A stretch of DNA of 37,244 nucleotides from a virus. Every line of letters begins with the position of its first letter. The stretch's first letter is position 1. The DNA is taken from the IMG/VR virus record IMGVR_UViG_3300048905_000120, positions 1-37,244 of that record. One strand, written 5' to 3'. Shown here one piece after another: positions 1-37,244 of the stretch. Below the pieces are notes generated by a model. That model did not search any database and was not told the origin of the DNA. It was given only the letters and a program-made list of their open reading frames with translations. Position numbers and translations under genes: made by a program.

Positions 1-558
1 GCGAATGTCAAGCCGGCCTCGGTCGCAAACGGCGCGTCGCACTCGGCGGCGTCGGGCACGGGCGATGCCGACGATGTCCGCGCGGATCTGCGCTCGCTGA
101 TCAACGAGTTCATCGTCGCCAACCAGCAGGGCGGCGAGATCGTGATCGTGATGCGGGCGACCGATGCGCTCGGCGCCAGCATGATGGTGAACGCGCTCGG
201 CCAGCCCGAATTCCCCAACATCAGCATGAGCGGCGGCGCGCTGTTCCCCGGCCTTTCGGTCATCACCTCGCAGGTGGTTCCGGCGGGCACGATCATCGCG
301 CTGCAGCCGAGCGAGATCTTCCTCGCCGACGATGGCGGCTTCAAGGTCGACATGTCGACCGAGGCGTCGCTGCAGATGCTCGACAATCCGACCAACGCAT
401 CGGCGGACGGCACGGCGACGTCGATGGTCTCGATGTTCCAGACGAACAGCGTGGCTTTCCTCTGCGAGCGGATCATCAACTGGAAGAAGCGCCGTTCGAC
501 CGCCGTTGCCTATCTGACCGGCGCGGCCTGGGGCGGCTCGGTCAACGATCTCAGCTGA
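1..558 (+). CDS. Major capsid protein, HK97 fold (C-terminal part)
   Basis: The frame is open from base 1 with no stop, so the gene starts outside the window; about 185 C-terminal residues are present. The segment has features usual for the end of HK97-type phage capsid proteins: an alternating hydrophobic stretch (ATDALGASMMVNALGQPEFP), then GTIIALQPSEIFLADDGG, and near the end a region ending in FLCERIINWKKRR that corresponds to the final beta strands. It would form the icosahedral shell. It is followed by a small gene 58 bases downstream. The assignment rests on this pattern and on the neighbouring portal and connector genes. It is the first readable gene of the late operon. Confidence 0.85.
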   Translation, partial: ANVKPASVANGASHSAASGTGDADDVRADLRSLINEFIVANQQGGEIVIVMRATDALGASMMVNALGQPEFPNISMSGGALFPGLSVITSQVVPAGTIIALQPSEIFLADDGGFKVDMSTEASLQMLDNPTNASADGTATSMVSMFQTNSVAFLCERIINWKKRRSTAVAYLTGAAWGGSVNDLS

Positions 559-616
559 CCGTCCTGAGTATGGAGGGGCCGGTTCGCGCCGGCCCCTCAA
601 AATTGGAGCTTTGCGC

Positions 617-886
617 GTGGATCTGATCGCTGCCAAACCGATGCGCTACAAGACGCGCCGGCTGATGCCGGGGGATGCCTTCCAGGCCGACGACCGCATG
701 GGCCGCATCCTGGTGAAGGCGAAGCGCGCGCGTGTGGGTAGCGCCGCCGCAGTCGCGCCCGCCGTGGCCTGCGCGCCTGATGATCTGGCGGCACTGCGCG
801 CCGAATATCGCGCCAAATTCAAGAAGAACCCAGGGCCGTCGTGGAATGCCACAACCCTGCGCGAGAAGATCGCCGGGAATGTCTGA
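617..886 (+). CDS. Small phage head-region protein with HeH/SAP-like C-terminus
   Basis: A protein of 89 residues directly after the capsid gene. I chose the GTG at 617 because GGAG at 605-608 is 8 bases upstream; an in-frame TTG at 611 is too close to it. The N-terminal half is basic (MRYKTRRLMPGD, then a KAKRARVG stretch). The C-terminal 35 residues contain LRAEYRAKFKKNPGPSWNATTLREKI, a pattern seen at the ends of many small phage proteins that resembles a short helix-extension-helix nucleic-acid-binding module. A role in head morphogenesis or DNA contact is inferred from position only. Confidence 0.6.
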   Translation: MDLIAAKPMRYKTRRLMPGDAFQADDRMGRILVKAKRARVGSAAAVAPAVACAPDDLAALRAEYRAKFKKNPGPSWNATTLREKIAGNV

Positions 887-1010
887 AGGTCCACGTGAAG
901 ATCCGATCCGTTCCGGCTCGGGCAGGACATGGGCGTTTCTCGACCTCCTGTCGATTTGTGCCGCCTTGGTCTCGGTCATTCTGATCATAAAATATGGACT
1001 ACACGGATGA
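879..1010 (+). CDS. Small single-pass membrane protein
   Basis: A 43-residue protein whose ATG lies inside the end of the previous gene (8-base overlap) and whose stop overlaps the next start as ATGA, so it sits in a translationally coupled chain. After a polar N-terminus of about 18 residues it has one hydrophobic segment, LLSICAALVSVILIIKYGL, able to span the inner membrane. Its function is unknown. Its place directly before a methyltransferase suggests it belongs to the modification cassette rather than to the virion. Confidence 0.5.
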   Translation: MSEGPREDPIRSGSGRTWAFLDLLSICAALVSVILIIKYGLHG

Positions 1011-1603
1011 CCGCATCGCTCGCCTATCGCAGTCATGAGGCCGCGATCCTGCGTGGCGACGTGCCCGAAAAATATACCCGCTTGCTGCCGCACATTCCCG
1101 GCGATCGCATCGTCGAATTCGGCTCTGCCGAGGGTGTGCTGGCGCTGCTGCTCGCGAAGGCCGGGAAGCATGTGACGGCCGTCGAGCAGAATGAGGAACG
1201 CCACGCGGCAGCGATTGCGCTGTTCGAGGCGTGGAGGGCGGCAGGCATCCTGCCAGTGGCAGGTGAAATACAGCATTTTCATTGGTCGGCGGACGAGGCG
1301 ATGAAGTGGATCGTCCCCGGCGAATTCGACACGCTCGTCGCTGTCCGCATGATTTACTATCTGCGCGAGGATCTCGACACGGTGTTCGCCGCCGTCGCCG
1401 AGAAAATCCCCAACGTCGTCCTCTGCGGCAACCGCAACCGCGCGGTGCGCTGGCATGCCGGCAATCCGCACGAGGGGCTGGGCGAATATAATTTCTACGC
1501 CTCGGCCGAGGGGATGCGCGCGGTGCTGACCCGCCACGGCTACCGCATCGTCACCCAGGTGCTCGATGGCGATCCGATCGTCGTCGGCCGGAAGGATGGC
1601 TGA
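1007..1603 (+). CDS. Class I SAM-dependent methyltransferase
   Basis: A 198-residue protein with a Rossmann-type methyltransferase core. Residues 34-42 (RIVEFGSAEG) fit motif I, the SAM-binding glycine-rich loop, and E60 at the end of the next strand (VTAVEQN) fits the residue that binds the ribose hydroxyls. FDTLVAVRMIYYLREDLD at about 107-124 fits the later strands. The start is the ATG at 1007, overlapping the previous stop as ATGA. No DNA-methyltransferase signature such as DPPY or PCQ is present, so a small-molecule or glycan acceptor is more likely than DNA. It is the first of two methyltransferases that flank a ParB-like gene, with a glycosyltransferase further down the same operon. 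The substrate is not known. Confidence 0.75.
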   Translation: MTASLAYRSHEAAILRGDVPEKYTRLLPHIPGDRIVEFGSAEGVLALLLAKAGKHVTAVEQNEERHAAAIALFEAWRAAGILPVAGEIQHFHWSADEAMKWIVPGEFDTLVAVRMIYYLREDLDTVFAAVAEKIPNVVLCGNRNRAVRWHAGNPHEGLGEYNFYASAEGMRAVLTRHGYRIVTQVLDGDPIVVGRKDG

Positions 1604-2084
1604 TGCACCGGTGGCCGATGTCTTCTGGCTCGATCCAGCCCGCATCCGCTTCAAGATCAGCCCCTGCATCGATTTGGCGGGCCACGTCGGCGGCGACTGG
1701 GATCTGGTTCGCCGCTTCCCGCTTGGCGATGCAGTCAAGCATCGCGCGATCGTCCAGCGCTATCGCGAGGGCCGCCGCTGGCAGGAGACCGATCTGTTCC
1801 AGCAGGCTTATGCGCCCCGCCTCGCGGCTGGCCAGTCGATTCGCGGCGTCGGCACGATGCGCGAGCTCGTCGCCCAATATGAGGGCCGGGTCGATGCGAT
1901 GTTCGCGAGCCTGGCGCGCGAGGGCTTTCGCGCCGATCGCGGGCCGCTGCCGCTGCTGTTCGTCGGCCGCGACGGGGACATCTTCATCGGCAACCAGGGC
2001 AATCACCGCCTCGCCATGGCGCAGCTGCTCGAACTCAAATCGATCGCCGGAAGGATCACATGCAGGCACAGCTTGAACCGCTAG
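1596..2084 (+). CDS. ParB/sulfiredoxin-like domain protein
   Basis: A 162-residue protein. I chose the ATG at 1596, which overlaps the preceding gene by 8 bases with GGAAG just before it. The C-terminal third contains FVGRDGDIFIGNQGNHRLAM (about residues 122-141), a form of the [D/N]GxHR motif of the ParB/sulfiredoxin fold, here G135-N136-H137-R138. The N-terminal part (WLDPARIRF, later RGVGTMRELVAQY) has no match I recognise. The fold includes CTPases, nucleases, sulfiredoxin and small-molecule kinases, so the motif does not fix the activity. It lies between two methyltransferases and overlaps the second by 25 bases, which argues for a shared modification pathway and against chromosome partitioning. 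Confidence 0.55.
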   Translation: MADAPVADVFWLDPARIRFKISPCIDLAGHVGGDWDLVRRFPLGDAVKHRAIVQRYREGRRWQETDLFQQAYAPRLAAGQSIRGVGTMRELVAQYEGRVDAMFASLAREGFRADRGPLPLLFVGRDGDIFIGNQGNHRLAMAQLLELKSIAGRITCRHSLNR

Positions 2085-3013
2085 CGGAGGCACCAGCGCT
2101 ACCCGAGGCCATGCCGCACATCCCGGCGATGACGACCGAGGCCGAGCGCGCGCTCTATTACCGGCTGGTGCGCGAGAATGCGCATCGCGGCGCGGTGGTC
2201 GAGCTGGGGGCATGGCTCGGCGCCTCCTCGGCATGGATCTCGGCGGGGATGCGCGACAGCACCGGCGGCAAAGCCCATGTCTACGATCGCTTCCGTTCCA
2301 AGCCAGGCCACGCCGCCAAGGTCGCCGCCTTCTACGCCAATCATGGCGGGGACGGGGAGATGGCGCTGGGCGATTGCGAGCGCCAGTTCCGCAACAATCT
2401 GGGGCCGCTGCTCGATCATGTCGAGATCCATCGCGGCGAGATCGCCGAGCTGGAGTGGACCGGCGGCCCGATCTCCGTCCTGATCACCGACGCCCCCAAA
2501 CGCGTGCCGGAGATCTCGGCGGTGCTCACCCGCCTGCGCCACGCGCTGCTGCCCGGCGCGATCATGGCCTGGCAGGATTTCTGCCACTTCCCGAGCTACG
2601 AGATCCCGGCCTGCCTGTCGGCGCTCGGCAGCAAGATCGAGTTCGTCGAGGCGGTGGTGCCGGGCACGACTTTGGTATTCCGGCTCGTCGAGCCACTGAC
2701 CGAGGCGGATGTATCGCCGAAGGCGCTTGATATCGCCCGTTGGCACCCTGCCGAGGTCGTGTTGAACTGGGCCCATTGGCTGCGTCATGGCGTCCCCGCC
2801 GAAAAGGCGGGGTTGTTCCGCTGTGGGGCGTCGCTGTTCCTATGCGACATCGGCGAGCCCGGTGAGGCGTTGCTTCATCTGCGCGAGACCTTTCGCGACG
2901 ACGCCGAGGCGATCCTGCCGAAATGGCGCTATCTGCGCGCGCAGCGGCCCGATCTGGTGCGCCGCTATGCGCCCTTGTTCGATTTTCTGCGCCGCGAGGG
3001 CGCGCTGGACTGA
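2060..3013 (+). CDS. Class I SAM-dependent methyltransferase with C-terminal extension
   Basis: A 317-residue protein. Residues 45-55 (AVVELGAWLGA) form motif I, and D76 in HVYDRF is the probable acidic residue of the second strand. VLITDAPKR and LLPGAIMAWQDF follow as later core strands. This resembles the Methyltransf_24/TylF-like group, many of which O-methylate sugars or glycosylated products, though I cannot assign it firmly. Residues from about 210 to the end form a separate helical region ending in FDFLRREGALD. The start overlaps the ParB-like gene by 25 bases. It differs in length and sequence from the methyltransferase at 1007, so the two are not a recent duplication. Confidence 0.72.
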   Translation: MQAQLEPLAEAPALPEAMPHIPAMTTEAERALYYRLVRENAHRGAVVELGAWLGASSAWISAGMRDSTGGKAHVYDRFRSKPGHAAKVAAFYANHGGDGEMALGDCERQFRNNLGPLLDHVEIHRGEIAELEWTGGPISVLITDAPKRVPEISAVLTRLRHALLPGAIMAWQDFCHFPSYEIPACLSALGSKIEFVEAVVPGTTLVFRLVEPLTEADVSPKALDIARWHPAEVVLNWAHWLRHGVPAEKAGLFRCGASLFLCDIGEPGEALLHLRETFRDDAEAILPKWRYLRAQRPDLVRRYAPLFDFLRREGALD

Positions 3014-3028
3014 CCGGGAGGAACGCGC

Positions 3029-3307
3029 ATGCCATCGGAAATCCTTGCCGTGGGGAGCGGCGCGGCAGAGTCTGGCGATGTCACCATCGACGCAGGCGAA
3101 GCCTTGACCGTCTGTTTGAAGGATGGCGGCGGCACCGATCGCGCGCCGAATGGCGACGTCGCGATCCAGCTCAAGGATGATGACGGCGCTTACTGGACGG
3201 TCGAGACGCTGCGCAGCGGCAAGCCCGCGATCATTTTGGCGGGACCCGGCACCTATCGCTTTGCCCGCCGCAAGGGCGCGACCACCTGCGGGGTGTTCAG
3301 TGGCTGA
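3029..3307 (+). CDS. Small beta-rich phage protein, unknown function
   Basis: A 92-residue protein, with GGGAGG a few bases before the ATG. The sequence is rich in alternating polar and hydrophobic residues (DVTIDAGEALTVCLKD, DVAIQLKDDDGAYWTVETL, GPGTYRFARRKGATTCGVFSG), which suggests a small beta sandwich. I do not recognise a family. It sits between the methyltransferases and a larger virion-like protein. It could be a head decoration or fibre accessory protein, or an acceptor for the modification enzymes; both are inferred from position only. Confidence 0.5.
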   Translation: MPSEILAVGSGAAESGDVTIDAGEALTVCLKDGGGTDRAPNGDVAIQLKDDDGAYWTVETLRSGKPAIILAGPGTYRFARRKGATTCGVFSG

Positions 3308-3497
3308 CCTCGCCCAGCCGTTGGCGCAATCGCTGACCATGCCGATCGCGATCGCGCTGGCTGGTCCGCGCTTGCCACCGGCAGGCGGCGGGGCTGGAGA
3401 CTTATCTATTCCCGACGGCTTCGCGGCGGTTTGTGATAGCAGCGGTGCCTATGTGACCACGACCGGCGGGGATTATGTCATCGTGGAGACGCCGTGA
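3300..3497 (+). CDS. Small hypothetical phage protein
   Basis: A 65-residue protein beginning at a GTG that overlaps the previous stop by 8 bases; the frame stays open further upstream, but that part is antisense-like arginine-rich shadow. The product has a proline- and glycine-rich middle (LAGPRLPPAGGGAGDLSIPDGF) and a beta-like end (AYVTTTGGDYVIVETP). Similar short proteins often sit beside tail-fibre or decoration genes in phages. No function is assigned. The stop TGA overlaps the next ATG. Confidence 0.45.
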   Translation: MADLAQPLAQSLTMPIAIALAGPRLPPAGGGAGDLSIPDGFAAVCDSSGAYVTTTGGDYVIVETP

Positions 3498-4234
3498 TGG
3501 TCACGAAAATTGTAATGCAGGATCTCGGCAATAACGAAGTGGCGCCGGCGGCGACACCGATTGCCACTGGGGCGGCGCCGGTCCAAGCCGATCCGCTCAC
3601 GCGGCTTTACGAGATCACGACGGGCGGGACCGGCGGCGATGAGGTGATCGACCTGCAGAATTTCGATCTGCCGCTTGATGATTGGGCCAACCCGTTCATG
3701 ATCGGGCAGCGCGTGCTCTTCTATCTGGCGACGCAGACCGACGCTGGCGATCGCGCCAAGATCACGGTCGGCGGCAGCGGCATCATTCAGATCTTCAACA
3801 GTTTCGCCGATTTCGCGAACGGCCGGCAGGCTTATGCCGATGGTGTGATCCTGGACTATGTCGGCGCGATGGCGTCGTTCGTCTGGTGCGGCGACAAGTT
3901 CATGCTCGATATTGCCATCGTCGATGGCAATAATGGGTCCGATGTTTACGCGGGCAGCGCCACGACGCTTCAGGCCGGGCTGAACGAAGGCTCGCCGCAG
4001 GATCTGCGGGTGTTGGGTGCCGATGTTCCCTCCGGCCCCACCAAGGGCGGCATCGCAACGGTTCGCGGGGGTAACAGTGCGGATGGCGAGGGTGGCGATC
4101 TCGTGCTCGCGCCGGGCAACGCCGACAGCGGGACACCGGGGGCGATCTACATCCAGGCGCTGCCGACGTCTGATCCGCATCAACAGGGCCAGCTCTGGAT
4201 ATCGGCTGGTGCGCTCAAGGTTAGCGCCGGCTAA
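3497..4234 (+). CDS. Putative virion decoration or fibre-like protein
   Basis: A 245-residue protein. I chose the ATG at 3497, which overlaps the previous stop as TGATG; a GTG one codon earlier is the alternative. The composition is that of a secreted or virion beta-structured protein: many Gly, Asp, Thr and Val, few Lys, no transmembrane segment. The N-terminal part contains LYEITTGGTGGDEVIDLQNF, and the C-terminal part has a run of short glycine-rich repeats (GGIATVRGGNSADGEGG, then LVLAPGNADSGTPGAIY). This is typical of fibre and appendage proteins. It overlaps the glycosyltransferase by one base (TAATG), which makes it a natural candidate acceptor or partner of that enzyme. This is inference. 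Confidence 0.5.
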   Translation: MVTKIVMQDLGNNEVAPAATPIATGAAPVQADPLTRLYEITTGGTGGDEVIDLQNFDLPLDDWANPFMIGQRVLFYLATQTDAGDRAKITVGGSGIIQIFNSFADFANGRQAYADGVILDYVGAMASFVWCGDKFMLDIAIVDGNNGSDVYAGSATTLQAGLNEGSPQDLRVLGADVPSGPTKGGIATVRGGNSADGEGGDLVLAPGNADSGTPGAIYIQALPTSDPHQQGQLWISAGALKVSAG

Positions 4235-4959
4235 TGCTGACCATCCTCTCCTGGCTTTGGGATCAGCCTGGCGGGCGGACGACGTACACGCCCGAGCATG
4301 TCGCGACTTGGGCGGCGATGGTGGCGCGCAATCTCGCGATGCCGCACCAGATCGCCTGCGTTACCGTCGCTGAGATCCCGTCGCATATCGAGCGGATCGC
4401 GCCGCCGGGGGAATTCGAGGATGTCGTCACGCGGCGCTGGACGAACGGGCGGCCGAACTGCTTTCGCCGCCTCGCGATGTTCCGCCGCGATGCCGCCGCG
4501 CTGTTCGGCGATCGCTTCGTCTGCATGGATCTCGACAGCGTGATCTGCGCCCAGCTCGATCCTTTGTTCGAGCGCGATGAGGATGTCGTGCTGTTCAAAG
4601 GCACCGCGCCGGGGCGGCCCTACAACGGCAGCATGATGCTGATCCGCGCCGGATCGCGCCCGCATGTCTATGAGGATTTCAGCCGCGAGGCGGCGGAGGC
4701 GGCGGGCGAGCGTTTCGTCGGATCGGACCAGGCCTGGCTCAGCCACGCGCTCGGCCCGGATGAACCCGTCTGGAGCGAGGCTGATCGGGTCTATTGGTAT
4801 GGCGGGCAGTATAAGCGCGAGATGCGGCTCCGCCGCGCGAAGCCGCGTATCATCTTTTTCCCCGGCGGGATGAAGCCGTGGCACGCCGTCGGCCAGTTCG
4901 AGCCCAATGTCATCAAACATTATCACGCGGGCGAGCCCGCAGCGCGGGAGGCGGCATGA
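4234..4959 (+). CDS. GT8-like glycosyltransferase
   Basis: A 241-residue protein with the hallmarks of a GT-A-fold nucleotide-sugar transferase. D99-L100-D101 in FVCMDLDSVI is the metal- and UDP-binding D-x-D motif. It is followed by LDPLF, VVLFKG and then PYNGSMMLI (N131-G132), an order typical of glycosyltransferase family 8-like proteins; SDQAWLS further on fits the usual acceptor-site region. No signal peptide or membrane span is seen, so it should act in the cytoplasm on an assembled or nascent phage protein, or on a host glycan precursor. It is coupled by overlapping start and stop codons to the fibre-like gene upstream and to a two-TM protein downstream. The donor sugar is unknown. Confidence 0.75.
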   Translation: MLTILSWLWDQPGGRTTYTPEHVATWAAMVARNLAMPHQIACVTVAEIPSHIERIAPPGEFEDVVTRRWTNGRPNCFRRLAMFRRDAAALFGDRFVCMDLDSVICAQLDPLFERDEDVVLFKGTAPGRPYNGSMMLIRAGSRPHVYEDFSREAAEAAGERFVGSDQAWLSHALGPDEPVWSEADRVYWYGGQYKREMRLRRAKPRIIFFPGGMKPWHAVGQFEPNVIKHYHAGEPAAREAA

Positions 4960-5138
4960 ATAGCATCGTCATCCTGATCCTGATCTTCGCGGTGGCGGGC
5001 GCGGCCCTGATCGTGGCCGGCGTTGCGCTCCAGCTCGGCCTTGCGGCGGCGCTGATCTGCGCGGGGCTGTTCGCGCTCGGCGCGGCGCTGAGCCTGCGGC
5101 AGGGCCTTATCCTCACGGATGGAACGCGCCGTGGCTGA
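4956..5138 (+). CDS. Small two-TM membrane protein
   Basis: A 60-residue protein starting at an ATG that overlaps the glycosyltransferase stop (ATGA). Almost all of it is hydrophobic: IVILILIFAVAGAALIVAGVAL is the first span, and LAAALICAGLFALGAALSL the second, with a short polar tail RQGLILTDGTRRG. Its end overlaps the portal start by 20 bases. It could be a membrane anchor for the modification cassette or an unrelated small late membrane protein. No family is recognised. Confidence 0.5.
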   Translation: MNSIVILILIFAVAGAALIVAGVALQLGLAAALICAGLFALGAALSLRQGLILTDGTRRG

Positions 5139-6534
5139 ATCGCGCATGCTCTCGCTGCTCGCGGACGTGATCGCGCCTCGCCAGAAATCGCTCAACGCGG
5201 TCCCGGCCAGCCGTGGCTGGTGGCCGCTGGTGCGCGAGGGGTTTTCGGGCGCATGGCAGCGCAACATCACCGTTCAGCCCGGCGAGGTTCTGGCCTTCCA
5301 CGCCGTCTTCGCCTGCATGACGCTGATCGCCTCGGATATCGCCAAGCTGCGCATCAAGCTGATGGCGAAGGATGCGAACGGGATCTGGACCGAAACGACC
5401 AGCCCATCCTTCTCGCCGGTGCTGCGCAAGCCAAATGGCTATCAGAACCGCATCCAGTTCGCCGAAGTTTACGTGCTATCGAAGCTCTCGCGTGGCAATA
5501 CGTACGTCCTCAAGCAGCGCGACGCGCGCGGGATCGTCGTCGCGCTCTATGTGCTCGATCCAAACCGGGTGCAGCCGCTCGTCTCCGATGGCGGCGAGGT
5601 GTTCTACCAGCTCAACACCGATCTGCTGAGCGGCCTGCCTGATGCGGTGATCGTGCCCGCGCGCGAGATCATCCACGATCGCTTCAATTGTCTGTTCCAT
5701 CCGCTGGTCGGCATCTCGCCGATCTATGCCAGCGGGCTCGCCGCCACCCAGGGCATCAAGATCCAGAACAACAGCGCCACCTTTTTTGCCAATGGCTCCA
5801 AGCCCGGCGGCATCCTCAGCGCGCCGGGCCGGATCGAGGACGACAATGCTAAGCGGCTCAAGGACTATTGGGACGAAAATTTCAGCGGCAGCAACGCAGG
5901 CAAGATCGCGGTGCTGGGCGATGGTCTCAAATATGAAGGGCTTTCGGTCGATCCGGTCGATGCGCAGCTGATCGAGCAGCTCAAATGGACGTCCGAGGTG
6001 GTGTGTTCGACCTTCCACGTGCCGCCCTACAAGATCGGGATCGGCCAGATGCCGACCTACAATAATATCCAGGCGCTCAACGTCGAATATTATTCGCAAT
6101 GTCTGCAGGCGCATATCGAGGCGGCCGAGCTCTGCCTCGACGAAGGGCTTGGCATCGGCGACGGCGTCCCGATCGCCGGGAGCGGAGCAATCTACGGCAC
6201 CGAATTCGATGTCGATAATCTGCTGCGGATGGATGCCGTGTCGCAGATGGAGGTGCTCGACAAGGCCAAGAATATCATGACCCCGAACGAGGCGCGCAAG
6301 AAGCTCGATCTGGTCGCGGTCAAGGGGGGAGATTCGGTCTATCGCCAGCAGCAGGATTTCAGCCTGGAAGCGCTCGCCAAGCGCGACGCCCAGGCCGATC
6401 CGTTCGCCAGCAAGGCACCCGCGGCTCCCGCAACGGAACCTGCGGCGCCTCCACCGACTGAAGCTGGCAACGATAATGAGATGGAACTGCAGGCCGCCAA
6501 GGCGGTGATGGCCATGATGAAGGGACTGGCATGA
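5119..6534 (+). CDS. Portal protein, HK97 family
   Basis: A 471-residue protein forming the dodecameric ring at the capsid vertex through which DNA is packaged and ejected. It shows the usual portal landmarks: VFACMTLIASDIAKLRIKLM near residue 60-80, GNTYVLKQRDARG, LYVLDPNRVQPL, then GLKYEGLSVDPVDAQLIEQ and STFHVPPYKIGIG in the stem/clip half, and NIMTPNEARKKLDL near the end. The last 60 residues are rich in Ala, Pro and Glu. Length is normal for HK97-type portals. The start is the ATG at 5119, overlapping the preceding gene; an in-frame GTG at 5131 and ATG at 5146 are possible alternatives. In most HK97-like phages portal precedes protease and capsid; here it follows the capsid gene. Confidence 0.92.
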   Translation: MERAVAESRMLSLLADVIAPRQKSLNAVPASRGWWPLVREGFSGAWQRNITVQPGEVLAFHAVFACMTLIASDIAKLRIKLMAKDANGIWTETTSPSFSPVLRKPNGYQNRIQFAEVYVLSKLSRGNTYVLKQRDARGIVVALYVLDPNRVQPLVSDGGEVFYQLNTDLLSGLPDAVIVPAREIIHDRFNCLFHPLVGISPIYASGLAATQGIKIQNNSATFFANGSKPGGILSAPGRIEDDNAKRLKDYWDENFSGSNAGKIAVLGDGLKYEGLSVDPVDAQLIEQLKWTSEVVCSTFHVPPYKIGIGQMPTYNNIQALNVEYYSQCLQAHIEAAELCLDEGLGIGDGVPIAGSGAIYGTEFDVDNLLRMDAVSQMEVLDKAKNIMTPNEARKKLDLVAVKGGDSVYRQQQDFSLEALAKRDAQADPFASKAPAAPATEPAAPPPTEAGNDNEMELQAAKAVMAMMKGLA

Positions 6535-7442
6535 TGTTCGACGGCAAGGCGTTCGGCGAACAGATGGTCTCCATCGTCAAAGGCTATGTCGATCGAGTTT
6601 TCGCAAGCTTCAAAACCGATATCGACAGGGATATCGCCGAATTCCGCGCGAAACTGCAGGCACTTGAGGCTAGCCCGCCGAAAGACGGCCGCGACGGTGT
6701 TGACGGCAAGGATGTGGACCCTGAACTGACCCGCGCCCTGATCGAGAAGACGGTCGCGGCTGCTGTTGCCGCCCTACCGTCGCCCGAACGTGGCGAGAAG
6801 GGCGAACCTGGCGAACGGGGTGCCGACGGCAAGGATGGCGTGGACGGCAAGGATGCCAATGCCGATGCCATTCTCGATCAACTGATCAAGGCGTCGGTTC
6901 CGAGCATCATCGCCGAGGTCGAAAAGGCCGTCGCAGCGCTGCCACCGGCCGAGCGTGGCGAGAAGGGTGATCCGGGTGAGTGCGGCGAGACCGGCGATCC
7001 CGGACAGGACGGCAAGGATGGTGTTGGCCTCACCGATGCGCTGCTCGACCGCGACGGCCAGCTGGTGCTGACGCTTAGCGACGGCCGGGTCAAAACACTC
7101 GGGGCCGTCGTCGGCAAGGATGGTGCGCCGGGTAGGGATGCACCGCCGCCGTTCACGATCGACGATCTGCAATGCCATGTCCTCGACGATGATCGGACCG
7201 TCGAATTCCTGCTGCGCAGCGGCGAGCATGAGCATGTCATCCACATCAAATGGCCGGTTCAAATCGACCGCGGCGTGTTCAAGGAAGGCCGCGCTTATGA
7301 GGCTGGTGACGGCGTGACCTGGGGCGGCAGCTACTGGATCGCCCAGCGCGCTACCGAGGCCAAGCCGGACTCGGCCGATAGCGGTTGGCGGCTTGCGGTC
7401 AAGCGTGGCCGCGACGGCAAGGATGCCGGCCATGGCGCTTGA
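6531..7442 (+). CDS. Collagen-like phage protein with C-terminal carbohydrate-binding-like module
   Basis: A 303-residue protein. Residues 1-50 are an alpha-helical stalk, probably a coiled coil. Gly-X-Y collagen-like runs follow at about 88-108 (GEKGEPGERGADGKDG), 143-165 (GEKGDPGECGETGDPG) and 195-204, separated by helical linkers. The C-terminal part contains GVFKEGRAYEAGDGVTWGGS then YWIAQRATEAKPDS, a pattern of small chitin-binding-like (CBM5/12) modules, ending in KRGRDGKDAG. Such proteins are usually trimeric fibres. The gene sits between portal and connector, so a head or neck fibre is plausible. The start overlaps the portal stop as ATGA, and the end overlaps the connector start by 11 bases. 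Confidence 0.7.
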   Translation: MMFDGKAFGEQMVSIVKGYVDRVFASFKTDIDRDIAEFRAKLQALEASPPKDGRDGVDGKDVDPELTRALIEKTVAAAVAALPSPERGEKGEPGERGADGKDGVDGKDANADAILDQLIKASVPSIIAEVEKAVAALPPAERGEKGDPGECGETGDPGQDGKDGVGLTDALLDRDGQLVLTLSDGRVKTLGAVVGKDGAPGRDAPPPFTIDDLQCHVLDDDRTVEFLLRSGEHEHVIHIKWPVQIDRGVFKEGRAYEAGDGVTWGGSYWIAQRATEAKPDSADSGWRLAVKRGRDGKDAGHGA

Positions 7443-7983
7443 TCCCGACGAGCCGGTCTCGCTCGCCGATGCCAAGGCTTTCTGCCGGGTCGACGGCGAT
7501 GACGATGATGCGACGCTCGAATTGCTGGTCGCGGCGGCGCGGCAATATGTCGAGGGCCGGATCGGGCAGGCGCTGAAGCCGCGCACGGTGACCGACGTCT
7601 TCGACGATTTCGCGAAGCCGCTGACGCTCAGCGTCTGGCCGGTCGATGCCGCCAGCGTCAGCGTCGGCTATGTCGATGCCGACGGCGCCGATCAGGATTT
7701 CGCCGAATTCGAGGTCAAGGCCGCGAGCCGTCCTGCCCGGATCATCCTCGCGAGCGGCGCGGCTTGGCCGGCGGTCAGCGCGCAGGGGCAGGCGGTCAGC
7801 ATCAGCTATGATGCGGGCTATGACCCTTACACCGAGATACCTTACCCGCTCCGGCTCGCGATCCTGATGATCATCGCCGCGCGCTTCGACAATCGTTCCG
7901 GCGTCGCCGCCGCGCAGATTTCCGAAGTGCCGATCGGCGTCGAGGAACTGCTGCGCCGCCATCGCCCGCTCGCGGTGGCGTGA
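7432..7983 (+). CDS. Head-tail connector, gp6-like
   Basis: A 183-residue protein. The start is the ATG at 7432, with AAGG 8 bases upstream. The N-terminal region EPVSLADAKAFCRVDGDDDD, then LLVAAARQYVEGRIGQAL, is the typical opening of the HK97 gp6-like connector family that docks under the portal. PYPLRLAILMIIAARFDNR is the conserved helix in the second half. The middle (TLSVWPVDAASVSVGYVDADG) is a beta-rich insertion common in proteobacterial members. Order portal, connector, head closure supports the assignment. Confidence 0.85.
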   Translation: MALDPDEPVSLADAKAFCRVDGDDDDATLELLVAAARQYVEGRIGQALKPRTVTDVFDDFAKPLTLSVWPVDAASVSVGYVDADGADQDFAEFEVKAASRPARIILASGAAWPAVSAQGQAVSISYDAGYDPYTEIPYPLRLAILMIIAARFDNRSGVAAAQISEVPIGVEELLRRHRPLAVA

Positions 7984-8300
7984 TGGACGCGGGCGAGCTC
8001 GATCAGCGCATCACGATCGAGACGCGCACACTGACGCAGGATGCGCTCGGCGCTGACGTCGAGAACTGGTCCGAGCATAGCCGTCCCGCCGCCAAGGTGA
8101 TTGAGACGCCGGGCCGCGAGTTTTTGAAAGGCGAGGTTCAGGGTGAGAAGCGCGCCGTGTTTGTCATTTATTGGCGCGCGCTCGATAGCACTTCCCGTGT
8201 CACCTGGCGCGGGCGAATCTACACGATCGAGGACATCACCGGCACGCAGCGCGAGGGCTATGCCTGGCTGCACTGCAAGTCGGTATCGGGGGCGAATTGA
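7983..8300 (+). CDS. Head closure / head-tail adaptor protein
   Basis: A 105-residue protein. The ATG at 7983 overlaps the connector stop (TGATG). MDAGELDQRITIETRTLTQD, then EIETPGREF-like (KVIETPGREFLKGE) and ITGTQREGYAWLHCKSVSG, fit the SPP1 gp16-like (Phage_H_T_join) family that closes the head after packaging and joins the tail. Length is typical for the family. Confidence 0.82.
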   Translation: MDAGELDQRITIETRTLTQDALGADVENWSEHSRPAAKVIETPGREFLKGEVQGEKRAVFVIYWRALDSTSRVTWRGRIYTIEDITGTQREGYAWLHCKSVSGAN

Positions 8301-8566
8301 TGAGGAACGTCCGTTTCGTTTCCAATCGCGGTGTGCCGATGGGATCAAAATTGATCGACGTTCAGAGCGGTTTGGAACTGCGCGGCTTTCGGCGGATCGT
8401 TGCGACGGTTGAGGTCGACAATGTCAACATTCTCGAAGCGGAGTTCGTCGGTGCTGAACTCGACGTCGAGGGCGTCCTCCGCACGCACTTCATCGATCCC
8501 GAGACGGGTGAGATGCGGCACGTGGCCAAAATTATCTGGGCCAATGGCGAGGAATGGATAGCCTGA
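8300..8566 (+). CDS. Hypothetical phage protein in the neck region
   Basis: An 88-residue protein whose ATG overlaps the previous stop. It is soluble and beta-rich: MRNVRFVSNRGVPMGSKLID, then ILEAEFVGAELDVEGVLRTH, ending VAKIIWANGEEWIA. I do not recognise a family. Position between head closure and the gp10-like gene suggests a neck-related or accessory role. The stop overlaps the next ATG. Confidence 0.5.
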   Translation: MRNVRFVSNRGVPMGSKLIDVQSGLELRGFRRIVATVEVDNVNILEAEFVGAELDVEGVLRTHFIDPETGEMRHVAKIIWANGEEWIA

Positions 8567-8781
8567 TGCCGACAATGAAGCTGAAGATTATGACTGCCGG
8601 TGGCTGCAACTTGCCCGGCGGCATCGCGATGGTGTTGTGTGATGAGACCGGGAAGATGCTTCCGGGGCAGGCGGCGGGCGTGCTCGAATATGAGCAGGGC
8701 GAGCTTTCGACCTTCACGGTGAAATTTGAAATCGACGGGACCGACGTGGTGCTCGACGGCGGCCGAATTGGGGGCGAGTAA
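8566..8781 (+). CDS. Hypothetical small phage protein
   Basis: A 71-residue protein. I chose the ATG at 8566, overlapping the previous stop (TGATG), because GAGGA upstream lies directly against the alternative ATG at 8554. The protein is beta-rich (MKLKIMTAGGCNLPGGIAMV, STFTVKFEIDGTDVVLDGG) and has no membrane span. Together with its upstream neighbour it forms a pair of small beta proteins within the neck genes. Function unknown. Confidence 0.48.
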   Translation: MPTMKLKIMTAGGCNLPGGIAMVLCDETGKMLPGQAAGVLEYEQGELSTFTVKFEIDGTDVVLDGGRIGGE

Positions 8782-9215
8782 TGGCGACGATGAAGGTCCT
8801 GGGCGCGGCCGAGGTCGAAAAGCTTCTCAGACAGCTTCCTGAACGCCTCGCCAAGAATGTTACGATCAATTCGCTGCGCGCCGGCGGCCGGGTGATCGCC
8901 GCGGGGATGAAGTCGCGGGTGCCGGTGCGCACCGGCGCGTTGCGCAACAGCATCACCGTCTCCAGCGCCAAGAAGGCCACCAAGGGACGGTCGAATGTCG
9001 TGGTTGGTTTCAAGAAGCCGGTTTCGCGCCGCGCGCACCTCACCGAGTTCGGCACCGAGCATAGCCGCGCCGAGCCGTTCATCCGCCCGACAATCGACCA
9101 GGACGGCGAAGAGGCGATCAAGGTGATTGGCGAGGCGCTCGGCAAGGGCGTCGAACGCGAGGCGGCGGCGCTGGCCGGCGGCAAGAAAAGCTTCGTGACG
9201 GGGCGGAAGATTTGA
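8781..9215 (+). CDS. HK97 gp10-like neck/tail completion protein
   Basis: A 144-residue protein. VRTGALRNSITV at about residues 52-63 and RAHLTEFGTEHSRAEPFIRP at about 91-110 are the two signature blocks of the HK97 gp10-like family (RTGxLRxSI, EFGT, PFxRP). It is thought to act at tail completion or the head-tail junction. The start overlaps the previous stop as TAATG. Length is typical. Confidence 0.88.
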   Translation: MATMKVLGAAEVEKLLRQLPERLAKNVTINSLRAGGRVIAAGMKSRVPVRTGALRNSITVSSAKKATKGRSNVVVGFKKPVSRRAHLTEFGTEHSRAEPFIRPTIDQDGEEAIKVIGEALGKGVEREAAALAGGKKSFVTGRKI

Positions 9216-9216
9216 A

Positions 9217-9372
9217 ATGGCCAAGGTCGAGGCGACGCTGATCTGTGAAAAGAAATGGTGGTGGTTCCCGGCCTATTATGGCTGTCTCACCCTTGTCCTG
9301 ATGCGGGTGCTTTCAATCGAGGCCGGTGCGCAATGGGTAGCTAAGCACGCCTTCCGGATCGTCGTAAGGTAA
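9217..9372 (+). CDS. Small hydrophobic hypothetical protein
   Basis: A 51-residue protein starting 1 base after the gp10-like stop and ending 1 base before the next start, so it fills an otherwise unexplained 158-base gap. It has a Trp triplet (KKWWWFPAYYG), a hydrophobic segment GCLTLVLMRVLSIEAG, and a basic tail. It may be a short membrane-associated protein. Short genes with this Trp-rich opening and place occur in related phages as far as I recall, but I cannot name a family. Confidence 0.5.
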   Translation: MAKVEATLICEKKWWWFPAYYGCLTLVLMRVLSIEAGAQWVAKHAFRIVVR

Positions 9373-9373
9373 G

Positions 9374-9769
9374 ATGAGCACGATCGAAGCGGCGATCGTC
9401 GCCGCGCTGACCGCCGAGGCAAGCGTCACGGCGGAGATCGGCACGCGCATCTTCCCGCCAGGTGGCAGGCAGGGCGCGGTCTATCCTTACGCGACCTTTC
9501 AACGGATCTCGACGCAGGGCGCGGGCCACTTGGACGGCCCGTCGGATCTCGATTGGCCGCGCTTCCAGATCGACTTCTGGGGCACGAGTGCGCTCGCCGC
9601 GCTCGCCGCGGCGGAAGCGGTCCGCAACTTTCTGGACGGCGTCGAACGCAGCGGCGCCGGACTGTCCTTCGTCGCGACCTTTCAGGATCAGCGCGGTCCC
9701 GAGGTCGACGAGGAAACCCGCAACGCGCGGGTATCGCAGGATTATTTCATTTGGCACGAAAGGAGTTAG
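9374..9769 (+). CDS. Tail completion protein, DUF3168 (gp17-like)
   Basis: A 131-residue protein. IEAAIVAALTAEASVTAEIG, then RIFPPGGRQGAVYPYATFQR and RFQIDFWGTSALAAL, match the DUF3168 pattern (base-level order: helix, GRIxxxxxPQxxxYPYxxF, WsxxxxxA). These proteins terminate the tail tube at the head-proximal end. It directly precedes the major tail gene, the usual order. Confidence 0.85.
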   Translation: MSTIEAAIVAALTAEASVTAEIGTRIFPPGGRQGAVYPYATFQRISTQGAGHLDGPSDLDWPRFQIDFWGTSALAALAAAEAVRNFLDGVERSGAGLSFVATFQDQRGPEVDEETRNARVSQDYFIWHERS

Positions 9770-9772
9770 AAG

Positions 9773-10204
9773 ATGGCACTCAAATCTCAGACGTCGACCG
9801 TCCATATTTCGAACGAGGACGCCGACAGCACGGCCTACGGTTCGGCGACCTTCGCCAAGGTCGGGCAGGTCACCTCGATCGGCGCACCCTCTGGCGAGGC
9901 TGCTGACATCGACACCACCCATCTCGAATCGACGGCGAAGGAATATCTGGTCGGCCTGCCCGACAATGGCACGATCGAACTCGCGATGAACGCGATTTCG
10001 GGCGATGCCGGCCATGACGAGCTGATCGCGGCGATGGATCTGCAGGAGCGCCGCTGGCTCCAGATCACATGGTCGAATGGTGACATCTGGCACATCATGG
10101 CGCTGGTCAAGAAATATACCTGGAGTGCCGCGGTCGATGCCAAGATCGAGGCGGCGGCCAGCTTCCGCACGTCGGGTTCGTGGACGCGGAGCGCGGTATC
10201 TTGA
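9773..10204 (+). CDS. Major tail tube protein
   Basis: A 143-residue protein with the best ribosome binding site of the region, AAAGGAG ending 8 bases before the ATG, fitting a highly made virion protein. The sequence MALKSQTSTVHISNED, TFAKVGQVTSIGAPSGEAAD, IDTTHLESTAKEYL and NGDIWHIMALVKKYTWSA is typical of TP901-1/GTA-type tail tube proteins. It polymerises around the tape measure to form the non-contractile tail. Confidence 0.87.
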   Translation: MALKSQTSTVHISNEDADSTAYGSATFAKVGQVTSIGAPSGEAADIDTTHLESTAKEYLVGLPDNGTIELAMNAISGDAGHDELIAAMDLQERRWLQITWSNGDIWHIMALVKKYTWSAAVDAKIEAAASFRTSGSWTRSAVS

Positions 10205-10533
10205 GCCCGCGCGAGGCGATCCTCGCGCTCTGTGGCGAGGCCGAGACGATCCCGCTCGCCGGGATCGAGGGCGCCTTCATCCGGCGGCTCTCGGTGGCGG
10301 ACGTCGATGCGCTGCAGGAGAGCAAGCATTACACGATCACGCTCTTCGTCAGCACGATCTGCGACGCGGCCGGCAAGCCGCTGTTCGCCGAGAAGGACGC
10401 CGCCGAGCTCAAGCGCATGGCGAGCCATCGCTTCTCGGCCTTCACCGATCAGATCGTCGCGTTCAACCGGATCGACAAGGATGCGGTCGCGGACGCGGAA
10501 AAAAACTCCGAAGAGACGGCCTCCGCAGGCTGA
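10201..10533 (+). CDS. Tail assembly chaperone, short (G-like) product
   Basis: A product of about 110 residues if started at the TTG at 10201, which overlaps the tail tube stop as TTGA and has GGAG 9 bases upstream; a GTG at 10180 is the alternative. SPREAILALCGEAETIPLAG and FIRRLSVADVDALQ fit the tail assembly chaperone N-terminal domain that protects the tape measure during assembly. The end of the gene carries the heptamer A AAA AAC in the correct phase for -1 slippage, and the -1 frame leads without a stop into the next gene (DUF4035/gpT-like). The short form ends at the TGA at 10531. Confidence 0.82.
   Translation: MSPREAILALCGEAETIPLAGIEGAFIRRLSVADVDALQESKHYTITLFVSTICDAAGKPLFAEKDAAELKRMASHRFSAFTDQIVAFNRIDKDAVADAEKNSEETASAG
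10500..10506 (+). promoter_or_regulatory. -1 programmed ribosomal frameshift site, A AAA AAC
   Basis: A run of seven A at 10499-10505 followed by C gives A|AAA|AAC in the zero frame (GAA AAA AAC), an exact X XXY YYZ slippery heptamer. After slipping back one base, reading continues CTC CGA AGA GAC through the ATG at 10536 to the stop at 10826, making a G-T type fusion. Twenty-five bases separate the site from the short-form stop. The tail chaperone frameshift is conserved across tailed phages. Confidence 0.82.
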
Positions 10534-10535
10534 AA

Positions 10536-10826
10536 ATGCGTCTCGCCCTGGCGCTCGGCCGCACGGTCCGGGAGCTTGAGCGCTCGCTGTCGCACGCCGA
10601 ATGGATCGAATGGATCGCTTATTACGGGCTCGATCCGTGGGGCGACCAGCGCGATGACATGCGGATGGCCCGTCTCGTCACGGCGGTTCTCGCCCCTCAC
10701 TCCAAATCGACCGTCAATCCGGCTGATCACATGCTCTTCCCCGAGGACAGGCTCGACCTGCCCGACGAGGTAAGCGCGCAGGAGCAGCAATGGATGCTCG
10801 CGCTCAAACGCAACGAAGGAAATTGA
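10536..10826 (+). CDS. Tail assembly chaperone T-like domain (DUF4035), frameshift product
   Basis: The reading frame holds 96 residues from the ATG at 10536 to the stop at 10826 and is open back beyond the slippery site at 10500. The core ALALGRTVRELERSLSHAEW, then IEWIAYYGLDPWGDQRDDMR, matches the DUF4035/phage tail assembly protein T pattern (WxxYYxxxPWGxxRxD). It is probably made mainly as the C-terminal part of the frameshift fusion, which binds the tape measure; independent initiation at 10536 is possible but has only a weak Shine-Dalgarno context. Confidence 0.82.
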   Translation: MRLALALGRTVRELERSLSHAEWIEWIAYYGLDPWGDQRDDMRMARLVTAVLAPHSKSTVNPADHMLFPEDRLDLPDEVSAQEQQWMLALKRNEGN

Positions 10827-10827
10827 G

Positions 10828-13782
10828 ATGACCAGCGTCGGCAGTCTCGTCGTCGATCTGATCGCGCAGACGGCGAGCTTCAACGCCAATATCAGCAAGG
10901 CCGCGGCCAACCTCAATTCGAACGCGGCCCGGATGAACCGATCGCTGGCGCAGGTTCAGTCGTCGATCGAGAGGACGCAGAATTTCGCGAAGGGGCTGGC
11001 GGCGGCGTTCGCCGGCAGCCAGATCATCGCAGCGGGAAAGCGCGCGCTCGAATATGCCTCCTCGCTCGACGAGGTCAGCCAGCAGCTCGGCGTCACCTCC
11101 AAGGATCTGCAGGTCTATCGCTTTGCGGCGAGCCAGGTCGGCATCAGCCAGGAGGAGATGGACAAGGGGCTGCAGAAGCTCACCCGCTCGCTGGGCGATG
11201 CCGCGCTTGGATCGAAGGCGCCGCAGGCCGCGTTCGCGGCGCTCGGCATCTCGGTGCGTGATACGTCGGGGCATGTGAAGACCGCCGGCGAGGTCATTCC
11301 GGAGATCGCCAAGGCGCTCGAGAAGGTGCACGATCCGGCGCAGCGCGCGGCGGTCGAGGTGGCGTTGTTCGGCAAGACTGGACAGCAGCTCGACACGCTG
11401 CTCGGCAGCGGCGGCGCCGCGGTGTCCGGCCTCGCGCAGGAGGCGCTGAAGCTCGGCCTCGTCCTTTCCGACGATCAGATCCAGAATGCCGACCGCACCG
11501 CCGATCGCCTGTCCGCGCTCAAGCAGGTGCTGGAGGCGCGCATCGCGGGCGTCGTCGCCGACAATGCGGGCGCGATCTACAATCTGGCGAACAGCCTCGC
11601 CAGCCTCACCGCCCAGATCGTGCATTTCCTCGGCTCCAACCCCCAGCTTGCGCTCGGCATCATCGGCGGTCTCGCAGGCGCGCGCTTCGGCGGCCTGCCC
11701 GGTGCCGGTGTCGGCGCCGCGCTTGGCGTGGTCACCGGCGATCGCATGGCCGCGTCCTCGGCGGACTCCAACAGCGATCTCGGCTTCCGGCGCAAGCAGC
11801 TCGATAACGCGCTCACCGAACTGAACGCGCGCAGGAAGTCGGCCAGCGGCGGCGGTCTCTTCTCGATCCGGCAAGGCAGCGGCTCCCAGTCGGGCGCGAC
11901 GATCGAGCAGGCGCAGGCCGAGGTCCATCGCCAGGCCAATCTTCTCCGCCAGGCCGCCGCGAAGGCTCGGCTCGGCAGCGGCAGCGCTGCGCCCGCGGCC
12001 GGCGGCACCGACCTTCCCGATTTCCTCAACACCGGTAGCGGCCATTCCAAGCTGCAGCCCGAGATGTTCGTCAACCAGAGCGCCCAGCTCGATGCCGAAC
12101 TGCTCCGGCTGAAGCAGCAGCAGGCGACTGACGCCGACACGATCGCGCGCTTCGCCAAGGAGCAGATCAACGTCGAGGCCGACAAGTTCGCGCAGGACGT
12201 GAAGCTCAACGTCGCGGCCGGCCACCTCACCCAAGCGCAGGGCAAGGAGCTGCTCGCCAAGAACGAGACGGTGCGCAACCAGGAGCTGCTCCGCGCCGAG
12301 CTGGAGCGCCAGCGCCAGAACGCGCAGGACGCGCTCGATCTCGCCACCGCCGCCAACGACAATCAGCGCGAGATCCTGCAGGCGCAGGGTTCGATCGCCA
12401 CCACCGCGGCCGCGCGCCGCGCGATCGAACTCCGCCTGCTCGATCTCGACAAGCAGGAGGAAAAGGCCAAACTTGAGGCGGTGCTGGCCGATCAACTCGC
12501 CACCAAGGCCGAGAAGGATCGCGCCCAGCAGCGCCTCAACGCGCTCGACAGCATCTACGGCGCGCGTGTCCAATCGACGCTGCAGTCGACCGCCGGTCCG
12601 CTCGAAAATTATTTCAGGAGCCTGCCCAGGTCGATCGACGAGGTCGGCGAGGCGATGCAGCGGCTGCGCGTCGACCAACTCGAAAGCCTCAACCGCCGCA
12701 CCCAGCAATTCGCCTCGGATTTCTCGGACGCCTTCGGCCGCGCCGCGCAGGATCTGCTCGATCTCAAAAACCCGTTCGACGTACTCAAGAATCTGGTCGG
12801 CGATCTCGCGCACCAGTTCCAGCAGGAATTCATCGTCGATCCGATCCGCAACTTCGTCCACGACAAGATCGCCGCGCCGCTTTCCGAACGGCTCGTCACT
12901 GACAAGATCGGCGGGCAGACTGTGCATGGCATCGCCTCGCCCTACGGGCTCGACGCGCAGCAGATGTCGGTCGCGCTCAAGACCTCGACCGCCGACTTGC
13001 TCGCCTTCGCCCAGGCGCTGCAGGGCGCGAGCGCGGCGCTGGGCGGCGGCCTGCCCGGCAGCGGGCTGCTCGGCGGCGGCAATATCCTGGGCGGCGGCAA
13101 TATTTTGGGCGGCAGCTCGGGCGGCCCGCTGATCGGTCTCGACGGACAGCCGACCAGCGCGGGGATGACGTCGCTGGTTGATAGCGATGCGCTTAAGGCC
13201 GCGAACGACAATCTCGACCTGCTCGGTAGCGAAAGCGGCAAGACGGCAGCGGCGATGGCGGCGCAGGTGCCCGTGCTCGGCCAGTTCGGCAGCGGACTGA
13301 TGCAGGTTTTGTCCTCGCTTTCGGGCGGCGGTGGGGGCGGCGGCTTCCTGGGCGGATTGCTCAAGCTCGGCGGCTCGTTGCTCGGCGGCTTGGGGGGCGC
13401 GCCAGATATTTCCGGCATCGCATCGGTCGGGCTGTCAGCTGACTTCCTAAAGGCTGGCAGCACCAGCCTGACGGACGGCATCCCGATCGCAACCCTGCCC
13501 GGCTTCGCCTCGGGCGGGCGGCCGCGCGGGCTTTCGCTGGTCGGCGAGCAGGGGCCGGAACTGTTCATGCCCGATGCGCCCGGCACGATCATCCCGGCCG
13601 GGAGCACCGCCAGCTTCATGCGCTCGATCTGGAACCTGAAGCCGGCCAACGATCGCCGCCTCGGCGATATCCACGTCCATTTCCACGGCCAGGTCGATGA
13701 GCGCACCGCGCGCGTCTCGGGTCGGCAGGCGGCGATCTCGGCCCAGCGCGAGCAGGCCAAGGCTGCCAGGGCAGGCTACTGA
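10828..13782 (+). CDS. Tail tape measure protein
   Basis: A 984-residue protein that sets tail length and is ejected ahead of the DNA. Residues 1-60 are helical (GSLVVDLIAQTASFNANISK, the common tape-measure opening). Residues 270-305 are hydrophobic and glycine-rich (LALGIIGGLAGARFGGLPGA) and may insert in the host membrane. About 400-600 is a long Gln/Ala-rich coiled coil. Residues 760-890 contain Gly/Leu repeats, including a duplicated GGGNIL. Residues 892-930 (FASGGRPRGLSLVGEQGPEL) are the conserved C-terminal motif of the family. It follows the chaperone genes directly, as expected. At roughly 150 residues per 22 nm, a common rule, the tail would be about 145 nm. Confidence 0.93.
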   Translation: MTSVGSLVVDLIAQTASFNANISKAAANLNSNAARMNRSLAQVQSSIERTQNFAKGLAAAFAGSQIIAAGKRALEYASSLDEVSQQLGVTSKDLQVYRFAASQVGISQEEMDKGLQKLTRSLGDAALGSKAPQAAFAALGISVRDTSGHVKTAGEVIPEIAKALEKVHDPAQRAAVEVALFGKTGQQLDTLLGSGGAAVSGLAQEALKLGLVLSDDQIQNADRTADRLSALKQVLEARIAGVVADNAGAIYNLANSLASLTAQIVHFLGSNPQLALGIIGGLAGARFGGLPGAGVGAALGVVTGDRMAASSADSNSDLGFRRKQLDNALTELNARRKSASGGGLFSIRQGSGSQSGATIEQAQAEVHRQANLLRQAAAKARLGSGSAAPAAGGTDLPDFLNTGSGHSKLQPEMFVNQSAQLDAELLRLKQQQATDADTIARFAKEQINVEADKFAQDVKLNVAAGHLTQAQGKELLAKNETVRNQELLRAELERQRQNAQDALDLATAANDNQREILQAQGSIATTAAARRAIELRLLDLDKQEEKAKLEAVLADQLATKAEKDRAQQRLNALDSIYGARVQSTLQSTAGPLENYFRSLPRSIDEVGEAMQRLRVDQLESLNRRTQQFASDFSDAFGRAAQDLLDLKNPFDVLKNLVGDLAHQFQQEFIVDPIRNFVHDKIAAPLSERLVTDKIGGQTVHGIASPYGLDAQQMSVALKTSTADLLAFAQALQGASAALGGGLPGSGLLGGGNILGGGNILGGSSGGPLIGLDGQPTSAGMTSLVDSDALKAANDNLDLLGSESGKTAAAMAAQVPVLGQFGSGLMQVLSSLSGGGGGGGFLGGLLKLGGSLLGGLGGAPDISGIASVGLSADFLKAGSTSLTDGIPIATLPGFASGGRPRGLSLVGEQGPELFMPDAPGTIIPAGSTASFMRSIWNLKPANDRRLGDIHVHFHGQVDERTARVSGRQAAISAQREQAKAARAGY

Positions 13783-14381
13783 TGGCGTTCATCGATCAAA
13801 GGCTCCCGACCAAGGTCGAGCTCAACGCCGTCCGGCATGACGACGAGGATATCGAGATCGTCACCACCGATGGCGGCTGGGAGACGCGCAACGCGCGGCA
13901 GGCCTCGTCGCTGCGCAGCTGGGACATCAGCTTCCCCGCCGGCTTCTATGACGATGCGACGATCGCGGCGGTGATCGCGATGTACAAGGCTGCGCGTGGC
14001 AAGCTCCACAGCTTCCGCTTCAAGGACCCGGTCGAGAACGCGGTCGCCGATGCGCAGTTCGGCATCGGCGACGGCGCCACCACCACCTTCCCGCTGATCA
14101 TTCCCTACACCGCCGGCAGCGAGACCTTCGAGCGCGCGATCACTCGCCCGATCTCGCCGATCATAATCAAGAAGGACGGCGTCGTCGCGGGCAGCGGCTA
14201 TTCGGTCAATTATGCGACCGGCGTCGTCACCTTCTCGCCGGCGCCTTCGGTTGGCGTCGTGCTGAGCTGGAGCGGGGCATATGACGTGCCGGTGCGCTTC
14301 GACAGCGCGCTTGAAATGACCGCGCTGACGATCCGGCTCGCCCATGTCGAAACGCTGACGATCAAGGAAGTGCGCGAATGA
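13782..14381 (+). CDS. Distal tail protein, DUF2460 (GTA gp12-like)
   Basis: A 199-residue protein, its start overlapping the tape measure stop (TGATG). VVTTDGGWETRNARQ-like text (IVTTDGGWETRNARQASSLR), then SFPAGFYDDATIAAVIAMY and LHSFRFKDPVENAV are signature blocks of DUF2460. In gene transfer agents and related siphophages the protein forms the distal tail ring joining tube and baseplate. It is the first of the four-gene tail-tip module. Confidence 0.92.
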   Translation: MAFIDQRLPTKVELNAVRHDDEDIEIVTTDGGWETRNARQASSLRSWDISFPAGFYDDATIAAVIAMYKAARGKLHSFRFKDPVENAVADAQFGIGDGATTTFPLIIPYTAGSETFERAITRPISPIIIKKDGVVAGSGYSVNYATGVVTFSPAPSVGVVLSWSGAYDVPVRFDSALEMTALTIRLAHVETLTIKEVRE

Positions 14382-14419
14382 CGCGGACGTTCCTTTATCC
14401 TGATGAGCGGTCCGCATGA
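14378..14419 (+). other. Thirteen-codon mini-ORF bridging the distal tail and hub genes
   Basis: ATG at 14378 (overlapping the DUF2460 stop) reads MTRTFLYPDERSA and stops at 14417-14419, overlapping the hub gene ATG. Its first eleven bases, ATGACGCGGAC, are the same as the first eleven bases of the hub gene at 14416. It may serve as a re-initiation step coupling the two genes, or be the remnant of a short duplication. There is no evidence that the peptide is functional. Confidence 0.3.
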
Positions 14420-15309
14420 CGCGGACCTTGGGCGGCCCGCTCACCTCGCATCTGGCGACGCGCGATCATACCCGCGCCAAGATGATGCTGATCGCCTGCC
14501 GCGACGGTACCATGCTTGGCCTGACCGATCATGATCGCGTGCTCAATTTCGATCTCGGCACCGGCGCGGTCGATTACAAGCCCGACACCGGCATCCTTCC
14601 CTCCGCGCTGTCTGCCAGCATTGGCTTCGAGACCGGCAATTTCGAGGTGACCGGCCCGATCGGCGCCGATGTCACGCTGGCGGGCGTGCTTGGCGGCAAG
14701 TGGGATCAGGCGCGGGTCTATCTGTTCGAGGTCAACTGGAAATCATTGGGCAGCGGCAAGATCGCGCTGTTCGGCGGCTCCATCTCCGAGGCGCGGATCG
14801 AGGGCGGCAGCTTCGTGTTCGAGGTCCGCTCCGATGTCGACAGGCTCAACCAGTCGATCGGGCGCGTACTCTCGCCCTATTGCACCGCCGATTTCTGCGA
14901 CGCCCAGTGCACGCTCGACATCGCCGATTTCACCACGCCCGCGACGGTGACGGCGGTGATCGACGCGATGCGCTTCACCGTCAGCTATTCGGGCACGATC
15001 CCCGACGATGATCTCAACGGGGGGACGGTCCTGTTCACCTCGGGCGCGCTCATGGGAACCAAGCCGGTCGAGATCTTCGACTGGGCATCGACAGGAGATG
15101 CTCAGTTGTTCGAGCCGCTGGCTGAGCCGCCGGCGATCGGCGACACGCTCGATCTGCGCTTCGGCTGCCTCAAGATCCGCAAGTCCGACGATCCGCTCGC
15201 GCGCACCTGCATGTTTTACGGCAACATCGCCAACATGCGCGCCTTCCCCGAGGTGCCGGGAAGCGATCAGGTGCTCAAGGTCGCGGTGCCGGGAGCCGGC
15301 GGTGCTTGA
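14416..15309 (+). CDS. Tail hub protein, DUF2163 (GTA gp13-like)
   Basis: A 297-residue protein. SHLATRDHTRAKMMLIACRD, GTMLGLTDHDRVLNFD and the C-terminal LRFGCLKIRKSDDPLARTCM fit DUF2163 (TIGR02218). Cysteines C156, C161 and C165 in SPYCTADFCDAQC, together with C251 and C265, sit in the C-terminal half; a [4Fe-4S] cluster has been shown in the related lambda tail-tip protein L, so these residues may bind one here. It forms the hub between the distal tail ring and the tail-tip protein. The start codon overlaps the end of a mini-ORF. Confidence 0.9.
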   Translation: MTRTLGGPLTSHLATRDHTRAKMMLIACRDGTMLGLTDHDRVLNFDLGTGAVDYKPDTGILPSALSASIGFETGNFEVTGPIGADVTLAGVLGGKWDQARVYLFEVNWKSLGSGKIALFGGSISEARIEGGSFVFEVRSDVDRLNQSIGRVLSPYCTADFCDAQCTLDIADFTTPATVTAVIDAMRFTVSYSGTIPDDDLNGGTVLFTSGALMGTKPVEIFDWASTGDAQLFEPLAEPPAIGDTLDLRFGCLKIRKSDDPLARTCMFYGNIANMRAFPEVPGSDQVLKVAVPGAGGA

Positions 15310-15331
15310 GCCCCAAGTTTCTGATGGGGCC

Positions 15332-15787
15332 ATGAGCGCCCCCGGCATCAGCGCGGCGGCCATCGTCGCCGAGGCGCGCAGCTGGCTCGGCACGCCGTTC
15401 CACTATCAGCAGAGCGTCAAGGGGCGCGGCTGCGATTGCCTCGGCCTCGTCGTCGGCGTCGCCGAAGCCTGCGGCATGCCCGGCCTGGGCGAGGATCTGC
15501 GTGCGGCGATGCACAGCTACAATCCTAGCCGGATCGACATCGCGCTACTCAAGATCGGCCTGCGCCGCCATTGCGACCCGATCAGCGCGATCGAGCCCGG
15601 TGCGCTGCTGCTGTGGCGGGTCGGGCGGCCGCCGAAACCGCAGCATCTCTCGATCGCGTCAGGAGACGGCCGCATGATCCATTGCTGGGGTCGAGGACCT
15701 GGCCACGTGATCGAGGTGCCGATCGGCGCCGGCCGGCTTGAAACGCTCGACAGCATTTGGCGGCTGAAGGAGCATGGTTGTGGCTGA
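15332..15787 (+). CDS. Tail-associated NlpC/P60 peptidase (GTA gp14-like)
   Basis: A 151-residue protein. IVAEARSWLGTPFHYQQSVK, then GRGCDCLGLVVGV, is the classic opening of phage NlpC/P60 endopeptidases; C36 is the probable nucleophile and H105 in PQHLSIAS the catalytic histidine. It should cut peptidoglycan stem peptides or cross-bridges during DNA entry. The ATG at 15332 fits the family length; a GTG at 15302, with GGGAG 6 bases upstream and overlapping the hub stop, would add ten residues. The end overlaps the tail-tip gene by 8 bases. Confidence 0.9.
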   Translation: MSAPGISAAAIVAEARSWLGTPFHYQQSVKGRGCDCLGLVVGVAEACGMPGLGEDLRAAMHSYNPSRIDIALLKIGLRRHCDPISAIEPGALLLWRVGRPPKPQHLSIASGDGRMIHCWGRGPGHVIEVPIGAGRLETLDSIWRLKEHGCG

Positions 15788-18700
15788 TCCGCTTAGCTTC
15801 GGCCTGACGCTGGCGCTGACTGCGGCGCAAATGGCGCTGACGATGACGCGCAAGATCGAGGGGCCGCGCCTCAACGATCTCAAGGTCAGCGTCGCCGACT
15901 TCGGCACGCCGATGAACTATTTCTACGGGCTGCGCCGCTTCCAGGGCAATCCGATCTTCTTCGCCGAGGATATTCGCGAGGAGAAGCACCACCGCAAAGG
16001 CAAGGGCGGCAAATATAACGATTACACCTATTTCGGTACCTTCGGAGTGCTGGTCGCCGATCACCAGATCGATGCGGTCACCCGGATCTGGGCGGACAAA
16101 CATCTGATCTACGACGTTACCGGCGCCGGTCCGGTGATGCCGCTCGCGAATATCAACGGGTTCATCAGCGTCGGCCTCAAGATTCTCGGCCTTTCCCCGC
16201 TCAACCATTGCCGGATCTATCTGGGGACGGAGGATCAGGAGGCGGACCCGCGCATGCTCGCCACGATCGAGGCAAAATTCGGCCCAGGCTCCTGCCCCGC
16301 CTATCGGGGCGTCTCCTACGTGATGTTCGAGGATGTGCCGCTCGAAAAGGTCGGCAACCGCATTCCACAGATCTCGATCGAGGCGGCGTCGCACGCCACG
16401 CCAGCCTACCCCTATAACACCTATGCGGGGCAACCGCCTGGGCTCGCCCGGCTGTTCGGCTTCACCTTCTCGTCCGACTATTCGCGTTTCGTCAGCTTCG
16501 AGTCCGGGCAATATGAGATCTGGGATGTCGCCGCGCGCACCAAGATGATCGGCGGCACGATCATGCCGGTGGTGACCGGCCATCCGGCCGGCATCGGCCT
16601 TGCCAATGACGGCACGCTCTACATGGCTGGCACTACGGGCATGCTCACTTATGGTATCTATCAGATCCCGGCCGATGGCGTCGGCCCTGGTACGGTGCTG
16701 TTCAACACCTTCCCAGAGCAGAATGGCTGCGTCGTGCGGCAGGACGGGCTCGGCAACGAATGGCTGTTCACCCATCCCTATGCCTTCTATCGCACCTGGT
16801 ATTCTCTCAATCTCAGCACTCCGTCCGGCGGCGCGGTCGCGCATACATCGGACAGCGAGACCGGCCATGCCTATCAGCCGCAGAGCTTCTTTACCGATGG
16901 TTATGGCGATATCTGGCTGGTCGGCCTGCTGGTCGGCCCGTTCGTCAACGCCACCACCTGCTATTTCCAGCGTGTGGTCGATACCGGTGCGCGGCCCGGC
17001 TCGCCGGGCTTCGCGGCGATCGGCATGCCAGGCGCCGGCCCCGATGGGACGTGCACCGCAGTGCACGATCTCAAAGACAAGCAGTTCGTGCTGCTCTGGA
17101 ATAACGGCGCGCTTTACGCGCTCGATGATGAGACCTTCGCGATCAAGGCAAGCCGCGCGATCTCGACCGACATCTACAATTCCGGCGCGCAATTCGGCAA
17201 TCTGCCGCCCGGTTCGCGCACGATCTGGCTCAACCGCAGCGAGATCAGCCTTTCGGATCTCAGTACGGTCCGCACCGTCGATTTCCACGACTGGGCGCCG
17301 GCCGATCCGGACGCCGACGGCATCATCTACGATCCGATCAACCATGCGCTGATCGCCGGGCCGCAGCTTTCCGATACCGTCACTTGGTTCTATCTTGATC
17401 GGGTCAGCTCGGACGGCGTGACCTTGGGCTCGATCATCTCGGATGTCGCGATCCGCTCGGGCATCGATCCGTCCGCGATCGACACCACCGATTGCGATCA
17501 GCTGGTCAAGGGCTGGTCCTGGACGCAAGGCAGCGGCAAATCGATCCTTGAGCCGCTGTGCGACGCCTATGACAGCATCCTGCGCCCGCATAATTTCGGG
17601 CTGGAGGCACTCAAGCGGGGCGCGGCCTCGGGTGGCACGATCGACGTTGCCCAATTCGTGCGGCAGAACGACAAGCGTTACGTCGTCGCCCGCACGCTTG
17701 AAACCGATCTGCCGCGCCGCGTCTATTTCAATTTCGCCGATACCGCGGCCGACCAACAGCCCAACAGCGTACCCTCGCAACGCTCCGCCTCGGCGGTCGA
17801 TGGCAAGCGCGAGCTTTCGATCGACATGACCACGCTCGCGCTCGATATCGATAGCGCTCGCTCGCTTGCCGACCGCGTGTTCCGCCGCCGATGGTTTGGT
17901 CGGGTGGCGGTCAACAACGCGCTCTCCGCGCAATATCTCGCGATCGAGCCCGGCGACGTGCGGACGCTCAATCTCGACGGGGAGAGCTTCACGGGCATCG
18001 CCAGACGCTGGATCTATGGCGCCGATGGCGTGATCGCGATGGAATGGGAGCGCGACGATCCGGTGGTGGCGTCGCTCTCGGGCGCGGCCGGTGCGCCTTT
18101 CGATGGGCGCTCGCCCAGCGTCATCCCGGTGCCGCTGATCTCGAAGGGTTTCGCGCTCGATATCCCGCTCCTGCGCGACAGCGACAGCAGCGCCAATCCG
18201 CTGATCTATTATGGCGCCGCGCCTTATGCCGCTGGCACCTGGCCTGGCGCGATCTTCTACGAATCATTAGACGACGGCGGCGAATATTCGACCGAGAGGG
18301 GCAATGTGCCGTCGACCGCACCCTCCAGCTGGGGCTACGCGACCGATGTGCTAGACGATGCCGATCCATGGCTATGGGACCGGGGCAACAGCATCAACGT
18401 CAAGCTGCAATATGGCACGCTGATCAACACCACCGAGGCGGTGTGCAACGCCACCCCGACTGCCAATCTCGCGCTGCTGGGGAGCGAGCTGATCCAGTTC
18501 ACCACCGCGACCCTCCAGGGCGACGGGAGCTACACGTTGACCGGCCTCAAGCGCGGCCGCCGCGGCACCGAATGGGCCTGCGGCAGCCACGCCGCCGGCG
18601 AGCAGTTCGTGCTACTCAACCAGATCAACCATTTCCAGATGGGCGCGAGCGACATCGGCACCAACCTCTTGTTCAAGGCGGTGACGGTCGGGGGCGCCGA

Positions 18701-19082
18701 AGGCGGCACCTTCCCGATTGGGGTGAAGCCCTATTCTGGTGCGAGCCTCAAGCCCTATGCCCCGGCCGGCGTTACGGCGGAGAAGGATTCGGGAACCGGC
18801 GACTGGACGATCGACTGGACGCGCCGCTCTCGGATCGGCGGCGCCTGGACCAGCGGCACCAGCGTCCCGCTCGGCGAAGCCAGCGAGCAATATGAGGTGG
18901 ATATCCTGAGCGGCAGCAGCGTGGTTCGGACCATCTCAGGGCTGACCTCGCCGACCGCGACCTATTCCGAGACCGACCAGGTCGCGGACGGAGGCGATGT
19001 CGCAGAGGGTAGTCTGGACATCAAGGTCTATCAATTGAGCGACGTGGCAGGGCGTGGCTTCGCGCGCGAAGCGCTTTTCTAG
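15780..19082 (+). CDS. Large tail-tip protein (GTA gp15-like) with probable beta-propeller insertion
   Basis: A protein of 1100 residues. I prefer the GTG at 15780 because AAGGAG at 15767-15772 is 7 bases upstream; the ATG at 15774 is nearly touching it and would add two residues. The N-terminal 200 residues (KIEGPRLNDLKVSVADFGTP) form the tail-tip base. About 222-543 is an insertion with WD/NHL-like beta features (SFESGQYEIWDV, GIGLANDGTLYMAG, LWNNGALYALDDETF), probably a beta-propeller. The phage tail domain resumes at VTLGSIISDVAIRSGIDPSA. ALTGLKRGRRGTEWACGSHA-type text (TLTGLKRGRRGTEWACGSHA) near 915-935 is the conserved C-terminal block of GTA-type tip proteins, followed by a fibronectin-like end. 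Confidence 0.88.
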   Translation: MADPLSFGLTLALTAAQMALTMTRKIEGPRLNDLKVSVADFGTPMNYFYGLRRFQGNPIFFAEDIREEKHHRKGKGGKYNDYTYFGTFGVLVADHQIDAVTRIWADKHLIYDVTGAGPVMPLANINGFISVGLKILGLSPLNHCRIYLGTEDQEADPRMLATIEAKFGPGSCPAYRGVSYVMFEDVPLEKVGNRIPQISIEAASHATPAYPYNTYAGQPPGLARLFGFTFSSDYSRFVSFESGQYEIWDVAARTKMIGGTIMPVVTGHPAGIGLANDGTLYMAGTTGMLTYGIYQIPADGVGPGTVLFNTFPEQNGCVVRQDGLGNEWLFTHPYAFYRTWYSLNLSTPSGGAVAHTSDSETGHAYQPQSFFTDGYGDIWLVGLLVGPFVNATTCYFQRVVDTGARPGSPGFAAIGMPGAGPDGTCTAVHDLKDKQFVLLWNNGALYALDDETFAIKASRAISTDIYNSGAQFGNLPPGSRTIWLNRSEISLSDLSTVRTVDFHDWAPADPDADGIIYDPINHALIAGPQLSDTVTWFYLDRVSSDGVTLGSIISDVAIRSGIDPSAIDTTDCDQLVKGWSWTQGSGKSILEPLCDAYDSILRPHNFGLEALKRGAASGGTIDVAQFVRQNDKRYVVARTLETDLPRRVYFNFADTAADQQPNSVPSQRSASAVDGKRELSIDMTTLALDIDSARSLADRVFRRRWFGRVAVNNALSAQYLAIEPGDVRTLNLDGESFTGIARRWIYGADGVIAMEWERDDPVVASLSGAAGAPFDGRSPSVIPVPLISKGFALDIPLLRDSDSSANPLIYYGAAPYAAGTWPGAIFYESLDDGGEYSTERGNVPSTAPSSWGYATDVLDDADPWLWDRGNSINVKLQYGTLINTTEAVCNATPTANLALLGSELIQFTTATLQGDGSYTLTGLKRGRRGTEWACGSHAAGEQFVLLNQINHFQMGASDIGTNLLFKAVTVGGAEGGTFPIGVKPYSGASLKPYAPAGVTAEKDSGTGDWTIDWTRRSRIGGAWTSGTSVPLGEASEQYEVDILSGSSVVRTISGLTSPTATYSETDQVADGGDVAEGSLDIKVYQLSDVAGRGFAREALF

Positions 19083-19094
19083 GGGCAAAGGACA

Positions 19095-20297
19095 ATGACG
19101 ACGACGACGCCGCGGCTCGGCATCACTGAGCTTGAGGCCGACCAGGCTGTGCCAGAAACCACGGTGAACGAAGCGCAGCGCTTTCTGGAGCAGGGCGCAA
19201 ACTTCTTCATCGCCAAGGACAAGGACACGCTTTCCCCACCCGGTTCACCCGCCGACGGCGATTGCTATGTCATCGCCGGCACCGGCACCGGCGGCTGGAG
19301 CGGCAAGGATCAGAAGATCGCCTTCCGTATGTCGACCGGCTGGCTCTACATCACGCCTATCGAGGGCACGACGGCCTATCTCCAGGATGAGGACGCCGAA
19401 TATCGCTACAGCGGCGCGGCTTGGGCGCTGGCTTCCGGATCTGGCGGGGCGCTGATCGCGGATACCGACGGCACGCTCGCGGCGAACAGCGATGCCCGCG
19501 TGGCGACGCAGAAGGCGGTCAAGACCTATGTCGATGCCTCGGTAACCGGCTTGCTCGATTACAAAGGCACCACCGATTGCTCGGCTAATCCCAACTATCC
19601 GGCCGCCAGCAAGGGCGATACCTATATCGTCAGCGTCGCGGGCAAGATCGGCGGCGCGTCCGGCACCGTCGTCGACGCCGGCGATTGGTTCATCGCCAAG
19701 GCGGATAATGCTGGTGGCACCGAGGCTTCGGTCGGGTCCTCTTGGGGGCATGTCGAGCATAATGTCGTCATTTCGGACGTCGCCTATGACGCGACCAGCT
19801 GGGACGGCAATTTGGACGCGCCGACCAAGAATGCGGTGCGCGACAAGATCGAAGCGATCGTCGCCGGCATCCCCGGCACCTATACCGACGAGATGGCGCG
19901 TGACGCGATCGGCGCTGCGCTCGTTGCCGGCAATGGCATTTCGATCGCCGTCGACGATCCCGGCGACACGATCACGATCAAGGCCAAGGGCCTCAATGTG
20001 TCCTCGCAAGCCGGCACCAGCTACACGGCCGTGCTCGGCGATGCCGACAGCTACATCCAGTTCACCAGCGGTTCGGCGGTCGCCTTCACCATCCCGGCTA
20101 ATGCTTCGGTCGCTTTCCCGGTCGGCACCGTACTGGTGATCGAGCAGAACGGCGCGGGCGCCGTCACCTTCACGCCCGATACCGGCGTGACCCTCCATTC
20201 GCGTGGCGGCGCACTTGCGACCGCTGGCCAATATGCGGTCGCCCAGGCCAAGAAGGTCGCAACCAATATCTGGACCATCATTGGAGACGTGGCATGA
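19095..20297 (+). CDS. DUF2793 tail protein
   Basis: A 400-residue protein with AAAGGA just before the ATG. TPRLGITELEADQAVPETTV, then NEAQRFLEQGANF and TLSPPGSPADGDCYVIAGTG, then GWSGKDQKIAFRM are the signature of DUF2793, found in alphaproteobacterial phage tail fibres. A second, related block at about 155-220 (YKGTTDCSANPNYPAASKGD, TYIVSV) is of the type often seen in phage fibre shafts. The C-terminal part (SYTAVLGDADSYIQFTSGSA) looks like a small beta module. It probably attaches to the tail tip. Confidence 0.82.
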   Translation: MTTTTPRLGITELEADQAVPETTVNEAQRFLEQGANFFIAKDKDTLSPPGSPADGDCYVIAGTGTGGWSGKDQKIAFRMSTGWLYITPIEGTTAYLQDEDAEYRYSGAAWALASGSGGALIADTDGTLAANSDARVATQKAVKTYVDASVTGLLDYKGTTDCSANPNYPAASKGDTYIVSVAGKIGGASGTVVDAGDWFIAKADNAGGTEASVGSSWGHVEHNVVISDVAYDATSWDGNLDAPTKNAVRDKIEAIVAGIPGTYTDEMARDAIGAALVAGNGISIAVDDPGDTITIKAKGLNVSSQAGTSYTAVLGDADSYIQFTSGSAVAFTIPANASVAFPVGTVLVIEQNGAGAVTFTPDTGVTLHSRGGALATAGQYAVAQAKKVATNIWTIIGDVA

Positions 20298-21259
20298 CGG
20301 TGCTTTTCGCGGGCGGCGAGTCCGAAGCCTTCACGATCGGCACCGGTGTTGCCGAGGATACTACCGGCGGCAGCTACGACAGCAGTTACGCCCGCTGCTC
20401 GCTTGGCACGGGCGCATCGGCCGGCACGAGCGACACGCCCAATTTTGCGTCGGCGGTCACCACTTTCTGGCTGCATTTCGAATATCATCAAAGCTCGAAC
20501 GGCACCGGCCAATCCCCGGTTCAGCTCTATAACTCGAGCGGCACGGTGGTGTTCAGGCTGACTGTCGCGAGCGCTGGCAACTGGAAGGCGCAATATTGGA
20601 ACGGCTCCGCGTTCGTGGACATCGGCTCGACCTTCGCCGTGGGTTCGAGCACGCGCTACACTTTCGATCTGAAGGTGGTGTGCGGCGGCTCGGGTTCGTT
20701 CGAGCTCTATTCCGCCGGGTCGCTGCTCACCAGCGGCAGCGCATCGATGACCTCGGTGACGAACATCCAGAAAGTCCGTTTGATGGGTCCGCAGAGCAAC
20801 GTCTCCGGTCGGTTCAGCCAAGTGATCTGCGCCGATGTGGCGACAGTTGGATGGAAATTTCACCTCAAGCCGCCGACCGGCAATGGCGCCAATACCGCGT
20901 TCACCAACGATTATACCGCCGTCGACGAGACCGTGCTGAGCGATGCCGACTTCATCTTCTCGGCCGCCGCGGGGGATGTTGAAACCTATACTGGCGCAGC
21001 GCTCTCGCTGGGCTCAGGCACGGTAAAGGCCGTAGTGGTCTCGATGCGGATCAAGAATGACGGGAGCTCGCCGGTCAACGCGCAAGCGGCGCTGCGGCGC
21101 GGATCGACCAACTATTTCAGCAGCAACCTCTCCGGCATCAGCGTCGGCTTCGGGCCTGCGCTCGGGATCTTTGAAACCGATCCATCGACCAGCACGACGT
21201 GGCTCGGCAGCGACGCACAGTCTGCGAGCACCGAATTCGGCGTGAAGTCGATCGCATGA
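20294..21259 (+). CDS. Putative tail fibre protein with jelly-roll (concanavalin-like) fold
   Basis: A 321-residue protein coupled to the DUF2793 gene by ATGA. The first 180 residues (TTFWLHFEYHQSSNGTG, VVFRLTVASAGNWKAQYWNG, TFDLKVVCGGSGSFELYSAG) look like a LamG/concanavalin-like jelly roll, a fold common in receptor-binding domains. The second half (FSAAAGDVETYTGAALSL, VKAVVVSMRIKNDGSSPVNA) is typical of alphaproteobacterial phage tail proteins. No signal peptide or TM segment. Likely a receptor-binding or accessory fibre. Confidence 0.65.
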   Translation: MTVLFAGGESEAFTIGTGVAEDTTGGSYDSSYARCSLGTGASAGTSDTPNFASAVTTFWLHFEYHQSSNGTGQSPVQLYNSSGTVVFRLTVASAGNWKAQYWNGSAFVDIGSTFAVGSSTRYTFDLKVVCGGSGSFELYSAGSLLTSGSASMTSVTNIQKVRLMGPQSNVSGRFSQVICADVATVGWKFHLKPPTGNGANTAFTNDYTAVDETVLSDADFIFSAAAGDVETYTGAALSLGSGTVKAVVVSMRIKNDGSSPVNAQAALRRGSTNYFSSNLSGISVGFGPALGIFETDPSTSTTWLGSDAQSASTEFGVKSIA

Positions 21260-21453
21260 CCGTTACCGTCTCGAAGTTGAATTATGGCGTGGTGATCGGT
21301 CCCGATCACATCACCATCTCGAAGATAAATAACGGCGTGGTAATGGGTTTTCCCGATCATCTGGCGGTGACCAAGATGAATTACGGCGTCGTCGTCGATA
21401 CCACCACGCCTGGGCCAACCAGCGGTCGCCGTCGGCAGATCATCGTCAGTTGA
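21256..21453 (+). CDS. Small tail-associated protein with three tandem repeats
   Basis: A 65-residue protein starting at an ATG that overlaps the previous stop as ATGA. It holds three imperfect repeats of about 17 residues: VSKLNYGVVIGPDHIT, ISKINNGVVMGFPDHLA and VTKMNYGVVVDTTT, followed by a Pro/Arg-rich tail ending RRRQIIVS. The pattern [VI][ST]Kx[NY]xGVVxG suggests a repeating beta strand-turn unit. Function unknown; position suggests a tip or fibre accessory. Confidence 0.55.
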   Translation: MTVTVSKLNYGVVIGPDHITISKINNGVVMGFPDHLAVTKMNYGVVVDTTTPGPTSGRRRQIIVS

Positions 21454-21496
21454 TGCTGGGTTCGTGGAAAGTCGGCAGCGGCCGTGGGGAGGGTCG

Positions 21497-21985
21497 ATGA
21501 GCGGTTGGTGGACTGACCAGTGGCAGACGCTGGTCGGGGTGGTGAGCGGCGCCGGCGGCGGTGCGCTGCTCGTCAAGCTGGTCGATCAGCTGCGACGGAA
21601 AAGCGAGCATGACGACGATCATGAGCACCGCAAGCGCCAGCAGAGCGACACGGTCGCGCTCGATATGGTCGAGCATTACGAGGCGCGGCTCGCGGCGGTC
21701 GAGGAACGGCACAGCGCGTGCCAGGAGGAGGTCAGCAAGCTCCATGAATTCTATTCGGACATCAAGGCCGATCTCCACGCGCTGCTGACCGCGATCGAGC
21801 TATCACCCGAAAAGGCGATTGAAGCCGTCGCCATCATCAAGGCCAAGAGCGGTGCCAAGGTCAACAACGCCCGCCAAGCCGCGCAGATCGAGACCTCGTC
21901 GGACAGCGTGCGCGATCACGTCAACGCACCGACCGCATCCGCCAAGGCAGTGCGGCCGGTAATCCTGCCTAAGAAACCGACCTAA
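21497..21985 (+). CDS. Membrane-anchored coiled-coil protein, possible lysis accessory
   Basis: A 162-residue protein starting at an ATG with GGGGAGGG upstream. A weakly hydrophobic segment (TLVGVVSGAGGGALLVKLVD, about residues 9-28) is followed by a highly charged region (RRKSEHDDDHEHRKRQQSD) and a long coiled coil (VALDMVEHYEARLAAVEERH). The end is Ala/Lys-rich and disordered. It lies just before the lysin, so it could act in lysis or be an accessory late protein. No family recognised. Confidence 0.5.
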   Translation: MSGWWTDQWQTLVGVVSGAGGGALLVKLVDQLRRKSEHDDDHEHRKRQQSDTVALDMVEHYEARLAAVEERHSACQEEVSKLHEFYSDIKADLHALLTAIELSPEKAIEAVAIIKAKSGAKVNNARQAAQIETSSDSVRDHVNAPTASAKAVRPVILPKKPT

Positions 21986-21999
21986 CCCAGGAGGACATG

Positions 22000-22548
22000 A
22001 TGACAAGCCTGCCCGCGGCCTATCGATGGCTCGCGTCCCCTTCGCTCGGCCCGCTGCCGCGCATGGTCGAGGAGGCACTGCGCGAGTTCGGCACCGTCGA
22101 GGGTGCCGGCGCCGCCGACAATCCAACGATCCTCGGCTGGGCGCGCGAGGTCGGTGTCGAGGCGGTCTACAGCCATGACGCGATCCCATGGTGCGGGCTG
22201 TTCATGGCGCTGGTGGCGAAGCGCGCCGGCAAGCTGGTGCCCGATCAGCCGCTCTGGGCGCTGAGCTGGGCGCGGTTCGGCCGCGCACTCGCCGCGCACG
22301 AGCCGATCGCGCTGGGTGACGTGCTGGTGTTCAAGCGTGACGGCGGCGGTCATGTCGCGCTGTACGTCGGCGAGGATGAGCGGGCGTTCCATGTGCTCGG
22401 CGGCAACCAGTCCGACCAGGTGTGCTTCACCAGCATCGCCAAGGTCCGGCTCTACACCGCGCGCCGCCCGCTGTACCGCGTCCCGCCGGCCAGCGTGCGG
22501 CCATACCAGCTCGCGGCCAGCGGCGCGCTCTCGGAGAATGAGGCGTGA
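22000..22548 (+). CDS. Endolysin-like CHAP/NlpC-type hydrolase (TIGR02594-like)
   Basis: A 182-residue protein. AGGAGG at 21989-21994 is 5 bases before the ATG at 22000; the ATG at 21997 is too close. The core has IPWCGLFMALVAKRAG with C65 as probable nucleophile, then LGDVLVFKRDGGGHVALYVG with H118 as probable catalytic histidine, then VLGGNQSDQV. This order is that of TIGR02594-type phage lysins. No signal peptide is seen, so release to the periplasm would need a holin; membrane proteins that could serve lie just downstream. Confidence 0.78.
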   Translation: MTSLPAAYRWLASPSLGPLPRMVEEALREFGTVEGAGAADNPTILGWAREVGVEAVYSHDAIPWCGLFMALVAKRAGKLVPDQPLWALSWARFGRALAAHEPIALGDVLVFKRDGGGHVALYVGEDERAFHVLGGNQSDQVCFTSIAKVRLYTARRPLYRVPPASVRPYQLAASGALSENEA

Positions 22549-22877
22549 CGCCGCAGGTCGATCCCGAGCACCGCAGTGACAAGCTCGCGCTGTTCATCCT
22601 CGCCGGGCTAGTGGTGGCCGTGATCGGCGGCATCGCGTTCGGCGTCTTCTGGCGCAGCCTGGTTCCCGACAAGGGCGACGTGCTGCTCGGCTCGATCGTC
22701 ACCGGCCTGATCCTGTTCCTGCGCGATCTTGTCAACGCGGTGCGGACGAGTTGGGAGGAAGTCACCCGCTCGCGCGTCACCGATCAGCTGGCGGCCGCAA
22801 ACCCGTCGGGCGACCCGCAAACCGTGCGCGTCGATCAACCCGCTGACCAACCAATCCCGGTGGAGACGAAGCCATGA
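22545..22877 (+). CDS. Two-TM protein, holin candidate
   Basis: A 110-residue protein from a GTG overlapping the lysin stop (GTGA). Two hydrophobic segments are clear: LALFILAGLVVAVIGGIAFG at about 14-33 and VLLGSIVTGLILFLRDLV at about 46-63. The C-terminal 45 residues are polar and Pro/Asp-rich. Size, topology and place next to the lysin fit a holin, but sequence alone does not decide. Confidence 0.6.
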   Translation: MTPQVDPEHRSDKLALFILAGLVVAVIGGIAFGVFWRSLVPDKGDVLLGSIVTGLILFLRDLVNAVRTSWEEVTRSRVTDQLAAANPSGDPQTVRVDQPADQPIPVETKP

Positions 22878-23059
22878 CAATCATAGAGACGATCCTTGCC
22901 TGGTTGATTTGTATCGGCCTTGTCGTGGTTTGGCTGTTCGCGCAGTTCGCGCGCGGGATGGCCGCTACTGGAGACGCGGATCTCGGCAAGGGCCCGAACA
23001 TCTGCCTCGTCATCGGCCTCATTGGCTTGGGTCTCTTGTGGTGGAGCGCGTTGAGATGA
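22874..23059 (+). CDS. Small two-TM protein, second holin or lysis candidate
   Basis: A 61-residue protein coupled to the previous gene by ATGA. It has two membrane segments, ILAWLICIGLVVVWLFAQFA and ICLVIGLIGLGLLWWSAL, joined by a short polar loop with GDADLGKG. It could be an antiholin or second holin, or an unrelated inner membrane protein. Its stop overlaps the next start. Confidence 0.5.
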   Translation: MTIIETILAWLICIGLVVVWLFAQFARGMAATGDADLGKGPNICLVIGLIGLGLLWWSALR

Positions 23060-23445
23060 TCGCGTTCCTCGTTTCGCTGGCTCTCCGCGCCGGCGTACCG
23101 CAGCGCTTCGCCAGGGTGGCCGCGATCGGCGTGCTGGCGCTTGCGCTGATCGCGGCCTTCTTCATCGGCAAGGCGATCCACGATCACCGGCTGATCGCCC
23201 GGCATGATGCCAAAGCAGAAGCCACGGCCGAGCGCCAGGCGCGCGAGAGCGAGCACAAGGCCGACACCGCCACCAATCCGATCACCAACGCCAATGCGGC
23301 CGAGCACGCCGCGCGCCAGGAGGCCATCCGCAATGCCACCGACCAACATCCGCAAGACGCTGCTCGCCCTGTCGGCCCTGCCAGCAATGCTGTCATTGAC
23401 CGGCTGCGGCAACGTCAGCGTGGAGCCCATAAAACCAGCCCCTGA
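23056..23445 (+). CDS. Rz-like i-spanin
   Basis: A 129-residue protein with an N-terminal membrane anchor (VAAIGVLALALIAAFFIG, about 21-38) followed by a long charged Ala/Glu/Arg-rich helix (KAEATAERQARESEHKAD) suited to a periplasmic coiled coil. This is the layout of Rz-type inner-membrane spanins. The last third overlaps the Rz1-like lipoprotein gene in the +1 frame, as in lambda. The pair fuses inner and outer membranes in the last step of lysis. Confidence 0.7.
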   Translation: MIAFLVSLALRAGVPQRFARVAAIGVLALALIAAFFIGKAIHDHRLIARHDAKAEATAERQARESEHKADTATNPITNANAAEHAARQEAIRNATDQHPQDAARPVGPASNAVIDRLRQRQRGAHKTSP

Positions 23446-23632
23446 GCGCGTCGCCGAGGTTCCGGCCCCGCCAGTGCCCGAGGGCAATGTTGCTTGCGCC
23501 TATGACACCACGCTGCGCTGTCTCGATGACAGCCAGAATGCCGAGCTGCTCGACGGCTATGCCGCCGCGCTCGATGCGGCGAACGCCAAGTTGCACTGGC
23601 TGGCGATCTTCTTCGGCTTCACCGACAAATAG
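23333..23632 (+). CDS. Rz1-like o-spanin lipoprotein
   Basis: A 99-residue protein that starts within the Rz-like gene in a different frame, with AGGAGG 9 bases before the ATG. It has a lipoprotein signal peptide: basic start (NIRK), hydrophobic core (TLLALSALPAMLSLTG) and lipobox LTGC with C25 as the lipidated residue. A proline-rich stretch (EPIKPAPERVAEVPAPPVPE) follows, as expected of Rz1. The overlap with the Rz-like gene is 113 bases. The extra 40 residues after the Pro-rich part are longer than lambda Rz1. Confidence 0.75.
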   Translation: MPPTNIRKTLLALSALPAMLSLTGCGNVSVEPIKPAPERVAEVPAPPVPEGNVACAYDTTLRCLDDSQNAELLDGYAAALDAANAKLHWLAIFFGFTDK

Positions 23633-23644
23633 AAGGAATTCGAC

Positions 23645-24907
23645 ATGAACAAATTGTTCACGGGGCTGCTCAGCCTCGCGCTTTCGCTTGTCTTCATAAC
23701 TGCGGCCATTCCGGCGCACGCTGGCACGCTGGCGGATGCGCAGTGGATCTGCGCGCATTTGAACGATCCGACGCGCTCCTACACGGCGGCGGATATTGCG
23801 TGGGCCAAGACGTTGGTTCCGGGTTGCGTAATTGCACCAATCCCCGCTCCGTCGCCCGCACCATCCGCGCCACCGGTCGGCATGAAGGTCACGAGCTCGA
23901 CCGGACTGCTGACCGCGTTGATGAATGCCAAGGGCGGCGAGACCTTCGTGCTCGCGCCTGGGGGCTACAGCCTCAAGCTGTCGGGCAAGAGCTTCGTCAC
24001 GCCCGTCACGATCGCCTCGGCCGATCCGGCCAACCGCGTGCAGATCAATTATATGAAGCTGGCCAGCGTGACTGGCGTTACGTTCCGAGGTATCGACTTC
24101 GCCCGCGGTTCGGTACCATCCGGCACTGACGTGAATTCGCAGACGATCGCGACGGCGAACGGCGGCGGCAATCTGACATTCGATCAGGTCTATGTGCACG
24201 GCTCGCTCGACGGAAATGCCCGCAACGACGCGGTAGGGATTATCCTGTGGGGCATAAAGGGAGCGACGATCTCCAACAGCCGCTTCCAGCAGCTCGGCCG
24301 CGCGGCTCAGTTCTTCGGTTGCTCCAACCTCACCGTGAGCCGCAACGATGTGCGCGAGATACGTTCGGACGGCTTCGATTTCTCCGCCGTCTCCAATGCG
24401 CTGATCGACGGCAATTTCTTCACCAACTTTCAGCGCGTCGCGAGCGATCACCCGGATGCGATCCAGTTTCAGACGGCTGGTAGCAGCCGATCGTCGACTG
24501 ATATCGTGATCCGAAACAATGTCCTGCTGCCGGGGCTGGGTAACGGCACACAGGGCGTCTTCATGCGCGACGAGGTTGGTACGCTGCCCTACAAGCGCGT
24601 GACGATCTCCAATAACCTGCTGGTCGGCAATGGCATGGAAAACGGCATCACGATCAGCAACGGAGCCGATGTTACGATTGGCGGAAATAGCGTGCTGTCC
24701 CCAATCGACGGCAATCTGTTTTGGATAAGGCTGGGAACGATCAGCGGAACCAAGGCCGTCTATGGCAATGTGGCGATGAAGGGCGGTCAGAAGACCCCGC
24801 AGCAGGCGTTCAGCGCGGCGCAGCTTTCGCTTCTCACCACGGCTAATTTGCCCAATCTCACGGCCGCGCAGCTGGCGGTGCCGGGGATTGGGTATCAGCC
24901 TCAATAA
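23645..24907 (+). CDS. Secreted right-handed beta-helix protein
   Basis: A 420-residue protein with AAGGA upstream of the ATG. A Sec signal peptide is clear: MNKLFTGLLSLALSLVFITA followed by a probable cleavage after AHA (residues 24-26). Residues 27-75 form a small domain and a Pro-rich linker (APIPAPSPAPSAPP). Residues 80-375 contain repeated short strands with Asn and Gly turns (VTFRGIDFAR, ATISNSRFQQLG, LTVSRNDVREIRSDG, ALIDGNFFTNF, VTISNNLLVGNG), typical of parallel beta-helix (PbH1) proteins such as polysaccharide lyases. A signal peptide is not expected on a virion tail spike. It may be a lysogenic-conversion or biofilm-degrading enzyme. No catalytic residues can be named. Confidence 0.7.
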   Translation: MNKLFTGLLSLALSLVFITAAIPAHAGTLADAQWICAHLNDPTRSYTAADIAWAKTLVPGCVIAPIPAPSPAPSAPPVGMKVTSSTGLLTALMNAKGGETFVLAPGGYSLKLSGKSFVTPVTIASADPANRVQINYMKLASVTGVTFRGIDFARGSVPSGTDVNSQTIATANGGGNLTFDQVYVHGSLDGNARNDAVGIILWGIKGATISNSRFQQLGRAAQFFGCSNLTVSRNDVREIRSDGFDFSAVSNALIDGNFFTNFQRVASDHPDAIQFQTAGSSRSSTDIVIRNNVLLPGLGNGTQGVFMRDEVGTLPYKRVTISNNLLVGNGMENGITISNGADVTIGGNSVLSPIDGNLFWIRLGTISGTKAVYGNVAMKGGQKTPQQAFSAAQLSLLTTANLPNLTAAQLAVPGIGYQPQ

Positions 24908-24929
24908 CCGTTAATCAGCTTCGTCGCAT

Positions 24930-24972
24930 AGGCCCGGCTGGGGGAGAAATCCAGAGGTCGGGCCTTTTTTTT
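24930..24972 (+). terminator. Intrinsic terminator ending the late operon
   Basis: AGGCCCG at 24930-24936 pairs with CGGGCCT at 24959-24965 to give a 7-bp GC-rich stem with a 22-base loop, followed by eight T at 24965-24972. It lies 22 bases after the beta-helix gene and before the convergent minus-strand genes, so it ends the rightward late transcript. There is no T-run on the other side, so it should not stop leftward transcription. Confidence 0.85.
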
Positions 24973-24976
24973 GCGT

Positions 24977-25195
24977 TCAGGAAGGCGGGTTGATATCGGC
25001 CCAATGAGACGGCTCTAAACGAACACCATTCTCATAAAAGTCAGCCCATCCCCACGGCTTCCCGGAACTTGTCTCGCTATCCCATGCGCCGATGTATGCG
25101 CCATCGACGACCCAAAGCAACATCTGCCGTCCATCCTTGCGATCCTCCGGCATGTTGGCGATCGGCTGCCAGTTGATGAGCGGGATGGCGATCAT
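24977..25195 (-). CDS. Small hypothetical protein (DUF551-like)
   Basis: A 72-residue protein with the pattern NWQPIANMPEDRKDGRQMLL near the start and SHWADINPPS at the end. WxPI...MPxDxxxVLxW...THWxxxPxPP is the pattern of DUF551-like proteins found in phage early regions. It is the last gene in a coupled minus-strand group; its ATG overlaps the upstream stop as ATGA. Function unknown. Confidence 0.6.
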   Translation of the reverse strand: MIAIPLINWQPIANMPEDRKDGRQMLLWVVDGAYIGAWDSETSSGKPWGWADFYENGVRLEPSHWADINPPS

Positions 25196-25320
25196 TTCCT
25201 TGCTTCCTCAAAAACCTTTGCCTTCGTCCTCGGCCGTCGCTTAGGCTCCGGCAATTCGTCCGGCCAATAAGCGACCGCGACCTGCTTGCCGGTGCGAAGG
25301 TCATAAACTGGTTCAGGCAT
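25192..25320 (-). CDS. Very small basic hypothetical protein
   Basis: A 42-residue protein starting at the ATG at 25320, which overlaps the upstream gene by 8 bases. The sequence starts MPEPVYDLRTGKQVAVAYWP and ends with a basic segment (KRRPRTKAKVFEEARK). A longer frame upstream exists but its extra residues are arginine-rich shadow. Coupled starts and stops on both sides support a real gene. Function unknown. Confidence 0.45.
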   Translation of the reverse strand: MPEPVYDLRTGKQVAVAYWPDELPEPKRRPRTKAKVFEEARK

Positions 25321-25549
25321 CACGCGCAAACCCCTCCGCCGGCTCCTCGCCCTGATCCATGTCGTCCAGATCCTCAACGGTAATCGAGAGCGACCAGCCC
25401 CGACAATCCGCCGCAGGTTGTCCGGTCAGCAGGTTCTCCATCTGCCGGCCGAGTTCCCCTGGCGTGATATTGGCGCGCGACAGGCATTGCGTGCTGTTGC
25501 CTTCGATGATGATGCGGAAGCGCTCGGGGACGATGGGGAGGGAGGGCAT
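25313..25549 (-). CDS. Hypothetical protein
   Basis: A 78-residue protein, MPSLPIVPERFRIIIEGNST, followed by MENLLTGQPAADCRGWSLSI and an acidic end (VEDLDDMDQGEEPAEGF). No family is recognised and no membrane span is present. It is separated by 3 bases from the Lar-like gene and overlaps the next gene by 8 bases, so it belongs to the same minus-strand transcript. Confidence 0.5.
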   Translation of the reverse strand: MPSLPIVPERFRIIIEGNSTQCLSRANITPGELGRQMENLLTGQPAADCRGWSLSITVEDLDDMDQGEEPAEGFARDA

Positions 25550-25552
25550 GGG

Positions 25553-25741
25553 TTATTTATCTCCCACGCCCTGTGGCTTGTCGAGGGTGGCGCGTCTGGT
25601 CCAGGCTTTCCAAGCGGCTTGGAAGTCTCCGTGATGGGCGGTTCCGCATCCACACGACTGACAGGTAACGCGATAGGGATGCACCTTGTCGTCGGATTTC
25701 AGCGATAGAACGTCGTCTGATCCGCAAAAAGGGGCACGCAT
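25553..25741 (-). CDS. Lar-like zinc-ribbon protein, apparently frameshifted at its N-terminus
   Basis: The open frame codes 62 residues: MRAPFCGSDDVLSLKSDDKV, then YRVTCQSCGCGTAHHGDFQA and AWKAWTRRA. This is the pattern of Lar-family restriction alleviation proteins (CPFCG, CxxCG, AxxxWxxR), which modulate host restriction. The expected first cysteine is missing. In the next frame, upstream reading from an ATG at 25763 that overlaps the previous stop (ATGA) gives MTAPPSIDACPF, which would join exactly to CGSDD if one T of a five-T run (opposite 25725-25731) were removed. The ancestral gene was therefore probably 25553-25763. Function could be lost, or the extra base may be a sequencing error. 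Confidence 0.6.
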   Translation of the reverse strand: MRAPFCGSDDVLSLKSDDKVHPYRVTCQSCGCGTAHHGDFQAAWKAWTRRATLDKPQGVGDK

Positions 25742-25759
25742 CGATCGAGGGCGGGGCGG

Positions 25760-25969
25760 TCATGGGCGCTTTTTCCACGACTTAATATCGCGATCGACAC
25801 AATACATGATTAGATACCCGAGCGGTCCCGTCAAAATGGTAATCCCGAGCAACATTTCATCTACACCGCGAATGACAGGCTTTGGGAACATTTCGTGGTC
25901 GAGTTTGATGATAAGATAGCCGCTCACGATCCAGATCAACGCTACAACGGCCCAAATTACAGTGTTCAT
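25760..25969 (-). CDS. Small two-TM membrane protein
   Basis: A 69-residue protein with AAGGGAA before the ATG. Two hydrophobic segments are visible: VIWAVVALIWIVSGYLIIKL and MLLGITILTGPLGYLIMYCV, with a basic tail (DRDIKSWKKRP). Its stop overlaps the predicted original start of the Lar-like gene. It is the first gene of the coupled minus-strand group, so a promoter should lie in the 103-base gap before 26073, where I see no clear signal. Function unknown. Confidence 0.55.
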   Translation of the reverse strand: MNTVIWAVVALIWIVSGYLIIKLDHEMFPKPVIRGVDEMLLGITILTGPLGYLIMYCVDRDIKSWKKRP

Positions 25970-26072
25970 TTCCCTTCCCCTCCCTCTGCGCCGATGGACC
26001 GGATGGCTTGGGCAATCCGCTGGGCTTCCATATGTCTATGGTGTGCGATCGAAAACCCTGGCCGGGCGAAGG

Positions 26073-26507
26073 CTAGCGGCGACGGCACTTATTGTCCGGA
26101 TCGAATGTGCGCCAGCGCAGCGCCAGGCCCGAAGCGATCATCGCGCAGCTGAGATCTCCGGTCTCTGGCGATGTGCACCATGCGCCCGTGCGCGTGCCCT
26201 TGGCGCGCCCTTCGGACAGGCAGGAGAGCCGTGGCCCGCTCACCAGGATGTGACCATCGGACGTCGTACCGCGCGCGCCGCCCAACAGCTCCACCAGACG
26301 ATCGCGCGCCGCAACGCCGCTGGCCGTCGGACAGGGCTGCCACGCGCGGCAGCTCCCATCGATCTCCCGCGCTGCCACGCCGGCGAGCCGGATCTTCATC
26401 CCCTCCCCGCACCAGATCGGCCCGTCGCCGTCCCACACGCGTGTGGGCGTGCAGGTGAAATGATGACCAGCGGCGACGATGAAGAGTGAGGCCAGGATGT
26501 GGAGCAT
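26073..26507 (-). CDS. SNase-like (thermonuclease fold) exported protein
   Basis: A 144-residue protein. I chose the ATG at 26507, with AAGG 8 bases upstream; ATG at 26513 is an alternative. A short signal-peptide-like start (MLHILASLFIVAAG) is followed by TRVWDGDGPIW and KIRLAGVAAREIDG. D26/D28, R40 and E48 match the spacing of the metal- and phosphate-binding residues of staphylococcal nuclease (RLxxxxxxE), but the third catalytic arginine is not obvious. CAMIASGLALRW near the end is usual for the family. Seven or more cysteines suggest disulfides in the periplasm. It may degrade DNA outside the cytoplasm or be an inactive relative. Confidence 0.65.
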   Translation of the reverse strand: MLHILASLFIVAAGHHFTCTPTRVWDGDGPIWCGEGMKIRLAGVAAREIDGSCRAWQPCPTASGVAARDRLVELLGGARGTTSDGHILVSGPRLSCLSEGRAKGTRTGAWCTSPETGDLSCAMIASGLALRWRTFDPDNKCRRR

Positions 26508-26554
26508 GGGCATGCCTTGTATCAAATTCGAGCTGAAACAGAGGAGGTACAAAT

Positions 26555-26785
26555 TGTGCCGCCTCCTGTGCCGACATGAACCGTTGGCCCTGGCGCGTTT
26601 CGCGCGTTCGTGATTGACGGCTCTGCCGCAGAAATCTAGGGAAACCGCCACCGCCCCCGTAGCTCAGCAGGACAGAGCGACGGTTTCCTAATTCGTGGAC
26701 AGCCCGACGCGACGGCACAGTGAAAGGCGCGGAAATCTGCCGCAAAATCATTGCGCGTCACCTGCAGACCGTTGCTCCTGTGCCG
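26555..26785. promoter_or_regulatory. Cluster of TGTGCCG repeats around the att core, possible integrase arm sites
   Basis: TGTGCCG occurs at 26555-26561, 26567-26573 and 26779-26785, and inverted (CGGCACA) at 26713-26719. Two of the copies extend to CTCCTGTGCCG (26563-26573 and 26775-26785). They lie on both sides of the tRNA fragment at 26653-26691. Repeated short sites flanking the core are what arm-binding sites of a lambda-type integrase look like. The first two copies are 12 bases apart. The right-most copy lies inside the end of the integrase gene. Confidence 0.45.
26653..26691 (+). other. Putative attP core: 5' half of tRNA-Arg (CCU anticodon)
   Basis: The 39 bases read as tRNA positions 1-38: acceptor strand GCCCCCG, D arm GCTC-loop-GAGC, anticodon stem strand ACGGT and loop TTCCTAA with anticodon CCT at 26687-26689. 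The following bases (TTCGT) do not pair with ACGGT and no T arm or 3' acceptor strand follows, so this is not a whole tRNA. A break inside the anticodon loop next to an integrase gene is the usual signature of a phage attachment core. TTGACG at 26614-26619 could be the -35 of a promoter for the rebuilt tRNA, but the -10 is poor. Confidence 0.7.
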
Positions 26786-27824
26786 CTCTTTGTGACACCC
26801 CGAAGCGGGCGGCCTTCGCCACCTCGGGCGGCAAGAAGTCGAGATAACGCTCGGTCGTCGTGATGCTGTCGTGCCCCATCTCGCCTTGCAGATCGTAGAT
26901 GGAACCCCGCCCTTTGCGCAGATATTCCACCGCGAAAAGGTGGCGGAAATCATGGTGGCTGAACGGCTGAAAGTCCCGCTCTTCGCGTGCCGCTTTTTGT
27001 GCCACCCTCCGCATATAGCCCCCGATCCGGCTGGAGACATCCTTGAAGCGCGCGCCCGCCCCTTTCCAGAAGACGTAGGGCTTACCGATGTAGCGCGGTT
27101 GGCGGTCGATGATTTCGATCGCGCGATCGGTCAGCGGGATCGTCCGGACCTTCTCGCCCTTGCCGTTGACGATGGTGATCAGACGCTCGGTCCGGTCCAC
27201 ATGCGCGTGGTGCAGGCCGCAGACCTCATCAAGCCGCATGCCGTTTTCGCGCGTCAGCTCGCACATGTCGACGATCCGGCCAGGCATCTTCGGGAACATC
27301 TCGGCTATGGCGTCGGGCTGCGGCAGCACGATCCGGACGACCTTCTCCGGCACGATCCGGCGCCGGTTGATGGCTGTGGCCGGATTGTCGGTGATCCAGC
27401 CTTCGTCGATCGCATGGTTGAAGACGCTCGACAGGGCGGTCAGGTCGCGGCGGATCGTGGCGTTGGTCACGCCGGCGCGCTTGCGCTCCTTGATCATCTC
27501 CTTGACGATGTCAGCGGTCACCTGCTGGATATCGAGATGGTCGAGGAAGCCGCGCAGCTGGCGGAAGCTCACGGCGTAGCGCTTGAAGGTCTTGTCGCCG
27601 AGGCTGCCGGCGACATTCTCGTTCCATGAGACGACGGCCTGCGGCCAGGTGATCGGGCCGGCGATCCCGTAGACCGCTTCGTCCTCGATCGATTCCTTCA
27701 GCGCCTTGAGGCGCTTTTCCGCGATCCGCTCAGAACGTGTTCGTAGGCTCTGTCGATATTCGACGCCCCGGACCTTGAAACGCGCCCAATAGATCCCGTC
27801 GCGGAGGTAGGTGTTTTTCGGCAT
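26748..27824 (-). CDS. int: Tyrosine-recombinase integrase
   Basis: A 358-residue protein. I chose the ATG at 27824, with AGGAAGG upstream, over one ten codons earlier. Residues 1-55 form an arm-binding-like start (DGIYWARFKVRGVEYRQSLR), 60-150 the SAM-like core-binding domain, and 165-340 the catalytic domain. Probable catalytic residues are R197 (NGMRLDE), K222 or K225, H291 and R294 (HHDFRH), H318 (MGHDS) and Y327 (TTTERYLDF). It catalyses site-specific integration and, with an excisionase, excision. The 3' end lies 57 bases from the tRNA-Arg fragment, and an excisionase-like gene lies just upstream. Confidence 0.95.
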   Translation of the reverse strand: MPKNTYLRDGIYWARFKVRGVEYRQSLRTRSERIAEKRLKALKESIEDEAVYGIAGPITWPQAVVSWNENVAGSLGDKTFKRYAVSFRQLRGFLDHLDIQQVTADIVKEMIKERKRAGVTNATIRRDLTALSSVFNHAIDEGWITDNPATAINRRRIVPEKVVRIVLPQPDAIAEMFPKMPGRIVDMCELTRENGMRLDEVCGLHHAHVDRTERLITIVNGKGEKVRTIPLTDRAIEIIDRQPRYIGKPYVFWKGAGARFKDVSSRIGGYMRRVAQKAAREERDFQPFSHHDFRHLFAVEYLRKGRGSIYDLQGEMGHDSITTTERYLDFLPPEVAKAARFGVSQRAAQEQRSAGDAQ

Positions 27825-28021
27825 GGCGCCTTCCTGTTGATCCGGGTCGCCCACGCCCTGAGCTCGGCCACGATGAACAGCCAGCGGCCGGCGGGCTTGG
27901 ACGCGCCCGGAATCGAGCGTGCAAGATCCTGCAGCGTGCGCTTGGAAATGCCGGTGATCAAGGCCGCCTGTGAGATTCCGCAGCGTTCTGGTTCGCTGAC
28001 AAGATGGGGGTCAGCACGCAT
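27698..28021 (-). CDS. Excisionase/AlpA-like helix-turn-helix protein
   Basis: A protein of up to 107 residues. The N-terminal 65 residues hold a winged-helix-type DNA-binding region: CGISQAALITGISKRTLQDL, then a wing-like IPGASKPAGRWLFIVAELRA and WATRINR. This is typical of MerR/excisionase-fold proteins. The rest (from about 67) overlaps the integrase start by 127 bases and is basic and low-complexity, so it may be dispensable; the overlap is long but the frame has no earlier stop. The place next to int suggests a recombination directionality factor. Confidence 0.62.
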   Translation of the reverse strand: MRADPHLVSEPERCGISQAALITGISKRTLQDLARSIPGASKPAGRWLFIVAELRAWATRINRKAPCRKTPTSATGSIGRVSRSGASNIDRAYEHVLSGSRKSASRR

Positions 28022-28027
28022 TTCGGC

Positions 28028-28516
28028 TCACCCTTCCGCTCCCTGATCGAGTGCGGCCGCGAATCCACATGTGCAGGACACAGTGCCGCTCCGTCTTTCG
28101 TAAGGTAACGCACGGCTGACGTTGCAGCCCTTCTTGTGCTGTCCAAACGATCCCAACGCCTCCCTCAATCGAGCATTTTTGGCTTCGGCCTCGGTGGCGC
28201 GGGCTTCCTGTTCGCACCATTGTTCCCGCAAACTTGTAAGATTAAATTCCCACTGACGTTGAGCCTCTTTGAACGCCTCAAACTCACCCTGCGCCGCGCT
28301 GGTTGCTGCGATGCGGTGGCGAGCGAAGGCGTTGATCAAGGGGCTTTCGTCAATCTTTCCGGCTCGCATGTGCGCTGTGACCAAAACTTCATTCGGGCGC
28401 GAAAGATGCTTTCCGTAAAACTCAGCCGCAGCCTCTCGATCAGCTTGGGTGACAGGCACCCCCTCGGGCGGCAGGGGCGTGGGATTGGCGGTCATGGGTG
28501 GGACGTCGTTGCTCAT
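28028..28516 (-). CDS. Hypothetical early protein with C-terminal cysteine motif
   Basis: A 162-residue protein starting at the ATG at 28516, which overlaps the upstream stop as ATGA. The N-terminus is Pro-rich (NDVPPMTANPTPLPPEGVPV), the middle is a helical or coiled-coil segment (FEAFKEAQRQWEFNLTSLRE, EQEARATEAEAKNARLREAL), and the end has KKGCNVSRALPYERRSGTVS and CTCGFAAAL, a probable metal-binding cysteine cluster often seen in short phage proteins. Function unknown. Confidence 0.6.
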   Translation of the reverse strand: MSNDVPPMTANPTPLPPEGVPVTQADREAAAEFYGKHLSRPNEVLVTAHMRAGKIDESPLINAFARHRIAATSAAQGEFEAFKEAQRQWEFNLTSLREQWCEQEARATEAEAKNARLREALGSFGQHKKGCNVSRALPYERRSGTVSCTCGFAAALDQGAEG

Positions 28517-28872
28517 GCGATCGTAAATCCCTTGCGGTAGCGCAGCGCCATGTAGGCGGTGGCGCTCATGCGGCCGGCGGCCTTGTCCTCGCTCGCCCAG
28601 CGGCGCATCAGATGCTCGGCGTCGCGACGGGCCTCGCGGCCGGTGGTCTTGTCGCCGCGGGTGCCGCCGCGGGTGATGTGCGCGGCGATGGCGAGCGGGG
28701 CGAGCACGCGCCCGCGCACGGTCATCCGGTTCTGGAAGCTCGCCTGATGCGCGCCGCTGCAGAAGATCTGGCGGGCGTGGGCCGGGGCGAACTCGATCAT
28801 GCACTCCGGGCAGTGATGGCGCGGATAGGCGATCGGTGCGAAGCGCGGCGTTTGCGAGGCTTCATGTAACAT
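28513..28872 (-). CDS. Hypothetical zinc-ribbon-like early protein
   Basis: A 119-residue protein with HHCPECMIEFAPAHARQIFC near residues 19-38, a Cx2C...C pattern suggesting a zinc ribbon; FCSGAHQASFQNRMTVRGR follows and is usual in proteins that carry a CxxC-x(13)-FCS-type finger. The second half is basic and helical (REARRDAEHLMRRWASEDKA). It is coupled to its neighbour by ATGA. A nucleic-acid-binding role is possible. No named family. Confidence 0.6.
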   Translation of the reverse strand: MLHEASQTPRFAPIAYPRHHCPECMIEFAPAHARQIFCSGAHQASFQNRMTVRGRVLAPLAIAAHITRGGTRGDKTTGREARRDAEHLMRRWASEDKAAGRMSATAYMALRYRKGFTIA

Positions 28873-28881
28873 GATGGGGGC

Positions 28882-29049
28882 TCACGCCTGATCGCCTTCA
28901 ACTTCATCGGCCCAGCCGCGATTGTCATTGTTGGGCGGGAGGTGGAGATATTCATGTTCGCCATTGCGTGACGGGCATTTGAGTGTGTGATCCGCGCGCG
29001 CGCGGCATTCGACACAGGTGTAGGAGAGCGGATCGGGCGGTGCGGTCAC
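28882..29049 (-). CDS. Small cysteine-containing hypothetical protein
   Basis: A 55-residue protein starting at a GTG (29049) that overlaps the upstream stop as GTGA. It has YTCVECRARADHTLKCPS, a CxxC plus later Cys, probably a small zinc-binding site, then EHEYLHLPPNNDNRGWADEV. A much longer frame extends upstream but is an arginine-rich shadow of the neighbouring gene. Function unknown. Confidence 0.5.
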   Translation of the reverse strand: MTAPPDPLSYTCVECRARADHTLKCPSRNGEHEYLHLPPNNDNRGWADEVEGDQA

Positions 29050-29534
29050 AGCAGCGACCCCCGCCCGCGTATCGCCGCCGGGAGCGCGATGACGCCCGGC
29101 TCTGCCGCTGGAGCGAGGGCGCGGGCTCGGGCGTCGGCAGCGGCGCGCTCGCGCAGCCGGATCGTCATCTCGGCGCAATCGACATGGTTGGGCCAGGGCC
29201 GTTGCTGGTGCCAGAGCAGGATCTCGACGCCGTCGGCAATCGCGGCATTGCGCGGATCGTCTGGATAATGATCGGCGATCGCGCGCCAGACGCGGGCGAT
29301 GCGGGAGAGCTCCTTGCGCTTGGCCTCGGCGGAAACCTCGTGCCCTGTCGCTCCGGCGAGGGTCACGACGAAGCGCCAGTCGGCGGCGATGGCGTAGAGC
29401 GTTTCGAGCCGCGCTACGGAGGTCTCGGCCGCCACCTCGCCCGACGCGACCCGCGCGTCGGCCACCTGCGCCCACTCCGCCGCAAGCCATGCCGCAAGCC
29501 GCGCGTGGCGGGGGAAGTCGAAATACCAGGTCAT
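29046..29534 (-). CDS. Hypothetical early protein
   Basis: A 162-residue protein. The ATG at 29534 overlaps the ThyX stop as ATGA, which decides it over an ATG four codons earlier. It is mostly helical: MTWYFDFPRHARLAAWLAAE, ETSVARLETLYAIAADWRFV, KRKELSRIARVWRAIADHYP. No membrane segment, no recognised motif. Part of the leftward early operon next to nucleotide-metabolism genes. Confidence 0.55.
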   Translation of the reverse strand: MTWYFDFPRHARLAAWLAAEWAQVADARVASGEVAAETSVARLETLYAIAADWRFVVTLAGATGHEVSAEAKRKELSRIARVWRAIADHYPDDPRNAAIADGVEILLWHQQRPWPNHVDCAEMTIRLRERAAADARARALAPAAEPGVIALPAAIRGRGSLL

Positions 29535-30199
29535 GACGCTTCCCACGCCGCGACGGCTGTTGGAACGATCGGGCGGATCAGCTCTCGGAGGGCATCAGCA
29601 TAGACCCGGATCTCGTACTGCGCGTGCGCATGGCAGCGGAGCGTCAGGAATTTGAGCAGATTGAGCAGGTCAACGGTGGCGAACATCGTCGAATAGGTGC
29701 TGACCGGCAGGACCGATCGCGCCAGCTCGCGTGGCCACCCAGCCGCGAGCAGTCGGCGATAGGTCTCGAAGGCCATCTCGCACGCGGCACGATAGTTGGC
29801 CATGTCAATGGTTGCCGCCGCCGTCTCGCCGATCGTGCGGGCCTGCTTGCTGCTCGTGGACTGCTGACCGACGGCCGACGGTTCCGGGACGTAAAACTCC
29901 TCGGGCAATTCCCGGTAACGCGCGCTCAGTTCGTTAAAGGACCATGTGCGGTGGCGGTGCCACTGCCGGAACACGAAAATCGGCGCATGGACCTCGAAGG
30001 TGAACGTCACCGCCTCGAACGGCGTGGTGTGGTGATTTCGCCAGAGATAGTTGATCAGACGCCGGTCGCTGCCTTCATCCTCGCCAGCGCGCCATGCGGC
30101 ATCGTAGGACACGCGTGCGGCGCGCACGATCGAGAGATCACTTCCCATGTGATCAACCAGGCGCGCATAGCCGTGATCGAGAATGTCAACGCGCTGCAT
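29531..30199 (-). CDS. thyX: Flavin-dependent thymidylate synthase ThyX
   Basis: A 222-residue enzyme that makes dTMP from dUMP using FAD, NADPH and methylene-tetrahydrofolate. The ThyX signature RHRxxS is present as R82-H-R-T-W-S87 in FRQWHRHRTWSFNE, followed by LSARYRELPEEFYVP. The upstream part (ILDHGYARLVDHMGSDLSIV, TPFEAVTFTFEVHAPIFVFR) also fits the family. I chose the ATG at 30199, which overlaps the upstream gene by 14 bases; an ATG at 30241 is possible. It would boost dTTP supply for phage DNA synthesis. It shares an operon with a MazG-like enzyme. Confidence 0.95.
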   Translation of the reverse strand: MQRVDILDHGYARLVDHMGSDLSIVRAARVSYDAAWRAGEDEGSDRRLINYLWRNHHTTPFEAVTFTFEVHAPIFVFRQWHRHRTWSFNELSARYRELPEEFYVPEPSAVGQQSTSSKQARTIGETAAATIDMANYRAACEMAFETYRRLLAAGWPRELARSVLPVSTYSTMFATVDLLNLLKFLTLRCHAHAQYEIRVYADALRELIRPIVPTAVAAWEAS

Positions 30200-30554
30200 T
30201 GTTGCCACCAAGCTTGTCGGCGCGAGCTTGGGCTGCGGCATTTGAGTAGCCCTGAGCGTAGCGTAACCCGAGCTTCGCTTTATTGGCTTCTATTGTCTCG
30301 TCGCGCGTGATACCGAGACGCTGGCGCAATCCTTCAAGAAAAAACTCGATGTCTCCCAGTTCTTCGATGGCATTTGCGCGATCCAACGGCCTGCGATAGA
30401 TTACTACCTTCTTGATGCAGTCGAGGAGTTCCCCTGCCTCGCCACTTACACCGATAGCCATATGGAGAAGATCGCAATCACCAGGACTAAGCTCGCCAAG
30501 TATCTGTGCGTCATCCTTCTTAAGCGTTGCGACCATGTGAGCGTAATCGATCAT
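30186..30554 (-). CDS. MazG-like nucleotide pyrophosphohydrolase
   Basis: A 122-residue protein with the all-alpha NTP-PPase pattern: GVSGEAGELLDCIKKVVIYR, then NAIEELGDIEFFLEGLRQRL, giving the ExxE...EExxD acidic residues that bind magnesium. It would hydrolyse a (d)NTP to the monophosphate and pyrophosphate. A dCTPase, dUTPase-like or ppGpp-related role cannot be told from sequence. With ThyX next door, feeding or cleaning of nucleotide pools is likely. The ATG overlaps the DUF3310 stop as ATGA. Confidence 0.82.
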   Translation of the reverse strand: MIDYAHMVATLKKDDAQILGELSPGDCDLLHMAIGVSGEAGELLDCIKKVVIYRRPLDRANAIEELGDIEFFLEGLRQRLGITRDETIEANKAKLGLRYAQGYSNAAAQARADKLGGNNAAR

Positions 30555-30769
30555 GAATTATTCTCCCGATTTTGGATTTCGCGCGCCAGATACCAAGCGG
30601 CTTTTTTGAGATCCTGCAGGCTCGCGCCCTTCTTCTCGGCGCGGGCGATATATTTGACGGTATTGCCAAGGTTGAAGCCGAGACCCCAGGCCTCGATTAC
30701 CTTGATTGCCTCATAGGGATTGTCGGCACCGCCATAATGATCGGGGTGGTTGACCGCCTCCTCCGTCAT
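30551..30769 (-). CDS. DUF3310 protein
   Basis: A 72-residue protein: EAVNHPDHYGGADNPYEAIK, VIEAWGLGFNLGNTVKYIAR and QDLKKAAWYLAREI are the signature of DUF3310 (SaV-like), a small protein found in many phage early regions, sometimes described as a nucleotide-kinase-like protein but without a proven role. The ATG at 30769 overlaps the upstream stop as ATGA. Lies beside MazG-like and ThyX genes. Confidence 0.85.
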   Translation of the reverse strand: MTEEAVNHPDHYGGADNPYEAIKVIEAWGLGFNLGNTVKYIARAEKKGASLQDLKKAAWYLAREIQNRENNS

Positions 30770-30960
30770 GCGCCGAGCCAATCGCGCAGGAGCGGGAGAG
30801 CGTAGTTGACGGCGAGCAGCGCGAGCGCGAGGCCGGCGCCGCCGATCAGGGCGCGCGCGCCATCTAGGATGTCGGCGCGGACGGAGGCGCGGGGCGCGCA
30901 GGCCGGGCAGCCGCAGCGGCCAGAGCGGGTAGCGGAACGGGCGACGAAGCGGCTGGCCAT
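30766..30960 (-). CDS. Small membrane protein with Cys cluster
   Basis: A 64-residue protein. The first half is basic with three cysteines (RSGRCGCPACAPRASVR), the second half has a membrane segment (LIGGAGLALALLAVNYALPL). It begins 1 base after the previous gene's stop and ends coupled to DUF3310. Function unknown; the composition is high in Arg and Ala, so a false gene is possible, but the start-stop coupling on both sides argues for it. Confidence 0.42.
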   Translation of the reverse strand: MASRFVARSATRSGRCGCPACAPRASVRADILDGARALIGGAGLALALLAVNYALPLLRDWLGA

Positions 30961-30961
30961 C

Positions 30962-31444
30962 TCAGGCGGCCTTGCGCAGCGTGCAGAGGAAGCCGTTTTC
31001 GTGCTGCGGCACCCGCGAATAATAGCGCTGGACGACGCGGGTCATCGGCGCGAAGCCGTTGCGCTGCATCATCGCGTCGAACGCGTCGATGGTCACGCGC
31101 GCGTCGAGATCGTTGGCGATCAGCCAGGCGAGATAATCCTCGTAGAGCGTGCGGGTGTCGGTGAAGCCGTGCTCACCAGGCGCGCGCCAATGCGGCTCGC
31201 GAGTGACGCGCTCCATCGTCCAGCGCCCGAACGGCTTGAGCTTGACGTGGGCCGGATCGGCCAACTCCTCGCGGGTGGCGATACGGCGCGGGCCGCCTTC
31301 GACCGAGATCAGGAAGCTGCCGTTGCGGTACGGTTCCTTGATCGTGCAGCGCCGCAGGTCGCCCGTGCCGGGTTCAACCCAATAGGCCGGGCTGTCGACG
31401 GTGCCAAAGGGCGCGGGGTTGGATGAGATGGTGGCAGTGAGCAT
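30962..31444 (-). CDS. Hypothetical protein, first gene of the leftward early operon
   Basis: A 160-residue protein starting at the ATG at 31444 with GGGAGG 5 bases upstream. It is soluble with no known motif: TVDSPAYWVEPGTGDLRRCT, NGSFLISVEGGPRRIATREE, WRAPGEHGFTDTRTLYEDYL. It is the first gene after the predicted repressor-controlled promoter at 31469-31497, so it would be made early in infection or upon induction. Confidence 0.6.
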   Translation of the reverse strand: MLTATISSNPAPFGTVDSPAYWVEPGTGDLRRCTIKEPYRNGSFLISVEGGPRRIATREELADPAHVKLKPFGRWTMERVTREPHWRAPGEHGFTDTRTLYEDYLAWLIANDLDARVTIDAFDAMMQRNGFAPMTRVVQRYYSRVPQHENGFLCTLRKAA

Positions 31445-31468
31445 ATGGCCTCCCATTGGATGAGAGGC

Positions 31469-31497
31469 TATATCCGTCAGCAAAAGCTGACAGTCAA
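31469..31497 (-). promoter_or_regulatory. Predicted leftward early promoter containing operator OL1
   Basis: On the minus strand, TTGACT (31497-31492) is the -35 and GATATA (31474-31469) the -10, with a 17-base spacer. The spacer is filled by the palindrome GTCAGCAAAAGCTGAC (31476-31491, plus-strand reading). A repressor bound there would exclude RNA polymerase. Transcription would start near 31462 and run into the gene at 31444 and the rest of the leftward operon. Confidence 0.7.
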
Positions 31498-31505
31498 GCG
31501 ATAAT

Positions 31506-31521
31506 GTCAGCGATAGCTGAT
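31506..31521. promoter_or_regulatory. Operator OL2
   Basis: TCAGC-GATA-GCTGA at 31507-31520 is a second perfect copy of the palindromic operator, 30 bases centre-to-centre from OL1, about three helical turns. TATGCT directly follows (31522-31527), like the -10 after the rightward operator, so a plus-strand promoter for the gene at 31570 may also be controlled here; its -35 is not convincing. Confidence 0.65.
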
Positions 31522-31569
31522 TATGCTGCTGACGGGCTCTGCTGCTAGCTTGGCTGGCGGGGGTGAGAC

Positions 31570-32073
31570 ATGAAAAAGTGCCCGGCATGCGCGGAGCAGA
31601 TCCAGGACGATGCGAAGCTTTGCCGGTTTTGCGGCTCCCGGATCAATTGGATGGGGCAGGTGTCGGCGCCGCGCCGCCCCATGGGATGCGTTGAGCTTGG
31701 CATTATCGGCGTGATTGCGATCTGGGCAATCGGTTATTTCGGATCGAGCCCGCGAGCCCCGAAGACGAGCGCGGTCACATCGGCGGCAGCTCCGGCCAAC
31801 GATCCGGCGAAGTGCGAGAAGATCATCGATCTGGCGACGAGGCGCGGGCTCGTGCGTGGCAGGCCATCGCTGGATCGGATCGATGTGGATGACTGGCGCT
31901 GGACCAGTCTCCCGGCGAGCGAGAAGGCGGTTTTGCTGCAAAGCCTGTTCTGCGCGTCGCATGGAGGGCGGACGATCGAGCAGGCCGAGGCGCTTGACAG
32001 CGCGGTCGCCTATGGCTGGCGTAGCGGCAAGCGGGTGGCGATGATCGGTTCGTTCGGGATCAACTATCAGTGA
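31570..32073 (+). CDS. Zinc-ribbon membrane protein in the immunity region
   Basis: A 167-residue protein. Residues 1-25 hold a double CxxC zinc ribbon, MKKCPACAEQIQDD then KLCRFCGSRI. A membrane segment follows at about 41-58 (VELGIIGVIAIWAIGYFG), then a polar outer or periplasmic domain of about 105 residues (NDPAKCEKIIDLATRRGLVR, SLPASEKAVLLQSLFCASHG) with two cysteines. It lies between the operators and the repressor, and converges with the repressor gene. A host-membrane or superinfection-related role is inferred from position only. Similar zinc-ribbon/TM proteins also occur in bacteria. Confidence 0.6.
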   Translation: MKKCPACAEQIQDDAKLCRFCGSRINWMGQVSAPRRPMGCVELGIIGVIAIWAIGYFGSSPRAPKTSAVTSAAAPANDPAKCEKIIDLATRRGLVRGRPSLDRIDVDDWRWTSLPASEKAVLLQSLFCASHGGRTIEQAEALDSAVAYGWRSGKRVAMIGSFGINYQ

Positions 32074-32079
32074 GGCTAC

Positions 32080-32868
32080 CTAGAAGAATACGATTTCCCG
32101 ATATGGGATGATGCGATGGATGCTGGCGATGCTGCGCGTCGGCACGCGAAAACGCAGCGGCGGGTTATACTGCTCAAGCTCGACATATTCACTGGAGCGC
32201 TTCACCAGTTCTTTCACCAGCGCGGACACGATTCGGCCTTCGCCATTCAGATCCCGCTTGACGATTTGCACCACGACATGATCGCCGATTGATGGCTGCT
32301 GCTTCGAATGCACATACCAGGGATCGCCGTCCCTCGACCATTTCTCCATCGAACTGCCGATCTGTGTGATCGCATAGATGCCGTCGCGGCCGGCGAAATT
32401 GGCCGGGCGGCGCAGATAATCGACGACATTATCCAAATCGACGTCGGTCAACTCGACGACGACCGGCTCGCCATCATCTCCCACTTTGAACGTGCCCCCT
32501 AAAGCTGTCCCCAGTAACGGAATATCCCTCACCTCGCCCTGGCTCCGAAACGGAGTGCGACTTTCCCTAGTGTCCGAGGCGGGAGCCGATTCGATCGTAG
32601 CAGCGCTTTCCCCGGCATAAAACTGCGCTGGCGTTAACCCTGCCGCCTCAATAACCTTGTCGACGATATCGCTGCGCGCGCGTCCGCGTTTACGCAAGTC
32701 CGAGAAGAATGAACGGTTTACGCCCGCGCGGATGAGCCACGCATTCGCCGTCAAACCCTCAGGCCTGATCGCCATCAAGCGCTCATAAAGGTCCGGAACC
32801 GCATCTTTCGCCATGTCAGCGATTTCGCACAAAGTCGCGGCCGATGCGCGTTCAGTTATTGCCGACAT
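32080..32868 (-). CDS. CI-like repressor with S24 peptidase-like domain
   Basis: A 262-residue protein. Residues 38-78 hold a helix-turn-helix (LTANAWLIRAGVNRSFFSDL, RKRGRARSDIVDKVIEAAG). About 115-262 is an S24/LexA-like domain: IPLLGTALGG, then GIYAITQIGSSMEKWSRDGD with S173 as probable catalytic serine, SIGDHVVVQIVKRD, and ALVKELVKR with K219 as probable catalytic lysine. No Ala-Gly cleavage pair is seen at the usual place; A122-L-G124 is nearest, so self-cleavage on DNA damage is uncertain. It should bind the TCAGC-N4-GCTGA operators and keep the phage dormant. An imperfect operator overlaps its own start codon. Confidence 0.88.
   Translation of the reverse strand: MSAITERASAATLCEIADMAKDAVPDLYERLMAIRPEGLTANAWLIRAGVNRSFFSDLRKRGRARSDIVDKVIEAAGLTPAQFYAGESAATIESAPASDTRESRTPFRSQGEVRDIPLLGTALGGTFKVGDDGEPVVVELTDVDLDNVVDYLRRPANFAGRDGIYAITQIGSSMEKWSRDGDPWYVHSKQQPSIGDHVVVQIVKRDLNGEGRIVSALVKELVKRSSEYVELEQYNPPLRFRVPTRSIASIHRIIPYREIVFF
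32852..32865. promoter_or_regulatory. Possible degenerate operator at the repressor start
   Basis: TCAGT-TATT-GCCGA has the operator layout with two mismatches and overlaps codons 2-6 of the repressor gene. Its centre is 32 bases from the centre of the rightward operator, close to the 30-base spacing of OL1 and OL2, so it could be a weak site for self-control of the repressor. Chance similarity is possible. Confidence 0.3.
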
Positions 32869-32874
32869 TTTCGC

Positions 32875-32904
32875 TTGACCATGTCAGCGTTCGCTGAATA
32901 TGTA
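32875..32904 (+). promoter_or_regulatory. Predicted rightward early promoter containing operator OR
   Basis: TTGACC (32875-32880) is the -35 and TATGTA (32899-32904) the -10, with an 18-base spacer; a 17-base spacing gives ATATGT. The operator TCAGC-GTTC-GCTGA (32884-32897) lies inside the spacer, the same layout as the leftward promoter. Transcription would begin about 10 bases before the Cro-like gene at 32914. Confidence 0.7.
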
Positions 32905-32913
32905 TGACGCATC

Positions 32914-33159
32914 ATGAAGGTCATCGACGATTCAGAGTTTCTGGTCAGCATCAAGGCGTTCCTTGAGCGGACGGGGATGAAGCCCACGCGGTTCGGACGC
33001 GAGGCCGTGGGCGAGGCATCGTTCATTGCTTCGCTTGAGAGCGGGCGATCGCCTTCTCTCAAGGTGGTGAACAAAGTTGCCCAGTTCATGCAGGATTATG
33101 TCGCCGATGCATCGGACGCCAGCGGGTCGGATGATGCCACCGAAGCGGAGGCCGCATGA
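32914..33159 (+). CDS. Cro-like helix-turn-helix protein
   Basis: An 81-residue protein, first gene of the rightward operon. FLVSIKAFLERTGMKPTRFG, REAVGEASFIASLESGRSPS and LKVVNKVAQFM form a helix-turn-helix of the kind found in Cro/CI-like proteins; the acidic end (DASDASGSDDATEAEAA) is likely disordered. It faces the repressor gene across a 45-base promoter region, the usual place for a Cro-type antagonist. It is coupled to the next gene by ATGA. Confidence 0.65.
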   Translation: MKVIDDSEFLVSIKAFLERTGMKPTRFGREAVGEASFIASLESGRSPSLKVVNKVAQFMQDYVADASDASGSDDATEAEAA

Positions 33160-33368
33160 CCGCGCTCGCGATCCGCGCTGCCCGCTGGTGGGCTGGGCGG
33201 GCGGCCGTCCGGCATCGCCTCGATCTGATCGAGGCGATGGGCGATGCGACGCCGCGCATGAAGCCGCAGGGCAAGCCCGCGGACCCTCTCCGCGCTTTTG
33301 GGCAACCAGGCAAGGCAGTTTCTCATGCCGCTACTCTTGGCGGGAAAGGGCGGCGCGATCATGGGTGA
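33156..33368 (+). CDS. Small basic hypothetical protein
   Basis: A 70-residue protein whose ATG overlaps the Cro-like stop. It is Ala/Arg/Gly-rich and basic (TALAIRAARWWAGRAAVRHR, LDLIEAMGDATPRMKPQGKP). It ends 8 bases inside the next gene. No family known. The high Arg and Ala content is also what a shadow frame would show, but no other gene covers 33160-33360. Confidence 0.42.
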   Translation: MTALAIRAARWWAGRAAVRHRLDLIEAMGDATPRMKPQGKPADPLRAFGQPGKAVSHAATLGGKGRRDHG

Positions 33369-33786
33369 CGGTGTTCGTTTCGGTTACGATCCCATTTCGG
33401 CACAGGCGGACCTGTTCCGGCTCTATGTCGGGCCGGGGCGGCGCTTTTCCTGGGATGCGCTGGCGGACGCAACCGGCATCCCGCTCTCCACGCTCAAAAG
33501 CTATGGCCGCGAGACGGCGCCGGCGGCGATGCCGTTCCATGCGGCGCTGCGGTTGATCGCGGTATTGCCGGCCGAGGCGGGCAACATGATGCTCGCGCCG
33601 ACAGGCTACAAGCTGGCGCCGATCGAGCCCGATGCGGATGATTGGAACGGCATCGGCGCCGAGGCATCGATGCTCACCTTCGAGATTTGTGACGCGCAGC
33701 GCGACGGGCGGATCGATCATCTGGAGGCAGGTCGGCTGAGGGCGCGGACGGCGTCGTTGCTCGCCAAGGCAGCGAGCGTGCTCTGA
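33361..33786 (+). CDS. Helix-turn-helix regulatory protein (CII-like position)
   Basis: A 141-residue protein. I chose the ATG at 33361, with GGGAAAGG upstream and overlap with the previous stop. RFSWDALADATGIPLSTLKS then YGRETAPAAMPFHAALRLIA is a helix-turn-helix pattern. The C-terminal half (AEASMLTFEICDAQRDGRID, HLEAGRLRARTASLLAKAAS) is helical. As third gene of the rightward operon it stands where lambda has cII. Its stop overlaps the next ATG. Confidence 0.62.
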   Translation: MGDGVRFGYDPISAQADLFRLYVGPGRRFSWDALADATGIPLSTLKSYGRETAPAAMPFHAALRLIAVLPAEAGNMMLAPTGYKLAPIEPDADDWNGIGAEASMLTFEICDAQRDGRIDHLEAGRLRARTASLLAKAASVL

Positions 33787-34535
33787 TGCAGCGCCAGGGG
33801 GGCAATCAGGGGCGAGACAGCGCCAGCGACGGACGGCCAGCGCCGGGGCGCGAAGATGCTCCGTCCGAGCTGATCGAGTGGGCGCGCGGTGCCGCGCCGG
33901 GGGACGAGCTGGTCTATGCCGAGGGCGTGATCAGCGTGCGCGGCTCGGTTGCGGGGGTCCGCGCGGGCGCGCTGCAGGCGGCGGGGCTGGTCCATCTGTT
34001 CCAGACGGGGCGGCCCGGATGCCGCAACTATCATGCGCGGCGCACATCGAAACCGTTTGCCGAGGCGCGGCGGCTCGCCCCGCTCGCGCGTGCGGCGGAG
34101 CGGCGGGCGGAGCAGGAGACGGCGGGCGTACTGGGCGTGCTCAAGCGCGCAGCGCAGCGTGGCGAGACCTGCCCGAGCAACGGCACGATCGCGCGGATCG
34201 CGGGGCTCAGCGACAAGGGCGTCGCCTCCTACCGCATCCGCTGCCTGCAAAGCGCGGGGCTGATCCATGTCGACATGCTGCCGGCCGCGCCGTTCCGGGT
34301 GGTGACGATTTTGGCCACGGGCGCGGCAACCAGCGCGGGGGCGATCGAGCGGCAGCCCAATGGCGACGGTTCCGGGGCGCCTGAACCTGGGGTGCTTTTG
34401 CCCGCTTCGATTTTTCCGCCGGCCCAAATTCAGGCGCAGCCTGTCCAAACTCAGGCGCTGCCGGCGGCGCCAAAACAGCCGCGATCGCGCACGCGCGGAT
34501 CGGCGGACCAGTCACCAAAAAGGGCAGAGGCATGA
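33786..34535 (+). CDS. Winged-helix protein, possible replication or regulatory protein
   Basis: A 249-residue protein. Residues 27-85 (SELIEWARGAAPGDELVYAE, GALQAAGLVHLFQTGRPGCR) and 105-165 (RGETCPSNGTIARIAGLSDK, GVASYRIRCLQSAGLIHVD) look like winged-helix DNA-binding units; the second is typical of replication-initiation helpers and phage O-like proteins. The last 80 residues are Pro/Gln/Ala-rich and disordered. It precedes a set of small early genes and the beta clamp, so a replication role is plausible but unproven. Confidence 0.6.
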   Translation: MQRQGGNQGRDSASDGRPAPGREDAPSELIEWARGAAPGDELVYAEGVISVRGSVAGVRAGALQAAGLVHLFQTGRPGCRNYHARRTSKPFAEARRLAPLARAAERRAEQETAGVLGVLKRAAQRGETCPSNGTIARIAGLSDKGVASYRIRCLQSAGLIHVDMLPAAPFRVVTILATGAATSAGAIERQPNGDGSGAPEPGVLLPASIFPPAQIQAQPVQTQALPAAPKQPRSRTRGSADQSPKRAEA

Positions 34536-34547
34536 TGGAGAGGATCG

Positions 34548-34661
34548 ATGAGCTTCCTGGGCGGGATGATCGCGGGCGCGATGCTGATGGTGTTGGTGGA
34601 GGCGATGATCGTCTCGGCGCTGGTACGCAGGGCGCTGCGATCGCACCAGCGTCTATGGTGA
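34548..34661 (+). CDS. Very small membrane protein
   Basis: A 37-residue protein with GAGAGG 4-5 bases before the ATG and a stop that overlaps the next start. MSFLGGMIAGAMLMVLVEAM, then IVSALVRRALRSHQRLW, gives one hydrophobic segment with a basic tail, so it probably sits in the inner membrane. Function unknown. Confidence 0.5.
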   Translation: MSFLGGMIAGAMLMVLVEAMIVSALVRRALRSHQRLW

Positions 34662-35194
34662 GCAGCATCGGCTATGCCAGCCTGGACGATCTGCAGGCTT
34701 GGGCGCGCGAGTTGATGGCGAGCCGCGAACCCGATTTCGTGATCGGCGATCCGGCCAATCCGTATCTGCGGCGCTGGTGGCTGATCCCGCGCAACGAATA
34801 TTGCAACGTCTATCTGCACGAGATCCTGCGCAGCGACGATGATCGCGCTGGCCATGATCATCCCTGGGCCAACAGCAGCTTCCTGATCGAGGGCGAATAT
34901 CAGGAGGTCACCTATTATCGCAACGCACCCTGGCTGGAGATGTACCGCATCCGGCAGCGGGCAGGAGATAGCGTCCGTCGCTTTCCCGACGATACGCACC
35001 GGCTGATCATCCCCGAGGGCGGCCGCGTGGTCTCGCTGTTCGTCACCGGCCCGAAGGTGCGCGAGTGGGGCTTCTGGTGCCCAGGCGACGGAAGCGATCC
35101 TGCCACGACATCATCCATGGCTCGTTGGATTCCGTGGCAGGAATTCTGCGCACCGACCAACAAGGGGCAAATCGGCCGGGGCTGCGGCGAATGA
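34655..35194 (+). CDS. Cupin-like protein A
   Basis: A 179-residue protein; the ATG at 34655 overlaps the previous stop. Residues 63-90 (DRAGHDHPWANSSFLIEGEY) give H67-D-H69, and RFPDDTHRLIIPEGGRVVSL gives H115, the order H-x-H...H of RmlC-like cupins that bind a metal. VREWGFWCPG follows. Substrate unknown: cupins include dioxygenases, isomerases and non-enzymatic binders. It is coupled to a second cupin-like gene by ATGA. Confidence 0.6.
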   Translation: MVSSIGYASLDDLQAWARELMASREPDFVIGDPANPYLRRWWLIPRNEYCNVYLHEILRSDDDRAGHDHPWANSSFLIEGEYQEVTYYRNAPWLEMYRIRQRAGDSVRRFPDDTHRLIIPEGGRVVSLFVTGPKVREWGFWCPGDGSDPATTSSMARWIPWQEFCAPTNKGQIGRGCGE

Positions 35195-35751
35195 GCCAGT
35201 TCAAAGCGATCGAAGGCACGATTAGCCTCCACGGGCTGGGCTTCATCCAGATCAAATTGAAAGGGAACCAGCGCCTGCATGTATGGCATCCCGGCCTGCC
35301 ACGCCGCCGCTGCTTTCGGCATTCGCAGATCCACGACCATCGCTTCGGTTTCGATAGCCGCGTTCTTGTTGGCGAGCAGGTCAATGTCGTGCACGCGTTC
35401 GAGATCGTGGACGATGAGACCCTCGCCACGCACATCGCCTATCTGCACGAGGGCGAGCGTTCGAAGTTCGGCGGTCGGCCGTGGTTGGCGCATCTCCGCT
35501 TCCGCCATGTCGGGGAAGTGAGGCGCGAGCGGGTTTCCCCTGGCGAAACCTACCGGATGCTGCCCTATGTCTATCACAGCACGGAGCCCGGTGGCGACGG
35601 GCGCGTCGCCACGATCATGACGAAGACCAGCGAAGACAAGGTCGGCGCGCACTCGGTGTGTGAAATCGGGGTCGAGCCGGATGCGGATTTCGATCGCTTC
35701 CAGTTAAGCGATCACGCACTCTGGAACTTCGTTCGCGAGGTACTGGCATGA
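35191..35751 (+). CDS. Cupin-like protein B
   Basis: A 186-residue protein whose ATG overlaps the end of cupin-like A. RRRCFRHSQIHDHRFGFDSR gives H48 and H50, and SPGETYRMLPYVYHSTEPGG gives H129, again a cupin-like layout. HVGEVRRERVSPGE is the second conserved box. The two cupin-like proteins share little identity by eye, so they are at best distant relatives. Function unknown; coupling suggests they act together. Confidence 0.58.
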   Translation: MSQFKAIEGTISLHGLGFIQIKLKGNQRLHVWHPGLPRRRCFRHSQIHDHRFGFDSRVLVGEQVNVVHAFEIVDDETLATHIAYLHEGERSKFGGRPWLAHLRFRHVGEVRRERVSPGETYRMLPYVYHSTEPGGDGRVATIMTKTSEDKVGAHSVCEIGVEPDADFDRFQLSDHALWNFVREVLA

Positions 35752-36335
35752 GCCGCGTCAACGAGAGCGGCGTCATTGTCTCCACCAAGGAGATCGCCGG
35801 CACCTATGACGCGCTCGAAACCGCGAAGCCCGGAGAGCCGATCTTCGTGCTACAGGGCGGCGATATGTTCGCGCCGGCGACGGTGCAGCATTGGGCCGAT
35901 CTGGCGCGGCGGGCCGGCATGGCCGAGACCGACCAGGTCAAGGCGGTCAGGTTGCTGGAAAAGGCCTCGGCGGCGGAGATCGTCGGATGGACGATGCGCG
36001 CCTATCAGCGCGGCGAGGAGAGCGGGCAGGCGCAGGCCGAAAAGCGCGTTCCTTCCCCGGATGGGCTGACGCTCGCCGACAATCAGGCCACGCAGCAGAT
36101 GGTCGCCGCCACCGCCAAGCTCCACAATGCGGCGGCGCTGATCGAGGATGTGCGCGAGATGTTCGCCGCCGCGCCTGCGGATGGGGTAAACCTCGCGTTG
36201 CGCGACGACATGGTCAAGGCGTTGGGCGGTGTTCGTGATTTCGTCAATGACCTCGCCGCCGAGATCAACCCGAGGAAGCCGCGCGAGGAGGTTCTCAACC
36301 AAGCCAGGATGGAGGCCGTGCATGGCGCCCAATAA
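35748..36335 (+). CDS. Hypothetical early protein
   Basis: A 195-residue protein starting at an ATG coupled to the previous stop. The N-terminal part (GEPIFVLQGGDMFAPATVQH, WADLARRAGMAETDQVKAVR) and a helical remainder (ATQQMVAATAKLHNAAALIE, DDMVKALGGVRDFVNDLAAE) show no recognised motif. Its 3' end overlaps the beta clamp start by 14 bases. Confidence 0.55.
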   Translation: MSRVNESGVIVSTKEIAGTYDALETAKPGEPIFVLQGGDMFAPATVQHWADLARRAGMAETDQVKAVRLLEKASAAEIVGWTMRAYQRGEESGQAQAEKRVPSPDGLTLADNQATQQMVAATAKLHNAAALIEDVREMFAAAPADGVNLALRDDMVKALGGVRDFVNDLAAEINPRKPREEVLNQARMEAVHGAQ

Positions 36336-37244
36336 GCGGCCGATGGGCGACCCGGCCGAAATGCAGTTGAGCCTCTCCGGCGACGCGCTGCGCAAGGCGC
36401 TGGCGCATGCGCAGAATGTGATCGACCGCGCCAAGAAGATCCCGATCCTCGGCCATGTGCTGCTGACCGCACTGGACGAAGGCGTGCTGGTGATCAGCGC
36501 CAACAATCTCGACATGCAGATCAGCGAGGCGGTGGCGGCGGAGGTGGCGCAGCCGGGCGCGATCACCGCCGACGGCCAGCTGCTTTACGAGATCGCGCGC
36601 AAGCTGCCTGCCGGCCAGCAGGTAACCATGACGCTCGCCGACGGGCGGCTCGGCGTCTCCGCCGGCCGCGCGCGCTCCAAATTGCCGACGCTGCCGGTCA
36701 GCGATTTCCCGCTGATCCGCATGGATGTACCCTCGGCCAGCTTTGAGCTCCCCGCCAAGGCGCTGGCGCGGGCGATCGGGCAGGTGCGGTTCGCGATCGG
36801 CGACCAGCCGGCGCGGCCCTATCTCAGCGGCATCTACATCCACGTGGCGGCGGACGGGCTGCGGCTGGCGGCGACGGACAGCCTGCGGCTGGCGGCGACC
36901 CGGATCGATCTGCCCGAGGGGGCGGAGAAACTGAAGGGGGCGATCTTGCCCGCGAAGTTCATCGCAGAGCTGGCGCGGCTATTGGGCGAGCAGGAGGACT
37001 CCACGGCGACGCTCGCCTTGTCTGACCGGCTGGTGACCGCCTCGCTCGACGATATCACGCTCACCGGCAAGCTGATCGAGGGGAATTATCCGCAATATGA
37101 GCGGATCATCCCCCAGGCCAACACCCATGTCATTGTGGCGGACGCGGATGCGCTGGCGGACGCGGTCGATCGGGTCGCGACGGTTTCGGCCGACAAGGTG
37201 CGGACGATGCGGCTGGCGGTCGAGGGCGCGCAGATCGCGCTTTC
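36322..37244 (+). CDS. dnaN: DNA polymerase III beta sliding clamp, phage-encoded (partial at the window end)
   Basis: About 307 residues are visible of an expected 370. GGAGG lies 7 bases before the ATG. The three-domain clamp is recognisable: MQLSLSGDALRKALAHAQNV, KKIPILGHVLLTALDEG, RSKLPTLPVSDFPLIRMDVP, RFAIGDQPARPYLSGIYIHV and LIEGNYPQYERIIPQANTHV. These match DnaN (the last is the conserved GxFPDYxxxIP region, here with NYPQYERIIP). The clamp rings DNA and holds polymerase. The gene lies at the end of an early phage operon, so it is probably a phage copy, not the host gene; no dnaA or recF is next to it. It may redirect the host replisome. Confidence 0.92.
   Translation, partial: MAPNKRPMGDPAEMQLSLSGDALRKALAHAQNVIDRAKKIPILGHVLLTALDEGVLVISANNLDMQISEAVAAEVAQPGAITADGQLLYEIARKLPAGQQVTMTLADGRLGVSAGRARSKLPTLPVSDFPLIRMDVPSASFELPAKALARAIGQVRFAIGDQPARPYLSGIYIHVAADGLRLAATDSLRLAATRIDLPEGAEKLKGAILPAKFIAELARLLGEQEDSTATLALSDRLVTASLDDITLTGKLIEGNYPQYERIIPQANTHVIVADADALADAVDRVATVSADKVRTMRLAVEGAQIAL

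Follow-up and report, generated by a model that had tools for sequence, protein, structure and literature searches.

The repressor and the genes around it

The DNA analysed here, a viral stretch of 37,244 nucleotides that we refer to as the window, encodes on its minus strand a CI-like repressor of 244 amino acids with an HTH and an S24 domain (32080–32814). The protein matches the repressor family phrog_4 (1.7e-10) and Pfam S24 just under the curated cut-off (E=2e-4), and Pfam reports no HTH within it. An AlphaFold model (pLDDT 73.5) matches the lambda repressor C-terminal fragment and LexA, with 2ho0 and 3bdn among the matches, and has five N-terminal helices, mostly at pLDDT 80–90, of which helix 36–43 occupies the recognition position. 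The catalytic pair Ser155 and Lys201 is invariant in the 16 repressors aligned. The aligned cleavage segment reads TALGG in the window and TALCAD or TAQCAD in relatives, without the usual Ala-Gly or Cys-Gly bond there, and RecA-type self-cleavage of the repressor is uncertain. A PDB sequence search returned matches no better than E 0.01, most of them viral capsid proteins, and we took these weak hits as chance.

The original prediction drew the repressor frame from 32080 to 32868. A repressor is encoded there, though its start probably lies at 32814 and not at 32868, as in an alignment of 16 repressors the start falls at the ATG at 32814; alternative starts are a TTG at 32832 and an ATG at 32868. 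An in-frame ATG or TTG at the distance of 32868 occurs only in loci L137, L149, L138 and L139, and differences between L137 and L138 in the extension region fall mostly at third codon positions. The subgroup formed by the window and these four loci may make a longer repressor, with an N-terminal extension starting at 32868.

Divergently from the repressor, the plus strand encodes a Cro-like HTH protein of 81 amino acids (32914–33159) with a weak match to Pfam HTH_3; a small HTH-like protein stands at this position in all 16 phages compared. On the other side, a zinc-ribbon cargo gene (31570–32073, plus strand) lies between the repressor 3′ end and the left operators, convergent with the repressor. 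It is absent from that place in L142 and L140; the corresponding slot of L150 seems to hold a similar zinc-ribbon gene of CxxC type. The first gene of the leftward operon (30962–31444, minus strand) has a weak primase-type PHROG match, and further along this operon a ThyX thymidylate synthase (29531–30241) accompanies MazG-like and DUF3310 genes. The rightward operon includes a protein matching PHROG 4786, ‘cysteine dioxygenase’ (34532–35194). A reading frame resembling a DNA polymerase sliding clamp (36360–37242), with a similar protein in L005, runs off the window end, so the record is probably incomplete there.

Candidate operators and early promoters

Three perfect copies of TCAGC-N4-GCTGA and one degenerate copy sit exactly where the original prediction had placed them, and the whole 37 kb record contains no other perfect match. 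Counting these, the window has five candidate operators, three on the right (OR) and two on the left (OL). OL1 (TCAGCAAAAGCTGA, 31477–31490, spacer AAAA) lies within the leftward early promoter, and an operator-like repeat stands at the same landmark in all landmark-bearing phages. OL2 (TCAGCGATAGCTGA, 31507–31520, spacer GATA) follows 30 bp away, centre to centre, just upstream of the leftward −35. OR1 (TCAGCGTTCGCTGA, 32884–32897, spacer GTTC) lies within the rightward early promoter, and OR2 (TCAGTTATTGCCGA, 32852–32865), with two mismatches, is 32 bp from it; the corresponding position in relatives is also occupied, often by a better copy. OR3 (TGCGAAATCGCTGA in the repressor sense, 32816–32829) adjoins the repressor ATG and is strongly degenerate. 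Many relatives have a third OR site at the repressor start, and the repeat that is worn in the window is a good one in L142, L143, L144, L146, L147 and L161.

The two early promoters enclose OL1 and OR1 in their spacers, as had been predicted from the TTGAC[TC] hexamers. The leftward promoter pL (31469–31497, minus strand) consists of TTGACT at 31497–31492, 17 nt and GATATA at 31474–31469; the rightward promoter pR (32875–32904, plus strand) consists of TTGACC at 32875–32880, 18 nt and TATGTA at 32899–32904. Both −10 elements are weak, and a generic sigma-70 consensus scan reported neither promoter. A longer block, TCAGYTATYGCYGACATTWTCGCTTGAC, is common to both promoter regions. Read in the promoter sense, the left side is TCAGCTATCGCTGACATTATCGCTTGACT-GTCAGC and the right side TCAGTTATTGCCGACATTTTCGCTTGACCATGTCAGC, and the two are longer copies of each other. 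TTGACT[GT] followed by an operator is found in 16 phages, the window counted, and CTTGCAATG followed by an operator stands at the pR position in most relatives.

These features suggest how the switch might work. The S24-type (CI/LexA-like) repressor would bind the 14-bp inverted repeats, and since OL1 and OR1 fill the −35/−10 spacers of the divergent early promoters, bound repressor would exclude RNA polymerase and so repress both. OL2 and OR2, about three helical turns off, would probably aid by cooperative binding. The pair spacing of 30–32 bases from which cooperativity had been proposed holds in the window and is conserved in relatives, where the second site lies 28–31 bp away on the left and mostly 30–32, up to 35 bp, on the right; this conserved spacing is compatible with cooperative binding. 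Autoregulation is the probable role of OR3, which lies at the repressor start, and the Cro-like protein, as the first pR product, probably competes for the same sites.

The leftward and rightward messages probably differ in their 5′ ends. In the leftward leader a hairpin, GCCTCTCAT-CCA-ATGGGAGGC (31448–31468, minus strand), includes among its paired bases the first leftward gene’s ribosome-binding site, GGGAGG. A stem of 7–10 pairs encloses GGGAGG or GGAGG in 11 of 16 phages, against an expectation of 0.7 from shuffling the 5′ part. Inner pairs of the hairpin co-change (G-C, A-T and T-A at one; C-G, G-C and A-T at another), an observation that is supportive at most, given that the hairpins were picked for pairing. 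Phages with other repressor types (L184, L178) also have the leader hairpin, and Rfam gave no match in 28–37 kb. The hairpin may bury the ribosome-binding site, or it may protect the 5′ end of the message. Rightward, the ATG of the Cro-like gene follows OR1 by 16 nt in the window and by 13–16 nt in all 16 phages (L151 counted by its ATG), with no evident ribosome-binding site. From this short distance and the missing ribosome-binding site, the cro message is probably leaderless. Whether the two early messages are controlled oppositely at translation, the leftward message starting with a hairpin whose first strand mimics the ribosomal anti-Shine-Dalgarno sequence (GCCUCC) and buries the ribosome-binding site while cro is leaderless, is a more tentative idea, which we would sooner doubt than assume. 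If true, the hairpin, being kept before first genes that differ between phages, would be a dedicated translation switch for early genes or a protector of message ends. The hairpin itself raises a new and testable question.

Variation of the candidate operators across related phages

Relatives were reached through the operators. Searching the proteins of viral and genome contigs with nothing but the window repressor gave no match. Scanning viral contigs for two TCAGC-N4-GCTGA copies 8–30 bp apart yielded 13 stretches, two of which encode repressors 45% (L005) and 49% (L014) identical to that of the window, together with Cro-like genes, all lying between the sites; the repressor is missing from the remaining 11. 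L005 has two perfect sites downstream of its repressor and three upstream, five in all, and L014 has three perfect sites, its remaining OR positions being degenerate. An alignment of these three repressors led to 52 viral loci, and genomes of the family and order to which a Novosphingobium genome belongs supplied further loci. In genome contigs the motif pair has at least 120 matches. Of those examined, many look like unrelated sites or parts of tandem repeats, and tblastn detected the repressor in none of the loci to which it was applied, so searches of genomes with the bare motif are not specific. A Novosphingobium and a Sphingobium with motif pairs (G001, G002) were dropped as relatives for want of a repressor match. 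As relatives sit in genomes of the Novosphingobium family and order, the host of the window probably belongs to the Sphingomonadales. Among open-licence papers we found none describing these operators.

Because we wished to avoid choosing sites by their appearance, OL1 and OR1 were placed by promoter landmarks: OL1 was taken to be the 14-mer that follows TTGACT[GT] on the downstream side of the repressor, and OR1 the 14-mer preceding a conserved CANNGCAAG-like block on its upstream side. The resulting set of 17 phages includes the window, one locus reassigned by hand where the pattern had misplaced it (L139) and one added from a survey of 84 loci described below (L189). With few exceptions (L138, L154), the 14-mers have the form T...C-N4-G...A. 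Their arms vary: TCAGC, TCAGC/TAAGC, TCGGC, TCATC/TCGTC, TTAGC/TTTGC and others were seen. Within a phage, arm letters 2–4 agree between OL1 and OR1 at 0.85, compared with 0.64 when shuffled (P<=1e-5, 17 phages), and the result is the same with 16 phages and with 11 left after thinning close relatives. Arms that are TCAGC throughout OL1 and OR1 also occur in L142, L140 and L189, so that the operator code, which had been thought the phage’s own, is shared with at least three relatives.

The repressor appears to follow these changes. Where residue 39, on the predicted recognition helix 36–43, is Asp, arm positions 3–4 are AG in 39 of 40 arms, against 10 of 28 where it is not; per phage the association has a Fisher P of 0.004, uncorrected for kinship, and it stems in part from shared ancestry. 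A comparable helix–operator relation is known for Cro proteins, according to Hall, Lefevre and Cordes (2005) as cited in PMC4997575. It is well supported by the sequence comparison that the spelling of the sites changes together with the repressor predicted to read it while the layout is kept in related phages.

Of the other explanations for such sites, a chance gathering of palindromes in GC-rich DNA draws some support from counting. The exact motif is expected 0.05 times per window under a first-order Markov model, yet if the 5-mer arm is left free, 24 of 300 simulated windows (about 8%) contain three 5-N4-5 palindromes in an interval of 1.5 kb, and at two mismatches or fewer there are 29 occurrences against 26 by chance, no excess. 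The cluster and the degenerate copy therefore take their weight from position and conservation. In 17 phages, operator-like repeats occupy corresponding positions in the promoters, which refutes a chance origin of the cluster and leaves it a practically negligible probability. Sites for host regulators do sometimes occur in phage early promoters, and the palindromes might belong to a borrowed one such as LexA or another global factor. We regard this as highly improbable, because the arm sequence differs among the phages, OL changing along with OR and both with the phage repressor, a co-variation that a host factor would not cause and on which a LexA-type site is rejected.

The Cro-like protein might instead be the chief or only reader of the sites, with the S24 repressor acting elsewhere. 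Its gene lies beside OR1, the operator classes also differ in its helix region, and phiKO2 has a Cro that does not use the same operators as the prophage repressor (PMC4997575). Helix residues of the S24 repressor, however, track the arms, and the layout rule given below holds where different HTH types are fused to the same S24 domain; we find this account improbable, if less so than the two preceding ones. For some of the sites Cro may still be the principal reader. We are thus left with high confidence in the reading that the window holds a temperate-phage immunity region in which the S24 repressor would bind TCAGC-N4-GCTGA in both early promoters. The original prediction of repressor operators at these promoters is in this respect backed by the comparison of 17 phages.

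The layout extends beyond close relatives. In 84 loci with S24 repressors of any HTH type, we looked downstream of the gene for an exact inverted repeat that immediately follows TTGAC, and then for a second occurrence upstream. It recurs in 33 of the 84, against 1.5 expected at random positions in the same DNA, which makes the layout a habit of a phage group of which the window is one member. Many of the 33 loci have quite different sites, for example GGGCAATTGCCC (L193), GCGGGATATTTCCCGC (L212) and CGGCATATCTGCCG (L165). This provides a rule for reading operators in poorly studied alphaproteobacterial prophages, namely a palindrome behind TTGAC downstream of an S24 repressor and again upstream. 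It also provides dozens of candidate natural repressor–operator pairs, which could help to predict superinfection immunity groups and could supply orthogonal repressors for Sphingomonas-type bacteria. Separately, related S24 repressors lie beside a tRNA-Val(tac) gene in L200, L203, L210, L219 and L220, with the helix SRT[IV]WAD and, in several, TTAGA..TCTAA-like palindromes upstream; these are perhaps a domesticated relative.

Comparison with known immunity regions

The nearest named phage repressors are the C repressor of Rhizobium phage 16-3 and its relatives, at about 25–34% identity, mostly in the C-terminal domain. Phage 16-3 is likewise an alphaproteobacterial temperate phage, and its PL and PR interact with C (PMC3694467). 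The 16-3 match (residues 116–254) leaves the DNA-binding domain uncovered, and no operator code can therefore be transferred from 16-3. The immB region of the telomere phages phiKO2/N15 shares with the window a set of five operators, three between the repressor and cro and two in OL. Its sites are of 16 bp, T-A-N10-T-A, in contrast to 14 bp here, and its OL precedes the plasmid replication gene repA (PMC4997575). The features conserved among self-cleaving repressors are reported as undetected in its CB protein (PMC4997575), whereas the Ser/Lys pair is kept in the window repressor.

In overall design the region would work like the switches of lambda and phiKO2/N15, and the window had been proposed to hold a complete lambda-like switch. 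The CI-like repressor and the small Cro-like HTH protein are present; equivalents of N, CII and CIII were not recognised among the genes scanned with Pfam and PHROGs. As in lambda, the repressor and Cro-like genes are divergent, both early promoters contain operators with several sites each, and the repressor joins an HTH to an S24/LexA-like domain. The differences lie in the details of the layout: sites of 14 bp here and 17 bp in lambda, three OR and two OL sites against three and three, and centre spacings of 28–36 here against about 20–24 between lambda operators. In the slot that rexAB occupies in lambda, the window has its zinc-ribbon cargo gene, which points toward the repressor.
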